Below are positions 1 to 64,000 of a stretch of 64,000 nt of DNA, in pieces. The notes under the pieces were generated by a model. That model was not told the DNA's origin and searched no databases. It was given only the letters and a program-made list of their open reading frames with translations. How positions within the stretch are numbered: position 1 is the stretch's first letter; each line of letters opens with the position of its first letter. A program made the translations under genes and the position numbers. Source of the DNA: Ignavibacteria bacterium (lineage in GTDB: Bacteria; Bacteroidota; Ignavibacteria; Kapaibacteriales; UBA961); contig VGWD01000002.1 in NCBI GenBank assembly GCA_016873735.1, forward strand, positions 1 to 64,000, in the 5' to 3' direction.

Positions 1-1
1 C

Positions 2-961
2 GGTGGAATTATCGTATTGATAGTGCTGTACCTATTGAGTTCTCTTCCGATTGTTTCTACTAAAGAAATTACTTTGCATGATATGTCCGTTTCAGGTGTT
101 GTTTCCACATTATCAGATTCAGGTGTCATTGATCATCCATATGCATTCTATGCTATTACCGCATTATATCATGGGTTGTCAGGAAGAAAATGGTATGTGG
201 GGACATTGGAAATCCAACCTATGACTACGCATGCCCGTTTATTGAAATTGCTGTTTTCAGGAGAGTCGGGCAAGACCATGAATATTGTTATACCCGAAGG
301 TTCTGATTTACGGCGCATTGCTTCAATTCTCAATAAACGTTTGTCAATTGACTCTGCGAAATTCATGAAATCTTCACACAATGATTCTCTTTGTAGATCT
401 TTGGGTGTTCAGCAAACTTCAATGGAAGGTTATTGCATGCCTGACACGTATAACATGTACGAAAAGCAAGCTCCGGAAGAAATTATCAAAAAACTTGCAG
501 TGGTTCATCGACTTTTTTGGAGTAAACAATGCGCTGATATACAGAAGCAATCCGGATTTAGTAAACATGAGATTCTTACTTTGGCATCGATCATCGAAGC
601 TGAAGCATCCGTGGCATCAGAAAGGGCGAGGATAAGCGGTGTATATCATAATCGACTCAAAAGAGGAATGAAATTGGAAGCTGATCCAACTGTGCAATAT
701 GCTATTGGAAAGAGAAAACGATTATTCTATAGTGATTTGAGAATTGACAATCCCTACAATACTTATCGATATGCCGGTTTGCCTCCAGGTCCAATAAATT
801 GTCCGGGACGCGAGTCTATACTCGCCGCTTTGCAACCTGAACAACATTCATTCATATTTTTTGTGGCAAAAGGCGATGGTACGGGTGAACATGTATTCAC
901 ATCAAATGGGGTGGATCATGCAAAGGCTGTGAATGCGTATCGAAAAAAGCGGGAATTATAA
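2..961 (+). CDS. mltG: Endolytic transglycosylase MltG (5' end outside window)
   Basis: MltG/YceG-family membrane-anchored lytic transglycosylase, which cuts nascent peptidoglycan strands and sets their length. The reading frame is open to the left edge and the first visible residues are strongly hydrophobic (probable N-terminal membrane anchor), so the true start lies upstream and a TTG at 17 is only an internal codon. The conserved catalytic block is present: LASIIEAEA with the expected catalytic Glu encoded at 596-598, then SERARISGVYHNRL, LEADPTVQYA and the YNTY...GLPPGPI signature, with the usual HVFT and SNGVDHAKAV tail. The stop lies 4 nt from the stop of the convergent transporter gene. 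Family assignment is secure; the missing N-terminus cannot be judged. Confidence 0.93.
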   Translation, partial: GGIIVLIVLYLLSSLPIVSTKEITLHDMSVSGVVSTLSDSGVIDHPYAFYAITALYHGLSGRKWYVGTLEIQPMTTHARLLKLLFSGESGKTMNIVIPEGSDLRRIASILNKRLSIDSAKFMKSSHNDSLCRSLGVQQTSMEGYCMPDTYNMYEKQAPEEIIKKLAVVHRLFWSKQCADIQKQSGFSKHEILTLASIIEAEASVASERARISGVYHNRLKRGMKLEADPTVQYAIGKRKRLFYSDLRIDNPYNTYRYAGLPPGPINCPGRESILAALQPEQHSFIFFVAKGDGTGEHVFTSNGVDHAKAVNAYRKKREL

Positions 962-965
962 CGTA

Positions 966-1868
966 TCACACATGATCAGGAGGGTGATGTGATGTGCTTT
1001 CAAGATGCGTAACGATATCGCAAGGGTGAACTACTTTTTGCTGAATTGTATGTTCGATTTCAGTGGCTTGAAGATGTGCTGATTCAATGGTGGTTTCATC
1101 GGGGAATTGTAAATGGAAGTCGATATACACAACATTACCAGACATACGCAAACGCAATCTGTGATATGAAATACCAAGCATGGAGCATTGTTTTGAAAGA
1201 ATGTCTTGAACAGAAGTGAACAATTCCGGATCAGTTTTATCCATGAGTCCTTGGATACTTCTTCTGATCAATTTGCCTCCTTCAAAAATGATATTCGCGC
1301 CAAAGAACAATGCCATGAGGGGATCAATCCAATAGGAACCCGTCAGATAAGCCAGGAGAAGCCCGACGATTGCTCCTGCTGAAGTCCATGCATCTGTAAG
1401 AATATGTCTTCCATTTGCTTCAATGATGAGAGACTTATTTTTCTTGCCTGTCTTTATCAAATAGACACCAAGCAATGTATTGATAGCCGCTGCCGTTGCA
1501 GTGAGAGCGGTACCAAAACCAATTTGTTCAAGAGTCACACCAGTGATCAATTTATCGATAGCTGTTTGAATAATGATGATCGCAGCCAAGATGATCAATG
1601 CACCTTCCAATCCTGCGGAAAAGAACGTGATTTTGTCATGGCCGAAATGATGATCTTCATCTGCGGGTAAATAGGTGATGCGTAAGCTATACCAAGCAAA
1701 ACCTACGGCTGCGATGTGAACGATTGTTTCCATTGCATCGGAGAATATAGCAATGGAACCGGTCAAGAGATAAGCGCTCCATTTAAGACCGAGCATAAGG
1801 AAACCAACCATGAGCGATATATTCATCGCCTTGGATTCAGGTTTTGAAGGGAGATGTGAATTGTTCAC
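966..1868 (-). CDS. Cation diffusion facilitator (CDF) transporter
   Basis: CDF-family inner-membrane metal/proton antiporter, normally exporting Zn2+, Fe2+, Mn2+ or similar divalent cations. About six hydrophobic helices occupy residues 15-215, followed by a cytoplasmic ferredoxin-like domain of about 80 residues. Acidic/His metal-site residues are visible in helix 2 (SDAMETIVH, residues 43-51), and the classic H-x3-D lies in helix 5 (GRHILTDAWTS). The loop DEDHHFGHDK between helices 2 and 3 is typical. The start used is GTG at 1868; an ATG at 1826 is equally possible. It is divergent from dnaE. The metal cannot be read from sequence. Confidence 0.9.
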   Translation of the reverse strand: MNNSHLPSKPESKAMNISLMVGFLMLGLKWSAYLLTGSIAIFSDAMETIVHIAAVGFAWYSLRITYLPADEDHHFGHDKITFFSAGLEGALIILAAIIIIQTAIDKLITGVTLEQIGFGTALTATAAAINTLLGVYLIKTGKKNKSLIIEANGRHILTDAWTSAGAIVGLLLAYLTGSYWIDPLMALFFGANIIFEGGKLIRRSIQGLMDKTDPELFTSVQDILSKQCSMLGISYHRLRLRMSGNVVYIDFHLQFPDETTIESAHLQATEIEHTIQQKVVHPCDIVTHLESTSHHPPDHV

Positions 1869-1897
1869 TTTAGATACGACTTAAATACAACAGTCCA

Positions 1898-1905
1898 CAA
1901 AAATA
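1898..1905 (-). promoter_or_regulatory. Possible -7 element of the CDF gene
   Basis: The minus strand reads TATTTTTG, matching the Bacteroidota -7 consensus TAnnTTTG, about 30 nt upstream of the GTG start. No TTG is seen at the usual -33 distance, so this is a half-site only. Confidence 0.3.
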
Positions 1906-1954
1906 CATTATACCAAAGACCTTCGGAAGGAAAATATCTGTGGAAAGAATGCCA

Positions 1955-1984
1955 TTTGGAAGGGGTGAAAAAACGCTATGTTTG
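1955..1984 (+). promoter_or_regulatory. Bacteroidota-type promoter of dnaE
   Basis: TTTG at 1955-1958 and TATGTTTG at 1977-1984 (TAnnTTTG) are separated by 18 nt, which fits the primary sigma consensus of Bacteroidota. Transcription would begin near 1991, leaving a leader of about 17 nt before the ATG at 2008. Confidence 0.6.
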
Positions 1985-2007
1985 CACACATTCAATCATG
2001 ATACATT

Positions 2008-5000
2008 ATGCCTGACTTTGTCCACCTCCATAATCACACGCACTATTCACTTCTTGATGCTGCATGTAAGCCCGAACAATTGATCGAGGCAGCGAAAGCC
2101 GATGGTCAAACCTCGCTTGCGCTCACTGATCATGGGGTTATGTTTGGTTGCTTCGAATTTTATAAAACAGCTAAAAAAGCAGGGATCAAACCATTATTGG
2201 GATGTGAGGTCTATGTTGCCACGGGAAGTCGATTCGATATGACGGCCAGAAAAGGAGGCAATAAACGCCGCAATTATTATCATTTGGTATTGCTTGCCAA
2301 AAATGACATCGGATATAAAAATCTCATGAAATTGACCACTCTTGGTCATACTGAAGGATTCTATTATAAACCCCGCATTGATCAAGAATTATTGTTGCAG
2401 TATAGAGAAGGGCTTGTGGCACTCTCTGCTTGCCTTGCCGGTGTAGTGAATGCACCGCTCTTGGAAGGTGATTATGAAGGTGCAAAAAAAGCAGCCATTT
2501 GGTACAAAGAAGCATTTGGGGAAGATTTCTATATCGAATTGCAAGATCATGGTTTGGAAGGCGATAAAATTGTCATGGAACAAGCGCCAAGACTTGCCAG
2601 AGAACTCGGAATCAAGATAATTTGCTCCAATGATTGTCATTATATCCGTAAGGAAGATGCAGTTGCGCATAATGTATTACTCAATATCAAAGAAGTAAGC
2701 TCAGCAAATTCGGGTCAGATGGACATCTATAATTTGCGCTATGGCGTTCCTGAAATGTATTTCAAAACAAAGCAAGATATGGCAAAGATTTTTGCTGATT
2801 ATCCTGAGGCGATTGAGAACACAAATGAAATTGCCGATAAATGCAATGTTGATTTGAAATCAGATATCAAGATGCCGATATTTCCCATTCCTCCAACTTC
2901 CAAAGCGGCAACATTGGAAGAATATTTGGAAGAACTCACAATGGAAGGTTTGGAACATCGATATCCCGTCATGGATGCCAGGATTCTTGAACGTGTGAGA
3001 TTCGAATTGGATGTCATAAAATCCATGGGATATGCCGGGTATTTCTTGATCGTTCAAGATTTCATCAAAGCAGCTCGAGAAAAAAAAGTACGTGTTGGAC
3101 CGGGGCGTGGTTCTGCTGCGGGGAGCATTGTTGCCTATGCATTGGGCATCATCAATGTCGATCCACTGAAATATGATTTGCTCTTTGAAAGATTTCTTAA
3201 TCCTGATCGCGTTTCAATGCCTGATATTGATATTGATTTCGCTGATGACAAAAGAGATGTTGTCATTGAATATGTGAGGGAAAAATATGGGAATGATTCC
3301 GTTGCTCAGATCATAACTTTTGGTACACTCTCATCACGGGCAGTTCTTACTGATGTGGGAAGAGTATTGGGTATTCCATTGACAACAGTTCGATCTATCA
3401 CTGAAAAAATACCTTCGGTCATGGGGAAGGTCACACCATTGACCGAAGCGATGGAATTACCCGAACTCAGATGGGTGAAAGAGTCCAATGATCCAAAGCT
3501 CAAAGAACTTATTGATTATGCTACTACGCTTGAAGGTCTTGCAAGAAATTCCTCGACACATGCTGCCGGTGTTGTGATTGCACCCGGTAATATCAATGAT
3601 TATGTTCCTCTTCTTAAGACTTCCGATTCAGGTATGGCCACTCAATATACTATGAAGGATCTTGAAGATGCCGGTTTGCTCAAGATGGATTTCCTTGGAC
3701 TCAAGACGCTTTCCATCATTGAGAACACTCTTGCGCAAATCAAAAAAAATCATGGTGTGGACATTGACCCTGAAGCATTGGACCTTCATGATCAGCACAC
3801 ATTTGAACTTATCGGTAAAGGAAAAACCCTCGCGATTTTTCAATTTGAATCCGAACAAATGCAAGAGTCTTTGAAGAAACTCAAGCCGAGTGATTTGGAA
3901 GATTTGATTGCAATGAATGCATTGTATCGTCCGGGACCGATGGATAATATCCCGGAATTCATTGATCGTAAACAGGGAAGAAAGCAGATTGATTATTTGC
4001 ATCCGATCATGGAAGCTGCATTACATAAGACCTATGGCGTTATCGTGTATCAAGAACAAGTGATGCAATTGGTGGGTGACATCGCAGGATTCACGCTTGC
4101 GCAAGCAGACATCATGCGACGCGCGATGGGTAAGAAAGATGAAAAGCTCATGCTTGAACAAAAAGCATTGTTCGTTGATGGAGCTTTGAAGAATCCTTCA
4201 TTCATTCAAGGTTGCATCAGCAAATTGGCAGATGCAATAATGCTTGCCGAAGAAATATTTGATTTGATATTGAAATTTGCTTCTTATGGTTTCAATAAAT
4301 CACATTCATGTGCTTATGCTTATCTCGCTTATCAAACAGCATGGTTGAAAGCACACTATACGGCAGAGTTTTTGGCTGCCAATATGACAGCCGAACTCAA
4401 TAACCTCGACAAAATCGTTCAATTGATCGATGAGGCTCGTTCATTTGGCATAACTGTCATGCCTCCTGATGTGAATCGTTCATTTGCGATTTTCACTGCT
4501 TCGGATAGCAATACAATAGAATTTGGTTTGGCGGGTATCAAAAATGTTGGTATTCCGGCTGTGGATGCAATGGTTGAAGCTAGAAAACAAGGATCATTTT
4601 CAACGTTTTTTGATTTTGTCAAACGCGTTAATCTGAAATTGATCAATCGCAGAACACTGGAGCCGCTTGTATGTTCCGGTGCATTTGATTCATTACAACA
4701 TGGCCATCGAGCACAACTGTTTGCTTCCATAGACTCTGCCATTGATTTTGCCAAAAGAGTTCAAGAAGAACAACAAACAGATACTGTTAATCTTTTCGGT
4801 GACTCTTCCGAAGGAGAGATCGCAGAGCCCAAATTGCCTGAACTCAAACCTTGGAATGAGGGATATAGACTGCAAAAAGAACGAGAAGTACTGAATTTCT
4901 ATCTTAGTGGTCACCCTTTGAATAAATACAAAGCTCATGCTTTGTCATTCACCACATTGCATTTGCATAAAACCGATAGTCCATTGATTGGTAAACATGT

Positions 5001-5493
5001 CCGTTGTGCAGGAATTATCACTTCTGTGCAAACCAGACTTGACAAGCGCGAACAAACGATAGCAACTGTCACGATCGAAGATTTCAATGGTAAAGCAAGC
5101 GTCCTCTTTTGGAGTGATGCCTATAAGCGATATCAGCATTTCCTTCAAACAGAACAAATAATTCTCGTCAGAGGAAAAAGCGAATTGAATGGGGAGCAAT
5201 TAAAGATTATTGCCGATGATGCAATTCCCATTGAAGAAGCACCAACAAAGTTTGGCAAAGGATATGTTATTACGATTGAAGATAATGCATCCACTGTGCA
5301 ACAATTGAAAGAGCTTAATGCACTAATGACCAATGGCGGAATGAGTTCAATCATGTTCAGACTTCTAGATTCATCCGGTGAACTACGCTCGAATTATGTG
5401 GCAAACAATCAACCTATTCGCTGTGATCACGAGACGAGTGAGAAAATCATGAGTATTTTTGGTCGAGGCAATCTTCGTTTTCTCATGGACTGA
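2008..5493 (+). CDS. dnaE: DNA polymerase III subunit alpha
   Basis: Replicative polymerase catalytic subunit of the DnaE1 type, 1161 residues, a normal length. It opens with a PHP domain (HNHTHYSLLDA, then LTDHGVMFG), followed by the polymerase core. The catalytic aspartate cluster PDIDIDFADD lies at residues 405-414 (D406, D408 and D410), preceded by the GPGRGSAAGS phosphate-binding loop. Further conserved blocks are ALYRPGPM, YQEQVMQLV and FNKSHSCAYA. A C-terminal OB domain (about residues 990-1080) and a tau-binding tail follow. hflX begins 3 nt after the stop, so the two are probably co-transcribed from the promoter at 1955-1984. Confidence 0.98.
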   Translation: MPDFVHLHNHTHYSLLDAACKPEQLIEAAKADGQTSLALTDHGVMFGCFEFYKTAKKAGIKPLLGCEVYVATGSRFDMTARKGGNKRRNYYHLVLLAKNDIGYKNLMKLTTLGHTEGFYYKPRIDQELLLQYREGLVALSACLAGVVNAPLLEGDYEGAKKAAIWYKEAFGEDFYIELQDHGLEGDKIVMEQAPRLARELGIKIICSNDCHYIRKEDAVAHNVLLNIKEVSSANSGQMDIYNLRYGVPEMYFKTKQDMAKIFADYPEAIENTNEIADKCNVDLKSDIKMPIFPIPPTSKAATLEEYLEELTMEGLEHRYPVMDARILERVRFELDVIKSMGYAGYFLIVQDFIKAAREKKVRVGPGRGSAAGSIVAYALGIINVDPLKYDLLFERFLNPDRVSMPDIDIDFADDKRDVVIEYVREKYGNDSVAQIITFGTLSSRAVLTDVGRVLGIPLTTVRSITEKIPSVMGKVTPLTEAMELPELRWVKESNDPKLKELIDYATTLEGLARNSSTHAAGVVIAPGNINDYVPLLKTSDSGMATQYTMKDLEDAGLLKMDFLGLKTLSIIENTLAQIKKNHGVDIDPEALDLHDQHTFELIGKGKTLAIFQFESEQMQESLKKLKPSDLEDLIAMNALYRPGPMDNIPEFIDRKQGRKQIDYLHPIMEAALHKTYGVIVYQEQVMQLVGDIAGFTLAQADIMRRAMGKKDEKLMLEQKALFVDGALKNPSFIQGCISKLADAIMLAEEIFDLILKFASYGFNKSHSCAYAYLAYQTAWLKAHYTAEFLAANMTAELNNLDKIVQLIDEARSFGITVMPPDVNRSFAIFTASDSNTIEFGLAGIKNVGIPAVDAMVEARKQGSFSTFFDFVKRVNLKLINRRTLEPLVCSGAFDSLQHGHRAQLFASIDSAIDFAKRVQEEQQTDTVNLFGDSSEGEIAEPKLPELKPWNEGYRLQKEREVLNFYLSGHPLNKYKAHALSFTTLHLHKTDSPLIGKHVRCAGIITSVQTRLDKREQTIATVTIEDFNGKASVLFWSDAYKRYQHFLQTEQIILVRGKSELNGEQLKIIADDAIPIEEAPTKFGKGYVITIEDNASTVQQLKELNALMTNGGMSSIMFRLLDSSGELRSNYVANNQPIRCDHETSEKIMSIFGRGNLRFLMD

Positions 5494-5496
5494 TCA

Positions 5497-6780
5497 TTGA
5501 AACAATTACTTCCAACAGATAAACCCATTGAAAGAGCCATCGTTGTATCCGTTGTCAAAAAAGGTGGTGACAGAATACAAGCCATGGAATATCTGGATGA
5601 ATTGGCTTTTCTCGCGGAAACTGCGGGTGCCGATGTCATTGCCAAGGTCTATCAAGAACGTGTGAGACCTGATAGGGCAACCATGATTGGGAAGGGGAAA
5701 GTGGCTGAGATAAAAGAGATGATCGAACAAGATGAAATTCAATCAGTGATCTTTGATGATGATCTTACTCCAATGCAAGTTCGAAATCTAGAGCAGGAAT
5801 GGAAAATAAAGGTATTGGATCGAAGCGGCATCATTCTCGATATATTTGCCTCCAGAGCGCGGTCAATGGAAGCCAAAACACAGGTAGAATTGGCTCAGTT
5901 GCAATATCTGATGCCACGTCTCACAAGAATGTGGACGCACCTTTCCAAGCAATTTGGGGGTATTGGAACAAAGGGTCCTGGGGAAACGCAAATTGAAACT
6001 GATCGTCGTTTGATCAGAGACAGAATCACGAAGCTCAAGGAAAAACTTCGTGATATTGATATGCAAAGACAACAGCAGAGAAAAGGACGTGATCATATGC
6101 CAAGATTTGCATTGGTGGGATATACCAATGCAGGTAAATCAACACTCATGAATATGATGACGGGTGCAGATGCATATGTTGAAGATAAGTTGTTTGCAAC
6201 GTTGGATACAACGGTCAGACAATGCGAATTGGCGAATGGTCAATTGATGTTGCTCTCCGATACAGTGGGTTTCATTCGAAAATTACCTACGCATTTGGTT
6301 GCATCCTTCAGAAGCACACTTGCCGAAGCCGCCGAAGCAGATGCGCTCATTCATCTTGTTGATTGCACACATCCTTCATTCAAAGAACATATTCAGGTGG
6401 TCCGTGATACTTTGTCATCTCTTGATATTCAAGAGAAAACAACATTGCTCGTTTTCAATAAAATCGATCAATTGCAGGATGTGGGCTTCGTAAGAGATTT
6501 GCAAGTTGAATTTCCGGGATGTATTTGCATATCGGCAGTGAAAGGTCTCAATATTGTTACGCTTTTGGATCGATTGCAGGAACTTGCTCTTGCATCCAGT
6601 ACGATGCTACATTTCTTGTTGTCTTATGATGCAATGAAGCTATTGCCAAAAATGTACGATGCTGGAGAAATAGCCGAAAGAGAGGATACTGATGAGGGGA
6701 TTCATTTGTCCATATATGTTCCGGCTGAAAAAAAAGATGCATTATTGCGTATAGCCGGTGATTATGTCATTGAGGCCTAA
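5497..6780 (+). CDS. hflX: Ribosome-associated GTPase HflX
   Basis: HflX-type GTPase that binds the 50S subunit and splits stalled or heat-damaged ribosomes. An N-terminal HflX domain (residues 1-200, with the glycine-rich GGIGTKGPGETQ) is followed by the G domain: G1 GYTNAGKST at 208-216, G3 DTVGFIRKLP and G4 NKID. The start used is TTG at 5497, 3 nt after the dnaE stop, because no ATG is found before the conserved ERAIVVSV block. It is likely co-expressed with dnaE. Its last 14 nt overlap the convergent methyltransferase gene. Confidence 0.96.
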   Translation: MKQLLPTDKPIERAIVVSVVKKGGDRIQAMEYLDELAFLAETAGADVIAKVYQERVRPDRATMIGKGKVAEIKEMIEQDEIQSVIFDDDLTPMQVRNLEQEWKIKVLDRSGIILDIFASRARSMEAKTQVELAQLQYLMPRLTRMWTHLSKQFGGIGTKGPGETQIETDRRLIRDRITKLKEKLRDIDMQRQQQRKGRDHMPRFALVGYTNAGKSTLMNMMTGADAYVEDKLFATLDTTVRQCELANGQLMLLSDTVGFIRKLPTHLVASFRSTLAEAAEADALIHLVDCTHPSFKEHIQVVRDTLSSLDIQEKTTLLVFNKIDQLQDVGFVRDLQVEFPGCICISAVKGLNIVTLLDRLQELALASSTMLHFLLSYDAMKLLPKMYDAGEIAEREDTDEGIHLSIYVPAEKKDALLRIAGDYVIEA

Positions 6781-7345
6781 GAGATTTCTTTCGAGCAAAA
6801 TACACGACCGGAGATGTGGTGCTTTGATTGATTGCCGATATTGAAACCACATGCCATTCTTGTGAGGGCAATGCATGCATCCATTGTTCAACAGCATGTG
6901 CTTCTTCCAATCCATGATCATGCCCCCGATATGCTATAACACTGATGCATCCTTGTTCATGAAGCAAGGTTAAACAAGCATTCAATGCCGAGATAGTGCT
7001 AGATGACTTTGTGATGATGGTATGATCAATTGCACCCGGTAAATAGCCAAGATTGAATGATATTCCTGCGATGTTTCCTTCGTATTCCTTCAATGCATCA
7101 TTCATTGCTGCATGATCTCCCAAGATATAGAGAGCATTGCTCCTCTGATGAAGTTCCATTACTTGTCGAGTTGCATTGATTGCTTCTGCTTGAATATCAA
7201 TTGCTATCACTGTTCCCGCATCACCCACGCAGTCGCTGAGGAATAATGTGTCATAACCATTTCCAGCGGTGGCATCAATCACAATGTCACCATTATGAAT
7301 GCATTCTTTCAAAAGCAAATGAGCCAGACGCACAGAAGTAATCAT
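6767..7345 (-). CDS. MnmM/YtqB-like SAM-dependent methyltransferase
   Basis: Small class I methyltransferase, 192 residues, of the YtqB/rRNA-methylase-like family. Bacillus YtqB is MnmM, which methylates the wobble-uridine modification of tRNA. Seen here: motif I DATAGNGYDTLFL near residues 24-36, an acidic residue after strand 2 (IAIDIQ), the family signature FNLGYLPGAID, then TLLHEQGCISVIAYRGHDHG. It begins 1 nt after the cinA stop and is the last gene of the minus-strand glycosyltransferase-cinA run. The substrate is inferred from family; a 16S rRNA role is the alternative. Confidence 0.82.
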   Translation of the reverse strand: MITSVRLAHLLLKECIHNGDIVIDATAGNGYDTLFLSDCVGDAGTVIAIDIQAEAINATRQVMELHQRSNALYILGDHAAMNDALKEYEGNIAGISFNLGYLPGAIDHTIITKSSSTISALNACLTLLHEQGCISVIAYRGHDHGLEEAHAVEQWMHALPSQEWHVVSISAINQSTTSPVVYFARKKSLRPQ

Positions 7346-7346
7346 A

Positions 7347-8597
7347 TTATCCTTTGATTATAAGGTCATCATAAAGCATCGCTATTGCCTGTGCTACAGA
7401 TCTCTCACGATTGATGGCGCGATCGTTACCAAAATTGAAGCGTTTTGCAATGATTTGTTTTTCACTTGCGAGTGCAATCCAAACTGTTCCAATCGGTTTC
7501 TCTTCGCTTCCTCCTTCAGGACCTGCTATCCCTGTGATTGAAATGCAATAATCTGTTTGCAAGCGTTGGCGTCCGCCTTTGGCCATTTCTTCAGCCACTT
7601 CTTTGCTGACGGCTCCAAATTGAGTCAACGATTGTTCCGATACATCAGCCAAAACCATTTTCAATTCATTGCTATATGTAAGAAAGCCGCCAATGAAATA
7701 TGATGATGAGCCGGATTGTTGAGTAAATGCTGAACCCAGCATGCCTCCCGTGCATGATTCAACAACGCTGATGGTTTTTTGTTGCTGCTTCAAGAGTTCT
7801 GTTGTCACCGAAAGCAATGTGTCATTACCATATCCGAATACATATTCACCAACTTTATCAATGAGCAATGTTTGCAATTCATCAAGCCTGTGTTGTGCTG
7901 TATGTGGCTCTGCATTCAATACACCAATGCGCAATCTCACTCCATGATAAGAGGGAAGGAATGCAAGAGAATCATCATCTTTCAAAAAAGCCGTAGGATC
8001 ACCTATGAGATCTGCCAAGGCGGATTCAGGTATACCTTTGGTAAGTATGGTACGGAAAAACGGCTTATTACCGGATTCCTTTTCAATCTCGGAACGGAGT
8101 AATGGAAGAACATGATCATTCATGATTCCTTTTAGTTCAGAAGGAACGCCGGGAAGCGAAACATAGATCACATCTTTCTGAAACAGCATACCCGGAGCCG
8201 ATCCGCGTGGATTAGAAAGAATTCTGCATTGAGAGGGCAGCATCGCCTGATCTATATTGCGTTGATTCAAGGGTAATCCACGAAGTCTTGCTCTTGCTTT
8301 GAGATTATGCAATGTTTCTTCATCAAGAATCAATGTGTCATTGAAATAAGAAACCAGTGTTTCTTTTGTTTTATCATCATGGGTCGGACCAAGTCCTCCC
8401 GACATGATGATGCAGTCAACTTCTTTCGACAATACGTGTAATTCATTAAGTAAAGCTGTAGTGGAATCACCGATGGTGATATGTCTGTGTACATGTGCCC
8501 CAATATCCGTACAAGATTGCGCCAACCAAGCTGCATTCGTATTAATGATCTGCCCAATGCACAATTCATCTCCGATCGTGAGAATTGCAATGTTCAT
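7347..8597 (-). CDS. cinA: CinA family nicotinamide-nucleotide amidohydrolase
   Basis: Full-length CinA, 416 residues. The N-terminal molybdopterin-binding-like (COG1058) domain spans residues 1-250 (ILTIGDELCIGQI, MSGGLGPTHDDKTKE, LSNPRGSAPGM, SLPGVPSE). The C-terminal PncC-type NMN deamidase domain spans 255-416 (VESCTGGMLG, with the nucleophilic Ser in this motif, then ITGIAGPEGG and PIGTVWIAL). It salvages nicotinamide mononucleotide in pyridine-nucleotide recycling. Its start overlaps the glycosyltransferase stop by 4 nt (ATGA), implying translational coupling. Confidence 0.95.
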   Translation of the reverse strand: MNIAILTIGDELCIGQIINTNAAWLAQSCTDIGAHVHRHITIGDSTTALLNELHVLSKEVDCIIMSGGLGPTHDDKTKETLVSYFNDTLILDEETLHNLKARARLRGLPLNQRNIDQAMLPSQCRILSNPRGSAPGMLFQKDVIYVSLPGVPSELKGIMNDHVLPLLRSEIEKESGNKPFFRTILTKGIPESALADLIGDPTAFLKDDDSLAFLPSYHGVRLRIGVLNAEPHTAQHRLDELQTLLIDKVGEYVFGYGNDTLLSVTTELLKQQQKTISVVESCTGGMLGSAFTQQSGSSSYFIGGFLTYSNELKMVLADVSEQSLTQFGAVSKEVAEEMAKGGRQRLQTDYCISITGIAGPEGGSEEKPIGTVWIALASEKQIIAKRFNFGNDRAINRERSVAQAIAMLYDDLIIKG

Positions 8598-9541
8598 ATG
8601 CTTTCTCCCTTGGAAGCAGTTGATTTCATACCAAGCAGATATAGTGCAGACAATATGGTGTTCATCTGTATTTTGCTTCTATAATTTCTAGACAATAGAC
8701 CAAATGGAAGATAGAGAAAGGACATTAATGCATGATATGTTCCCATAAGAAACATAATGAATGCAAGGGATGATGTTGGGGAATGTTTGGCAATAAATTT
8801 CTTCTTTGCATTCACCAACATTTCCAATGATCGCAATGATGGACTATTGCCACCATAGGTTGCTCCACGAACATGCATGATGATGGATGAAGGTACAAAT
8901 AAGACTCCTTTGCCAGATTTCCACATGCGTTGACAAAAATCTGCTTCTTCCCCAAAAAAGAAAAATGAATCATCGAAACCTTCGATGGCTATGAATGATG
9001 CTCGATGAATCAATAAAGCAGCACCATCTGCATAAGGTATTAAACGTGATGATCTCGCGATGCCGATTTTCATGGCAATAAATTCGATCATATGTTCTAT
9101 TGCTGAAGAAAATGTCAGATAATGGAGTGCTTCTGAATAGCCGGGGAAAAATCCCCAACTTCTTTGTCTGGAATTGTCAGGATATACCTGTTGAGGGCAT
9201 GCAATTGCAATATCTTGAAACTGCTTAGTTGCCTGCCATAGATTCAGTAGGGAATTAGGTCGGAACTCGATGTCTGCATTTCCTACAAAAACCCATTCTG
9301 AAATTGTATGATTCATTCCTACATTCACAGCATGAGCATATCCCATATTGGTATCGAGAGCAATAATTTCAACTTCAGGAAAATTCTCTCGGACATTCTC
9401 AATGGTGAGATCACTTGAAGCATTGTCGACAACGATAACTTTACCTATCTCACAACCTTGCGGCGCATGTTTGAGTGAATTCAGACATTTGAGCAGAAGT
9501 GTTTGCGTATTGTATGATATGAGAACAATGTCAATGATCAT
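8594..9541 (-). CDS. Glycosyltransferase family 2 (rhamnosyltransferase-like)
   Basis: GT-A fold glycosyltransferase of about 315 residues, resembling WbbL/RfbF-type enzymes that add sugars to cell-surface polysaccharide. Seen: nucleotide-binding start IDIVLISYNTQ, VIVVDNASSD, NMGYAHAVNVG, an acidic metal site in GNADIEF, and a hydrophobic C-terminal patch that may associate with membrane. The frame stays open through the tRNA gene upstream, giving a spurious longer N-terminus. The start chosen is the ATG at 9541, just before the family's first strand and downstream of the tRNA terminator. It overlaps cinA by 4 nt. The sugar donor and acceptor are unknown. Confidence 0.87.
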   Translation of the reverse strand: MIIDIVLISYNTQTLLLKCLNSLKHAPQGCEIGKVIVVDNASSDLTIENVRENFPEVEIIALDTNMGYAHAVNVGMNHTISEWVFVGNADIEFRPNSLLNLWQATKQFQDIAIACPQQVYPDNSRQRSWGFFPGYSEALHYLTFSSAIEHMIEFIAMKIGIARSSRLIPYADGAALLIHRASFIAIEGFDDSFFFFGEEADFCQRMWKSGKGVLFVPSSIIMHVRGATYGGNSPSLRSLEMLVNAKKKFIAKHSPTSSLAFIMFLMGTYHALMSFLYLPFGLLSRNYRSKIQMNTILSALYLLGMKSTASKGESI

Positions 9542-9562
9542 TACTATTGTGATGTCAGTCCA

Positions 9563-9589
9563 AAAAGAAAGGCGATCAATGGATCGCCT
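9563..9589 (-). terminator. Rho-independent terminator of tRNA-Pro(CGG)
   Basis: On the minus strand AGGCGATC pairs with GATCGCCT over a CATT loop (8 bp), followed by TTCTTTTT. It lies just beyond the tRNA 3' end and about 20 nt before the glycosyltransferase start, so that gene may need its own promoter or readthrough. Confidence 0.8.
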
Positions 9590-9602
9590 GGAGTATTGTG
9601 CG

Positions 9603-9676
9603 TCGGAGTGAGAGGATTCGAACCTCCGACCCCCTCGTCCCGAACGAGGTGCTCTACCGGGCTGAGCCACACTCCG
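9603..9676 (-). tRNA. tRNA-Pro, anticodon CGG
   Basis: A 74-nt cloverleaf on the minus strand. The acceptor stem CGGAGTG pairs with CACTCCG, with A73 and the C1-G72 end typical of bacterial tRNA-Pro. The anticodon arm is CCTCG-TTCGGGA-CGAGG (anticodon CGG) and the T arm is GGAGG-TTCGAAT-CCTCT. CCA is not encoded. It lies 21 nt after the SDR gene. The minus-strand TATTTTCG 7 nt before the 5' end may be its own -7 element. Confidence 0.97.
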
Positions 9677-9697
9677 ATTTGGTCGAAAATACGGATT

Positions 9698-10555
9698 TTA
9701 CCTTTTTTGTCCATAGGCCTTTTGCATGCCCAAATAGAGTGCAAGCATAGATTTCTCGGCTTCGCTTCTATTCTGTGTAAAACCAATTGCTCGTTCATGA
9801 GTGCCTTGATGTGTATAGACATCATGTGATGGAGGATTCATCGAGGCATCATAAATGATTTGTGCGGCATCTTTTGCGCTAAGCATAGGAACGAGAGGTG
9901 CAAGATTGATTCCGAGCTCTTTAGCGATACCTCGAGATTCTTTTATACCTCCCATAAAGAGATTTCCGATTGGTCCGCCTTCTGTAACGGCACCCCATTC
10001 GGTAATGACGCCATCAGGACATACAGCTGTTGCATGAATATTGGATCCCGCAAGTTCCGCTCGCAATGATGCAGTAAAGCCCATTACGGCATGTTTTGCT
10101 GAGACATAGGCACTATTGAAAGGGAAGCCCATTGTTCCTGCCACGCTTGCAATATTGATGATATGACCTGTACCTTGAGTCTTCATGTGCTTCAATGCCG
10201 GACCGGTCATATACCACAATGAAAACACATTCACTCCGAAAATGCTCTGCAATTGTTCAGGTGTGGTGTCCTCAACCGAGGCGAGATTCCCACGACCTGC
10301 ATTATTCACGAGAAAATCAATTCCACCAAAATGATTGATGGTTTGTTTCACGCATGCTTGTGCTTGATCGGGAATGCTCACATCCACTTGCATTGCAAGG
10401 CAATTGCCGCCTGCGGAAATGATTTCTTGTTGAACTGCTTGTAATTTGTCAAGTCTTCTTGCGCAGATTGCCACGGAATGTCCAGCTTGTGCTGCAATCT
10501 TGGCTAATTCCGCACCAATACCTGTTGATGCGCCGGTGATTAACATTATGCTCAT
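9698..10555 (-). CDS. Short-chain dehydrogenase/reductase
   Basis: Classical SDR, 285 residues. It has the NAD(P)-binding TGASTGIG (near residues 7-14), NNAG, the catalytic Ser in INIASVAG and the catalytic YVSAK (Y-x3-K). An Arg-rich stretch after strand 2 (ICARRLDKL) suggests NADP(H) preference. The start at 10555 follows the uvrB stop by 11 nt on the same strand, so it is probably expressed with uvrB. An internal ATG at 10546 would also leave the Rossmann motif intact. Substrate unknown. Confidence 0.9.
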   Translation of the reverse strand: MSIMLITGASTGIGAELAKIAAQAGHSVAICARRLDKLQAVQQEIISAGGNCLAMQVDVSIPDQAQACVKQTINHFGGIDFLVNNAGRGNLASVEDTTPEQLQSIFGVNVFSLWYMTGPALKHMKTQGTGHIINIASVAGTMGFPFNSAYVSAKHAVMGFTASLRAELAGSNIHATAVCPDGVITEWGAVTEGGPIGNLFMGGIKESRGIAKELGINLAPLVPMLSAKDAAQIIYDASMNPPSHDVYTHQGTHERAIGFTQNRSEAEKSMLALYLGMQKAYGQKR

Positions 10556-10566
10556 GCATTACTCCT

Positions 10567-12597
10567 TTATGAAAGTGCTTTCAACCTTTCAATCTCATCT
10601 CTTAGTTCCGCTGCTCTCTCGAAATCAAGATCTCGTGCGGCTTTCTTCATTTCTTCATAGAGTTGTTCAATAAGATCCTTTCGTTGATCTTCTGTGAGAT
10701 ATTTCATCATTGGTTCAGCAGATCTTCTTACTCTTGCTTGTTCCAATTCGCCTCGTCTTTTCACTTTATTGGCTTGGATATCTGCAACGGAAGTTGATTG
10801 CAAAATTTCTTCCAGCGATTTATATACCGTTGTTGGATTGATTCCGTGTTCTGTATTATATGCGATTTGTTTTTCTCTTCTGCGATTTGTTTCATCGAGC
10901 ACAGCTTGCATGGAACGCGTGATCGTATCTGCATAAAGAATCACCAATCCATCTGCATTTCGCGCGGTTCTTCCTGCTATTTGCAACAGTGATCGCTCGC
11001 TACGTAAAAAGCCCTCTTTATCAGCATCAAGAATTGCAACGAGTGATACTTCTGGCATATCCAAACCCTCACGCAGAAGATTTACCCCAACTAGCACATC
11101 AAATTCACCCAATCGAAGATTGCGCAAGATTTCAACGCGTTCAAGTGCATCTATTTCAGAATGAATATATGCTACTTTGATACCAAGATTCGTGAGATAA
11201 TCTGCGAGGTCTTCAGCCATGCGTTTTGTGAGTGTGGTAACAAGCACACGTTCTTTCTTCGGTATGCGAAGTCGGATCTCATAGAGAAGATCATCAATTT
11301 GAGTACGAACGGGTCTTATGTCCATAGCGGGATCAAGAAGCCCCGTGGGACGAATCACTTGTTCAACGATCACACCCTGGCATTTTTCCAATTCATAATC
11401 CGCAGGCGTTGCACTCACAAACACAGCTTGATTGACAAGTGATTCAATCTCTTCGAATCTCAACGGTCTGTTTTCCAATGCGGAGGGAAGTCTGAAGCCA
11501 TGCTCAACCAATGTCATTTTACGTTTTCTGTCGCCATTGTACATTGCTCGTAATTGTGGCAATGTAACATGACTCTCATCGATGATAAGCAGATAATCTT
11601 CTGGGAAATAGTCGAACAAACATTGCGGTCTATCACCGGGTTTTCTACCGGTAAGATGCATTGAATAATTCTCGATCCCTGAACAATAGCCTACTTCTTT
11701 CATCATTTCCAAATCATAGAGCGTTCTCTGCTCCAGCCTTTGTGCCTCGAGCAATTTATCATCTCTTCTCAATTCAATCAATCGATCACTGAGTTCATTT
11801 TTTATATCAGCCATCGCTCGTATCAATTCATTTTGCGGTGTCACGAATTGTCGAGCAGGGTAGAGTACCACCGAATCGATTCTCCCCAATACCTGACCCT
11901 CGACTCTTGAGATGATGCTGAGTTTCTCAATGGTATCGCCAAACATTTCAATTCTGATACCTTGCTCATCTTCTTGAGCGGGCATCACATCAATCACATC
12001 ACCTCGAACACGAAAAGTGCCACGAGTCCACTCAAAATCATTTCGCTGATAAAACAAATCCGTCAAGCGATATATCAATGCCTTGCGATCAATCTCTTGT
12101 CCTTCAAACAAATGAAAAATCATCGCGGCAAAAGACTCTTTGTCACCAATGCCATATATGCAACTGACTGAAGCAATGATAATGACATCCCGTTTGCCTT
12201 CTACAAGGGCGCTTGTGGCACGAAGTCTCAAACGATCGATTTCATCATTGATCGCAAAGTCCTTTTCGATATATGTATCTGTTGTGGGGATATATGCTTC
12301 AGGTTGATAGTAGTCATAATAACTGATGAAAAACTCAACACTATTGTTTGGAAAGAATTGCTTGAATTCTCCATATAACTGAGCCGCCAGTGTTTTGTTT
12401 GGCGATATCACCAAAGCAGGCCTTTTACATTCCGAAATCATATTCGAAATGGTGAAAGTCTTCCCCGAACCCGTCACCCCGAGCAATGTTTGAAATTGAT
12501 CCCCGCGTAGAATTCCCTCCGACAATTGCCGTATTGCTTCCGGCTGATCTCCTGCCGGTTTATAACTTGAAGTAAGCTCGAACTCTTTCTGTTTCAT
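10567..12597 (-). CDS. uvrB: Excinuclease ABC subunit UvrB
   Basis: DNA-damage recognition helicase of nucleotide excision repair, 676 residues, full length. Seen: Walker [11 protein letters not shown] near residues 39-48, the damage-probing beta-hairpin region [20 protein letters not shown], the DESH Walker B box, helicase motifs V-VI ([26 protein letters not shown]) and a C-terminal UVR domain (residues 640-675) that recruits UvrC. It partners UvrA, encoded at 48109-50898. It shares a 230-nt divergent intergenic region with queA. No clear LexA-type operator was recognised. Confidence 0.98.
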
Positions 12598-12673
12598 GGA
12601 TGTTGTATTCGATATTATTCGGCAAAATTCAGTGTTTTTACCCTTTTTCAGTCATCAAAAAGGAAAAAATATG

Positions 12674-12705
12674 TTGACAACCCCCTATCTGAAAATGTAT
12701 ATTTA
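12674..12705 (+). promoter_or_regulatory. Promoter of queA
   Basis: TTGACA at 12674-12679 and TATATTTA at 12698-12705 (TTG-N21-TAnnTTTa) fit both a sigma70-like and a Bacteroidota reading. The implied leader to the queA ATG is about 116 nt, with a small hairpin (AGAGG-ACTG-CCTCT) inside it. Confidence 0.55.
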
Positions 12706-12783
12706 CAGTCTGAATAAGCGTCGCATTCAGAGGACTGCCTCTCAAGCAAACGTAACAACATGATTTGTTAACACCTTGCAGAG

Positions 12784-12803
12784 TTATCCACATATTGTCC
12801 ACT
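12784..12803 (+). promoter_or_regulatory. Tandem DnaA-box-like sequences
   Basis: A perfect DnaA 9-mer TTATCCACA (12784-12792) is followed after 2 nt by the near match TTGTCCACT (12795-12803). They have the same orientation and an 11-nt register, and lie in the queA leader. DnaA binding is inferred only; single matches to the consensus occur elsewhere in the window by chance. Confidence 0.3.
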
Positions 12804-12827
12804 TGTCTCATTTTTTATGTGTCTTCT

Positions 12828-13877
12828 ATGAAGTTATCAGAATTCAGGTATATATCGCCAAAATCGAGCATTGCAAAATTTCCGGCTGATCCTCGTGATT
12901 CAGCAAAAATGATGGTTTTGAATAAGGCCACGGGTGAACTTGAAGACAAAGTGTTCAAAGATATCATGGATTATTTTCAAAAGGGTGATTGCATTGTATT
13001 GAATGATACAAGGGTATTTCCTGCAAGGGTGTTTGGCAAGAAAGAAAAAACCAATGCAAAAATCGAGGTGATGTTGCTTCGTGAACTGAAAGCTCAAGAG
13101 CGCATATGGGATGTTCTTGTTGAACCGGCAAGAAAAGTGAGGATTGGGAACAAAATTTATTTCGATAATAATAAATTCTACTGTGAAGTTGTGGATAATA
13201 CCACAAATCGTGGAAGAACTGTTCGTTTTAGTTATGACGGTGATTTGTTCAAAGTGATAGAGCGTATCGGCGAGATGCCTTTGCCCGGATATATTAAGCG
13301 CGACCCTACGGAACATGATAAAGAAACATATCAATGCGTATTCGCAAATCCTGAGATGACTGCATCGATTGCTCCGCCTACTGCCGGTTTGCATTTTACA
13401 CAGAAGATGCTGAAAGAATTGGATAAAAAAGGCGTGCGCATAGCATATGTCAGTTTGAATATCGGACAGGGAATTTTCGAAAACATCGAAGTGGAAGATC
13501 TTACCAAGCATCGTATGTATTCTGAATATTTTGAAATCACGAAGGACAATGCTGATACTATCAACAAATCATTGAAATCCAAAAAGAATGTTTATGCTGT
13601 TGGTTGTAGTGTTGCTCGTGCACTGGAAGCAAGTGTATTGACAACAGGATCCGTAAAGCCAAATCGTGGTTGGACGGATAAATTCATTTATCCTCCTTAT
13701 GAATTCAAAATTGCAAATCGTTTCATAACGAATTTCCATCCACCTGCAACCCCTTCCATTCTGTTGTCGGCAGCATTTGCCGGAAAAGATCTTTTATTCA
13801 AGGCATATAAGCGAGCGATAAAAGGTGATTACAGACTTTTCGCTTATGGCGATGCAATGTTGATCATCAATGAGTGA
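12828..13877 (+). CDS. queA: S-adenosylmethionine:tRNA ribosyltransferase-isomerase QueA
   Basis: QueA transfers and isomerises ribose from SAM onto 7-aminomethyl-7-deazaguanine in tRNA, making epoxyqueuosine. It has 349 residues with family motifs DCIVLNDTRVFPAR, EVMLLRE, MTASIAPPTAGLHFT, VSLNIGQGIFENIEVED, HRMYSEYFEI and FITNFHPPATPSILL. The ATG at 12828 is chosen because the family begins with MKLSEF; a longer frame from 12765 adds an unrelated stretch covering the DnaA-box region. No preQ1 riboswitch is recognisable in the leader. Its last 8 nt overlap the following reductase gene. Confidence 0.96.
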   Translation: MKLSEFRYISPKSSIAKFPADPRDSAKMMVLNKATGELEDKVFKDIMDYFQKGDCIVLNDTRVFPARVFGKKEKTNAKIEVMLLRELKAQERIWDVLVEPARKVRIGNKIYFDNNKFYCEVVDNTTNRGRTVRFSYDGDLFKVIERIGEMPLPGYIKRDPTEHDKETYQCVFANPEMTASIAPPTAGLHFTQKMLKELDKKGVRIAYVSLNIGQGIFENIEVEDLTKHRMYSEYFEITKDNADTINKSLKSKKNVYAVGCSVARALEASVLTTGSVKPNRGWTDKFIYPPYEFKIANRFITNFHPPATPSILLSAAFAGKDLLFKAYKRAIKGDYRLFAYGDAMLIINE

Positions 13878-15105
13878 TAAAATGAAGATCGTTCCGGAAT
13901 TGTATGATTTTTCCCAGGCATTTTTTACTTCTTATGAGAAAGAAGGGAAATTGGTCTCTTTTTTCGGAGATGGACATCCATATTATGCAGGCAGTGTCGT
14001 AAAGGCAATGGCTAGTGCAAAAAACGGCTATCAAAAAATTGCCGATTTATTTGCCGAAGACATTGCCCGTGCCGAAACGGAAGAGTATTCACCTGATCGC
14101 ACTGAGCTTGAATCGTTCTTTGAACGGTTGGATCATGAATTCAAACCCACGGTTGTGCATGTTGAAAAACTAACACCGACTATCACCGAAATTATCGTTC
14201 ATGCTCCTGCAGCCGCACGAAGTTTCAGACCAGGTGAATTTTACAGAATGCAAAATTACGATACGGATCCAATCATCATAGATGGGAAGCCGATGTCCAT
14301 GGAAGCCCTCGCCATGACCGGCGCTTGGACAGATGTAGATAAAGGTTTGCTGTCCATGATCGTACTGGAAATCGGAGCCTCGTCACGACTTGTACAGTAT
14401 GTGAAGCCGGGTCAGAAACTTGTGGTCATGGGTCCCACCGGAGCGCCCACTGAGATTCCTTTTGGTGAGACTGTCTTGCTCGCCGGCGGAGGCCTAGGCA
14501 ATGCTGTGTTATTTTCAATTTCAAAAGCATTGAAAAAACAAGGGTGTAATGTGATGTATTTCGCCGGTTATAAAAAAGGCGAAGATGTGTTCAAGATGGA
14601 TGAAATCGAATCGTCAACCGATAAAATAGTATGGTGTACTGATTCAGGCGCAGAGATTCAACCAAGAAGAGAACAGGATGTGCATTTTCGTGGAAACATC
14701 ATTCAGGCAATGCTTGCTTATGCAGAAGGCAAAGCCGGTGATCAAGTGATCCCAATGAAATCTGTTTCTAGAATCATTGCCATCGGTAGTGATGGCATGA
14801 TGAATGCAGTAAGAGAAGCAAGGAGATCGGTATTGCAACCATTCCTTGGGGAGCACATTGCAATCGGTTCAATCAATTCACCAATGCAGTGTATGATGAA
14901 AGAAATTTGTGCACAGTGTTTGCAAAAACATGTAGACCCCGAGACCGGAAAAGAAATTACGCCTGTTTTTTCTTGTTTCAATCAAGATCAAGAATTGGAC
15001 AGAGTGGATTTTGCGCATTTGAAAAGTAGATTGAGACAAAATTCCGTATTGGAAAAACTTGGAAATTCTTGGCTCACTCATTTACTTTCATATACCACGG
15101 CATAA
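13870..15105 (+). CDS. PyrK/ferredoxin-NADP reductase-like flavoprotein with FeS cysteines
   Basis: 411-residue reductase of the dihydroorotate-dehydrogenase electron-transfer (PyrK)/FNR group. An N-terminal linker-like region (1-100) precedes an FAD-binding barrel (FRPGEFYRMQNY near 117-128), a nucleotide-binding fold (VLLAGGGLGNAV) and a C-terminal cysteine set C341-x5-C347-x2-C350-x18-C369, suited to a [2Fe-2S] cluster but with one residue more than the usual PyrK spacing. From memory, the C-terminal block around SPMQCMMKEICAQC resembles the end of much larger fused FAD oxidoreductases of gammaproteobacteria, so this may be a free-standing tail module. It overlaps queA by 8 nt. No pyrD-like partner is adjacent; substrate unknown. 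Confidence 0.75.
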   Translation: MSDKMKIVPELYDFSQAFFTSYEKEGKLVSFFGDGHPYYAGSVVKAMASAKNGYQKIADLFAEDIARAETEEYSPDRTELESFFERLDHEFKPTVVHVEKLTPTITEIIVHAPAAARSFRPGEFYRMQNYDTDPIIIDGKPMSMEALAMTGAWTDVDKGLLSMIVLEIGASSRLVQYVKPGQKLVVMGPTGAPTEIPFGETVLLAGGGLGNAVLFSISKALKKQGCNVMYFAGYKKGEDVFKMDEIESSTDKIVWCTDSGAEIQPRREQDVHFRGNIIQAMLAYAEGKAGDQVIPMKSVSRIIAIGSDGMMNAVREARRSVLQPFLGEHIAIGSINSPMQCMMKEICAQCLQKHVDPETGKEITPVFSCFNQDQELDRVDFAHLKSRLRQNSVLEKLGNSWLTHLLSYTTA

Positions 15106-15133
15106 GTATCATCACAATCTTCGGAAATCCATC

Positions 15134-16639
15134 ATGAATGCAGAAGCAATCCAGAAAGACACTCTTTCCCTCATGAATACAATTTGTGATATCGGTGCTG
15201 CCACAGCAGTGTTGAACTGGGACCAAGAAACATATATGCCGCATGGTGGTTCTGCCACAAGAGCAGAGCAAATCTCCACGCTCAGTACATTGATGCATCA
15301 AATGATGACCGGTGACAATGCAAAGAGACTCGTCGATGCTATACAGCAAGATGACAATGCTAAACAACACTCACTCATGCGACTCTTTGTTGATGAATTC
15401 CAAAAAGCAGTGAAGCTTCCGGAAGATTTGGTGAAACGAGTTTCAAAAGCGCAAGCATTGGGTCAAGATATATGGAAAGAAGCAAGATCACAAAAAGATT
15501 TCTCGAAGTTTGCTTCAATTCTGGATGAATTATTAACATTGAAAAGAGAAGAAGCAGAATGTAGAGGATATATTGAGAATCGCTATGATGCATTGCTTGA
15601 CATATATGAACCGGGCGCAACCGTCTCGCATTTGAATCCTGTGTTTGACAAATTGCGAGATGCTACTTCTGTCATATTGAAGGCAATAGAGCCCGTTAAA
15701 CATACTGTCCATGATAAGCCGATGCAACAGTATTTTCCGGGTGATGCACAAATGGCTTTTTCACGTTTCATTGCAGACAAAATGGGTTTTGATTTTTCGC
15801 GAGGGCGAATGGATCTAACTGCTCATCCATTTTGCACATCATTTACTCAGCATGATGTTCGGCTTACGACAAGAATCAATGAACATGATTTGTCATCATG
15901 TCTTTATGGTGTGATTCATGAGACGGGACATGGATTATATGAACAAGGATTTCCATCCGAATATGCTCGAACTTTCGCAGCAGAAGGAGCATCCATTGGC
16001 ATGCATGAATCACAATCTCTATTGTGGGAAACCATCATTACAAGAAGTGAAGAATTCTGGGAATTCGCTTTGCCTCATTTTGCAAAGCAATTTCCGGAAC
16101 AAGCAAAAGGATTATCACCTCGTGATATGTATCATGCGGTGAATACCATTCAGCCATCACTCATTAGAGTTGAAGCTGATGAAATCACATATAATATGCA
16201 TATCGTTTTGAGATTTGAAATTGAAAGAGATCTTATCAATAGTGTGCTTGCAACGAAAGACATCCCTGAAGCATGGAATGCAAAAATGAAAGAATATCTT
16301 GGTATCATCCCACCAAATGATGCAATGGGTTGCTTACAGGATGTCCATTGGTCTTTTGGTGGATTCGGGTATTTCCCAAGCTATACACTTGGAAAATTAT
16401 ATGCCGCAATGGAATGGAAAAAAATCCAAGAAGACATACCCAATGTGATGCATGATATTGCGAATGGGGAATTTTCCGGAATTCTATCATGGCTAAGAAA
16501 GCATATTCACGCTTATGGAAAAACAGCCAAGCCCGGTGATATCATTCATAATGTTACCGGTAAGCCGCTTTCCGAACAAGAATTCGTCAACTATGCTTAT
16601 GCAAAAGTTGCTTCCGTTTATGGTGTGAGACCCGGTTGA
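15134..16639 (+). CDS. Carboxypeptidase M32 (Taq family)
   Basis: Cytoplasmic zinc metallocarboxypeptidase of family M32, 501 residues, the normal length. The zinc site H262-E263-T-G-H266 (HExxH) and the downstream glutamate motif ESQSLLWE are present, together with VLNWDQETYMP near the N-terminus, HPFCTSF, RVEADEITYNMHI and FGYFPSYTLG. It releases C-terminal residues with broad specificity. The ATG at 15134 is used; the frame is open further upstream into the previous gene but the family begins here. The next gene starts 1 nt after the stop, consistent with co-transcription. Confidence 0.95.
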   Translation: MNAEAIQKDTLSLMNTICDIGAATAVLNWDQETYMPHGGSATRAEQISTLSTLMHQMMTGDNAKRLVDAIQQDDNAKQHSLMRLFVDEFQKAVKLPEDLVKRVSKAQALGQDIWKEARSQKDFSKFASILDELLTLKREEAECRGYIENRYDALLDIYEPGATVSHLNPVFDKLRDATSVILKAIEPVKHTVHDKPMQQYFPGDAQMAFSRFIADKMGFDFSRGRMDLTAHPFCTSFTQHDVRLTTRINEHDLSSCLYGVIHETGHGLYEQGFPSEYARTFAAEGASIGMHESQSLLWETIITRSEEFWEFALPHFAKQFPEQAKGLSPRDMYHAVNTIQPSLIRVEADEITYNMHIVLRFEIERDLINSVLATKDIPEAWNAKMKEYLGIIPPNDAMGCLQDVHWSFGGFGYFPSYTLGKLYAAMEWKKIQEDIPNVMHDIANGEFSGILSWLRKHIHAYGKTAKPGDIIHNVTGKPLSEQEFVNYAYAKVASVYGVRPG

Positions 16640-16640
16640 C

Positions 16641-17870
16641 ATGAATTATCTAATAGCATTGTTTTGTGGCACCATGTTGCTCTTGATGGGTTGCGCGAAC
16701 GATACCATTCAAGACAATCATGTACTGCGTTTTGGATGTTTTCTCAATTCGCCGGAACATCAACAAGAACTTGAACAATTGCTTAAAGAATTTTCGCAAA
16801 GAGAAGGAATATCTGTTGAGCTTATAGGTCTCAATTGGTCAGATGGAAAGACCAAACTCATTTCAGCCTTCAATTCCGGAACAGAACCCGATGTTATAGA
16901 ATTAGGATCTGATTGGGTTGCGCAATTTTCCGGTGCTGATGTATTGTCGCAACTCTCATTGCAAGAAATCCAGTCAGAACGATTCCCCGCTGTATCACTT
17001 GGTCCAACGATTTGGAATAATGCATACTATGCCGTGCCTTGGGTATTGAGCACTCGCATCATGTTCGTGAATGAAGATCTCAGGGCGCAAGCAAAACTAG
17101 CTTCCACACCCTATCCAACCACAATTGATGAATTGCGAGCTCAATCGGCAAGCATACAGAACATTGCGAAAGAAGGAGTTTATGGAATCGGAATCATAAG
17201 TCAAGATTTGCATCAAGTGTATAAGAGGGTGCTTCCGATCATGTGGAGTAATGGTGGAGACATCATCAATAGTTCGGGTAAGCCTACATTGAATGATTCC
17301 CGAAACATAGAATCGCTCAATGCATATACCTCATTGGTCTCACATGGTATTATTGAGTCTGCCAAACAATTGGATAAGATGTTTATTCAAGGAAAGTTGG
17401 GCTTTTGGATCAGTGGCCCTTGGCTATTGGAAAAAATCCCCAAAGAGAAATCGTCATTGAAATTCGGATTGGCTCTTGTACCCGGTATGAAAAAGGGAAG
17501 CGGTTTGTCTTTCACGGGGGGAGATTATCTGGCAATAAGCAAAAAGAGTACAAAAAGAGAGAAATCATTGAAGCTCATTCAATTCCTCACCGGTGGCAAA
17601 CAAACCATGAGATTATGTAGACTAAGCATCACGGCAGGCATTCCTGCTGATCTTGAAGGTCAAAAAGATGCCTTTTTCCAATCAATCTCAGGTTTTGATG
17701 TATTTATTGATCAATTGGCGCAGTCTAGATTGTCTGCCGTTCACCCAAAGTGGCTCGATATTGAATATGTATTTGAACTTGCCGTATCACAGTCTGTATA
17801 TGGGGTAAAAACACCATCCGAAGCATTGCAGGAAGCGCAGCAAACCGTGCAAGCCCTTATGGCACATTGA
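16641..17870 (+). CDS. Extracellular solute-binding lipoprotein (sugar type, cluster B)
   Basis: ABC-transporter substrate-binding protein resembling maltose/oligosaccharide binders (SBP_bac_1 type), 409 residues. The N-terminus is a lipoprotein signal peptide with lipobox LLMGC (Cys at about residue 18). Two-lobe features include FNSGTEPDVIELGSDWVAQF, YYAVPWVLSTRIMFVNEDL, LGFWISGPWLL and LSFTGGDYLAISK. It begins 1 nt after the carboxypeptidase stop. No permease or ATPase gene lies nearby, so it either uses a remote transporter or has another role. The ligand cannot be deduced. Confidence 0.85.
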   Translation: MNYLIALFCGTMLLLMGCANDTIQDNHVLRFGCFLNSPEHQQELEQLLKEFSQREGISVELIGLNWSDGKTKLISAFNSGTEPDVIELGSDWVAQFSGADVLSQLSLQEIQSERFPAVSLGPTIWNNAYYAVPWVLSTRIMFVNEDLRAQAKLASTPYPTTIDELRAQSASIQNIAKEGVYGIGIISQDLHQVYKRVLPIMWSNGGDIINSSGKPTLNDSRNIESLNAYTSLVSHGIIESAKQLDKMFIQGKLGFWISGPWLLEKIPKEKSSLKFGLALVPGMKKGSGLSFTGGDYLAISKKSTKREKSLKLIQFLTGGKQTMRLCRLSITAGIPADLEGQKDAFFQSISGFDVFIDQLAQSRLSAVHPKWLDIEYVFELAVSQSVYGVKTPSEALQEAQQTVQALMAH

Positions 17871-18073
17871 GATTCAATTGGTCATAGTTCAATCAGAGAA
17901 TTAAAAATCAATACCATTTGTTGCGGGTTGAAATCTTACTTTTTCCACATTCAAGCATTCATCACTATTATCGTTTGGTTACAACTAGTTTTTCTACGTA
18001 ATTTGTACGACGAATATTCGCTCATTGGGCCGATACTCTTTACATTAGATAATAAACTTCCATTCATATAAGT

Positions 18074-20089
18074 ATGAGGAATATCACCATGCTTTTCCGT
18101 ACTCTTCTCATTGTTTTCGGTCTGATGTGTTCCATTACCGGCTCATTACATTCCGAAACACCTCAAAAGGGTAAAGTATATCCCTTGAAAAATACAGAGT
18201 TAAAAACAGAAGGCCTTCGTTTTGCGCAGCCGGCACTATTCAATGCTTCTGTTTCTCAACATATTGCAGGTAAGCCGGTGCTTGCTCCTCAAAGCAATAA
18301 TTTCGTGGATGTTGCAAAAAAAGTTCGTATAGCACAAACTTCAACCACACCTTTTTTGAAAGCAACAAATACATTGCCCGGTGTTTTGCTTGGTATCACT
18401 TATTATGATTTGCAATCAAATGGTTCAATGCCACATCGTATATCCTATTTTGAAGAAGGAAATGACAAAGCAGCTCAAGTGATTTGGATGGGAGCACTTG
18501 ATATGGAGCGATTTACTCCTCCTCATCCTACGAGAGGGAGCTATTATGCGCTTATTGACATGAGCGATCCACTCAAGCCCGAAAAATACACTGATATTAA
18601 ATGGGACAGAATTGAAGGTTCAATCCGTTCCGGTTTCCCTTCGATTATTCAATACAAAGATGGAACAGTTGGCTCTATCGCACACGTAATCAGTTCTGGG
18701 TCATCAGCATCAGCAATGAGAATCACAAAAAACACAAGTTTTGGTGATGCTGTTTTCAAATCAAAGCAGATTCCGGGTGCTGACTCATCTTTATGGGGGC
18801 ATGCAACAGTTGACGGTGATGATATTACACATCTTGTGTTCACTTCAGACACATCAAGCAAGAATTTTAGTGAACAAGTAGTGTACATGCGTTCCACAGA
18901 CAAAGGTGATACATGGTCTGATCCAACCATCATGACAGGTCCACTTTCAGATCCACAATTGCCAACAGGCCGTGGTGCAAACTCATATCAATTGGCAACC
19001 AGAGGAAGTAATGTAGTTCTTGCTTATCAAGACACAACATTCAATCTTCGCATTTTGAAGTCAGAAGATAATGGGGAAACATGGAGTCAGCCGATCAATG
19101 TATTCGGTGGATCTCGCCATGAAGTAACATATATAGTTGAAGATTATGGTGATGGAACATTTCGTGCTACCACCGACACAATTCCAATTTGCGGACCATC
19201 ATTTGATATCGTGATCGATGCAGATGGATATGTTCACGGCATGGCATCCACTGCACCAAGCTGGAATATTGGAACTGCCAAAATGAATGATGATGGCCAA
19301 ATAGAATTTTTGGATGATACAACATATGCAAGTATTTATACTCGTGTTCGCGGTGTGTATTTCAATGAGCAGGACAATACATATGGACTTACAACCATGG
19401 CTGAAGATTGGAATGGTGATGGAACAGTTGTGACTCGTCCATTTGGTTCAGGTCTGTGCCGCCATTTTAAGCTTGGTGTTGATGATGAAGATAATTCACT
19501 GTATATGGTCTATACAGGAATCAAAAATGGTGATGTGTTTGAAACAATCTTGGCAGACAACAATGCAGCATTTGGTTTACAAGGACATATTTACGTGTCA
19601 AAGAAGTTTAATGGTTCAGAAACATGGGAACCAGAAATCGATTTGACCCCTACCGAATATGATTGCCAGTTCCCATCAATGTATCAACGAGTGAAAGATG
19701 GCGTGATCATGATGGCATATCAAGCAGATCGCACACCAGGGGTGAGCATACAGAATGCAAATCAAGATGTTGAAGAGAACTTTGTTCATTTCCATTCATT
19801 CAAACCTACATTCGTAAGTATTAACGAAGAGCAACAATCGGTTTCGGAATTTTCTCTTTCTCCGAATCCGGCTCAAGATATCATGACAATATCTTTCGGT
19901 ATGCAAACAGAGAAAATTTCTGTTACAATCAGTGATGCTTTGGGCCAAACAATTGCAACCATGCCGATTGAATTTGGCAAAGATGGAATCGTGAATGTAT
20001 CGACCGCATCATTTCCGGTTGGTTCATACTTCTGCACAGTTCGATCAGCAAAAGGCATTTCCACTAAGATGTTTTCAATCGTACGATAA
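18074..20089 (+). CDS. Secreted Asp-box (BNR/sialidase-like) protein with T9SS sorting domain
   Basis: 671-residue exported protein: signal peptide (residues 1-27), a central probable beta-propeller and a C-terminal T9SS type A-like sorting domain (about 596-671, beginning FSLSPNPAQD and ending STKMFSIVR). Two Asp-boxes (S-x-D-x-G-x-T-W) are visible, STDKGDTW at 274-281 and SEDNGETW at 330-337, as in sialidases and sortilin-like propellers. The catalytic Arg triad of true sialidases could not be confirmed, so binding or another hydrolase role is possible. Expected location: cell surface or released. A terminator follows; the 203-nt upstream gap shows only an imperfect promoter-like pattern. 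Confidence 0.82.
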   Translation: MRNITMLFRTLLIVFGLMCSITGSLHSETPQKGKVYPLKNTELKTEGLRFAQPALFNASVSQHIAGKPVLAPQSNNFVDVAKKVRIAQTSTTPFLKATNTLPGVLLGITYYDLQSNGSMPHRISYFEEGNDKAAQVIWMGALDMERFTPPHPTRGSYYALIDMSDPLKPEKYTDIKWDRIEGSIRSGFPSIIQYKDGTVGSIAHVISSGSSASAMRITKNTSFGDAVFKSKQIPGADSSLWGHATVDGDDITHLVFTSDTSSKNFSEQVVYMRSTDKGDTWSDPTIMTGPLSDPQLPTGRGANSYQLATRGSNVVLAYQDTTFNLRILKSEDNGETWSQPINVFGGSRHEVTYIVEDYGDGTFRATTDTIPICGPSFDIVIDADGYVHGMASTAPSWNIGTAKMNDDGQIEFLDDTTYASIYTRVRGVYFNEQDNTYGLTTMAEDWNGDGTVVTRPFGSGLCRHFKLGVDDEDNSLYMVYTGIKNGDVFETILADNNAAFGLQGHIYVSKKFNGSETWEPEIDLTPTEYDCQFPSMYQRVKDGVIMMAYQADRTPGVSIQNANQDVEENFVHFHSFKPTFVSINEEQQSVSEFSLSPNPAQDIMTISFGMQTEKISVTISDALGQTIATMPIEFGKDGIVNVSTASFPVGSYFCTVRSAKGISTKMFSIVR

Positions 20090-20096
20090 TCTTTTC

Positions 20097-20131
20097 AAGG
20101 GTTGTCCTTTTCGGGCGACCCTTTATTTTTT
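20097..20131 (+). terminator. Terminator after the Asp-box protein gene
   Basis: AAGGGTTGTCC pairs with GGGCGACCCTT (11 bp including G-U pairs) around a 5-nt loop, followed by TATTTTTT. It separates the Asp-box protein gene from the downstream TonB receptor unit. Confidence 0.85.
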
Positions 20132-20191
20132 GTCAATTACAATTACTTATATACTATTCATCCGAGTCAAATCGGTTTTATCGGAGATACT

Positions 20192-23100
20192 ATGAAACTA
20201 AGGCTACTGGCATTATTTCTATGTATGCTTACCTCACCCTTAAGTGCAATTGCCGGTCTTTATGGCACGCTCTCGGGGAAAGTGACAGATGGCAAAGGCA
20301 AGCCCGTTGTTGGTGCCACGGTCCGTGTGCAGGGAACAACTCGTGGAGCTTTTGTGAAAGCAGACGGCAAATACATTGTCATCAATATTCCCGCCGGTTC
20401 GTATACCGTTGTATTCAAAGCAGTCAATTATAAAGACTTCAAAGCAACGGTCAGCATATCTGCAGACCAGACTTCAGAATTGAATGCTCGCATGCAAGAA
20501 GCAACGGTTACATCCAATGCGGTTGTGGTTGATGCAAAAAAAGAGCAAAACATGGTCAGCAAAACTCAAATTGGATCACTGAGAAGCAATCAAGGTGAAG
20601 ACAATATTCGTGTCGCTCGTGAAACTGTTCAAGGCATTGTGGCATTGAATGCTGGTGTTCAGGGCGCAGGAAACGGATTCCAGATTCGTGGATCTCGTGC
20701 CAATGAAACACAAATTCGAGTTGACGGTTTGGAAGTTTCAGACCGTTTCAGCGGTGGATTTGGTTCAAGTGGTACAACCTATTCGCCAACCGTTTCGAAT
20801 TTCGCAGTCGAAGAAGTGCAAGTGCTTACCGGTGGATTTTCCGCTGAATACGGAAATGTCATCGGTGGATTTGTCAATACAGTCGTGAAGACAGGTCGTA
20901 CCGACCGTTATGAAGGTTTTATTCGTTGGAGAAGAGACCTTCCGGCATTATTCGGTAAGGCAGGTAATGGTGTTAAACTCATGAACAAAGATGAAAATTC
21001 TTTTGACATCGGTATTGGTGGTCCATTGCAAGTATTGGAGAATGCGACATTTTTCTTAACCGGACGATATGCACGTGAAATCTATGGCGGTGCTTCGCTT
21101 GGTGTATTTGATCCAGCTGGTAATAATCTTGGTCAATTACCAAATCAGGAAACATGGGTACGTAATATGACCGGTCGTATGAAATTCAATTTCAGCGATC
21201 TCAGTGTGACCCTTGGTGGACAGATTGGTTTGACAAGTCGTGAACGTATGGGCTGGGGTTGGTTATATGCTGATGATTTCGGCGTAAAAAATCAAAAAGT
21301 TGATTTGAATACAGGAAGGCTTACTGCGGGGGACACCGTGTATGTTCCTGAATATGCAGCAAAGTTGGCTGCAGTCAACAATATCGTCAACAATGCATTC
21401 ATTCGTGTGAATCAAACACTCTCTTCCAATAGTTTCTTTGAATTCACTGTATCTTCCAACTCCAACAATAATGAAATTGCAAAGAGAAGAAGTTTCGATG
21501 ATCCTGGAATCTTCGGAACAATCGATGTATACAAACCACAAGATTTATATCAACCACGAACAAACACCAAGTCAGAATTTCCTTCAGAATTGGTTGAATC
21601 ATCGGATGGAGCGATTGATTGGTTCCAAAGTGCCCCTAGAACGCAAAGGACCGCTGATGGATATTTGTTCCTTGACATTTATCAAAGAAATCCATTGACC
21701 GGTTATATTGAAGATAATGCAAATTCTTCGAGTACACAAAATCCTTATGGATTACAGAGCTTCTTCAATAGACATGGTAATGAACGAGCATTTGAATTCA
21801 GAAGTCAAAACTTCTTGCAGTTTGATGGTTTTTATAATGCAAATATCGATGCAGGCGAAATCACTCATAATTTCAAAGCAGGATTCGAAGTCCGTTCTTA
21901 TGAACTTCGCCGTCACAATAATTCATTGCCTTGGGATGGAAATCCATTCTTTGATATTTACACCGATGAATATGGTGGAAATATCTACAGCAAGAATGCA
22001 ATCAATCCACAAGTTGTGAATGAAAGAACAGGAAAGCCGATGAAGCCCATCGAAGCTTCCGGATATATTCAGGATCAGATCAAGTATAAGGGCATCATCA
22101 TCAATGCCGGTTTGCGTTTCGACATGACAAATCCGAATGCGATCTATAGATCACAGCGTTCAAATGTGTGGTTGCCGATCTCATCAACCGATGGATTTTC
22201 TGATGCTACCGTCAAGTTTCAATTGAGCCCACGTTTGGCCATTACATATCCTGTAACAGATCGCTCCATCTTCACTTTGGCATATGGCGTCTATTTCCAA
22301 ATGCCAAACTTCAGCTACATGTATGATGGATTCAATACAGATCGTCTTCGTGGAAATACCATCGTTGGTAATCCCAATATGGAAGCACAAAGAACAAATG
22401 CATATCAAGTTTCCTATAATTTGCAGCTCAGTGATGACTTTGCATTTGACTTGACAGCATATTACAAAGACATTTACAATCAAGTTGGTATTCGCAATTT
22501 TCGTGTTGTACCTGATAATTATCAAGAGTATGCCGTTGCTGAATATGGTTCTGCACGTGGTATCGAATTCACATTGCGTAAGCGTCCGACAAATCACATC
22601 GGATTCAATATCAACTATACCCTTGCATCAGTTTCAGGTACTTCTTCAAGTCCTGAAAGTAACTATGCACTTCAACCTGACCCATATACCGGCCAGGTTA
22701 CATTCCCACTCTCAGAATTCCCATTCAATTCAGATCGTCGACACGTGATCAATGCAATTGTTGATTTTGTTTGGGGTAGAGAAGAAGGTGTTGAAATTGC
22801 CGGAATGCATCCAATGGAAAATATGACCATCAGTTTCACCAACCGTTTCTTGTCCGGTACGCCATATACGCGTCAGGATCGTCGTGGTAATCCAATCGGC
22901 GAATTCAATGCTGAACGACAACCATCATTCTTCTCAACTGATCTTCGTATCACAAAAGCATTCATGTTGCAAGATTGGTTCGGTGAGTCCATGGGTAGAA
23001 CATCTTTGCAAATTTTTGCCGATGTATTCAATTTGTTTAATCGTACTGAAGTTGTTGCGGTTTTTGCAAGAACGCAAGATCCCAACAATGATGGCGATGT

Positions 23101-23365
23101 ACTTGATAGAATGCTTGGTGACTTTAGTCCTGTCATTTGGTATCGTGAAGCAAATCTTTCCAATCCTTCATCATTCCAACCAACCCAATATGACATCTAT
23201 GGTGAACGCTTGTATAGAGAACAGGCAGATTTTAACAAAGATGGCATTGTCACACAAGAAGAAAAATATGAGTCGTACAAAGATTGGCGTGAAGACAGAA
23301 TCGCTTTCCGTGGAAATTATCAAACACCACGCTCAGCATTCTTCGGAATGATGATTAACTTTTGA
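20192..23365 (+). CDS. TonB-dependent receptor with carboxypeptidase-regulatory-like domain
   Basis: Outer-membrane receptor, 1057 residues. Signal peptide (MKLRLLALFLCML...), a CarboxypepD_reg-like beta-sandwich (about 25-110, LSGKVTDGKGKPVVGATV), a plug domain (about 140-260, including FQIRGSRANETQIRVDGL and VEEVQVLTGGFSAEYG) and a long beta-barrel ending in the usual terminal Phe (MMINF). Unusually, the last 100 residues hold two EF-hand-like loops, DPNNDGDVL from D963 and DFNKDGIVTQEE from D1013. The start chosen is the ATG at 20192 at the signal peptide; an earlier start in frame would lie inside the terminator. It heads a unit with the long secreted protein and the PorV-like gene. Substrate unknown; export-associated rather than uptake function is possible. 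Confidence 0.9.
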   Translation: MKLRLLALFLCMLTSPLSAIAGLYGTLSGKVTDGKGKPVVGATVRVQGTTRGAFVKADGKYIVINIPAGSYTVVFKAVNYKDFKATVSISADQTSELNARMQEATVTSNAVVVDAKKEQNMVSKTQIGSLRSNQGEDNIRVARETVQGIVALNAGVQGAGNGFQIRGSRANETQIRVDGLEVSDRFSGGFGSSGTTYSPTVSNFAVEEVQVLTGGFSAEYGNVIGGFVNTVVKTGRTDRYEGFIRWRRDLPALFGKAGNGVKLMNKDENSFDIGIGGPLQVLENATFFLTGRYAREIYGGASLGVFDPAGNNLGQLPNQETWVRNMTGRMKFNFSDLSVTLGGQIGLTSRERMGWGWLYADDFGVKNQKVDLNTGRLTAGDTVYVPEYAAKLAAVNNIVNNAFIRVNQTLSSNSFFEFTVSSNSNNNEIAKRRSFDDPGIFGTIDVYKPQDLYQPRTNTKSEFPSELVESSDGAIDWFQSAPRTQRTADGYLFLDIYQRNPLTGYIEDNANSSSTQNPYGLQSFFNRHGNERAFEFRSQNFLQFDGFYNANIDAGEITHNFKAGFEVRSYELRRHNNSLPWDGNPFFDIYTDEYGGNIYSKNAINPQVVNERTGKPMKPIEASGYIQDQIKYKGIIINAGLRFDMTNPNAIYRSQRSNVWLPISSTDGFSDATVKFQLSPRLAITYPVTDRSIFTLAYGVYFQMPNFSYMYDGFNTDRLRGNTIVGNPNMEAQRTNAYQVSYNLQLSDDFAFDLTAYYKDIYNQVGIRNFRVVPDNYQEYAVAEYGSARGIEFTLRKRPTNHIGFNINYTLASVSGTSSSPESNYALQPDPYTGQVTFPLSEFPFNSDRRHVINAIVDFVWGREEGVEIAGMHPMENMTISFTNRFLSGTPYTRQDRRGNPIGEFNAERQPSFFSTDLRITKAFMLQDWFGESMGRTSLQIFADVFNLFNRTEVVAVFARTQDPNNDGDVLDRMLGDFSPVIWYREANLSNPSSFQPTQYDIYGERLYREQADFNKDGIVTQEEKYESYKDWREDRIAFRGNYQTPRSAFFGMMINF

Positions 23366-23397
23366 TCCTAACAATTGAATGCACAAAAGGTGTATAT

Positions 23398-26300
23398 ATG
23401 TCAAAAACAATACATAAGATTACAATCTGGATTCTTCTAGTTGCGACCGCAACAGGAATCTCCTTCGCCAGAACGAAGGACGGATCAGTTGCCGGTAAAG
23501 GTGGGGATCAAACCCTTAGAGCAGTTAGCGGTACCTATGATTTGCAAAAAAACAGAGTGAGTAGAATTGAATTCTTCTCAACCAATTATGGTATCATCGG
23601 TCTTGATGTTGCCAATGGAGTCGGCGGTGGTAAATGGCCACGTGGATCTAATAACCAATATATTTTCGGTGGCGGTATCTGGTTTGCCGCAAAAAAACTG
23701 AATCCCGTTGGTGATACCGTGAAGTTATGTGCCATCTCATATAATCCCAATTCTGGTTTATCATGGATGGTGCCCGGATGTATCGATGACCAGGACTTGG
23801 TCAATGATGCGAGCCGTGAAAAGTATCGTCTTTATTTTTCATCGGATTATCGTCGTTCCGACGGATCACCCGTAAAGCCATCAGATGGCACTTCCCCTTG
23901 GCCGATTTGGGACGTGAGTGAAAATGCAAATGAAGAATTGAGACAAGATCGTTATTTCGGTGGATATGTTGATGCCGTTGGATCAAGAACTTTGGAAGCT
24001 TACCCAAAGGGACCCGCATTCATTTCCGGTGAAGATATTTTTGCCACATTCAAGGATACCGATTTGAATCGCTATGAAGGTGGTGTTGGACGTCGTCGAA
24101 GCGAAGGGTATCCAATGCGTCTTCAGTATGAGCAAATGATTTACTCTTGGGGATTTGGTGATTATAGAGATTTCTTGTTCATCAAATATGCAGTTATCAA
24201 TAAATCAAAAGACACATTGCGTGATTGTTGGCTAGCTCCTGCATTTGATATGGACATCGGTATTGCAGGTTCTTCATCAAATTATGCAGCGAATGATAGA
24301 ACTCGTTTTTATGATGAAGAAGATACATTGAATATGGCTGTTCAATGGTCACAAGGTAATCAAGGCGAAGCAGGAAAAGGCTTCGGTTATATCGGTTTTG
24401 ACTTCTTGGAAAGTCCTGCCACATATCCCGCACTTGTTCCTGTTGATACATTACCTGATCAAAATGGTCAAGATTCTATAGTTTTCAAACTTGTTGGTGC
24501 AAGCCCCGACTCTGCAACCTTCCTTCGTCGTGACAAAAGAGTATACACAAATCGCGAACAATTGGGTTTGAAAACATTTCGTAATTGGGTTATTACTGAT
24601 GATCCAAAAGAAAATGATCAACGATTTGACTTTATGGCTTTAGGCATCAAAGATGGTGATACACCTGCGGGTGATAAGCGTTTCTTGATGGCTACAGGAC
24701 CTTTCTCATTGCGTCCGGGTGACACAGCAAGAACAGTGGTTGGCCTAATCATGGCAAATACTCCAACCGGCAGTGATGCTACAGGAGCAACCGGTGATAT
24801 TGTGGAGCTTGTAAAGCGCGATAAGTTCGCCCAAAGAGTGTATGATGATAATTTCCGTACCCCAACTCCACCGGAACCTGCTAAAGTAGGTTGGAGACCA
24901 CTCAATAATGCAGTCATCGTTCAATGGGATTCTACATCAGAATATTCATATGATGATCTTGAGCGTGGATTGGATTTCATGGGATATCGTTTATATCGTG
25001 CTCGCAGAACGGATTTGGACTCCTTCGATATCGATACTCGTCGAAGCATTGCAAGAGGTCCATTTGGCTGGAAGCAAATAAGTGAATGGTCTATGCCCAC
25101 ACCGTTCATAAAGTCGTTAAGTACTCCTACACTTGACGATGCAGCTCTTGCACCTGCTTATGATTCATTCCAAGTTGTACGTCAAATTGATTCATTCAAC
25201 TATGAAGTGCGACGTTTCATGCAAGGTTCCACAAGGAAGAATCCTTTGGGCTCAGAGCCATGGAATACATATTTCAAATCACTCAATGCAGGTGAGAGAA
25301 AAACATTGCTCTCCGGTGTTTTGACAGTGAATCGTGCAGCAACACAAACTACTCCACGTTGGAGAAATAATAATACTCTTAGATGGCCTAATATTGTGAT
25401 TGCTCCCGGCGATTCAGTATTCCTACCGGCCAATGTTCGCGTTGCAGCTACAGGTATAACTTCAAGTTTCACAAGAACCGACTCTACCGATTATGCTATT
25501 TTCTATCCGGCATTAATGTCATTACTGCAACGTAATGCAGCAACACTTGTGTTTCCTGATATAGAATCTTCTAAAGAAAAGAGAGATCAAATCAGAAGAG
25601 AAGTCATTAGACCATATATGTCAAAAATCACCAATAATTCAACATTCTTGGATAATGGTGATGATAACAATAGTGGTAAGGTCGATGAAAATGAAGATAT
25701 GACCAAGACAGAAAAGCTGCTCAATAATATTGACTATTACTATTGGCTCAGTGCTTTTGATGAAGGAGATTATGTTCAAGGAACTCCAAAGAAATTCACT
25801 TCGGGAATTGATGAGTTGAATATAGCACGCACCATGCCTTTGGCAGATGCAGCTCGCAATGGTGAAGGTGCCAAGATCCAGATTGTCAGTGCTGATACAT
25901 CGAAACTTGGTGGATTATTCAATTTTAATTTTACAGTAAAGAATGAAGATCGCCTAAATCAATTGTTTACCACAAATGGCGAAGGACATGAATTAGAAAT
26001 TGAATTCCAGCCGGAGGCATCATTATTGTCTTATCCTTTGCCTTCAGCATCATTCCAAAATCCACCTGAATACGGTATCTATGGAACAAAGATGGTCATT
26101 CGTGATCTCACAACAGGAAAGGTACTCTTCAATGATGGTACATTGCTTGAAGCCAATGCATGTTCCCTTGGATATCTCAATACATTCACGGAAAATGGTG
26201 CAACATTTGTATTTAGCGATACATCAATAGTTGACTCAGTGTCAGGTAAGCAGGATTCATTAGGTGTACCTGACAATAAAGAAAAGCGTTTGCGCTTGGG

Positions 26301-27591
26301 ATCATTCTTGACCGAGCCATCGTGTTATAATGTATCAGCAATCGAAGAGATGCAAAATGCATTCGACTTCGGTTTTGATTTTGCTATTCAACAGCATGGT
26401 GGCGTTCTCCGTTATGACACTACTTATAGAAAGACGCCAAGCAATGCAAATACAAACATTAAATTCCCATCTGAAGATCTGTTCCCATTTAATGGTGCAG
26501 ATCCAATTTTGGATACAGTTCCAGGTTCCTATCCTACAACCACTGTTCCAATTCAAAGAGTGGTCAATTCCATCGGACTATTGGCCGGTAAAATTTACAA
26601 TAATGGACCCGGCATGTTTGAAGTAACATTCAAGCCAGGTGGAAAAGAAACGTTGAATGTTCAAGTTGGTTCAGCATTGACTCCAAAAACTTTTGAAGTA
26701 GATTATCTTGATATTGAAGTTCGTGACTTGTATTCCTATAATCGTCCGGCACAACTCAATTCTCAAGATTCAGTAGCAGTTACCTATAACCAGAGTCTTT
26801 CAAAATGGATTGATCCTGCAGTAGTAAGAACCTCAATGCCAAGCGCTAAGAATGTTCCTGTTGGATCATTTGGTTTTGCCGCTGCCGGTTATGTCAATGG
26901 GAAAAACACATCCAACTCTGTGTCAACTCGTCGAGATCAAACAGCAGGACTCGTTGGACAAGGTCGTTATTATCTATCAGCAGTCAATGGCCAAGATCGC
27001 ATCGACTTCGTTCATACATTGAATGTGAATGGTAATTTCTTCGGCTTGGATTTTGTCAATAAAGGATATGCGGCAGATACACGTTCAAAATTGTGGGATA
27101 CTGCAGCTGTTAGTCCATCACAGGATTTCCAAGCAGGAGACACAGTGTACTTCGGTACATTTGGTGGTGCGAAAGGTTTCCCATTACCCGGTGCAAAAGT
27201 AAGAGCGAAAGTCATTCCTTCTGTACCGGCATTAGATCAGTATACCGACAAAATGTTGGAAGACGTCAAAATCGTTCCAAATCCATATTATGTCAGCCAT
27301 CAATCTCAACGCTCACCTTATGATGCTAAGATTTTCTTCACTCGTTTGCCAAAAGAGTGTAAGATAACCATCTATACACCTTCAGGTGAAGTGGTTCGTA
27401 CATTGACACATACTGAATTGTCAAATGAAGGTAATGATCGATATGGTATGCAAGTGTGGGATCTTCTCACAAGTAATCGTCAGCGCGTAGGTTCATCTGT
27501 ATACATTGCACAAGTTGAAACACCGAATGGTGCAAAGACTTTCATCAAGTTTGCAGTTGTTGTTGGTGGATTCCGCGTGATTCCAGAATAA
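23398..27591 (+). CDS. Very large secreted protein with FN3-like region and T9SS/FlgD-like tail
   Basis: 1397-residue exported protein of unknown function. Signal peptide at residues 1-26; an N-terminal region rich in Gly/aromatic residues; an FN3-like stretch starting near residue 491 (PPEPAKVGWRPLNNAVIVQW) that resumes after an insertion (YYYWLSAFDEGDY); an EF-hand-like acidic loop at 752-766 (DNGDDNNSGKVDENE). The C-terminal domain of about 110 residues begins DVKIVPNPYYV and resembles the FlgD-Ig/T9SS-type tails common in Ignavibacteria-like genomes. The ATG at 23398 gives a proper signal peptide. It starts 32 nt after the TonB receptor stop and precedes the PorV-like gene, so the three are probably one transcript. 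Likely surface-displayed. Confidence 0.75.
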   Translation: MSKTIHKITIWILLVATATGISFARTKDGSVAGKGGDQTLRAVSGTYDLQKNRVSRIEFFSTNYGIIGLDVANGVGGGKWPRGSNNQYIFGGGIWFAAKKLNPVGDTVKLCAISYNPNSGLSWMVPGCIDDQDLVNDASREKYRLYFSSDYRRSDGSPVKPSDGTSPWPIWDVSENANEELRQDRYFGGYVDAVGSRTLEAYPKGPAFISGEDIFATFKDTDLNRYEGGVGRRRSEGYPMRLQYEQMIYSWGFGDYRDFLFIKYAVINKSKDTLRDCWLAPAFDMDIGIAGSSSNYAANDRTRFYDEEDTLNMAVQWSQGNQGEAGKGFGYIGFDFLESPATYPALVPVDTLPDQNGQDSIVFKLVGASPDSATFLRRDKRVYTNREQLGLKTFRNWVITDDPKENDQRFDFMALGIKDGDTPAGDKRFLMATGPFSLRPGDTARTVVGLIMANTPTGSDATGATGDIVELVKRDKFAQRVYDDNFRTPTPPEPAKVGWRPLNNAVIVQWDSTSEYSYDDLERGLDFMGYRLYRARRTDLDSFDIDTRRSIARGPFGWKQISEWSMPTPFIKSLSTPTLDDAALAPAYDSFQVVRQIDSFNYEVRRFMQGSTRKNPLGSEPWNTYFKSLNAGERKTLLSGVLTVNRAATQTTPRWRNNNTLRWPNIVIAPGDSVFLPANVRVAATGITSSFTRTDSTDYAIFYPALMSLLQRNAATLVFPDIESSKEKRDQIRREVIRPYMSKITNNSTFLDNGDDNNSGKVDENEDMTKTEKLLNNIDYYYWLSAFDEGDYVQGTPKKFTSGIDELNIARTMPLADAARNGEGAKIQIVSADTSKLGGLFNFNFTVKNEDRLNQLFTTNGEGHELEIEFQPEASLLSYPLPSASFQNPPEYGIYGTKMVIRDLTTGKVLFNDGTLLEANACSLGYLNTFTENGATFVFSDTSIVDSVSGKQDSLGVPDNKEKRLRLGSFLTEPSCYNVSAIEEMQNAFDFGFDFAIQQHGGVLRYDTTYRKTPSNANTNIKFPSEDLFPFNGADPILDTVPGSYPTTTVPIQRVVNSIGLLAGKIYNNGPGMFEVTFKPGGKETLNVQVGSALTPKTFEVDYLDIEVRDLYSYNRPAQLNSQDSVAVTYNQSLSKWIDPAVVRTSMPSAKNVPVGSFGFAAAGYVNGKNTSNSVSTRRDQTAGLVGQGRYYLSAVNGQDRIDFVHTLNVNGNFFGLDFVNKGYAADTRSKLWDTAAVSPSQDFQAGDTVYFGTFGGAKGFPLPGAKVRAKVIPSVPALDQYTDKMLEDVKIVPNPYYVSHQSQRSPYDAKIFFTRLPKECKITIYTPSGEVVRTLTHTELSNEGNDRYGMQVWDLLTSNRQRVGSSVYIAQVETPNGAKTFIKFAVVVGGFRVIPE

Positions 27592-27607
27592 ATTGATAGA
27601 GATCTGT

Positions 27608-27624
27608 CCGATGCTTTTCATCGG
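27608..27624 (+). other. Intercistronic hairpin upstream of the PorV-like gene
   Basis: CCGATG and CATCGG form a 6-bp stem over CTTTT, with no U-tract after it. It is probably an RNA stability or processing element rather than a terminator. Confidence 0.35.
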
Positions 27625-27663
27625 TCCGAGCTCATTGATACAACTTAACATAGAAGATTCAAC

Positions 27664-27668
27664 AGGAG
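27664..27668 (+). promoter_or_regulatory. Shine-Dalgarno-like site of the PorV-family gene
   Basis: AGGAG lies 7 nt before the ATG at 27676. A good SD match is notable because most genes in this window lack one, suggesting strong translation of this barrel. Confidence 0.5.
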
Positions 27669-27675
27669 TATATCC

Positions 27676-28740
27676 ATGAAATGTATGAAACACTTTTTGG
27701 CGCTGGCAGTCTGCTTTATGACTTTGCCTTCCCTGATGGCCGAAGACAATGTCTCCGGTTCTTCGGGAGGCGAGTTCAAAAAAGTGGGAGCTGCTGGAGC
27801 TCAATTTTTGAAAATCGGGGTCGGGGCCAGAGGTAATGGAATGGCTGGTGCTTATAGTGCATTGGCCAATGATGTGACAGCCATGTATTGGAATCCTGCA
27901 GGTATTGCCGACATTAGTGGCATGGCTGCAAATATTTCCCATACACAATGGTTTGCAGGTTTCTCCCATAATTTTGCAGGACTCGTTCTTCCGATCGGAG
28001 ATTCCTATAGACTTGGTGTCAGTTTGACATCTTTCTCTAGTGGTGAAATTCCGATCACCACATTGGAAAAAGCTGAAGGTACCGGTGCATCCTATAGTAT
28101 ATCCGACTTTGCATTGGGTGCATCGTTTGCAGGGTATATCACAAATGAATTTGCCTTTGGGATGACATTCAAGTATATCCAAAACTCTTTTGCATCATTG
28201 GGATCAAGTGGAGTTGCATTTGATGTTGGAACTGTCTATAAGACAGATTTCAAAGACACACGTTTGTCATTCAGCATTTCAAATCTTGGTGGTCAACAAG
28301 CATATTCGGGTGCAGACTTGAATCGTCAAGGAAAATTGATAAATGAATTGTCTGCCAGTCCATTGGATCAACAATTATTGACAAACCCATTCAATCTTCC
28401 ATTGATTTTCCGTGCAGGTGCATCAACAGATGTTACAGCGATCATTCAAGGTGTTGATAAATTGGATGCTGATGCAGATCACCGTTTGCTTGCAGCCGTC
28501 GAATTTGAGACATTGTCCGATACACCGGAAATGTTTACAATTGGTGCAGAATATACATGGAACAATATTTTGTCCATCCGCGGTGGTTATAAACTTGGTC
28601 ATGATTCATTCAACTTTGCCGGCGGTGTTGGTTTCAAATATGTTGGCGAAGGTTTCGATGGCCAAATTGATTATTCAGTAAATCCGGTCCAGAATATTGG
28701 GCTTGTCAATCGTTTATCCATTGGAATGCGCTTGGAATAA
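27676..28740 (+). CDS. PorV/PorQ-family outer membrane beta-barrel protein
   Basis: 354-residue FadL-like barrel of the PorV/PorQ family. PorV is the T9SS shuttle that carries cargo from the translocon to the attachment complex. Seen: signal peptide (residues 1-23); the family signature AQFLKIGVGARGNGMAGAY followed by ANDVTAMYWNPAG (residues about 45-80); alternating barrel strands; and the C-terminal strand NRLSIGMRLE. It is third in the unit after the TonB receptor and the long secreted protein, and is followed by a strong terminator. No PorK/L/M/N/T genes are in the window, so whether this is the main PorV or a dedicated paralogue is unresolved. Confidence 0.87.
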   Translation: MKCMKHFLALAVCFMTLPSLMAEDNVSGSSGGEFKKVGAAGAQFLKIGVGARGNGMAGAYSALANDVTAMYWNPAGIADISGMAANISHTQWFAGFSHNFAGLVLPIGDSYRLGVSLTSFSSGEIPITTLEKAEGTGASYSISDFALGASFAGYITNEFAFGMTFKYIQNSFASLGSSGVAFDVGTVYKTDFKDTRLSFSISNLGGQQAYSGADLNRQGKLINELSASPLDQQLLTNPFNLPLIFRAGASTDVTAIIQGVDKLDADADHRLLAAVEFETLSDTPEMFTIGAEYTWNNILSIRGGYKLGHDSFNFAGGVGFKYVGEGFDGQIDYSVNPVQNIGLVNRLSIGMRLE

Positions 28741-28784
28741 TGTGACATTCCTTCGCCGATTGGCATGATAAATTGAACAACAAC

Positions 28785-28819
28785 AATGCCGTCGGGTTTT
28801 CCTGACGGCATTTTTTTTT
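28785..28819 (+). terminator. Terminator after the PorV-family gene
   Basis: AATGCCGTCGGG and CCTGACGGCATT pair (12 bp with one G-U) around TTTT, followed by a run of nine or more T. It closes the receptor/secreted protein/PorV unit. Confidence 0.93.
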
Positions 28820-28825
28820 ACTATC

Positions 28826-30244
28826 ATGAAGATATTACCCTCGATCATATTCTGCTGTTTGCTTTGCTTCCAATCGCTCTATGCGCGCAATGTGAATATT
28901 GCCCTCGATATTCTACAATATCAAGGTATCGATTCATTGACTGAATGTCGATTGGTGTATTCGCTTCCTGATACATCTCTGAGATATATACCAAGTTTGG
29001 AAGGTTATGTCGGGTCCTTATACATGAAAGTCATTTGTGTAAACACCATCACAAAAGACTCTCTTTTCGAAGAATGGATTGTCGACAATGTATCGCAACA
29101 TCCTGTTGTCATGCATGAACGCAATCTTATCGGTGGCCGGTCGATGTACCTCAAACCCGGAAATTACTCCATCGGCATTATTGCCATCGACATGCATGAT
29201 AGTACTACTCTTTCATCGGTAAGATTAACTCTCCCGATTCGAAAGATGAATCAATCAAGAATGCATATGAGCGATATCATGACTGCACATCGAATTGAGC
29301 CTCTTGCGGACTCATCAAAACCGATGTGGTCTGCACAATTGCAAAGAAATGGTCTACTTATTATACCAAATCCCGGATTGGAATGTGTTGGTACTGATCC
29401 CGTGCTTAATCTCTTTTCAGAACTCTATTCTTGCTTGCCAGGAGATTCACTGAATATTAAGTATACCATAAAGGATGCCGCTCAAAGAGTTCTTGCTGAA
29501 ATACCACTTGGCAAATTGGCTACCGGCGAGGCAATCGTTGAAACGGTTTCGCTCCCACTCTTAGGCTTACCAAGTGGAGTTTATAGCGTGCAAATGAGTT
29601 ATCATGGTATCAAGAAAACTGACACAGTCACAAACATGAAACGATTTTATATCGTTAATCCTGAAATGCCTCCTGAATTGGCAAACACATTTTCAGAAGA
29701 TGAATTGTTTCAACAGAGTGAGTTTTCAACGTATTCAGAGAAGCGGATTGAAGAAGAATATGAGAAAGCATTATGTCTATCAAACTCGCAGGAACAATCA
29801 TTATGGTCTGCACTTGGCGATGTGACTGCAAAACAGAAATTCATGTTTCGTTTTTGGAAAGAACGAGATCCGAATACAGAGACAATCATCAATGAAAAAT
29901 TGGAAGAGTTCAGAAAGTCAATATCTTATGCAAATACATATTTCACAAATCCTCAATTCAAGGAAGGATGGAGATCGGATCGAGGCAGAGTATTACGCAG
30001 ATATGGACCCCCAACGCAAGTTGACAGAAAATATATGGGAAATTCAGTGCGCCCTTATGAATCTTGGTTTTATGCTGAAATACAAGGCGGTGTTTATTTT
30101 CATTTTGTTGATGTGCGTGATATCAATAATCACATACTTGTCCATTCCACTGCAATCAATGAACCACGTAATGATAATTGGTTCAATGAATTCGTAAATA
30201 CCGATTCATTCAATTCCGGAAGTGGCAGGGAATTCATACGATGA
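28826..30244 (+). CDS. GWxTD domain-containing protein
   Basis: 472-residue exported protein with a signal peptide (residues 1-21) and a C-terminal GWxTD domain of unknown function, a family found mainly in Bacteroidota, Acidobacteria and relatives. Here the signature reads KEGWRSDRGRVLRRYGPP (about residues 382-399), preceded by FMFRFWKERDPNTE. The middle part contains two probable beta-sandwich repeats. The final ATGA overlaps the acyltransferase start, indicating coupling with cell-envelope genes. Function unknown; an envelope-assembly or scaffold role is only suggested by context. Confidence 0.85.
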   Translation: MKILPSIIFCCLLCFQSLYARNVNIALDILQYQGIDSLTECRLVYSLPDTSLRYIPSLEGYVGSLYMKVICVNTITKDSLFEEWIVDNVSQHPVVMHERNLIGGRSMYLKPGNYSIGIIAIDMHDSTTLSSVRLTLPIRKMNQSRMHMSDIMTAHRIEPLADSSKPMWSAQLQRNGLLIIPNPGLECVGTDPVLNLFSELYSCLPGDSLNIKYTIKDAAQRVLAEIPLGKLATGEAIVETVSLPLLGLPSGVYSVQMSYHGIKKTDTVTNMKRFYIVNPEMPPELANTFSEDELFQQSEFSTYSEKRIEEEYEKALCLSNSQEQSLWSALGDVTAKQKFMFRFWKERDPNTETIINEKLEEFRKSISYANTYFTNPQFKEGWRSDRGRVLRRYGPPTQVDRKYMGNSVRPYESWFYAEIQGGVYFHFVDVRDINNHILVHSTAINEPRNDNWFNEFVNTDSFNSGSGREFIR

Positions 30245-31119
30245 TCTCTCATTATTCTCTGCTAATGTTACTTCGTTTCGTAGGATACATTAGTGCTGCC
30301 TTCCCCCATGGGATACGACAAAAATCAGGGTATATCCTTGGCAGACTTCTCATGACTTTATCATCATCAAGAGTTGCGATCACGCGCGATAATATCATCA
30401 AAGCTTTCCCGGATAAAGATTTCACGTTTCATGAAGAAGTGTTATATGGTAGTTATGCAAATCTTGGAATTGTATTGCTCGAGATCGCAGCAATGTATTT
30501 CATGAGTAATCAATTAATTGCTTCGAAAATGACATTTACCAATATCACATTGATTGATGACATTATGAAACGGGGAAAAGGAATCGTCATCATATCAGGC
30601 CATCTTGCTAATTGGGAATATCTAGCCTTTACTGCAGGAATCCATGCCCGTAAATCATTCTTGCTTGTGGCGAAGGATCAGAGAAATCCTTATATCAATG
30701 AAGCAATCACAAACATGAGAACGAGAGCCGGAAATGCGACGGTCTCTATGGAGCAGGCAGCAAAACCGCTTGTAAAAGCCCTGCAACATCATCAACCCAT
30801 TGCCATGCTTATCGATCAAGCTGCCGATCCCAAACGTGATGCTATCATTCCGCTCTTCGGACGGGATGCAGTTGTCTTTGAAGCTCCTGCTGCATTGTCT
30901 TTACGTTATCAAACTCCGCTTGTATTTGCAGTCCCGATCAGACAAAAAGATGGAACTTATTCAGTAACCCTTACTGAAATTCCAATGGATGATTTATCAG
31001 ATAGTCCGTCCGATATCATAACATTGACAAAAAGACATACTGCTTTTCTTGAAGAAGCAATAAGAACGCATCCTGATCAGTGGACATGGCAACACAATCG
31101 TTGGAAATATCATGCCTAG
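30241..31119 (+). CDS. LpxL/HtrB-type lipid A acyltransferase
   Basis: Lysophospholipid acyltransferase superfamily protein, 292 residues, of the LpxL/LpxM (HtrB) group that adds a secondary acyl chain to lipid A. The catalytic H-x4-E is present as HLANWE within IISGHLANWEYLAF (near residues 118-131), with the conserved IDQAADPK and a Trp-rich end (PDQWTWQHNRW). A hydrophobic N-terminal segment anchors it to the inner membrane. It overlaps the GWxTD gene by 4 nt and the next glycosyltransferase by 8 nt. Which LpxL/LpxM position it acylates is not readable. Confidence 0.9.
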   Translation: MISHYSLLMLLRFVGYISAAFPHGIRQKSGYILGRLLMTLSSSRVAITRDNIIKAFPDKDFTFHEEVLYGSYANLGIVLLEIAAMYFMSNQLIASKMTFTNITLIDDIMKRGKGIVIISGHLANWEYLAFTAGIHARKSFLLVAKDQRNPYINEAITNMRTRAGNATVSMEQAAKPLVKALQHHQPIAMLIDQAADPKRDAIIPLFGRDAVVFEAPAALSLRYQTPLVFAVPIRQKDGTYSVTLTEIPMDDLSDSPSDIITLTKRHTAFLEEAIRTHPDQWTWQHNRWKYHA

Positions 31120-32128
31120 TGTAAACACACATGTCATTTTTCAAACAGGATTCATAGGTGATATTGCATTGACAATGTTTCTTTTGGAAGAAATCAAATT
31201 GATGTATCCAAAAGATCGCATAGTACTTGTGACCACACCTGCGGGAGCAGAACTATCACAAGCATTTCCGCAGATCATTGATGATGTGATTACTTATGAC
31301 AAAAGAGGAGCCGACGCAGGGTGGAAGGGTATGAAACGTATCATATCAATAATGCGAAATCAATCAGCAACCACATTGATTTCACTCCATCAATCATTCA
31401 GAACATCCATCATCGTAGCTTTTTCAAGAATACGCTTTCGTATAGGATATGCAACAGCAGCTCTTTCTTTCGTTTATAATGTCAAAGTTCCATATAATAA
31501 CCATGTCCATGAAATAGAAAGGCAAAGAGCATTTCTAATATTGGATATATTCCCTGACATCATTAAGAAACTTCACGTATATAAAAGACAATTACTGAAT
31601 CCGGCGACTTTGCAATCAGCAATTGTAAAACAAAGGATCTTGATTGCGCCGGGAAGTGTGTGGAATACAAAGAAATGGCCGAAGCATCATTTCCGAACAC
31701 TCATAGAACTTTTGCTAAAGCATCAGCCGCATCCTATTGGTTTGATTGGCTCCAAGGCAGATAGAGAGCTATGCGAGTCTATTATCCCTGCACAACATCT
31801 CGGTAGGGTTCATAATGTTGCCGGTACAATGTCATTAAATGAAACCGTACAACAAATTCGTACTGCTCACCTCTTGATTGCAAATGACAGCGCTCCGATT
31901 CATTTGGCATCACTTGTAAATTGCCCCACCATAGTTTTGTTTGGTCCAACACATCCCGGTTTTGGATTCGCTCCCATATCCGATCATGCCATTGTACTGC
32001 AAAAAGATTTGTCATGCAGGCCCTGTTCAATACATGGACAATATGAATGTCCATTAGGTACACATGCCTGTATGGAGCAAATCCTTCCAAGCGAAGTATT
32101 GAAGTCTGCCCTTGACTTCTTGAATTGA
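31112..32128 (+). CDS. Glycosyltransferase family 9 (heptosyltransferase-like)
   Basis: GT-B fold family 9 enzyme, 338 residues, resembling ADP-heptose:LPS heptosyltransferase II (WaaF/RfaF). Seen: N-terminal VIFQTGFIGDIALTMFLL, the donor-site loop APGSVWNTKKWP (about 178-189) and the C-terminal NDSAPIHLASLVNCPTIVLF with FGPTHPGFGF. A Cys-rich stretch CRPCSIHGQYECPLGTHAC near the end is common in this family. It overlaps the acyltransferase gene by 8 nt, so lipid A acylation and inner-core sugar transfer are encoded together. The sugar could be heptose or another core sugar. Confidence 0.9.
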   Translation: MPSVNTHVIFQTGFIGDIALTMFLLEEIKLMYPKDRIVLVTTPAGAELSQAFPQIIDDVITYDKRGADAGWKGMKRIISIMRNQSATTLISLHQSFRTSIIVAFSRIRFRIGYATAALSFVYNVKVPYNNHVHEIERQRAFLILDIFPDIIKKLHVYKRQLLNPATLQSAIVKQRILIAPGSVWNTKKWPKHHFRTLIELLLKHQPHPIGLIGSKADRELCESIIPAQHLGRVHNVAGTMSLNETVQQIRTAHLLIANDSAPIHLASLVNCPTIVLFGPTHPGFGFAPISDHAIVLQKDLSCRPCSIHGQYECPLGTHACMEQILPSEVLKSALDFLN

Positions 32129-32154
32129 TTCGTTTAATCATCATGAGAATTCCG

Positions 32155-32162
32155 TAATTTTG
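32155..32162 (+). promoter_or_regulatory. Possible -7 element of the pseudouridine synthase gene
   Basis: TAATTTTG matches TAnnTTTG, 24 nt before the ATG at 32187. A TTT at 32132-32134 sits at the right distance but is not a full TTG, so this is a moderate candidate. Confidence 0.35.
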
Positions 32163-32186
32163 CGATGCTTATCATAGAGGAATATC

Positions 32187-33110
32187 ATGAGACCCAGAAC
32201 TTCATCAGGAACATCAAAGCGATCTTCTAATCCACCCAAAGACAAAAAAAGACAATCTTCCAGTAATGATAGAAAAAGCGGACAACATGCTCATGCGAGC
32301 AAATCTCAAGGTCGATATGCTGATCGAAATACCAAACTGAGAAAGACCGGCACTTGTCGAACAAAGAAAGTAGCATCCATAAAAGGCGATGGCACGAGGA
32401 TCAATAAATATCTTGCTGATGCCGGCATCGGAGCAAGAAGAGCCGTTGAAGAATATATCACCGCAGGAATGGTGAAAGTCAATGGCAAAGTAGTTACGGA
32501 TCTTTCAACTCGAATTCAATTGGAAGATTTCGTCACCGTCAAAGGCGAGCCAGTGACTGATCGACGATTTCTTGTATACTTTCTTCTGAATAAACCAAAA
32601 GATGTAATCACTACAGCTTCCGATGAATTAGGGCGGACTACTGTATTGGATTTAATCCGCAGCAAGTATAGAATTTTTCCTGTGGGTAGATTGGACAGAA
32701 ATACGACAGGCGCTTTACTCATTACGAATGATGGAGAATTGGCATATCGTCTCACTCATCCAAAATATGAAATCAAACGTGAGTATAAAGTGGGATTGGA
32801 CAAAGACATTGATCTACGTGATGCAAGAAATATAAGTTATGGGATTGAATTGGAAGATGGGAAAACAGGTCCTTGCGAAGTATTTGTTGATCCCAAAGAT
32901 CATAGCATTGTCAATCTCATACTTGCAGAAGGGAAAAATCGCGAAGTACGGAGGATATTTGAATCATTGGGTTATGAAGTAAAGAAACTCGATAGAAAAC
33001 GATTTGCAACATTATCTACAAGTAGTTTGAGAAGAGGGGAACACAGGCAATTGACAAAAGCAGAGGTTCGGGCACTTCGTGATATGGTTGGGTTAGAAAT
33101 GGCATTTTGA
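32187..33110 (+). CDS. RsuA/RluB-family pseudouridine synthase
   Basis: rRNA pseudouridine synthase, 307 residues. A very basic, Ser/Lys-rich N-terminal tail (about residues 1-68) precedes an S4 RNA-binding domain (TRINKYLADAGIGARRAVEE, about 70-130). The catalytic domain follows, with the nucleophilic Asp in VGRLDRNTTGALL, then LTHPKYEIKREY and GKNREVRRIFESLGYEV. RluB-type enzymes modify 23S rRNA helix 80-93 positions; RluE/F or RsuA activity cannot be excluded. The DUF5686 gene starts 9 nt or less after the stop, so they may share a transcript. Confidence 0.9.
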   Translation: MRPRTSSGTSKRSSNPPKDKKRQSSSNDRKSGQHAHASKSQGRYADRNTKLRKTGTCRTKKVASIKGDGTRINKYLADAGIGARRAVEEYITAGMVKVNGKVVTDLSTRIQLEDFVTVKGEPVTDRRFLVYFLLNKPKDVITTASDELGRTTVLDLIRSKYRIFPVGRLDRNTTGALLITNDGELAYRLTHPKYEIKREYKVGLDKDIDLRDARNISYGIELEDGKTGPCEVFVDPKDHSIVNLILAEGKNREVRRIFESLGYEVKKLDRKRFATLSTSSLRRGEHRQLTKAEVRALRDMVGLEMAF

Positions 33111-33119
33111 TTGACTGCA

Positions 33120-35537
33120 ATGAACATGCAACGTATCATCATATTCGTGATTGTAATCTGTTTCAATGTGCATGCACTTGCAAACACATCGGACTTATCC
33201 GTATTGCGCGGTACAATCACTGATGCAGAAACAGGGGAGCCATTAAGGTTTGTCACTATTCGAGCAATCGGTCCAGAAAACAAAGCTGCAGTCACCTCCA
33301 AACAAGGAATGTACCTCTTGCGAATGAAAGAAGGGGAATACATGCTAACATTCAGCATGGTCGGGTATACTTCCGCATCCAAGCAGATTACACTCTCTCG
33401 GTCAGGGTTGACTGTGAACATGCAGTTGCGTCAATCATCATTTCGTTCCGCCGATGTGATTGTTTCAGCCGAAGATCCCGGTGTGAAACTCATGCGGTCA
33501 GTACTGCAAAAAAAACAACAATGGAGAGATTCCCTCCAACGGTATACATATATGCTGTACACCAAATTTGTGGTAAGTGCAGATACATTGACTGCAGGTA
33601 GAAGTAGTGGAAGAAATGACACGAGCATTTTTTCCATCCTTGAATCATATTCCAAAGGGTATTTTTTAAAGCCAGATAAATTTTTCAATGAGATTCTTCA
33701 AAAAAGACAAACAGCAAATATCCCACCACAAGCAAATTTTGTTGCATTTGGTACAAATATCAATTGCTATGAAGACTTTGTTTCAATTACAGGTGAAGAA
33801 GTCTTTTCGCCATTTCATCCTGATGCTTTGGACTTTTATGACTTTGTTTTGGAAGGGACCAGTTTGGATGACGGTGAAGAAATCGCAAAAATAAATGTGC
33901 AACCCAAAACATCTCAAAGACGCTTATTTTCTGGTATCATACAGATTCATAAACGTACATTGGCTCCAAGCTTTGTATCGCTGATACCAAATAGGGCTGT
34001 CAAATTACCGTTTGATGCATCGTTTGTGATTGAGCAAAGTTTTCAGGAATTCGAAAGGAAATACTCCCTTCCAGTAAGTTTACGAATTTACTCTTCACTC
34101 TCTGCGGAGATCCTCTTCCTATTTGCACCAAGGGTGGACATTACCATTGAAACCGTGGCATACGATTATGCCATCAATCCCGATATCAATCCTGATGTAT
34201 TCGAACAAAGAAGAGTGGAAGTCAATGAGAAAGCACAAAATTTTGATACCACATTTTGGAATGAGCAAGCCGTATTACCTTTGAAAGAAGAAGAAGAACA
34301 AGCCTATGTTCAAATTCAAAAGGCCTTGGATGATCCGGATTCACTTGCCACTAGTGCATTCAATACGCTTTTAGGGGATGTATCAAGATTTTTTCAGCAA
34401 TTTCAACAAAGACCATTTACAGGTTTTGAGAATATACTGCGCTACAACAGAGTGCATGGTCCATATACAGGCATAGGTTTGCAATTTAGCCAGGACTTCA
34501 ATGCAGAAACGGGAATTCAAGCAGGTTATGGTTGGTCAGACAAAAGACCATATATCGATCTTTTCCATAGACAATTCCTCGATAAAACAAGAAAGCATTT
34601 CATTGAAGCACAAGCTTATTCGAACTTGTCAAGAAGAGATAATCCTTATGTCATTGGTGTGAATGGAATTAATGTACTTTCATTCTTATACAAAAATGAT
34701 TATGGTGATTATTTTTATAATCGTGGTGGCGGAATTTACTATGAATATGGATGGGGGCAATTACGTTTTTTACGCAGAGATGAATTCATAAGGCCTTCCG
34801 CGATTCGTTTTGGAATTCGTCGTGAACGACATGACCCTGCTTTCGTGAATACGAATTTTGCATTATTTGCTCCTGATAGTTCGAAGTTTCGTGGAAATCC
34901 ATTGATTGCATCCGGCGATTATACCATGGTCAATGGGGAATTCCGATATCAATTCACTCCATTTCGTAGAATATCTACTGGTGGATTCATCATTTCAGGA
35001 ACACATGCGATTGGATCACTAAGTGAGATGTCATTTTCACAAATAGGATTTCAATCATTCTTGCGCACCATGACATTGCCTTTATGGAGATTGGACATGC
35101 GTGTCACCGGTGCATGGTCATGGGGTGATGTGCCACCTCAACGATTCTATTCACTAGAATCTTCGATTGCATCTACGGCAGGAGATGGCGTATTTAGAGG
35201 AATGAATGTAAAAGAATTTTACGGTGATCGTTTCGCTGCTTTATCACTTGAGCATAGCTTTGGCGAAGTGATACCAGGTGTTTTGCGTATACCAAGCATA
35301 GCTTTATTCGGAATTGAATTCATACTTACCGGAAGCATGGGGTGGACTGATTTCTCGCGCGGTGCACTTCTGTTGCAACAATTGCCCTCTACAGCAAAAA
35401 CCAATGACATGTACTATTATGAGACCGGTATTGCATTAAACAGAATTCTACTCATTTTCCGATTGGATTTTTCTGCAAGACTCAGCCAAAGACTACAACC
35501 GGAATATAGGTTCACAATCTCATCGGCAACTTTTTGA
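33120..35537 (+). CDS. DUF5686 outer-membrane protein with carboxypeptidase-regulatory-like domain
   Basis: Large (805 residues) exported protein: signal peptide (about 1-22), a CarboxypepD_reg-like sandwich (LRGTITDAETGEPLRFVTI, about 30-105), a DUF5686 middle region and a C-terminal region of alternating strands ending in a barrel-type Phe (RFTISSATF). This architecture is widespread in Bacteroidota outer membranes but functionally uncharacterised. The ATG at 33120 is used; a TTG at 33111 or an ATG at 33126 are alternatives. The stop overlaps the next gene by 1 nt. Confidence 0.85.
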   Translation: MNMQRIIIFVIVICFNVHALANTSDLSVLRGTITDAETGEPLRFVTIRAIGPENKAAVTSKQGMYLLRMKEGEYMLTFSMVGYTSASKQITLSRSGLTVNMQLRQSSFRSADVIVSAEDPGVKLMRSVLQKKQQWRDSLQRYTYMLYTKFVVSADTLTAGRSSGRNDTSIFSILESYSKGYFLKPDKFFNEILQKRQTANIPPQANFVAFGTNINCYEDFVSITGEEVFSPFHPDALDFYDFVLEGTSLDDGEEIAKINVQPKTSQRRLFSGIIQIHKRTLAPSFVSLIPNRAVKLPFDASFVIEQSFQEFERKYSLPVSLRIYSSLSAEILFLFAPRVDITIETVAYDYAINPDINPDVFEQRRVEVNEKAQNFDTTFWNEQAVLPLKEEEEQAYVQIQKALDDPDSLATSAFNTLLGDVSRFFQQFQQRPFTGFENILRYNRVHGPYTGIGLQFSQDFNAETGIQAGYGWSDKRPYIDLFHRQFLDKTRKHFIEAQAYSNLSRRDNPYVIGVNGINVLSFLYKNDYGDYFYNRGGGIYYEYGWGQLRFLRRDEFIRPSAIRFGIRRERHDPAFVNTNFALFAPDSSKFRGNPLIASGDYTMVNGEFRYQFTPFRRISTGGFIISGTHAIGSLSEMSFSQIGFQSFLRTMTLPLWRLDMRVTGAWSWGDVPPQRFYSLESSIASTAGDGVFRGMNVKEFYGDRFAALSLEHSFGEVIPGVLRIPSIALFGIEFILTGSMGWTDFSRGALLLQQLPSTAKTNDMYYYETGIALNRILLIFRLDFSARLSQRLQPEYRFTISSATF

Positions 35538-36076
35538 TGGAACAAAGCGACATAGTGGATCAATTGCAATCCTGCGGAGCAATCAGCAACGGTGCTTTCT
35601 TATTACCCAATAAAAGCATTGTAAAGGAATGGTATGTACCCGCAAAAGCATTTCAGTATCCTCCATTGTGCAGAAAACTGAGTTATGAAATCGTGAAGCA
35701 TTTTTGGGACATGGATGTGCAGGTTGTGATTAGCGCACGAATCGGTTCTTTACCATTTGCTGCAGAAATAGCCAGACAATTGGAGGCTCGATTATTGTGG
35801 CGTGGTCGCACTGACAGTGTTTTTTATGATACTCTTGCAATCCATTCCGGGGATAGAGCAATCATTGTGGATGATATTCTCATGGATGATATTACTCCCT
35901 ATAAAGCCATAGGAAGAGAAATATTGACTCAAGATGCCAGATTGATTGGGATTGCCTCTCTGATTGACCTTACAAGTCGTAAAACACCATTGAATGTCCG
36001 CCAGATTTCTGTGCTAAAGAGGGAAATGCAGGAAATTACTTCCGAATCACCGACGATAATTGAGGACAGGGCATAA
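35537..36076 (+). CDS. Orotate phosphoribosyltransferase-like protein (divergent)
   Basis: Type I phosphoribosyltransferase fold, 179 residues, most like PyrE-type orotate phosphoribosyltransferases. The N-terminal helix and hood (GAISNGAFLLPNKSIVKEWYV), the ARIGSLPFAAEIARQL loop and a PRPP-loop strand AIIVDDILMDD (about residues 115-125) are visible. In standard enzymes the PRPP loop ends in a TTG-type turn; here it is DDITP, so PRPP binding may be altered or lost. The start is the ATG at 35537, overlapping the previous stop by 1 nt. It could act on another base or be regulatory. Confidence 0.65.
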   Translation: MEQSDIVDQLQSCGAISNGAFLLPNKSIVKEWYVPAKAFQYPPLCRKLSYEIVKHFWDMDVQVVISARIGSLPFAAEIARQLEARLLWRGRTDSVFYDTLAIHSGDRAIIVDDILMDDITPYKAIGREILTQDARLIGIASLIDLTSRKTPLNVRQISVLKREMQEITSESPTIIEDRA

Positions 36077-36100
36077 AAAAATACCGCCATGAGGCGGTAT
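36075..36100 (-). terminator. Terminator of tRNA-Pro(UGG)
   Basis: On the minus strand ATACCGCC and GGCGGTAT form an 8-bp stem over TCAT, followed by TTTTTT. It lies directly after the tRNA and abuts the stop of the phosphoribosyltransferase gene. Confidence 0.88.
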
Positions 36101-36108
36101 CTATATCG

Positions 36109-36183
36109 TCGGGGTGGTGGGATTCGAACTCACGACCCCCTGCTCCCAAAGCAGGTGCGCTAACCGGACTGCGCTACACCCCG
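36109..36183 (-). tRNA. tRNA-Pro, anticodon TGG
   Basis: 75-nt cloverleaf on the minus strand. The acceptor CGGGGTG/CACCCCG has A73, the anticodon arm is CCTGC-TTTGGGA-GCAGG (anticodon TGG) and the T arm is GTGAG-TTCGAAT-CCCAC. CCA is not encoded. It has the same tRNA-plus-terminator arrangement as the CGG isoacceptor at 9603-9676, but different stems. Confidence 0.97.
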
Positions 36184-36292
36184 TCGGATAGGGGTTATAA
36201 TATCCGGCTTTTTTATGATATAACCAATCCTTTCATGATTTTTCAGACTTTTCCACATATTATAAAAAACCTTTTTTATTCCTTTTTTCTAC

Positions 36293-36323
36293 TTGCATCG
36301 AATATGGTCTCATGTTATATTTG
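36293..36323 (+). promoter_or_regulatory. Bacteroidota-type promoter of the amidohydrolase-like gene
   Basis: TTG at 36293-36295, N20, then TATATTTG at 36316-36323 is a full match to the Bacteroidota consensus. The predicted start is near 36330, at the foot of the first leader hairpin. Confidence 0.65.
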
Positions 36324-36328
36324 TCCCT

Positions 36329-36474
36329 GAGATCTCACTCGTTGAGATTCTCATTTGTTGTGGTGGTGAAAAGGTGGGAAGGGGAGTGCCCTTTGACGAG
36401 TGGTGACGTCAAAGGGCATCTCACTTTTAAGCCATTTTGAAAAATATTTACAGTTTATTTTATCTGAGTGTTCA
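36329..36474 (+). promoter_or_regulatory. Structured 5' leader with competing helices
   Basis: About 145 nt separate the predicted transcription start from the ATG at 36475. Hairpin 1 (36329-36352) pairs GAGATCTCA with TGAGATTCTC (9 bp, one bulge). Hairpin 2 (36384-36422) pairs GAGTGCCCTTTGACG with CGTCAAAGGGCATCTC (15 bp, one bulge, 8-nt loop); a poor U-tract follows. The segment TGAGAT at 36343-36348 can pair either with ATCTCA at 36332-36337 or with ATCTCA at 36418-36423, so the two folds exclude each other. A purine-rich single strand (36360-36384) lies between. It matches no riboswitch class I recognise. Confidence 0.45.
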
Positions 36475-37773
36475 ATGAAATATCTCTTGATCCTTTCTGC
36501 ATTGTTGGCTTCCACCATCATGACTTTTGGTCATGACAAAGTACCGGGTGCTCCACAAAAGCAGCCTATTGCATTAGAGAATGCCAAAGTGTATACCATT
36601 ACTCAAGGCACCATAGAAGGTGCGACCATTGTCTTTGACAGAGGTAAAATTATTGCGGTCGGAAAAAATGTTGATATTCCTTCGAATGCCGAAGTGATCG
36701 ACTGTGCAGGGAAATCAATTTATCCCGGATTTATAGCAGCTGAATCCACATTGGGTCTCATAGAAATCGAAGCAGTTCGTTCAACAAGAGATAATATAGA
36801 ATCCGGACAGTATAATCCGAATGCAAAAGCAAGCACAGCATATAACCCTGATAGTGAAGTGATTCCAACAATCAGACATAATGGCGTTCTTATTGCGCAT
36901 ATAGTTCCTGAAGGTGGTAGTATTTCCGGCAAAAGTGCAATCATGCAATTGGATGGCTGGACAAAAGAAGACATATCGCTTCAACAGAATTATGCATTGA
37001 TTGTGAATATCCCTTATTTAGGCGTCAATTCAGCACCTTGGATCAGCAAAAGCGCTGATGAGCAAATCAAAGAAGCTGAAAATAATCTTCGTGAATTGAA
37101 AGCTTATATTGCAAAAGCGAAAATGTATTCTATTGCTGCACGCAATGGATTGGCGGAGAATGCTCAAGATATTCGCATGGAAGCCATGCGTCCTATTTTT
37201 GAGAAACAAATGCCTGTCATGTTTTCAGCTACCAACAAAGAACAAATTCTTGCTGCTCTGGAAATCATAGCAGAACATAAACTCAATGGCATTATTTCCG
37301 GTGCATCTGAGGCTCATTTGTGCTTGGAAGAATTGCAATTGTCGAGAGTTCCTATCATTCTGCCAAGAACACATTCTTTACCAAGAAATGATGATGCGGG
37401 TTTTGATGAACCATTTACATTGCCTTCCATATTGGAATCAGCCGGAATCAATTGGGCATTCACCGAATCATCCTTTTGGCAACAAAGAAATCTCCCATTC
37501 AATGCAGGTACATCAATTGCTTATGGCTTGAGTGAAGAAGCCGCCCTGCGTGGCTTAACAATCAATCCGGCATCCATTTTGGGAATTTCATCAAGAGTAG
37601 GATCATTGGATATCGGCAAAGATGCCACATTGTTTGTATCTTCAGGAAATGCTTTAGATGCTTTGACAAATCATGTTGAGCATGCATATATACAAGGAAA
37701 AAAAGTAGATCTTGAAAATAGACATACAGATCTTGCGAAAAAGTATCGAATGCGTTATCAGCAAATGAAATAA
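36475..37773 (+). CDS. Amidohydrolase-superfamily-like exported protein lacking metal ligands
   Basis: 432-residue protein with a signal peptide (MKYLLILSALLASTIMTFG) and the amidohydrolase frame: an N-terminal composite sandwich (TIVFDRGKIIAVGKNVDIP), the PGF turn before strand 1 (about residues 85-95) and a C-terminal LDIGKDATLFV sandwich strand. The HxH metal motif that should follow PGFID reads AAESTLGL, and no clear replacement His pair is seen, so it is likely a non-catalytic or unusual member. The ATG at 36475 starts the signal peptide; an in-frame extension from 36400 would run through the leader hairpin and is rejected. Probably periplasmic. Substrate or partner unknown. Confidence 0.78.
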   Translation: MKYLLILSALLASTIMTFGHDKVPGAPQKQPIALENAKVYTITQGTIEGATIVFDRGKIIAVGKNVDIPSNAEVIDCAGKSIYPGFIAAESTLGLIEIEAVRSTRDNIESGQYNPNAKASTAYNPDSEVIPTIRHNGVLIAHIVPEGGSISGKSAIMQLDGWTKEDISLQQNYALIVNIPYLGVNSAPWISKSADEQIKEAENNLRELKAYIAKAKMYSIAARNGLAENAQDIRMEAMRPIFEKQMPVMFSATNKEQILAALEIIAEHKLNGIISGASEAHLCLEELQLSRVPIILPRTHSLPRNDDAGFDEPFTLPSILESAGINWAFTESSFWQQRNLPFNAGTSIAYGLSEEAALRGLTINPASILGISSRVGSLDIGKDATLFVSSGNALDALTNHVEHAYIQGKKVDLENRHTDLAKKYRMRYQQMK

Positions 37774-37778
37774 CAAAA

Positions 37779-37806
37779 AAGCCCGATCAATATCGGGCTT
37801 TTGTTT
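37779..37806. terminator. Bidirectional terminator between the amidohydrolase-like gene and the Lon-like gene
   Basis: AAGCCCGAT and ATCGGGCTT form a 9-bp stem over a 4-nt loop, with T-runs on both strands (TTTTGTTTT on plus, TTTTTTG on minus). It serves the two convergent genes. Confidence 0.85.
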
Positions 37807-40268
37807 TATAAGGTCTTTTGTATCTGCAATGTGTGAGTGGTATATCTTCGCAATATGGCATTGGCTTCACCAAAGACACCATTGATATATTTGCCTTCTT
37901 CACTTAATTCACCGGATGGTTGACCCATCATGAGTTCCACTGCTTCTTCAATAGTTGAAATTGCATATATGTGAAAAGTCTTTGATTTCACGGCTTTGAT
38001 AATTTCTGGATCAAGCATGAGATCTTGAACATTCTTTGAAGGAATGACCACTCCTTGTTCGCCGGTCAATCCTTGTTCGAAGCAGAGTTCAAAAAATCCC
38101 ATTACTTTTTCATTGACGCCTCCGACGGCTTGAATATCTCCCTTTTGATTCATAGAACCGGTAATGGCAAGATGTTGTTTAACAGGAATTTTCGTGATTG
38201 CGCTTAGAAGAGCGATAACTTCGGCGGCAGTTGCACTATCACCGTCTATTCCGTCATAACTTTGTTCAAAGGCGATGGAAGCAGACATGGTAATGGGGAA
38301 TTGCTGGGCAAATCGTTCTCGCAAAAATCCTGATAATATCATGACCCCTTTATCATGAATATTTCCACTCATTTCTGATTCTCTTTCAATATTGATGATC
38401 CCAGAAGTGCCGATGCCAACACCTGCAGTAATGCGAGCGGGTTTTCCGAATGAAACCAATCCGGTATCATAAACCGTAAGACCATTGATTTGTCCGACTC
38501 TTTCGCCAGCGCACTCAATCATCAATGTGCCTCTTGTTATCTGCTCTTTGATTTTCTCATCAAGCATGTCATTTCTTCTACGACGTGCTTTTACGGCTTT
38601 CACCACATGTTTTCTTTCTACAAGTGAAGAACCATCTTTTCTTGCATAATATGTTGATTCACGTATCAAATCGGCTACATCACTGAATTGCATGGTGATT
38701 TTATGCTGCGTACCTGTATGTTGCACGCCCCATTCAATAATGGCAGCAACTCCTGTCTTCGTAAAATGTATCAGTGATTCCTGTTCAACCAATTGATGGA
38801 TGAAATGAGCATAATTATGCATCATCTCGCCGGTACGATGTGCCTCATAATCAAATTCAGCATTGACTTTGAAGATTTTCTTGAAATCCTCTTCGCCGAA
38901 ATAAAAACTATGATACACATCTGCATCACCAATCATGATTACTTTCACATTCAAATCAATTGCTTCAGGTTTCAACAATGTTTGAGAAATCTGAAAAAAA
39001 CTGTCTGCTGATTGAATCTCGAGTTTTCCATAAAGAAGTAGTCTTTTTAAAGCCGGCCATACACTTTCTTCAGTGAGAATATCCATTGCATTCACAATCA
39101 AATAACCTTGATCCGCCTTGAGGAGTGAACCAGATTTTATCTGAGAAAAATCGGTTTTCCAAAAACCTCTATTGTCAAAAACCTTTTCGATTGTTCCGAA
39201 GAGATTCGTGAATGAAGGTGTAGTTTCAACTATGACGGGTGCGGCATCGGTCAATGAATTATCCAGAATAACATTCACACTGTATTGTGCAAACTTTGCT
39301 TTGATGTCTTCATCGGTTGGTTTTTCTGTATCATCTTCTTCATTTCCCGTTCCGGGAAGAAATATGGCGAGATGTTCAAGTATATCACGTTCAAAAGCCT
39401 GCACATATGCCAATACTTGTTCAGATGAATAATTTTCCCGAACAAATTCCAAGGCACCTTTGACGATATTCGATACATTCGATTTGTCATATTCATTAAT
39501 CTTCTCTCGGAATTCCTGCATGAGCTTCATGCTTAATCGGCTAAGATTTTCAAGTTCTGTACGATGAATATGATATTGCGTTGTAAGTTCTTGTGCTTTT
39601 TTCTTTGTGATTTTCTTGCCACGAACAAGTGCATCCAGATCTGTTATCTTATATTCCTTTTTGTTTAGAATGATAAGTACATCGAATTCCATGAGTCCGA
39701 GCTCATTCTCAACTTGACCAAGCACAAAGCCGAGTGGTTTGATGCGTTCATTGAATTTGGTGATGAGTGATTGTTCAGAAGCACGATATCCTGCAATCAA
39801 TTCATTGCGTGGTTTTTGGAATGAATCTTCCTCGAACATTTGAGGAATACGTCTTTTCAAAAAGATCATTACATCATCGATCGCTTTTGCGAATAATTTT
39901 CCATGACCTTTTGGAAACTTCAATAATGTGGGATTGTCCGGATGAGAAAAATTGTGGACAAAACAATAATCATACACTATTGCTTTTGACACGCTCACTT
40001 GATCCAATATATGTTTGACGGTTGTCAATCTACCCGTGCCGCTTACTCCCGAAACAAAGACATTGAAGCCATATGAATGCAATTCAGCTCCAAGGGTTAT
40101 AGCTTCAATCGCTCGGTCTTGACCTACGATTCCTTTAAGCGGAGTCAGTTCTTTTGTTGAGGAAAATGTAAATATATGTTCAGGGCAAGTCCATGTCAAT
40201 TGATCATGTCTGAGTGCAGTAGCAAGGGAAGGAACTTTTTTGGGTGTTTTACTGTCTTGGTTTTTCAT
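37806..40268 (-). CDS. Lon-like ATP-dependent protease (AAA_32/S16 family)
   Basis: 820-residue Lon-related protease of the group with an N-terminal AAA_32 region. A degenerate P-loop GVSGTGRLTT lies near residue 74, a long helical insertion follows (about 150-310), and a Walker B-like segment LLKADQGYLIVNAMDIL comes before the S16 proteolytic domain. The catalytic dyad is intact: S678 in DGDSAT and K721 in GGVNEKVMG, spaced 43 residues as in canonical Lon. Family members degrade damaged or regulatory proteins in the cytoplasm. It is divergent from msrB, only 12 nt apart, so promoters lie inside coding sequence. Confidence 0.92.
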   Translation of the reverse strand: MKNQDSKTPKKVPSLATALRHDQLTWTCPEHIFTFSSTKELTPLKGIVGQDRAIEAITLGAELHSYGFNVFVSGVSGTGRLTTVKHILDQVSVSKAIVYDYCFVHNFSHPDNPTLLKFPKGHGKLFAKAIDDVMIFLKRRIPQMFEEDSFQKPRNELIAGYRASEQSLITKFNERIKPLGFVLGQVENELGLMEFDVLIILNKKEYKITDLDALVRGKKITKKKAQELTTQYHIHRTELENLSRLSMKLMQEFREKINEYDKSNVSNIVKGALEFVRENYSSEQVLAYVQAFERDILEHLAIFLPGTGNEEDDTEKPTDEDIKAKFAQYSVNVILDNSLTDAAPVIVETTPSFTNLFGTIEKVFDNRGFWKTDFSQIKSGSLLKADQGYLIVNAMDILTEESVWPALKRLLLYGKLEIQSADSFFQISQTLLKPEAIDLNVKVIMIGDADVYHSFYFGEEDFKKIFKVNAEFDYEAHRTGEMMHNYAHFIHQLVEQESLIHFTKTGVAAIIEWGVQHTGTQHKITMQFSDVADLIRESTYYARKDGSSLVERKHVVKAVKARRRRNDMLDEKIKEQITRGTLMIECAGERVGQINGLTVYDTGLVSFGKPARITAGVGIGTSGIINIERESEMSGNIHDKGVMILSGFLRERFAQQFPITMSASIAFEQSYDGIDGDSATAAEVIALLSAITKIPVKQHLAITGSMNQKGDIQAVGGVNEKVMGFFELCFEQGLTGEQGVVIPSKNVQDLMLDPEIIKAVKSKTFHIYAISTIEEAVELMMGQPSGELSEEGKYINGVFGEANAILRRYTTHTLQIQKTL

Positions 40269-40280
40269 ATTAAACCCTCA

Positions 40281-40775
40281 ATGAGATTCATGAAACTATT
40301 CATTTCATTATGTCTTAGTTTACTGTGCATTATTGGTTGCAATGCGCAAGATTCTACCAAAGTTCCACCTTCCAAGGCAGGAACTGTTAAAATCGTGAAA
40401 AGTGATTCAGCATGGAAAGAAGCTCTATCCTATGAGGACTATTGCATCATTCGTAAGAAAGGAACAGAAATTCCATTCACGGGTACTCTACTGTATAACT
40501 CAGAACCAGGTTCATATCATTGCAAAGCATGTGATCAATTGCTGTTTTCATCCGATGCAAAATTTGATTCTGGCACCGGATGGCCTTCCTTTTTTGAGCC
40601 TGCATCAAAGCAAGTTATTACTGAAATTGAAGACAAACGATACACATTCACAACATTTGAAGTCCTGTGTTCGGCTTGTGAGGCCCATTTGGGTCATGTA
40701 TTTGATGATGGCCCGAAACCAACAGGACTTCGATACTGCATCAATTCTGCTTCGATGATCTTCAAAAAGAAATAA
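40281..40775 (+). CDS. msrB: Peptide-methionine (R)-S-oxide reductase MsrB, lipoprotein
   Basis: MsrB repairs oxidised methionine (R-sulfoxide). 164 residues. A lipoprotein signal with lipobox LCIIGC (Cys about residue 18) implies a periplasmic, membrane-anchored enzyme. Zinc cysteines are present in CKAC and CSAC, and the catalytic Cys is C153 in GLRYCINSASM; SGTGWPSF and AHLGHVFDDGP are standard. The ATG at 40281 is chosen; the frame continues upstream inside the opposite gene. It is divergent from the Lon-like protease, a plausible protein-quality pairing. Confidence 0.95.
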   Translation: MRFMKLFISLCLSLLCIIGCNAQDSTKVPPSKAGTVKIVKSDSAWKEALSYEDYCIIRKKGTEIPFTGTLLYNSEPGSYHCKACDQLLFSSDAKFDSGTGWPSFFEPASKQVITEIEDKRYTFTTFEVLCSACEAHLGHVFDDGPKPTGLRYCINSASMIFKKK

Positions 40776-41765
40776 TCAAAGACCCAGATATCGTGCTTCT
40801 TGTTCTTCGGAAGGACCTGCTTTCAATGGTAGTCGTTCCGGATGTTCGTGAATCCACTCCAAGAGATCGCTGATGCTCTCATGCAATGGTCGAATTGTCA
40901 AACCAGCCTTTATTGCCTTTTCGCAATTTGTTCGATGAAATCCCCATAATCCGGGAATTGTGTCAGGTATCCATAATGGCAAATCATTCCACGGAATGAC
41001 GCCTTTTGCAAGAAGTGTTTCGTCCGATACCCAGTGAATGGTTAATGTATGCTCAAAGCAAGCCATGGATTCCGTCAAAATGTCTTCTACATGCCTTGCC
41101 GGCCCTGTCACATTATATTCCCCATTAAATCCGTTCTGAATGGCAAGAAGAGTGAAGACAGCCATATCTCGCACATCGATGAATTCCCATGCACTCGTAT
41201 TTGGATTTCCCGGTGCAAGCATAGTGCCATTAAGACTATGTTTCATTCCGCAACGAACAGGCCAATAGGTAAATCGATCAGTGGGATCATGGGGTCCGAT
41301 AAGAAGTCCAGGACGCAGAATGAGGGCTCCATCTGAAAAAAACTTCTTGATGATATCTTCGCAATGAGCTTTCATTGCTCCATAGTTCTCACCGGTCACT
41401 ATTGATTCTTCAGGCGAACAATATGCTCTTTTGCCGGATTCATCATTAGAGATTGACAAATCATCATATACAGACAATGTTGAGATAAAGCAATAGAGTG
41501 GAACATTATCAGAAAAGTACCGAGCTGATTGTTCCACAACCGAAGGCACATAACCGCATGTATCGATAATGCAATCAACTTGAAGTGTGTCCAAAAGATG
41601 AAGTTCTTTTTCGCGGTCACCAAGGATGATGTTCACACCTTCAGGAGCATATTCAGGATGTGTTTTCCCTCTATTGAACATGGTAATTGTATGGCCACCT
41701 TTTATTGCCTCTTCAATAATGGCCCTTCCTAGAAATTGTCTGCCGCCTATGATGAGAATATGCAT
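40776..41765 (-). CDS. NAD-dependent epimerase/dehydratase family protein
   Basis: Extended SDR, 329 residues. The nucleotide-binding N-terminus is MHILIIGGRQFLGRAI (GxxxFLG variant), followed by a Ser/Thr-rich active-site strand FISTLSVY, the catalytic-type Y-x3-K as YGAMK, and RPGLLIGPHDPTDRF. The closest style is the UDP-glucose 4-epimerase-like/isoflavone-reductase-like group (CSP41-like). The ATG at 41765 begins exactly at the Rossmann strand; a longer frame upstream is rejected. It ends adjacent to the msrB stop (convergent) and follows the esterase gene by 14 nt. Substrate unknown. Confidence 0.85.
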   Translation of the reverse strand: MHILIIGGRQFLGRAIIEEAIKGGHTITMFNRGKTHPEYAPEGVNIILGDREKELHLLDTLQVDCIIDTCGYVPSVVEQSARYFSDNVPLYCFISTLSVYDDLSISNDESGKRAYCSPEESIVTGENYGAMKAHCEDIIKKFFSDGALILRPGLLIGPHDPTDRFTYWPVRCGMKHSLNGTMLAPGNPNTSAWEFIDVRDMAVFTLLAIQNGFNGEYNVTGPARHVEDILTESMACFEHTLTIHWVSDETLLAKGVIPWNDLPLWIPDTIPGLWGFHRTNCEKAIKAGLTIRPLHESISDLLEWIHEHPERLPLKAGPSEEQEARYLGL

Positions 41766-41779
41766 GATATCCTTATGAT

Positions 41780-42724
41780 TCAATCCGCAAGGGATATATG
41801 ATGCAAGAGAAAAGACAAAGGTATATGCAATCGTGAGCGCCAAGCAAGTTCATTATGTTCGGCACCGTCATCTATCAGGGTTTGATAATTGGATACATCA
41901 TAACCGTGCTTAAGACTAAGCGCATTCATTCTATCGAGATACTGAAGATATTCTGCATCCAATCCCTCTGTACCACTATCAATGTAAATGCGCTTCTTTG
42001 CAAATGATGGAGGAATATGTTGATCCAGATAGGTGAGTATTGCCTTTGGAATGGTTGAGTCTTTTACAATCAAAGAACCAGGCCAATGTGTAGACAAACC
42101 TGCGATTCCTCCAAATAATTGTGGATATTCGCAGAGTGCATACAATGAAATCAGACCACCCATGCTTGATCCCATCAGAAAATTGTCTTGAGGATTATTG
42201 CTGGCAGAAAACATCTTTTCGATGAATGGTTTCAGTTCACTTGTGAGAAAAAGCAAATATTCATCAGCCATTGGATTGCCATTCAATTCTTTTTGCAAGA
42301 ACGCGTTTCGAACATCTTCAGGAATATGTGATAATGCTTTTTCAGGGAAATACTCAGATCGTCTTATTGTATCAATATTCCAAATACCAACGATGATTGC
42401 GGGACGTAATGAATCTTCATATTCATTCAATATCTCATCGATACCCCATTCCTGATGATTCCATGTGTGGGCATCATCAAAAAGCATTTGTCCATCATGC
42501 ATGTAAATCACGGGATAGGTCTGTTTTGGTGTATAACCATTTGGCAATAAAACATCAATTGTTCTTGATTTCACATGCATTGAAGGGAAATCAGTGAACC
42601 GCACAATCTTGCCATAGGCCACAGTTGATGAAGCCATTCCGGGGGATTCATCCGCTTGCATTGAATACAATGTGGATAATAACCCCAAAAGGATGGAGAT
42701 GAGTCTGTAAATCGATAGAAACAT
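41780..42724 (-). CDS. Exported alpha/beta-hydrolase of the putative esterase (Esterase D/enterochelin-esterase-like) family
   Basis: 314-residue hydrolase with an N-terminal signal-like helix (MFLSIYRLISILLGLL). Seen: YPVIYMHDGQMLFDD (oxyanion region), the nucleophile elbow MGSSMGGL (G-x-S-x-G), and a C-terminal acidic/His region DDGAEHNELAW that supplies the catalytic His. The family includes siderophore esterases and acyl-carbohydrate esterases. The ATG at 42724 is favoured because it starts the signal peptide and a TAATTTTG element lies just upstream (42730-42737, minus). An epimerase gene follows after 14 nt. Confidence 0.83.
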   Translation of the reverse strand: MFLSIYRLISILLGLLSTLYSMQADESPGMASSTVAYGKIVRFTDFPSMHVKSRTIDVLLPNGYTPKQTYPVIYMHDGQMLFDDAHTWNHQEWGIDEILNEYEDSLRPAIIVGIWNIDTIRRSEYFPEKALSHIPEDVRNAFLQKELNGNPMADEYLLFLTSELKPFIEKMFSASNNPQDNFLMGSSMGGLISLYALCEYPQLFGGIAGLSTHWPGSLIVKDSTIPKAILTYLDQHIPPSFAKKRIYIDSGTEGLDAEYLQYLDRMNALSLKHGYDVSNYQTLIDDGAEHNELAWRSRLHIPLSFLLHHISLAD

Positions 42725-42780
42725 GGGGGCAAAATTACTATTTTTAAGCATGATTTCATGCATATTCACATGTCAAGCCG

Positions 42781-43272
42781 GTGGATGAACATTCATTGTT
42801 TTATGAGGTTGTCCCAGGTTTGCTCTATGCAGGCGGTTGCCCTTGGGAAGAGTCCGCAGAGTATGGACTTTTTTCTGCTTTGATGTCTCTAGGAATACAT
42901 GATTTCATTACACTTAGAGATGATCTTGATATTGTTGAAGTTCAAGCGACAATGAAGAGTTCATATCCTGATATTTCCATACAACAATTTCCAATTATGG
43001 ACTTTTCCGTGCCTGAAGTTCATCAACTCAATTGTATACTTGATGCGATATTGAACCGGATTTCCTGTGGAAAGCCGATCTATGTTGGATGTGCGAAGGG
43101 GCTTGGAAGGACAGGGCTGATCATTGCTTGTTTTTTGTCTGTATATCATGGTCTTTCTGGCAAAGAAGGTTTGAAGCTCATGAATGAATTGAGAATGAAA
43201 GGGAAGTTTCATATCGATTCAGCTTCGCCGGAAACATCCGAGCAAGTACACTATATCATCAATGTTCAGTAG
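42781..43272 (+). CDS. Small tyrosine/dual-specificity phosphatase-like protein
   Basis: 163-residue cysteine-phosphatase fold. The P-loop reads VGCAKGLGRTGL: the catalytic Cys and Arg spacing (C-x5-R) and the following T are intact, but the His usually preceding the Cys is Gly. The WPD-type acid may be the Asp in FPIMDFSVPE (about residues 75-84). It starts with GTG at 42781 and no better start is seen. It is divergent from the esterase gene. It could dephosphorylate proteins, nucleotides or phosphoinositide-like compounds. Cytoplasmic by absence of a signal peptide. Confidence 0.75.
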   Translation: MDEHSLFYEVVPGLLYAGGCPWEESAEYGLFSALMSLGIHDFITLRDDLDIVEVQATMKSSYPDISIQQFPIMDFSVPEVHQLNCILDAILNRISCGKPIYVGCAKGLGRTGLIIACFLSVYHGLSGKEGLKLMNELRMKGKFHIDSASPETSEQVHYIINVQ

Positions 43273-43439
43273 CTCCTCAGGCCATGGCGATTGAAACAAT
43301 CAATGAATATCTTCGCATTTGTTCAGTATGTTCTTCATGCATAGTTCTACTTTTGACTGAACCCTTATCATGCTTGCGAGCTTCCTTTTAATCACCGGAA
43401 ACTCAGACTGTATCAACCATGTTATCAAGCCAAACATAT

Positions 43440-43949
43440 ATGAATGATAGAATCACAATATTCTTTGCTCTGCTATTGCTGCTGATTTCATGCAGCGAAG
43501 GTCTTGCACCCCCTGAACCTGAAGCAAAAGTGGGTCCGGGCTTATTGCGCGGAACAATCATCTATGTTGGTGGCAAAGATAATTGGATGCATGCTCCTGA
43601 TAGTGTTATTGCAGTTCGTGCTGCGGGATTTACCACCTATCCATTGCCGGATAGCGCGGGCATCGTCAATGAATTATTGGAGGGTAGGGCTATTATTTCC
43701 GGGTTCCAATCACTTCCATTATTCGTTGATTCGGCATCATTTGAAATTCCTATCCAGAAACCCCCAATGACTTTGCAGTATTTTGCAATTGCGCAGCAGA
43801 CATCCACAGACTTGAATGATCAGACAATCATCGGAGTCTATTCCGATAAACCGAACTTTGCTCCTTTGCCAATCACGATTGGATCCGGTGATACCGTGAA
43901 TATACGCATCATGGTAGACTTCAAGAATCTTCCACCACAGCCATTCTAA
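43440..43949 (+). CDS. Hypothetical lipoprotein upstream of TonB receptor
   Basis: 169-residue lipoprotein, signal with lipobox LLISC (Cys about residue 18) followed by SEG and a Pro/Glu linker. The rest looks like an all-beta domain (LLRGTIIYVGGKDNW, ending VNIRIMVDFKNLPPQPF). Family not recognised. An earlier ATG at 43419 would add seven residues. It lies 4 nt before the TonB receptor gene, which itself overlaps a T9SS-tagged phosphatase, so it is probably a surface or periplasmic accessory of that system. Confidence 0.7.
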   Translation: MNDRITIFFALLLLLISCSEGLAPPEPEAKVGPGLLRGTIIYVGGKDNWMHAPDSVIAVRAAGFTTYPLPDSAGIVNELLEGRAIISGFQSLPLFVDSASFEIPIQKPPMTLQYFAIAQQTSTDLNDQTIIGVYSDKPNFAPLPITIGSGDTVNIRIMVDFKNLPPQPF

Positions 43950-43953
43950 TCAT

Positions 43954-46164
43954 ATGAGATCAATCGCGCTAATTCTGTTTTTGTGCATGGCTTGGAGTCA
44001 TGAAACTCTTGCAGGCACCATACGTGGAAGAGTCATCGATTCATTGGATGCCATACCATTATATGGGGCAACCATTCGCATTGAAGGAATGCAATTGGGG
44101 GCACGATCAAATGCCGATGGGAATTTTTCTATACAAGCTATAAAACCCGGAAATTATCGCCTGCTCATATCATATGTTGGGTATAAGTCAGTAAACATAT
44201 CAGTTGCAATTCCCACCGATAATTCCACTGTGAACATCACCATTTCACTTCTTCGTAAAGATGTGAATTCCAATGCCATCATAGTTTCTGCCGGAAAAAG
44301 AACTCAATCCATTCAAGAAGTGCCGGTTTCTGTTGCATTGCTTGATCAACAATCCATTCAACAAAGAAATGTCAATCGCATCGATGAAGTATTGCGTTAT
44401 GTCTCGGGAGTGAATGTGGCAAGAGATCAAGTGAGCATCCGTGGTTCATCTGGATTTGCGCTTGGCATTGGCAGCAGAGTTGCATTATTGCTTGATGGTT
44501 TTCCTATGCTCAGTGCAGACAATGGAGACATGAAATTTGATGCACTTCCAATGCCTGAAATACAAAGAGTTGAAGTGGTGAAAGGCGCAGGATCTGCTCT
44601 TTATGGCACTGGAGCTCTCGGCGGAGTTGTTTCACTGTTTACCAGAACTCCCGCAGATACAGCTCGCATCATGATCCGGAGCTATGCCGGAGTCTATACG
44701 CAACCTGCTTTTGATCAATGGGTTGTTCATGATGCGCCCCCTCCATTATATGGATTGGACATAAGCTATAGCCAACGTTTTGATAATCTTGAATTCACAC
44801 TTCTTGGTGGCACCAGATATGATAAAAGTTATCGTTTGACCGATCAATCAAGAAGATATAATGCTTTCTCGAAAATCTCCTATACATTTGATGAGCATGC
44901 CAGAACAACATTGACCGGCATTATCAATGTGGCTCATGAAGATAAGGGAGATTGGGTGTTTTGGAATTCGCTTGATAGTGCAACCAGACCTCCGACATCT
45001 TCAAATCCTGATAGGATGACATTATCATCCAAAGCCATGATGGGATTCAATCTTCGACATCTTTTCAATGACAATGGAATATTGAATATTCGATCGGGCA
45101 TTTTTCTTACTGATTTCGATAATTATAACTTATTACCGAATGAAGAAGCCGTTGCCAGCAATGCCCAATCATTCAATTCAGAAATTCAATATTCCAGGTC
45201 TTTGTTCTCGGATGTGTTCCTGACAACCGGTCTGAATGTAATTGTCAATAGAGTTGAAGCTCCCATATATGGAACGAAACAACAACGTTTTATTTCCGGT
45301 TATGCTCAAACGGAGATCAAACCGGGGATTGAAGGTCTGATCATGACTATCGGTGGACGAGTCGATCATGAACAAACCGAAGATGCTGATCAACATTTTG
45401 TGATATCTCCGAAAATAGCAGGTAGTTGGATTGCCCCTTTCGGTGTACAATTCCGTGCATCGGTTGGCCGTGGTTTTCGGGCAGCAACGGTTGCCGAACG
45501 TTATGCGGCACTTAGATTCCAAGGGATTACTGTGCAACCGAATCTCTCAATCAGACCCGAATACAGCATTTCATATGAAGTTGGGGCTTCAACGGCATTA
45601 CCTTTAAGCGAAAGTGCCGACATGCTATTGATGGATATTGCCGTATTCAACAATGCAATGGATGATTTGGTTGAACCTTCATTTACCGTTACCGGAAATG
45701 TCCAATTTCTAAATGTGACGGCAGCACGAGTACGGGGAATTGAGATTGGTCTACGAACACAATTATCAAATGGATTCGGAATTGAAACTTCATTGACCTA
45801 TATGGACCCTGTTGATCTGACCCTGAATCAAACTTTGCCATATCGATCTTCAATTCTTTGGTATTCGCGTTTGTCGATTCCGATCTTTGAGCATATCCAA
45901 TTCCAAACTGATTATCGATATCTCAGCAGAGTTGAATTGATCGATGCAAGAATTGCTGCTTTGGGATTTATCGCCGATGCAGATGCACGCGTTGCTATTC
46001 ATGTGTGTGATATGCGTCTTATCATGAACATGCAATCAATGATCGGCACTCCATTGACATTGACATTGAATGCAAAGAATGTCTTCGATTATTATTACTC
46101 TGAAATCATGGGTAATCTCGCACCAAACCGACAACTATCAATCCAGGGAGAGATATTGTTATGA
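43954..46164 (+). CDS. TonB-dependent receptor with CarboxypepD_reg-like domain
   Basis: 736-residue outer-membrane receptor. Signal peptide (1-20), CarboxypepD_reg-like domain (GRVIDSLDAIPLYGATI, about 24-105), plug (QEVPVSVALLDQQSI, VSIRGSSGFALGIGSRVALL and the end VEVVKGAGSALYGTGALGG, about 110-225) and a 22-strand-type barrel. The size and plug resemble siderophore/cobalamin-type receptors more than SusC. Its last 4 nt overlap the PhoD-like phosphatase start (ATGA). No riboswitch was recognised upstream. Substrate unknown; coupling suggests a phosphorylated or phosphate-releasing nutrient. Confidence 0.9.
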   Translation: MRSIALILFLCMAWSHETLAGTIRGRVIDSLDAIPLYGATIRIEGMQLGARSNADGNFSIQAIKPGNYRLLISYVGYKSVNISVAIPTDNSTVNITISLLRKDVNSNAIIVSAGKRTQSIQEVPVSVALLDQQSIQQRNVNRIDEVLRYVSGVNVARDQVSIRGSSGFALGIGSRVALLLDGFPMLSADNGDMKFDALPMPEIQRVEVVKGAGSALYGTGALGGVVSLFTRTPADTARIMIRSYAGVYTQPAFDQWVVHDAPPPLYGLDISYSQRFDNLEFTLLGGTRYDKSYRLTDQSRRYNAFSKISYTFDEHARTTLTGIINVAHEDKGDWVFWNSLDSATRPPTSSNPDRMTLSSKAMMGFNLRHLFNDNGILNIRSGIFLTDFDNYNLLPNEEAVASNAQSFNSEIQYSRSLFSDVFLTTGLNVIVNRVEAPIYGTKQQRFISGYAQTEIKPGIEGLIMTIGGRVDHEQTEDADQHFVISPKIAGSWIAPFGVQFRASVGRGFRAATVAERYAALRFQGITVQPNLSIRPEYSISYEVGASTALPLSESADMLLMDIAVFNNAMDDLVEPSFTVTGNVQFLNVTAARVRGIEIGLRTQLSNGFGIETSLTYMDPVDLTLNQTLPYRSSILWYSRLSIPIFEHIQFQTDYRYLSRVELIDARIAALGFIADADARVAIHVCDMRLIMNMQSMIGTPLTLTLNAKNVFDYYYSEIMGNLAPNRQLSIQGEILL

Positions 46165-48086
46165 ACATGATCTATGGACTATTCATCATGTGTTTCGGAT
46201 ATAGTATAACATTTGCCGATTCAACCATTGTTTATGAATATGGAAGATTGGCAAAAACTACGAATGATGCATTACCTTTTGACCCCGCACTTAAACCTTT
46301 TTATCATGGTGTCGCATCAGGGGATCCACTGTCCGATAGAGTGATCATCTGGACTAGGATCACACCTGAAATGGACGGTCCAACGGAAGTCTCCTGGGTG
46401 ATTGCCACGGATCCTGCATGCTTGCAAGTTGTGCAATCAGGAAAGGTGATAACAGATCAAGGCAAAGATTATACTGTTAAAGTGGATGTAGCAGGTTTGC
46501 AGAGCGGCATGCATTATTATTATCGCTTTGGCCATGGAACTGTTTCTTCACTGATTGGTAGAACCAAGACAGCAGCGACTGAGTCAGTCTCTGCATTACG
46601 TTTCGGCATAGCCTCCTGTGCAAATTATCAACAAGGGTTTTTCAATGCTTATGCACATATGGCAATGAGAAATGATTTGGATGCCATTTTATTTCTTGGT
46701 GATTATATTTATGAATATCAAGCAAGAGGATATGGGTATTCTGAGAAAGTAGGAAGATTACATATACCTGAACAAGAAGCTGTCACATTGAATGATTACA
46801 GGATTCGTTATTCTTTTTACCGACTTGATCCCGATTTACGCAGACTTCATCAATTGCATCCATTTATTGGTATATGGGATGATCATGAAACTGCCAATGA
46901 TTCTTGGCCGGGCGGAGCGGATAATCATCAAGCAACCGAGGGTGATTGGGATCAAAGAAAGCGCGCCGGAAAAAAAGCATTCATGGAATGGTTGCCCATT
47001 AGAGAACAAGATACATTGGGTACCATTTACAGAAGATTATCATATGGACCATTATGTGAACTCTATATGCTGGACACGAGATTGGAAGGCAGAGATAAAC
47101 CAATGGGACCCAAAGATACCACCTCAAGTGCCATCGATACTGCCATTTGGCAAAGTCCTGACCGAACATTGCTGGGGAAAAAACAATATGACTGGTTAAC
47201 TTCATCTTTGAAGCAAACAAGCGCAACATGGAAAGTCATAGGCAATCAAGTAATGCTCATGCCATTGGACGGTTTCACCAATCAGGATTCTTGGGAAGGA
47301 TATCCTGCTGAAAGAAAGGCCTTATTGTCAGGTTTTCGAAAAGACCTCATCAATAATGTGATTATTGTAACCGGTGACATTCATAGCACATGGATTTCCG
47401 AATTGCCAATTGAAAAAAATGATCCTGCATATCAATCTTCAACAGGCAAAGGTTCAACATCGGTTGAATTTGTAACGCCAAGCATCACTTCAGCCAATAT
47501 CAATGAATTATTGAATACACCGCCCGGATCATTGCAAACGCAGTTTTTGATCTTGCAGGCAAAGACATTGAACCCACATATCAAAGATGTGGAGCTTGAT
47601 AGTCATGGATATATGATCCTGAATCTTACCCCGGAAAAAGCACAAGCTGATTGGTACTTTGTAGATTCCACAACAATCCGCAGAAAAGGCGAAAAATTCT
47701 ATAAAGGATTTCAAACATTGATTGGAACAAATACTTTGCAGCAGGCAAGTTCAGAGATTGCAACCAGGCCGGGTGGTCCGGTTGATCCTTCTGATACACC
47801 ACTTTCCATCAATGAAGAAATCCCTGCATTGGCCATAGGTAATTATCCAAATCCATGTTCTGATCACACGCTCCTTCATTATGTGATGGCAAAAGAAGCA
47901 CATGTGACCATTCAAGTGATCGATATCAATGGGAATGAAGTTCTTCGTCCACTGCATGCATTCTTCCATGCTCCCGGACCATATGCTGCAAGAATTGATA
48001 TTTCTTCGCTTCCAACGGGTACATATTATTATCGTTTGCTCATTGGCACCTCAATCATCACACGGACAATGACCATCATTCATTGA
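46161..48086 (+). CDS. PhoD-like alkaline phosphatase with T9SS sorting domain
   Basis: 641-residue exported phosphatase/phosphodiesterase of the PhoD family. N-terminal signal peptide, PhoD N-terminal sandwich (about 45-145, GVASGDPLSDRVIIWTRI), metallophosphatase core with GIASCANYQQG, FLGDYIYEY and WDDHETANDSW, and VTGDIHSTW near residue 410. A C-terminal T9SS type A-like domain (about 560-641, starting IGNYPNPCSDHT) predicts surface attachment or release rather than Tat-only export. It overlaps the TonB receptor by 4 nt. Probably hydrolyses phosphate esters/diesters outside the cell, with product uptake by the receptor as a hypothesis. Confidence 0.9.
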   Translation: MNMIYGLFIMCFGYSITFADSTIVYEYGRLAKTTNDALPFDPALKPFYHGVASGDPLSDRVIIWTRITPEMDGPTEVSWVIATDPACLQVVQSGKVITDQGKDYTVKVDVAGLQSGMHYYYRFGHGTVSSLIGRTKTAATESVSALRFGIASCANYQQGFFNAYAHMAMRNDLDAILFLGDYIYEYQARGYGYSEKVGRLHIPEQEAVTLNDYRIRYSFYRLDPDLRRLHQLHPFIGIWDDHETANDSWPGGADNHQATEGDWDQRKRAGKKAFMEWLPIREQDTLGTIYRRLSYGPLCELYMLDTRLEGRDKPMGPKDTTSSAIDTAIWQSPDRTLLGKKQYDWLTSSLKQTSATWKVIGNQVMLMPLDGFTNQDSWEGYPAERKALLSGFRKDLINNVIIVTGDIHSTWISELPIEKNDPAYQSSTGKGSTSVEFVTPSITSANINELLNTPPGSLQTQFLILQAKTLNPHIKDVELDSHGYMILNLTPEKAQADWYFVDSTTIRRKGEKFYKGFQTLIGTNTLQQASSEIATRPGGPVDPSDTPLSINEEIPALAIGNYPNPCSDHTLLHYVMAKEAHVTIQVIDINGNEVLRPLHAFFHAPGPYAARIDISSLPTGTYYYRLLIGTSIITRTMTIIH

Positions 48087-48108
48087 TGGTATTGGAGATC
48101 AACTTTTC

Positions 48109-50898
48109 ATGGCCAAGACAACACCAAAACCGAAAAAGCACATCACCATCACGAATGCCCGAGTGAATAATCTCCAAGATGTTTCCTGCGATATTCCTCG
48201 CAATGCATTGACGGTTATTTCAGGCGTAAGCGGTTCAGGAAAATCATCCCTTGCATTTGAAACATTGTATGCTGAAGGTCAAAGAAGATTCGTGGAGTCA
48301 TTATCATCCTATGCGAGGCAATTTCTTGACAGAATGAATAAACCTGATGTGGAAAGCATCTCTGGTCTTCCTCCCGCCATAGCGATTGAACAAAGAGGAT
48401 TTGCTCGAAATCCGCGTTCAATTGTTGCCACACAAACCGAAGTATATGATTATCTGCGATTGCTTTTCGGAAGAATTGGTGTTACCCATTGCACATGTGG
48501 CAGAATAGTTCGCAAAGACACGCCGGCACATGCAGCAGAAGCCATATCTGAATGGAATGAGGGTGAACGATTATATATTTTATTCCCAATTCATGTCGCG
48601 GATCAATCATTCGAACATGCCATCAATTCATTGATTGAACATGGGTTTTATAGGGCTGTAATGCCTGCAAGTGATGAAATCATTGACCTACAAGCCCAAC
48701 CCTTCAACTCGATTGATGATCATGATGAACTCTTAATGCTTGCAGATCGCATCATCATCAAAAAGGATCAAGATTTCTTATCAAGATTGACCGATTCTCT
48801 TGAAACGGCTTTCACGCTTGGACATGGAAGAGTGACAGTTCGCAATATTTCCACCATGGAAGATGCATGCTTCAGCAATGTTCATGAATGCGCTTTTTGC
48901 GGCATAGAATACCAGGAGCCTGAACCCAGGCTATTCTCTTTCAATTCACCATTCGGTGCTTGTTCTACATGTCAAGGATTTGGAAGAAGCATAGGGCTTG
49001 ATGATAATCTGATCATACCCGATAAGCATCTATCATTACAAAAAGGTGCGATTCATCCATTCAGAACAGCAGGATTTACCGAGTATCATCGTGATTCACT
49101 AGATTTTGCACGAAGGCATTCCATCCCAATCGGCGTCCCATATTCCATATTGACCGAAGAACAGCAATCAATGCTATGGAAGGGTGATTCATTGTTCACA
49201 GGAATAAATGGCTTCTTTGAGAGGGCAGAGCAAAAGGCGGCATCCAAAGTTGGCTATCGGGTCTTGCTTTCTCGTTATCGGGGATATACAATTTGCCATG
49301 AATGTCATGGAGCGCGTTTGAGAACATCTGCTCGACGTGTGTTTGTTGGAGAACTAACATTACCTGACATCATACGCATGACAATTGCAGAGGCATCCGA
49401 CTGGTTTGATGCTTTGCAATTGGATGAATATCAATTGCATATAGCGGACATGGTATTAAAAGAAATTCGATCCAGACTTCGGATGCTTGTTGATATTGGT
49501 TTGGAATATATCACACTTGACCGCATGGCACACACGCTCTCAGGTGGAGAATCACAAAGAATCACACTTGCAACTTCACTCGGTAGTTCATTGGTCGGGA
49601 CTCTCTATGTTCTTGATGAACCGAGCATTGGCTTACATCATCGTGATACATGGAGATTGCTACAATTACTCAAGCGATTGAGATCACTGGGAAACACGGT
49701 TGTTGTTGTGGAACATGACCCTGACATCATTGCCTTTGCAGATCATGTTATTGACATTGGTCCCAAGGCAGGTGAATTGGGTGGTCATATCATCTTTGCC
49801 GGAAATGTTCCCGATATGCTGAAATCACATGCTTCATTAACTGGTAAATATCTTTCCGGTGCATTGAGCATTCCAATCAATGGTAAAAGATCTAAAGGGA
49901 ATGGTACTGCGCTTGAGATACTTCAACCATTTGAAAGAAATCTCAAAGGAGAAAATGTTCAAATTCCGCTTGGTTGCATTGTAGTGATAACAGGGGTTTC
50001 AGGTTCTGGAAAGAGTACGCTTGTTAATGAAGTTCTTGCTCCCGCTTTGAAACAAAAATATGCAGGATTTTCAGGGCCCATCGGAGCATGCAAAGATGTG
50101 ATTGGTCATCAATATCTCAATGCAGTGGAAATCGTGGATCAATCTCCAATCGGAAAGTCATCTCGTTCGACACCGGTCACATATACAAAAGCATTTGATG
50201 CAATTCGAGATCTCTTTGCAGATACACAAACAGCTAAGCAATTGGGTTGGCGTGCCGGATACTTTTCTTTCAATGTTCCCGGGGGTAGATGCGAAACCTG
50301 CGAGGGAGATGGCAGCGTGACCGTAGAAATGCAATTCCTACCTGATATCACGCTTGAATGTGAGGCTTGCAAAGGAAGTAGATATAAAAAGGAAGCCAAG
50401 GACATACTGTTTAAAGGTGCATCCATAGTTGATGTGTTAAACATGACTGTGCACGAAGCACTCACTTTCTTCCAAGGAAATAAACGCATAGTCAATAAGT
50501 TGCAAGTGCTCTCCGATGTAGGCTTGGGATATGTTCGACTTGGACAACCCAGCACACGTCTTTCCGGTGGAGAGGCGCAACGCATCAAGTTGGCTGCTGC
50601 AATCGATGATTCTCGCGCGGAAAAGACATTGTTCATTTTTGATGAACCTACAACGGGTTTACATCTTGATGATATTGCCACTTTATTGACATGTTTCAGG
50701 GCATTGGTGGCTAAAGGACATAGCGTTCTCATCATTGAGCACCACCTTCATGTTATTGCATCTGCAGATCATGTAATTGATTTAGGTCCGGAGGCAGGTG
50801 AATTGGGAGGACATATTGTGGCTTCCGGTACACCGGAGCAGATAATGAAAGTAAGCAAGTCATATACCGGAAAAGCACTGAAAACTCTCTTGAAATAA
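48109..50898 (+). CDS. uvrA: Excinuclease ABC subunit UvrA
   Basis: Nucleotide-excision-repair damage sensor, 929 residues, full length. There are two ABC modules: Walker A GVSGSGKSS at about 39-47 and again GVSGSGKST, signatures LSGGESQRI and LSGGEAQRI, and Walker B LDEPSIGLHHRD and FDEPTTGLHLDD. Zinc modules: CAFC...CSTC in the first half and CETC...CEAC in the second. The UvrB-binding region (residues about 115-250) is present. It starts 22 nt after the phosphatase stop. A second, UvrA2-type paralogue elsewhere cannot be excluded; this one looks like the UvrB-competent form. Confidence 0.97.
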   Translation: MAKTTPKPKKHITITNARVNNLQDVSCDIPRNALTVISGVSGSGKSSLAFETLYAEGQRRFVESLSSYARQFLDRMNKPDVESISGLPPAIAIEQRGFARNPRSIVATQTEVYDYLRLLFGRIGVTHCTCGRIVRKDTPAHAAEAISEWNEGERLYILFPIHVADQSFEHAINSLIEHGFYRAVMPASDEIIDLQAQPFNSIDDHDELLMLADRIIIKKDQDFLSRLTDSLETAFTLGHGRVTVRNISTMEDACFSNVHECAFCGIEYQEPEPRLFSFNSPFGACSTCQGFGRSIGLDDNLIIPDKHLSLQKGAIHPFRTAGFTEYHRDSLDFARRHSIPIGVPYSILTEEQQSMLWKGDSLFTGINGFFERAEQKAASKVGYRVLLSRYRGYTICHECHGARLRTSARRVFVGELTLPDIIRMTIAEASDWFDALQLDEYQLHIADMVLKEIRSRLRMLVDIGLEYITLDRMAHTLSGGESQRITLATSLGSSLVGTLYVLDEPSIGLHHRDTWRLLQLLKRLRSLGNTVVVVEHDPDIIAFADHVIDIGPKAGELGGHIIFAGNVPDMLKSHASLTGKYLSGALSIPINGKRSKGNGTALEILQPFERNLKGENVQIPLGCIVVITGVSGSGKSTLVNEVLAPALKQKYAGFSGPIGACKDVIGHQYLNAVEIVDQSPIGKSSRSTPVTYTKAFDAIRDLFADTQTAKQLGWRAGYFSFNVPGGRCETCEGDGSVTVEMQFLPDITLECEACKGSRYKKEAKDILFKGASIVDVLNMTVHEALTFFQGNKRIVNKLQVLSDVGLGYVRLGQPSTRLSGGEAQRIKLAAAIDDSRAEKTLFIFDEPTTGLHLDDIATLLTCFRALVAKGHSVLIIEHHLHVIASADHVIDLGPEAGELGGHIVASGTPEQIMKVSKSYTGKALKTLLK

Positions 50899-50922
50899 TC
50901 ACCGATACCGTATCTTGTATTC

Positions 50923-51966
50923 ATGAATATTCGCGCCAAGCACATTTTTCGCATTATGATCACGCTAGCGATAGTGATCGGTTCCTTTTATATTGCTTTA
51001 CACAATATCAATCTGGACATTCTGATTTCCACATTACTCAATGCTCGTTATGAATGGGTGGTATTATCCATTCCCGTCATGCTTGTGTCACATTGGCTTC
51101 GTGCATTACGCTGGAAAACCATGCTATCGCCGGTGGTGGAAAAGCCATCAATTTTGAACATGTTTTCCGCGGTCATGATTGGTTATGCGGTGAATAATGT
51201 CATCCCAAAAGGTGGGGAGCTGATGCGTCCCATCATCTATGCAAGAAGAGATAAAGTTCCATTGTCAACTGTCATGGCTTCAATGATTGTGGAACGATTC
51301 TTTTTTGATGCAATCATGGTCTTGCTGTTTATTGCGGGTGTATTCATCTTTCAAAGGACAGACATTGAGCAGGCATTTCCGTGGTTTTCCTGGGGGCAGA
51401 TGCTTTCGGTGATCGGGATTCTATCATCAATCATCATCTTGATTATGATCATTGCCTTTTTCCCTGCATTGACCGATTGGTTATTGAAAGTGACTATTCG
51501 GCCTTTTTCTCGCAATCTTTATGAACGAGTACACAAATTGACCGATACATTCGAACATGGATTTGAAGTGATCAAAACTCCTTCACAGTATTTGAGATTG
51601 ACATTGGAATCATTTGGAATATGGCTTGGCTATTTGTTTCCGATGTGGATCATGATGTATTCATTTGATTTTCAATCTCGATTGAATCTCGATATCATTG
51701 ATGCCACATTTCTGTTTTCAGTTGGCACTCTTTCTCAATTCACGCCGGCTCCCGGAGGAATAGGCGTCTATCATTCTTTGATTCAAACTTCCATGGTGAG
51801 AATATTCGGAATCATGCCTGAAGAAGCACTTGCATATGCCACGCTTACTCATGGCATAAATCTGATCGTTTGCTTTATCATTGGTGGTGCTTTCTTTATC
51901 TATGAAAACAGAATTGAACCACTTCCCAAAGATTTGGATGAGATAGAGAAGGAAACCCTCGGATGA
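50923..51966 (+). CDS. Flippase-like membrane protein (LPG_synthase_TM/AglD family)
   Basis: 347-residue inner-membrane protein with about eight hydrophobic segments, of the UPF0104/AglD/MprF-flippase-like family. Typical marks are LRALRWKTML, AVMIGYAVNNVIPKGGELMRPIIYARR and the C-terminal FTPAPGGIGVYHSLIQ. Members are linked to lipid or lipid-linked sugar flipping and glycosylation; the substrate here is unknown. It overlaps the fluoride channel gene by 4 nt and follows uvrA by 24 nt. Confidence 0.85.
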   Translation: MNIRAKHIFRIMITLAIVIGSFYIALHNINLDILISTLLNARYEWVVLSIPVMLVSHWLRALRWKTMLSPVVEKPSILNMFSAVMIGYAVNNVIPKGGELMRPIIYARRDKVPLSTVMASMIVERFFFDAIMVLLFIAGVFIFQRTDIEQAFPWFSWGQMLSVIGILSSIIILIMIIAFFPALTDWLLKVTIRPFSRNLYERVHKLTDTFEHGFEVIKTPSQYLRLTLESFGIWLGYLFPMWIMMYSFDFQSRLNLDIIDATFLFSVGTLSQFTPAPGGIGVYHSLIQTSMVRIFGIMPEEALAYATLTHGINLIVCFIIGGAFFIYENRIEPLPKDLDEIEKETLG

Positions 51967-52340
51967 TCATTCTTTGGATAGCACTTGGAGGCGCTATTGG
52001 TAGTGTGCTTCGTTATGGCATTGGTATGGCCATGCACGGCCTTTCAGGCTTATTTCCGATAGGAACGATGATAGTCAATATCTTGGGGTCGATCTTGCTT
52101 GGAGCATTCTTCGCGATGCAAGAGGGAACACACAAATCCATGAGCAATGAGATGTGGGTATTCTTAAGCATTGGATTATGCGGAGGATTCACCACATTCT
52201 CAACATTCGGACTTGAAACATATCTTCTTTGGAAAGAAAAACACATCGTTGAAGCTGCGCTGTATATGATTTCCAGCATGATTGCAGCCCCCGCTTCAAT
52301 TGCATTAGGATATGCAGTCTCCAAAATGCTCAAATCCTGA
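51963..52340 (+). CDS. crcB: Fluoride channel FluC/CrcB
   Basis: Small four-helix dual-topology fluoride exporter, 125 residues, the normal length. Diagnostic motifs are GGAIGSVLRYGIG in helix 1, GTMIVNILGSILLG with the pore Asn in helix 2, and GGFTTFSTFG at the helix 3 break. It protects cytoplasmic enzymes from fluoride. It is translationally coupled to the flippase-like gene (ATGA). No crcB-type fluoride riboswitch can exist directly before it because the gap is coding. Confidence 0.96.
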   Translation: MIILWIALGGAIGSVLRYGIGMAMHGLSGLFPIGTMIVNILGSILLGAFFAMQEGTHKSMSNEMWVFLSIGLCGGFTTFSTFGLETYLLWKEKHIVEAALYMISSMIAAPASIALGYAVSKMLKS

Positions 52341-52342
52341 TC

Positions 52343-53593
52343 TCACACTTCAAATAATCCGTCCGTATTATTTTGCTGTTTGGTGTATTGCATTCCTGTC
52401 TTCAAGTGTTTGACAATACATGTGCCGGAAGAGGCTTCATCAGGACCAATGATGATCACATGCTCAATGCCTAACTTATCTGCTTCTTTCATTTGAGCCT
52501 TCAATGATCTGTTTTGTACATCGGTGATAATGGACTTCTTGCTGTTCATTCTTAATGTATGTGCAAATCGAATGACAGCACTGCGAGATTCGCTCGTTTC
52601 GAAACCAATTACATAGACATCTGCCTTTCTTTGGATTTCAGGGGTGTTTTCAGCAGCTTGTGCAATAAGCAAGCGCTCCATCCCGAAACCAAATCCTATG
52701 CAAGGTGTATGCTTGCCACCGAAATGCTCAAATAAATGATCATAACGACCGCCGCCGCCGAGTGCGTCTTGAGATCCAAGAGAAGTACTCGTAATCTCAA
52801 AGACGGTATGAGAATAATAATCCAAACCCCGAACAAGTCGCGGATTCAATGAATAAGGAATTCCCAAACCATCGAGCATTGAAAGCACAGCATCAAAATG
52901 ATCTTTGCTTTCATTATCAAGCATATTCAATAAAGAAGGAGCTTGTACACTCAATGCTTTGTCACCCGGATGTTTGGAGTCCAAGATGCGAAGAGGATTG
53001 CTGATAAGTCTGGATTTTGAATCTTCCGACAATTCAGATTGAAATGCCGAAAAATATTCCACCAGTGATGCTTTGAATTGTTGTCTTACAGATGGTGTTG
53101 CCAATGTGTTTAATTGCAATTGATACGATTGTATGCCAAGGGAAATCATGAGGTCATGCGCCAGAGTAAGAATCTCAACATCTGCTTCAGGAGTGGCGGC
53201 ACCCATCAATTCGCAACCAAATTGATGGAATTGTCTTTGCCGACCTTTTTGCGGCCTTTCATATCGAAAGAATGGACCAACATAATACAATCGAGCTATT
53301 TGTTGTTGTGCTGTGAGATTATGTTGAATTGCAGCTCTTACAACCGATGCCGTGGATTCCGGTCTAAGCGTCAAAGCATCACCGCCCCGATCGGGAAATG
53401 TATACATTTCTTTACCAACAATATCGGTTTCTTCTCCAACCGAACGTTTGAATACTTCGGCATATTCCATTATTGGAGTTCGAATCTCCTGATATCCATA
53501 TTGCGCGGTAAGCAATCGAATTGTATGTTCAAGAGCATGCCATGATGAAATCTCAAGAGGGAGAATGTCTTTTGTTCCGCGTATAGATTGCAT
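52343..53593 (-). CDS. hisS: Histidyl-tRNA synthetase
   Basis: Class II aminoacyl-tRNA synthetase, 416 residues. Motif 1 lies near RTPIMEYAEVFKRSVGE, motif 2 is FFRYERPQKGRQRQFHQFG, histidine-specific motifs are RGLDYYSHTVFEI and GGGGRYDHL, and motif 3 is GFGFGMERL. The C-terminal anticodon-binding domain spans about 320-416. The start ATG at 53593 sits 5 nt after the stop of the unknown outer-membrane protein gene on the same strand. The gene ends 2 nt from crcB (convergent). Confidence 0.97.
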   Translation of the reverse strand: MQSIRGTKDILPLEISSWHALEHTIRLLTAQYGYQEIRTPIMEYAEVFKRSVGEETDIVGKEMYTFPDRGGDALTLRPESTASVVRAAIQHNLTAQQQIARLYYVGPFFRYERPQKGRQRQFHQFGCELMGAATPEADVEILTLAHDLMISLGIQSYQLQLNTLATPSVRQQFKASLVEYFSAFQSELSEDSKSRLISNPLRILDSKHPGDKALSVQAPSLLNMLDNESKDHFDAVLSMLDGLGIPYSLNPRLVRGLDYYSHTVFEITSTSLGSQDALGGGGRYDHLFEHFGGKHTPCIGFGFGMERLLIAQAAENTPEIQRKADVYVIGFETSESRSAVIRFAHTLRMNSKKSIITDVQNRSLKAQMKEADKLGIEHVIIIGPDEASSGTCIVKHLKTGMQYTKQQNNTDGLFEV

Positions 53594-53598
53594 AGTGC

Positions 53599-55524
53599 TT
53601 ACAATTGGAGTGATGCTTGAAGAAACACATTTATCTGATTTCTTCTAGTGTTTTCACCGAAATGCTGCCATTCATACCAGGATTTCAGTGATATGGAACT
53701 TCCATCGGGATAAATCATCATTCCCGACATTTCAGGTCCATAAATATATGTTTCTGACTGTAATTGCGATTGACCCACATTTGATTGATAGGGTTCTTGA
53801 GATAGACGGTAGAATCGTCCTCCAAGGCCAATGCGAAAACCATGTGATGCAGGTACAAACATAAGGAATTTGAAGAACTGTTCCGTGCTCATGGTAACAG
53901 GAGTTTCACTGAACTCGGACCATGACATTATGCCTCTATCGAATCTACGGATAAAGAGATTGCTTTCAAGTGTCCACCCTTGCCGAATATGATACATGAT
54001 GGAATCTCGATAACTGAATTGTCTGAAACTAAAACTACGCAGAGCCGTTCCGGGTAATTCAAAATCAAAGATTGTATAATTGGCAAGTACCTCGAATTGT
54101 GGATGCATTTCAAATAGCGAGGTCTTCCAATGGAATATGGGATTCAATCGAATGCTGCTGTTTCGATTATTGAGAGATGATCGTTCAGACTTTAAAAACA
54201 CAACATGTGTTTGTTGTATGCCCCCTGATATTGACATACTTATCTGCTGATTGATGGATCTCCTCCAAAACAGTGAACCAATGATAAGCTGTTCATCTCT
54301 GTCATCATTATTTTGTGTGCTTGGGGTATCATATCGCAATAATGAAGCAGAAATATCATAGCCTATTGTGTCCTGCTCACCAATTGGTTGCTGACCAAGT
54401 GAAAATATTCTGAATCGATTGGAAATATTGTCTCTTTGAAATTCTTGTTTGCGAATGATATCCAATTGATCTTGAGAAATGTCGAAGACGGGAATGACGG
54501 CATTCTTTTCATCTCGATTAAAAAGAGAAAATCCTGTTCGTACTACTGTGCCATGCTCTTGTTGATATGTCACTGCACCTGAAACATTTACGGTGAATTC
54601 TTGAAGATTTCTATTGATTGCGGTATTGTTAAACTCCATAATTGGTCTACGGAATAGTCTTGCTATATCTGCTATTTCTGCATTGAGCGTGAAATCTGCC
54701 TTTATCATCGGGATGATTTCAATGCCAAAATCCGCATTTGCTCTATGCCTTTGCTCTTGTCTTTGCTCAACGGCCAATGAACCTTGCGAGCCCCCTTGTG
54801 GTGAGTAAAAATCTCGATTGAGTAATGTACTTCGTAATTCAATGGACATAGAATTCTTCCCTTGATCATCTCCTGCGGTATAGGCATTCAATGCAATGTC
54901 GATATCAGCCATATGCCGCATGGTATCGATGATGGTATATTGTCCTGAACCACGAGATTGTACCAATAATCCTTCACCCATTGAAATTGGTATATGATTC
55001 ACTTGGCCAAAAAACGATGATCCTCCACCATTGATCCCTAATTGCTGATTTCCTTCATATCCGGCATAAACTTCTCCACCGACAATATCACTTTTATATC
55101 CTATCCCTACATAGCCACCGATTCTTTTTGCTGATTGTAAAGCAATGTCTCGTGAATCCGAACGTGAGCTGTACAATACCTGACCAAGCAATGAGAAGGC
55201 AGGAGTCAATGATTGTTTCAATAATCCCTGCACTGTCAAATTATCCTGAATAGCAATGGTATTGGTTCTCATGATAGAACCCCTATATCGCTTTTTCACA
55301 ATATATTCTATTCCAAAAGGGAATGCATATTGCATCAGTGCATCAGAATTGAACAAGAATGTATTGGCGATTTTATCTGTTCCATAATTCCATGACTGAA
55401 TATCCTGTGTGGAATCTGTCAATGATATTGCACGGAGCAAAGTGATTTGTTCTTGTTGAGCAAAGAGTTGCCCGGAAAGCATGAACAAATACAGGAGGAA
55501 CATATGAGGAAGAAAGCGGGTCAT
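53599..55524 (-). CDS. Predicted outer-membrane beta-barrel protein of unknown function
   Basis: 641-residue exported protein: signal peptide MTRFLPHMFLLYLFMLSGQLFAQ-like (residues 1-21 after the ATG at 55524), then alternating hydrophobic/polar strands throughout and a final strand ending INVFLQASLQL typical of outer-membrane barrels. An internal repeat of Arg-rich turns (RRFDRGIMSW, RQFSYRDSIMYHI) is visible. No family was recognised; it may be a helix-hairpin-helix-associated or FCB-specific barrel. It precedes hisS by 5 nt and is probably co-transcribed with it. A TTG at 55533 is a weaker start. Confidence 0.65.
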   Translation of the reverse strand: MTRFLPHMFLLYLFMLSGQLFAQQEQITLLRAISLTDSTQDIQSWNYGTDKIANTFLFNSDALMQYAFPFGIEYIVKKRYRGSIMRTNTIAIQDNLTVQGLLKQSLTPAFSLLGQVLYSSRSDSRDIALQSAKRIGGYVGIGYKSDIVGGEVYAGYEGNQQLGINGGGSSFFGQVNHIPISMGEGLLVQSRGSGQYTIIDTMRHMADIDIALNAYTAGDDQGKNSMSIELRSTLLNRDFYSPQGGSQGSLAVEQRQEQRHRANADFGIEIIPMIKADFTLNAEIADIARLFRRPIMEFNNTAINRNLQEFTVNVSGAVTYQQEHGTVVRTGFSLFNRDEKNAVIPVFDISQDQLDIIRKQEFQRDNISNRFRIFSLGQQPIGEQDTIGYDISASLLRYDTPSTQNNDDRDEQLIIGSLFWRRSINQQISMSISGGIQQTHVVFLKSERSSLNNRNSSIRLNPIFHWKTSLFEMHPQFEVLANYTIFDFELPGTALRSFSFRQFSYRDSIMYHIRQGWTLESNLFIRRFDRGIMSWSEFSETPVTMSTEQFFKFLMFVPASHGFRIGLGGRFYRLSQEPYQSNVGQSQLQSETYIYGPEMSGMMIYPDGSSISLKSWYEWQHFGENTRRNQINVFLQASLQL

Positions 55525-55553
55525 GTGATGCAAAATAGCATAAATGTTGTTTG

Positions 55554-55586
55554 TTGCAGCGATTAAGAGTCAAAGCAATAAGTTTG
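55554..55586 (+). promoter_or_regulatory. Bacteroidota-type promoter of rlmI
   Basis: TTG at 55554-55556, N22, then TAAGTTTG at 55579-55586 (TAnnTTTG). The predicted start near 55593 leaves a leader of about 14 nt before the ATG at 55607. Confidence 0.5.
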
Positions 55587-55606
55587 TATGAAACAAAGAA
55601 CCGGAA

Positions 55607-56791
55607 ATGCCTGAAATGTCTCTACCAATACTGCAACTGAAGCTCAATATGCATTCTCGCATCAGGGAAGGTCATCCCTGGGTTTTTGCCGAATCGCTCA
55701 AATATCATGAACCGATTCCTTCAGGTTCTCTTGTGTCCGTCATGACCGATTATGGATATGATTGTGGGATTGGATTTTATAATCCGAATAGTGCCATTGC
55801 TGTAAGGCTTTTGCATAGTCATGAAGAGGATGTTACCATTGATTTCTTTGTCGCTCGACTTCGTTCGGCAATGGCAATTCGTCAGAGAGTATTTCCCACG
55901 ATGGACTCTTATAGACTTTGTTTCGGGGAATCCGATGAACTTCCGGGATTGATAATTGATAGATATGGACACTATTGTGCTGTTCAATGTTTGTCAGCCG
56001 GAATGGACAGTAGATTGGACATGATAGTGCAAGCTCTTATCATCATCATGCCTGATCTGAAAGGCATTATTGCAAAACATGATTCTCAATTGCGCATAAA
56101 AGAAGGTTTGGAACAAGGCGAGTATATTGTCCACGGTGAGATTCCTGATGCGATAGAGATAACTGAACATGATATTCGACTTCGTCTTTCATTGCTTCAT
56201 GGACAAAAGACTGGATATTTTCTAGATCAACGATTGAATCGTGCTTGGGTAGGAAGATTATCTCAAGGAATGGATGTGCTCGACTGTTTTACAAATCAAG
56301 GAGGATTTGCCTTGCATGCCGGGCAAGGTGGAGCGAACTCCGTATTGGGCATTGATAGTGCCATTCAGGCAATTGAATCATCGCGAGTCAATGCCGCATT
56401 GAATGGATTGGAAATGTGCACATTCGAACAAGCAGATGTATTTGATTATCTAAAACAAGCAGTTCATGATGGAGCTTCTTGGGATATCATCATTCTTGAT
56501 CCACCTGCATTCACAAAAAGTAAAGCAACACTTGCCCGAGCAAAACGTGGCTATGCAGAAATAAACAGACAGGCACTGAAACTTATTCGTCCAGGTGGAT
56601 ATCTGGTAACAGCAAGCTGTTCACAGCATCTTACAGTACAGATGTTGACAGATATCGTGCAAGCTGAATCAAAACGCATCAATCGTAGACTGCGATTAAT
56701 ACATATTGGTGGACAAAGCCCATGTCATCCGATATTGCCAATCATGCCGGAGACTTCTTATTTGAAATGCCTTACATTCGCGGTTGAATGA
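55607..56791 (+). CDS. rlmI: 23S rRNA (cytosine) methyltransferase, RlmI family
   Basis: Class I methyltransferase of the RlmI/YccW family (m5C on 23S rRNA), 394 residues. An N-terminal PUA domain (REGHPWVFAESL, about 16-90) and a central domain (CFGESDELPGLIIDRYG) precede the Rossmann MTase: KTGYFLDQRLNR, motif I DCFTNQGGFALHAG, and motif IV LDPPAFTKSK with the catalytic Cys in TASCSQH. Start at the ATG 55607; 55616 is possible. It ends directly adjacent to the stop of the convergent thiamine-type receptor. Confidence 0.92.
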   Translation: MPEMSLPILQLKLNMHSRIREGHPWVFAESLKYHEPIPSGSLVSVMTDYGYDCGIGFYNPNSAIAVRLLHSHEEDVTIDFFVARLRSAMAIRQRVFPTMDSYRLCFGESDELPGLIIDRYGHYCAVQCLSAGMDSRLDMIVQALIIIMPDLKGIIAKHDSQLRIKEGLEQGEYIVHGEIPDAIEITEHDIRLRLSLLHGQKTGYFLDQRLNRAWVGRLSQGMDVLDCFTNQGGFALHAGQGGANSVLGIDSAIQAIESSRVNAALNGLEMCTFEQADVFDYLKQAVHDGASWDIIILDPPAFTKSKATLARAKRGYAEINRQALKLIRPGGYLVTASCSQHLTVQMLTDIVQAESKRINRRLRLIHIGGQSPCHPILPIMPETSYLKCLTFAVE

Positions 56792-59206
56792 TCAGAATTC
56801 GAGTTCTGCACCAACTATGACCATTCTTCTTTGACCAGGAAAAAATTCTTTTCCTTCCGCGCCCGATGCATAGAGCGTATCAAACAGATTATTCACTTGT
56901 AGGCGCAAGCGAAGCGATTGCATCGGACCTCCGATAGACATGATGGAATGATCGATGTCCAACCCAAAAACGGTATATGCATCCACTATATTATCCGCAT
57001 AATAGCCATTAAATGAGTTTTGCAAATCGGTGATCAATGCTTGATTATTGATGAGATCATCATCAAAATTATCGGAACGGAATGAACCGATATGTCTCAT
57101 ATTGAGTGAAATGCCTGTTGTTTGATTGCGATATCCGATGCGCATCATCCCCATGAAATCAGGGAATCCGGCAATGCGATTACCATTGAGTGAAATGGAC
57201 TTGCCATCGCCCGTGAAATAATTCATGTCCACGATTCGATTATATCCCATCGTGAGATTTCCGGCGATTTCAATTGCATTGCCATTGTATATGGGGAATG
57301 ATTTCCATCCTTCGAGTTCTAACCCGATATGTCTTGTGCGTGGTGCATTGCCATCTATGGGTGCGCCAAAAATATCGAGTCTTCCACTTTTCACGAGTTC
57401 ATCAAAAAATTCCATTGCATAACCGGTGATGTCAAAGCGTTCAAATTCGGATGCATGATGCCAGCCTAGTTCGAGATTCAGCATGGATTCGGGCTTGACA
57501 AGTGGCTTCGTAAAATCAAAACCATTCGTGGAATCATTGATTGCAATGTGTTCAAAAAGTGGCATTGCGCCGAAATAGGAATCCGATGCGGCATAGAGAT
57601 TGCGCATCCTAGGCTCACGAGAAGTATAGGCAAGCGAAGCAATAATGCGCTCTTTATCATTCAGAGCATAGTGCATACCGATGCGTGGATTTGCAAAGAG
57701 ATAATTGATGGAGAATAATTGGTCGCCATTGCCGATTATGGAATCATTCGATGACTTGTATGAAGTAAAAAAATATCCTGCTTTTTCATTCTCGATGCCA
57801 TAATTATGATGCACGATTTGCAATTCTCCTTGCAGCATCATGCGATCGCTTACTTGAAATTCTTCTCTTGCAAATGCCGAGAGAATGGTCCGCATGCCAT
57901 TATATTCATAGATATTGAAATCGGGATCGAATCCTTCAGGTAAACCCTCCGCATAGTGAATAGATCCCCTATGTTGAGATCTATGCGAACGAATTTCAAG
58001 TCCTGTTGTGAGTCTTCCACCCGCATGTTCCCAGACAAGTCTTGGAATCCAACCACCCTGTCGATTGCCTACAAAACCCCGCACGATAGCATTGCCGATT
58101 ATAGGATTTCCGGAAACTCCAAATTCCGGGGTGAGTCGTAATGTCGCGGCATCCGCCCAAGAAGCATCATAATCAAAATAGCCATCACCTGTATAATAGA
58201 AGAGCGTTGATTTGAGCGAAAGATTCGGAGTTATGGACCAATCATTCAAGATCTCATAATGTGGCTGAGAGAATTCTTCGATCTCTTGCAAGCGTCTTAT
58301 GCCTGACCAAGACATCTCTCTGCCGGTTGAATCATAAGCCCAACCATTGAGATTGGATCTGCGTAGTGCGGGATTCTGAATCCATGCTTTGGGTATGCCC
58401 GTATATGCGAGTGCATCACGTACGGGACCGCCATATACATTGATTTGCGTTGTGAGACGATCATCAAATCGCGATGCACTCAGAAAATAACTTTGCAAGC
58501 GCGCCCAAGAATGTTGTCTATATCCATCGGATTGAATTGAGGTGAGTCTTGCTGATAGCGCATATCGATTATCGATGAGTCCACTTTGCAATTCAATAGA
58601 TGATTTTGAAACTGTTGCTGCGAATCTATCATCACCGGTCAAGGCATCTCCATATTGCTGAAAACCAAGGAATTGCGAATATCGAATCGCTGATTCATTG
58701 ATACCTGAAGAAGTCAATACGCTCACGCTTCCAGCCATCGCTGCAGCACCATAATTCATGAGTCCCGCACCGCGTTGCACTTGCAAGCGATCTGTACTTG
58801 CGAGTAAATCAGGCATATTGATCCAATAGACATTATGATCTTCGGGATCATTTTGCGGAACACCATTGATCATCACCGCAATTCTTCTTTGATCGAAACC
58901 ACGAAGAGAAATGGAGGTATATCCGATATTATTTCCATTTTGAGACACCGCATAAATCGAAGGGAGCATCGACAAATGCTGGGCAATATCTTGTACGGTA
59001 TAGGAATTCTTGATTTCTTGAACGGTTATGTCTGAAAATGTGGCCGTGGATTTATCATCTGCCGTTGTGGAACTCACCGTTACACTTGGCGTGACATAGG
59101 TTTTGATCCTGCTGGAATCAATTGATTTATGCTGTGAAAATGCAGAGTTCGATGCAAGCAGAAATAACAAGATGTGAATCATAATGGAATCGGAATAGTG
59201 AAACAT
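56792..59206 (-). CDS. TonB-dependent receptor, TPP-riboswitch controlled (thiamine-type)
   Basis: 804-residue outer-membrane receptor. Signal peptide (first about 25 residues, ending NSAFSQ), a short linker, a plug (about 45-170, with ISLRGFDQRRIAVMINGVPQ and VQRGAGLMNYGAAAMAG), then a barrel to the C-terminal VIVGAELEF with terminal Phe. There is no CarboxypepD_reg domain, unlike the other two receptors here. A TPP riboswitch lies in its leader at 59255-59335, so expression should fall when thiamine pyrophosphate is plentiful. This fits uptake of thiamine or a precursor, as for the Omr1-type receptors described in Bacteroidota. No thiamine biosynthesis or PnuT gene is adjacent. Confidence 0.9.
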   Translation of the reverse strand: MFHYSDSIMIHILLFLLASNSAFSQHKSIDSSRIKTYVTPSVTVSSTTADDKSTATFSDITVQEIKNSYTVQDIAQHLSMLPSIYAVSQNGNNIGYTSISLRGFDQRRIAVMINGVPQNDPEDHNVYWINMPDLLASTDRLQVQRGAGLMNYGAAAMAGSVSVLTSSGINESAIRYSQFLGFQQYGDALTGDDRFAATVSKSSIELQSGLIDNRYALSARLTSIQSDGYRQHSWARLQSYFLSASRFDDRLTTQINVYGGPVRDALAYTGIPKAWIQNPALRRSNLNGWAYDSTGREMSWSGIRRLQEIEEFSQPHYEILNDWSITPNLSLKSTLFYYTGDGYFDYDASWADAATLRLTPEFGVSGNPIIGNAIVRGFVGNRQGGWIPRLVWEHAGGRLTTGLEIRSHRSQHRGSIHYAEGLPEGFDPDFNIYEYNGMRTILSAFAREEFQVSDRMMLQGELQIVHHNYGIENEKAGYFFTSYKSSNDSIIGNGDQLFSINYLFANPRIGMHYALNDKERIIASLAYTSREPRMRNLYAASDSYFGAMPLFEHIAINDSTNGFDFTKPLVKPESMLNLELGWHHASEFERFDITGYAMEFFDELVKSGRLDIFGAPIDGNAPRTRHIGLELEGWKSFPIYNGNAIEIAGNLTMGYNRIVDMNYFTGDGKSISLNGNRIAGFPDFMGMMRIGYRNQTTGISLNMRHIGSFRSDNFDDDLINNQALITDLQNSFNGYYADNIVDAYTVFGLDIDHSIMSIGGPMQSLRLRLQVNNLFDTLYASGAEGKEFFPGQRRMVIVGAELEF

Positions 59207-59254
59207 GACTATTCCGCAAGAGGGGAGAAACTCAATGTAGCATTTGAGTGTTTA

Positions 59255-59335
59255 CGTTTTCCTACGCCGGTATAACCCGGATCAGGTTCAAAGAGTATGA
59301 TCTCAGCCGAAACATCGATTTCGGCACCTCCAACG
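59255..59335 (-). promoter_or_regulatory. TPP (THI-element) riboswitch
   Basis: Read on the minus strand, the conserved TPP aptamer is nearly complete: GGTGCC...GGCTGAGA, CTTTGAACCTGATC and CGGCGTAGGAAA, with P1 closed by CGTT (59335-59332) and AACG (59258-59255). The P2-P3 arm (GCCGAAA/TTTCGGC) and the P4-P5 arm (CCGG/CCGG) pair well. Downstream, ACTCAA and TTGAGT (around 59230-59250) form a possible expression-platform helix, followed by a pyrimidine-rich stretch and the receptor ATG at 59206. Confidence 0.93.
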
Positions 59336-59341
59336 GACCAA

Positions 59342-59372
59342 CAAAAGTACGTGATTTGCATCTCACGGCAAA
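59342..59372 (-). promoter_or_regulatory. Promoter of the TPP-riboswitch/receptor transcript
   Basis: On the minus strand TTTG (59372-59369), N19, then TACTTTTG (59349-59342): a full Bacteroidota-type promoter. The predicted start near 59335 coincides with the 5' side of riboswitch helix P1. Confidence 0.65.
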
Positions 59373-59416
59373 GTTCGAAGGAAATCATTATTTTACGACA
59401 AACAAGAGAGCTGAAC

Positions 59417-59674
59417 ATGGAAATATTTGTTTGCAAAGGATATTCAGGCCAGATTTACAGAGTCAATGTCAATGAACATATGATCATTGAAGAGATTATC
59501 CCGGTCATTTCTGAGAGTTTGGGTTTTTATTCTTCAAATGAAGATAGAATCGGTATGTATAATCTCACACGTGATTGGGAATATTTCCCTCAAGATACCT
59601 TATTGTCTCGCGGTACTACTTCCGGTGATCTCATCATCCTGGCAGATGGTGGTGGTTGCCATAAAAATGAGTGA
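59417..59674 (+). CDS. Small ubiquitin-fold (YukD/EsaB-like) protein
   Basis: 85-residue protein that reads as a beta-grasp (ubiquitin-like) domain. Two N-terminal strands (MEIFVCKGYSG, QIYRVNV), a helix with the pattern IIEEIIPVISESLGF, then YNLTRDWEYFP, DTLLSRGTTSGDLIILAD as the last helix-turn-strand. The ordering matches YukD/EsaB proteins (L..G...GD.L.I) better than ThiS/MoaD. The tail is GGGCHKNE, so a glycine run is present but not terminal. No WXG100 or ESX genes, E1, E2 or JAB-protease gene is nearby. Start at the ATG 59417; upstream frame overlaps the receptor leader. It lies 5 nt before the next lipoprotein gene. Confidence 0.62.
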   Translation: MEIFVCKGYSGQIYRVNVNEHMIIEEIIPVISESLGFYSSNEDRIGMYNLTRDWEYFPQDTLLSRGTTSGDLIILADGGGCHKNE

Positions 59675-59679
59675 TTCCC

Positions 59680-60102
59680 ATGTCTATTGCTCTTATCATT
59701 GTTTTTTTATGTTTTCTTGGCTGTGCAAGTGGTGATATCTCTCGGCACTTCATCGTCAAGCATCATAGAGATTCCTCAGATATCGTATTCACCCATCTTG
59801 CCGACTCACTTCCACAATATGGTTATCAAGTCCGAACTATAAAGCAAGACTCTCTTTTTGCTACCGCATATGTAAAGCAAGGATCATTGAATGAAAGGGA
59901 AATCCAGCTATTATTCATTCATCAACCCAATGAAGGGGCATGTTCGGTTTATGTGAAAACAATCACTTATTTCAGGCAAGACACCATCATCGAATATTAT
60001 GATGAGCAAAGGGGGTTTCCTGCATCGTATAGGAAGGATTTCATGCCGATCATTCAATTGGCAGAGAGAATCGGTAAGAACACATTGCGTAAAAAGAAAT
60101 AA
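59680..60102 (+). CDS. Hypothetical lipoprotein following the ubiquitin-fold gene
   Basis: 140-residue lipoprotein with signal MSIALIIVFLCFLGC (lipobox FLGC) and a mixed alpha/beta body (RHFIVKHHRDSSDIVFTHL, YGYQVRTIKQDSLFATAYV). No family recognised. A GTG at 59671 overlapping the previous stop is an alternative start that would give ATG-like coupling. It is probably co-transcribed with the ubiquitin-fold gene. Ends adjacent to the convergent DCC-family gene. Confidence 0.65.
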   Translation: MSIALIIVFLCFLGCASGDISRHFIVKHHRDSSDIVFTHLADSLPQYGYQVRTIKQDSLFATAYVKQGSLNEREIQLLFIHQPNEGACSVYVKTITYFRQDTIIEYYDEQRGFPASYRKDFMPIIQLAERIGKNTLRKKK

Positions 60103-60504
60103 TCAATCCAAACATCGATTGCTATGGGGTCCGTTTTTTAGTAAACATTCCTGTGTTGTTCCAAACCACGCATATCTGTTTTTTGCGATGATATCATAGA
60201 GTATATCTCTGATACTTTTTGGAATGATCTTCATGATCACTTGCACGATGTTCCATATCCCACCCATCTCTTTGCATATATGGAGGATTGCATGTGATTT
60301 TGTCAATATGTTCATGCCATCGTGGACTATTATTGAATCGGGAAGAGTCTCATATTCTTCAAGCAGCATTTGTGCTTGTATCCCTTTCAATGGTGCAAAT
60401 ACCATCTTTTGCGACTTTTCATTTCTGACTATCCATAGTAGTGTCCTATTGCACAATAGACATTCACCATCAAAAAATACGATTGTACGATGAACATCAT
60501 TCAT
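60103..60504 (-). CDS. DCC-family thiol-disulfide oxidoreductase-like protein (DUF393)
   Basis: 133-residue member of the DCC family, named for its DGxCxxC motif, here FFDGECLLCNRT near residues 9-20. Members are predicted thioredoxin-fold redox proteins; function is not established. The helical middle (IIPKSIRDILYDIIAKNRY) and the C-terminal end resemble typical DCC proteins. The ATG at 60504 begins at MNDVHRTIVFF and overlaps the M20 amidohydrolase stop by 8 nt, suggesting co-expression. An extended frame to 60534 is rejected. Confidence 0.85.
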   Translation of the reverse strand: MNDVHRTIVFFDGECLLCNRTLLWIVRNEKSQKMVFAPLKGIQAQMLLEEYETLPDSIIVHDGMNILTKSHAILHICKEMGGIWNIVQVIMKIIPKSIRDILYDIIAKNRYAWFGTTQECLLKNGPHSNRCLD

Positions 60505-61684
60505 GATATGCAATGGGGTTTGAAAGCCAATCAATAGCAGACTTAGCCATCATTGCCGCACCGATGGGGAGTGCCTGCTCATCAGGAGTGAATTGAGCAT
60601 TATGCAGACCCGGCATGGATGCTTGATGATGTGGACGAACGCCGAGCATCCAAAAAGCCGCAGGAATATGTTGACCATAAAATGCAAAATCTTCTCCCCA
60701 CATCTTTGGTTCAAAGTCAGTTACTTGAGCATCACCAATCAAACGTTGAGCAGTTTGTATCGCAAAACGTGCTGCTCCTTCATGATTGTAGACAGCAGGA
60801 TATCCACGAAGAATAGTGACTTCGCTTGTGGCACCATGCAATGCACATAACTGTTCTGTATGCTTTTGAATCATTCGTATTGCTTGCTCACGCCATGAGG
60901 GATCAAATGACCTGAGCGTTCCTTTCAATTCAACTGAATCGGGAATGATATTTGTTGCAGAACCTCCATGAATGGAAGTGATGCCCAAGAGTCCCGGTAA
61001 TAGAGGATTGCGTGTTTTTGTAATGAGTGATTGTAGATGAAGAATGAGTTCAGATGCAATCAAAATAGGATCAATACCCTGATGTGGTTGTGCTGCATGA
61101 GCACCCTTGCCATGAATAGTTATATAAATCTCATCAGCAGAAGCCATAGTAGGTCCTATGCTGATTTGGATTTCACCGCATGGTGCATCCGGATATACAT
61201 GTTGACCAAAAATTGCCTCCGGTTTTGGATGTTCAAGTGCGCCTTCCGCAACCATGATACTTGCTCCACCTGGTACTTTTTCTTCACCGGGTTGAAAAAT
61301 CAACTTGACGACTCCATTCAATGTAGATTCACATTCCTTCAATATTGCTGCCGCACCCAAAAGCATGGCCGTATGCGCATCATGTCCGCAAGCATGCATG
61401 ATTCCGGGTTTGCAAGAAGCAAAGTCAAGATTGGTGTCTTCCTGTATAGGTAATGCATCAATGTCTGCGCGCAATGCAATGCAACGATCACCCTTTCCGA
61501 TATGTGCAATTATTCCGGTTTGTGCAATGATTGAATGTTCAATATTCATCGAAAGCAATCGCTTGGAGATATATGCACATGTTTCATGTTCCTGAAATGA
61601 CAATTCAGGATTGCGATGAAGATGTCTTCTATCTTCGATGATGGATGAAATGCGATTATTGGCAGCTTGCAATATCTGGTTCAT
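60497..61684 (-). CDS. M20-family amidohydrolase (N-acyl-amino acid/hippurate hydrolase type)
   Basis: 395-residue zinc peptidase-like amidohydrolase of subfamily M20D. Metal-site motifs are MHACGHDAHTAMLLG, the general base pair in QPGEEKVPGG, GQHVYPDAPCG, and a C-terminal WGEDFAFYGQ with a late His (LHNAQFTPDEQ). A lid domain (about 185-300, GKGAHAAQPHQGIDP) is present. It hydrolyses N-acyl or amide bonds of amino acid conjugates; substrate unknown. The ATG at 61684 is used; a TTG at 61702 overlaps the upstream stop. It is in one run with the large T9SS-tagged gene and DCC gene. Confidence 0.93.
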   Translation of the reverse strand: MNQILQAANNRISSIIEDRRHLHRNPELSFQEHETCAYISKRLLSMNIEHSIIAQTGIIAHIGKGDRCIALRADIDALPIQEDTNLDFASCKPGIMHACGHDAHTAMLLGAAAILKECESTLNGVVKLIFQPGEEKVPGGASIMVAEGALEHPKPEAIFGQHVYPDAPCGEIQISIGPTMASADEIYITIHGKGAHAAQPHQGIDPILIASELILHLQSLITKTRNPLLPGLLGITSIHGGSATNIIPDSVELKGTLRSFDPSWREQAIRMIQKHTEQLCALHGATSEVTILRGYPAVYNHEGAARFAIQTAQRLIGDAQVTDFEPKMWGEDFAFYGQHIPAAFWMLGVRPHHQASMPGLHNAQFTPDEQALPIGAAMMAKSAIDWLSNPIAYHE

Positions 61685-61698
61685 AAGTATACTTGTTT

Positions 61699-63999
61699 TC
61701 AATAGAGAAGAGATGAATCGTGAATTAGGAATGTTCTGTGAATCACATGCATGCCATTTCTTATCAGCAAAACATACACACCGGGAGTGGTAGTTGGTAA
61801 TGTAAATCGATATCTTCCGGAACGAACAAAGTTCGATGGCATTATGGTTGTAGTCTTTCCATTAATGTCTATAACTGTAACTTCCGAAACAGCATCAAAT
61901 GGAAAATGTACTTCCGCTACATGTTCTTCGAACATAATCTTGAATTGTTCATTCATGATTGATATAACTCTACCTTGAGCAAAACAGACATCACTGAGTG
62001 TGAACATAGTCAATGCATAGGATGGTTCTATACATGTAGCATTGATTGCAGCTTGAATGGAAAATATTTGATTTTCCACATCGCCCAAGTATGAAGTGGC
62101 ATGTATGCTGAACAATGGTGAACTAGGGAATTCAGGAAGTGAAGTCATTGAACGAGCTTGTATTATGGCTTTCCCATTTACGAAGTCATGAGATACTACT
62201 TGTATGTTCCAGTTTCCTAACTGAGAACTTATAGAATCCATTTTCAGTAGAGAATATGGATAGGTAACCGTGAATAAAACGCTATCAATGCGCGGGTATG
62301 GTAAGCGACGTTGCGCTGAAAGCGAAATGTCAAAACGAGTATTCTCTCCGGGATAATATGCGATAGATCCAGTGGGATTTCCATTGATTAAGGTGCTCGA
62401 AGGCATACGCTCACCCGAACCGACGAGGACTGTTTTATACATTGACCCATTCTCTGCGGTGCATGTCAATAATGCATTTACTTGACCAATGCTGTCAGGA
62501 GTAAAGCCAATCGGAACTTTCGCATAACCTTTTGCGGGAATGATGATCGGTGCATTTGCCGTATAAAATACTTTTGAAAATGCATTACCCGGAAGATCTC
62601 TGATTGATATATCGATGATGCTTATGTTTTGATCATTTGGATTGTTTATGATGAGATCTTTAATTGCGATGTCGCAAGTCAATACTGATCCCATATCCAA
62701 AACTGTATCAATCAATAAACCTTTGCTCATTCCAATACCCTGAATTAATACACTATCCAACTTGATGGGTTTTTGTTCCGGGCCTGGCATTGCATCATGC
62801 GTAAAAATGAGATGAGCGGTTCTATTACCGGCTTTCACCGGTTTGAAGCCAATCTTCGTTGTATGCTTAGATCCGTCAATTATACTTGGAAGTGGATCGG
62901 TATCTATAATGAAAAAATCACCTTCGGGGGAATTGATTGAGATTGTATTCAATGAAAGAGGCATTGTGGTTGAGAAATTTGAAACAAGAATCTCGCCTTG
63001 CTCAGAAGTTGTCAGACCGACGCTTGCATCCGAAAATGTATATCCTGTGGCAGTGAAGGAAGGAATTCCTCCTTTGCCTTTCAAAGAGGCAATGAGTGGA
63101 TCGGTAAACTGATCAATTGAAATCAACAATGAGTCAGCATAAGGGATTGTGTCATTCGGAACAAAATTACATGGAATATCCAAGCTTGAAGATGCCTTCA
63201 GAGTAAAGGGCATGCTTGGTAAGGAAGGACAAATAAATGCATTGGAAGACCCCAATGCTATGCTGGTCACTCGAATATCATCATCGCCGGTATTTCTCAG
63301 TTGAAGTATTTTTTGCTCATTAGTCATGATTCTTTGCAATCCCCAATCTTGATCTGATACTGAAGCACCGATGGAAATTGCATCCATATTGATGATGCCG
63401 GATACAGAAGTGCAGGCATTTCCGAATGTGATTGTTGCTTGTTGTTGCCCTTTTTCCAGTGGAGTGAATCTATATGTGACAGCAATGCAAGTGTCTCCCG
63501 GTATAATTGTTCCGGCCTTCGGTTCCAATACAGATAGACCTTTTGCATTGAGTATAACGGCTTCATCAAGTATGATTGGGGTATCGGATTTATTACATAG
63601 ATAACTCGTCAAAACAGTGTCAATCGTTGATCCGATGATTGCAGCGGGAATATCAATCTTGAATTGATTCAATGTCAAAAGAGGATTTATCACAGAACTT
63701 TGAGCATCACTTTGATCAGGCGGTGTGAAAATTCTTCCCGACATGCGAATGGCAATGTCTTGTTTGCCTGCGCTTTTGAACGTAGTATCAGGTAGCGTTA
63801 TGGTATTTGCAAATGAGCGAACAGTATATAAAGTGCCTAGAGAATCTTTTGATGAATCGGCCGGGAATCGATTATATCCAGGTGAGATGGAATCACGTAA
63901 TGACAGAAAATCTCCTCGATCATTGAAGAGCAATGTAAAGGGTCTTATACCTATTGCATTGATGGTTGCGGTTCCCCCAACTTTCATTGGGACGGATAA
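61699..63999 (-). CDS. Large choice-of-anchor/ASH-type repeat protein with T9SS tail (5' end outside window)
   Basis: At least 766 residues; the frame runs off the right edge, so the N-terminus and any signal peptide are missing. Repeated Ig-like units of about 100-110 residues with the pattern LQLRNTGDDDIRVTSI, LIINNPNDQNISIIDI and IGFKPVKAGNRTAHLIF are typical of choice-of-anchor D/HYDIN-like (ASH) domains. The last 80 residues (NEQFKIMFEEHVAEVHF to IHRTFLIH) form a T9SS type A-like sorting domain. Probable surface-exposed adhesion or scaffold protein. It overlaps the start region of the amidohydrolase and reads in the same direction. Confidence 0.8.
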   Translation of the reverse strand, partial: LSVPMKVGGTATINAIGIRPFTLLFNDRGDFLSLRDSISPGYNRFPADSSKDSLGTLYTVRSFANTITLPDTTFKSAGKQDIAIRMSGRIFTPPDQSDAQSSVINPLLTLNQFKIDIPAAIIGSTIDTVLTSYLCNKSDTPIILDEAVILNAKGLSVLEPKAGTIIPGDTCIAVTYRFTPLEKGQQQATITFGNACTSVSGIINMDAISIGASVSDQDWGLQRIMTNEQKILQLRNTGDDDIRVTSIALGSSNAFICPSLPSMPFTLKASSSLDIPCNFVPNDTIPYADSLLISIDQFTDPLIASLKGKGGIPSFTATGYTFSDASVGLTTSEQGEILVSNFSTTMPLSLNTISINSPEGDFFIIDTDPLPSIIDGSKHTTKIGFKPVKAGNRTAHLIFTHDAMPGPEQKPIKLDSVLIQGIGMSKGLLIDTVLDMGSVLTCDIAIKDLIINNPNDQNISIIDISIRDLPGNAFSKVFYTANAPIIIPAKGYAKVPIGFTPDSIGQVNALLTCTAENGSMYKTVLVGSGERMPSSTLINGNPTGSIAYYPGENTRFDISLSAQRRLPYPRIDSVLFTVTYPYSLLKMDSISSQLGNWNIQVVSHDFVNGKAIIQARSMTSLPEFPSSPLFSIHATSYLGDVENQIFSIQAAINATCIEPSYALTMFTLSDVCFAQGRVISIMNEQFKIMFEEHVAEVHFPFDAVSEVTVIDINGKTTTIMPSNFVRSGRYRFTLPTTTPGVYVLLIRNGMHVIHRTFLIHDSSLLY

Positions 64000-64000
64000 T

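Follow-up and report, generated by a model that had tools for sequence, protein, structure and literature searches.

A TPP riboswitch leads a probable outer-membrane thiamine receptor in an Ignavibacteria bacterium without detectable ThiC and ThiE

The window analyzed here, a 64,000-nucleotide stretch of contig VGWD01000002.1 from an Ignavibacteria bacterium of the order Kapaibacteriales (assembly GCA_016873735.1), very probably encodes a TPP-riboswitch-controlled outer-membrane thiamine receptor of the Omr1/OMthi kind, in a host that is without ThiC and ThiE and takes up intact thiamine. At the level of sequence, we identified the aptamer, a conserved receptor, a single PnuC/PnuT-family protein and a single thiamin pyrophosphokinase (TPK), and no ThiC or ThiE. 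In the proposed route, thiamine would cross the outer membrane through the receptor, powered by TonB, would cross the inner membrane probably via the PnuC/T-family protein, and would then be converted to TPP by TPK. The two central features of the window are:

59242 to 59341, minus strand: TPP riboswitch aptamer (RF00059), full-length cmscan (Infernal) match of 73.1 bits, E 1.7e-12.
56792 to 59182, minus strand: TonB-dependent receptor, Omr1/OMthi-like (Plug PF07715 at E 1.7e-15; 18 orthologous loci; barrel model).

A nearly complete TPP aptamer had been proposed for this leader in a preliminary description, and a covariance search returned an RF00059 match at 59341-59242 (minus strand) that spans the model from position 1 to 105, end to end, and fits the range given earlier (59240-59345); its score compares with a gathering score of 54.3 bits. 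By covariance model, the element at 59242-59341 is a TPP riboswitch and is predicted to bind TPP. It is the only RF00059 match in the genome (2,256,930 bases in 61 contigs, 99.89% complete). The ORF directly downstream, 59206-56792, carries the Plug domain, which places the aptamer in the leader of a TonB-dependent receptor as described. Among the displayed neighbors of the receptor there is neither a thiamine biosynthesis gene nor a PnuT-like gene, in agreement with the earlier remarks that no such synthesis gene and no inner-membrane transporter lie next to it.

The receptor comprises 796 amino acids when read from the ATG at 59182 and 804 when read from the ATG at 59206. The former is the more likely start on comparative grounds, because a conserved hairpin holds the ATG at 59206 in its loop and neither of the two closest relatives, L004 (a 90%-identical ortholog) and L019, has this codon, whereas the ATG at 59182 is conserved. 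Plug is matched in the window protein and in all 16 aligned members, and a barrel domain in 14 of these 16, although not in the window protein itself in the domain search. An AlphaFold model of the receptor (pTM 0.68) shows the barrel at fair confidence and a poorly modeled plug. Compared with the PDB, this model matches TonB receptors, the best being E. coli PqqU/YncD (15% identity, TM about 0.6), an importer of a small cofactor that differs from the window receptor in its ligand; the low-confidence plug bears on this comparison. From domain match and model together, the protein is a TonB-dependent receptor composed of plug and barrel. Structure prediction, put forward earlier as a check, thus gave a TonB-receptor barrel, but the fold search provided no pointer to the ligand, the model resembling TonB receptors in general. 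The Pfam domain search found no CarboxypepD_reg domain in the window receptor, as had been stated, and none of the 16 orthologs in the alignment has a match to this family either, so that its absence does not single out this copy. A second TonB-dependent receptor in the window, at 43954-48086, has CarboxypepD_reg domains and overlaps by 4 bases with a gene for a PhoD-like phosphatase bearing a Por secretion tail; the two are likely a phosphate-scavenging pair.

Receptor-encoding loci number 18 in named genomes (L003 and L019 being two gene ends from one genome), and the nearest named relatives are metagenome-assembled genomes labeled Ignavibacteria, Kapabacteria or Candidatus Kapaibacterium. 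A TPP riboswitch precedes the receptor in every one of the 17 orthologous loci with upstream sequence; 16 exceed the RF00059 gathering score, and the remaining one, L015, scores 48.8 bits (E 1.6e-7). Exactly one TPP riboswitch per genome is present in 13 of the 14 genomes of the GTDB family, and in a phylum sample 15 of 28 further riboswitch loci lead a receptor relative (29-51% identity). Two more distant relatives tie the receptor to thiamine through their gene rows: in L015 the weaker aptamer is followed by the receptor, TPK and a PnuC/T-family gene, and in L100 the row consists of receptor, TPK and PnuC/T-family gene. Conservation, the riboswitch at 17 of 17 loci and these rows lend good support to the earlier assignment to the TPP-controlled, Omr1-type receptors. 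We also inspected the receptor neighbors of the relatives for a shared thiamine partner, and the proteins encountered (RRM, SET, PASTA, M23, EPSP synthase, Band 7 and an outer-membrane barrel) suggest none. A conserved gene for a 154-aa RRM-domain protein follows the receptor directly and on the same strand in L011, L016 and L017. On the other side, divergent from the receptor, 59369-59674 encodes a small protein (∼85-100 aa, no Pfam match) whose position is conserved in relatives such as L004 and whose cluster occurs in eight loci.

A search did not find ThiC in the window's genome or in any of the 14 family genomes, and the same search finds ThiC in 13 of 14 control genomes. For ThiE, the sole match fell below the cut-off, and the ORF containing it reads, from its sequence, as IMP dehydrogenase. 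Judged by gene content, a host without ThiC would be unable to make the thiamine pyrimidine, and without ThiE would be unable to couple pyrimidine to thiazole. TPK is encoded once in the genome (C4:105691-105978) and is present in 13 of the 14 family genomes; with TPK present and ThiE absent, the useful import would be intact thiamine. The host is therefore most likely a thiamine auxotroph that imports intact thiamine by way of the receptor, then probably PnuT, then TPK. TPP riboswitches control transporters of thiamine precursors too in other bacteria, and on that precedent the receptor might import hydroxymethylpyrimidine or thiazole, as a precursor or breakdown product, in place of thiamine. 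We consider this very improbable, since such a compound would not be converted to thiamine phosphate without ThiE, TPK uses intact thiamine, and in L015 and L100 the receptor adjoins TPK, an enzyme acting on thiamine.

A TPP-led receptor route of this kind is known elsewhere. Bacteroides thetaiotaomicron depends at low thiamine on the TPP-led receptor OMthi (BT2390) and on PnuT once synthesis is deleted (PMC5613172). The window's genome shares with the OMthi/pnuT-tnr3 system a TPP-led TonB receptor, a PnuC/T-family protein and a thiamine pyrophosphorylating enzyme, and in both organisms the transporter gene lies apart from the receptor. However, B. thetaiotaomicron makes thiamine and has a TPP riboswitch of its own on pnuT-tnr3, whereas the window's genome is without ThiC and ThiE, has a single TPP riboswitch, and carries its PnuC/T-family gene and TPK apart from each other. 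The genes corresponding to pnuT and the pyrophosphorylating gene are thus in the genome but away from the receptor; they adjoin it in L015 and L100. Omr1 receptors, which have served to mark marine thiamine uptake (PMC12442306) and are likened to the window receptor by description, share the role of an outer-membrane receptor assigned to thiamine uptake. The TPP-led receptor arrangement is already known from related bacteria, and the window is a well-preserved example of it.

The preliminary description held the uptake path to be incomplete. This stands within the window but not for the genome, where TPK lies elsewhere and a search for pnuT yielded one PnuC/PnuT-family protein (C2:187517-188065, locus L020; PF04973 at E 2.9e-52), encoded on the same contig as the riboswitch and 128 kb from it. 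We consider it probable that this protein carries thiamine. The competing explanation, in which thiamine does enter through the receptor but the PnuC-family protein transports nicotinamide riboside, leaving the inner-membrane step to something else, appears fairly unlikely. A score above the PnuC equivalog cut-off speaks for this alternative. In a tree of 41 members, whose long branches prevented a clear placement, the protein does not group with the TPK-adjacent members; it also aligns with 4QTN, a solved nicotinamide riboside transporter. Neither an RF00059 match nor TPK is found at L020, leaving the gene without TPP control or adjoining thiamine genes there, and a residue comparison on the alignment gave no separation of PnuT from PnuC. 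Against a nicotinamide riboside function, the PnuC/T genes of relatives adjoin TPK and the receptor, and NadR is not found above cut-off in the window's genome (G000) or its family, the matches covering only the first profile positions (at most 61 of 325). The absence of NadR speaks mildly against nicotinamide riboside use; the test is a weak one, as NadR exceeds the cut-off in just 2 of the 14 control genomes.

PnuC/T-family proteins occur in 10 of the 14 family genomes. The other four (G001, G002, G003 and G007) have neither a PnuC/T-family protein nor ThiC but do have the TPP riboswitch and TPK, G002 being listed as 100% complete, and these riboswitch-bearing genomes argue for another inner-membrane carrier. 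That part of the family uses a thiamine transporter that is neither PnuT nor of another described family seems unlikely, if worth considering. Beside the PnuC/T-family gene, and overlapping its start, lies a 394-aa ORF with no Pfam match (L020:311-1495, on G000:C2). It is retained in this position at L035-L039, loci of the genus, although the match in L037 is confined to a short piece. Its sequence looks outer-membrane barrel-like, and it is a possible second partner of the PnuC/T-family transporter.

The leader also contains a candidate expression platform, the elements of which are:

59327 to 59336, minus strand: CCGUUGGAGG, the P1/P2 5' strand and also one side of the putative anti-P1 helix (Rfam alignment; complementarity test across relatives).
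59214 to 59223, minus strand: CCUCUUGCGG, the putative anti-P1 strand, complementary to 59336-59327 in 9 of its 10 nucleotides (p=0.010 in the window leader).
59191 to 59216, minus strand: CGGAAUAGU...ACUAUUCCG, a start-proximal hairpin and putative part of the platform (comparison of genus leaders).

The start-proximal hairpin is present in all genus leaders examined. One of its pairs is changed on both sides in L024 and L025 (GAAUAG/CUAUUC to GAAUAA/UUAUUC), and the stem is longer in L008, L010, L012 and L018, where it takes in a Shine-Dalgarno-like GAGG or GGUGG. A CCUC...CGG strand complementary to the P1/P2 5' strand is conserved in relatives and lies at 59223-59214 in the window. Summed over 18 leaders, this complementarity reaches 342, against 273 (SD 8.7) for dinucleotide shuffles, a z of about 7.9 that overstates independence because the leaders are related; seven control stretches within the aptamer or just upstream gave z values from 0.0 to 3.0. 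Taken singly, the leaders of the window, L034, L010, L012, L014 and L017 give p values of 0.005-0.02, and those of L013, L025, L033 and L018 give no signal. The predicted folds of the window leader lie at -45.0 kcal/mol with the anti-P1 helix, -45.6 kcal/mol for the best fold and -40.2 kcal/mol with the ligand-free aptamer. As the plain leader fold is not unusually stable (z -1.06), the case for a platform comes from the comparison of relatives.

This comparison suggests that the anti-P1 helix and the start hairpin likely form a translational expression platform of the type known from E. coli thiC. With ample TPP, the ligand would bind the leader, P1/P2 would form, the start-proximal hairpin would close and translation would be lowered. 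When TPP is scarce, the P1/P2 5' strand would pair with CCUCUUGCGG and the aptamer would open; the hairpin, at its base, would face competition from this pairing, and the receptor would be synthesized. In E. coli thiC, formation of an anti-P1 stem is incompatible with P1 as well as with the stem masking the ribosome site (PMC5234074), and the window leader has in common with it a downstream strand that would compete for the P1 5' strand and for a stem hiding the start. It differs in that the platform is inferred from sequence, that it precedes a receptor gene and not a synthesis operon, and that the overlap is partial, as most of the start hairpin can coexist with part of the anti-P1 helix in the predicted fold.

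Control by transcription termination is an alternative mode, and in a relative, L030, a T run does come after the hairpin. The window has AUUCC at this place and no T run, which favors translation over termination, and its sole terminator-like match is located 5' of the aptamer. The OMthi transcript of B. thetaiotaomicron, moreover, does not change significantly with thiamine (PMC5613172). We therefore regard termination as unlikely and the translational switch as the better account of this leader.

These observations extend the route through TPP-controlled receptors to a mostly uncultured lineage that has received little study. They also provide a translational switch that can be tested, in a phylum for which the way TPP riboswitches act was described as uncertain in 2017 (PMC5613172). 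The sister genomes that lack a PnuC/T-family protein expose a gap at the inner membrane. As all 14 family genomes are without ThiC, thiamine may be a growth factor to supply in culture.
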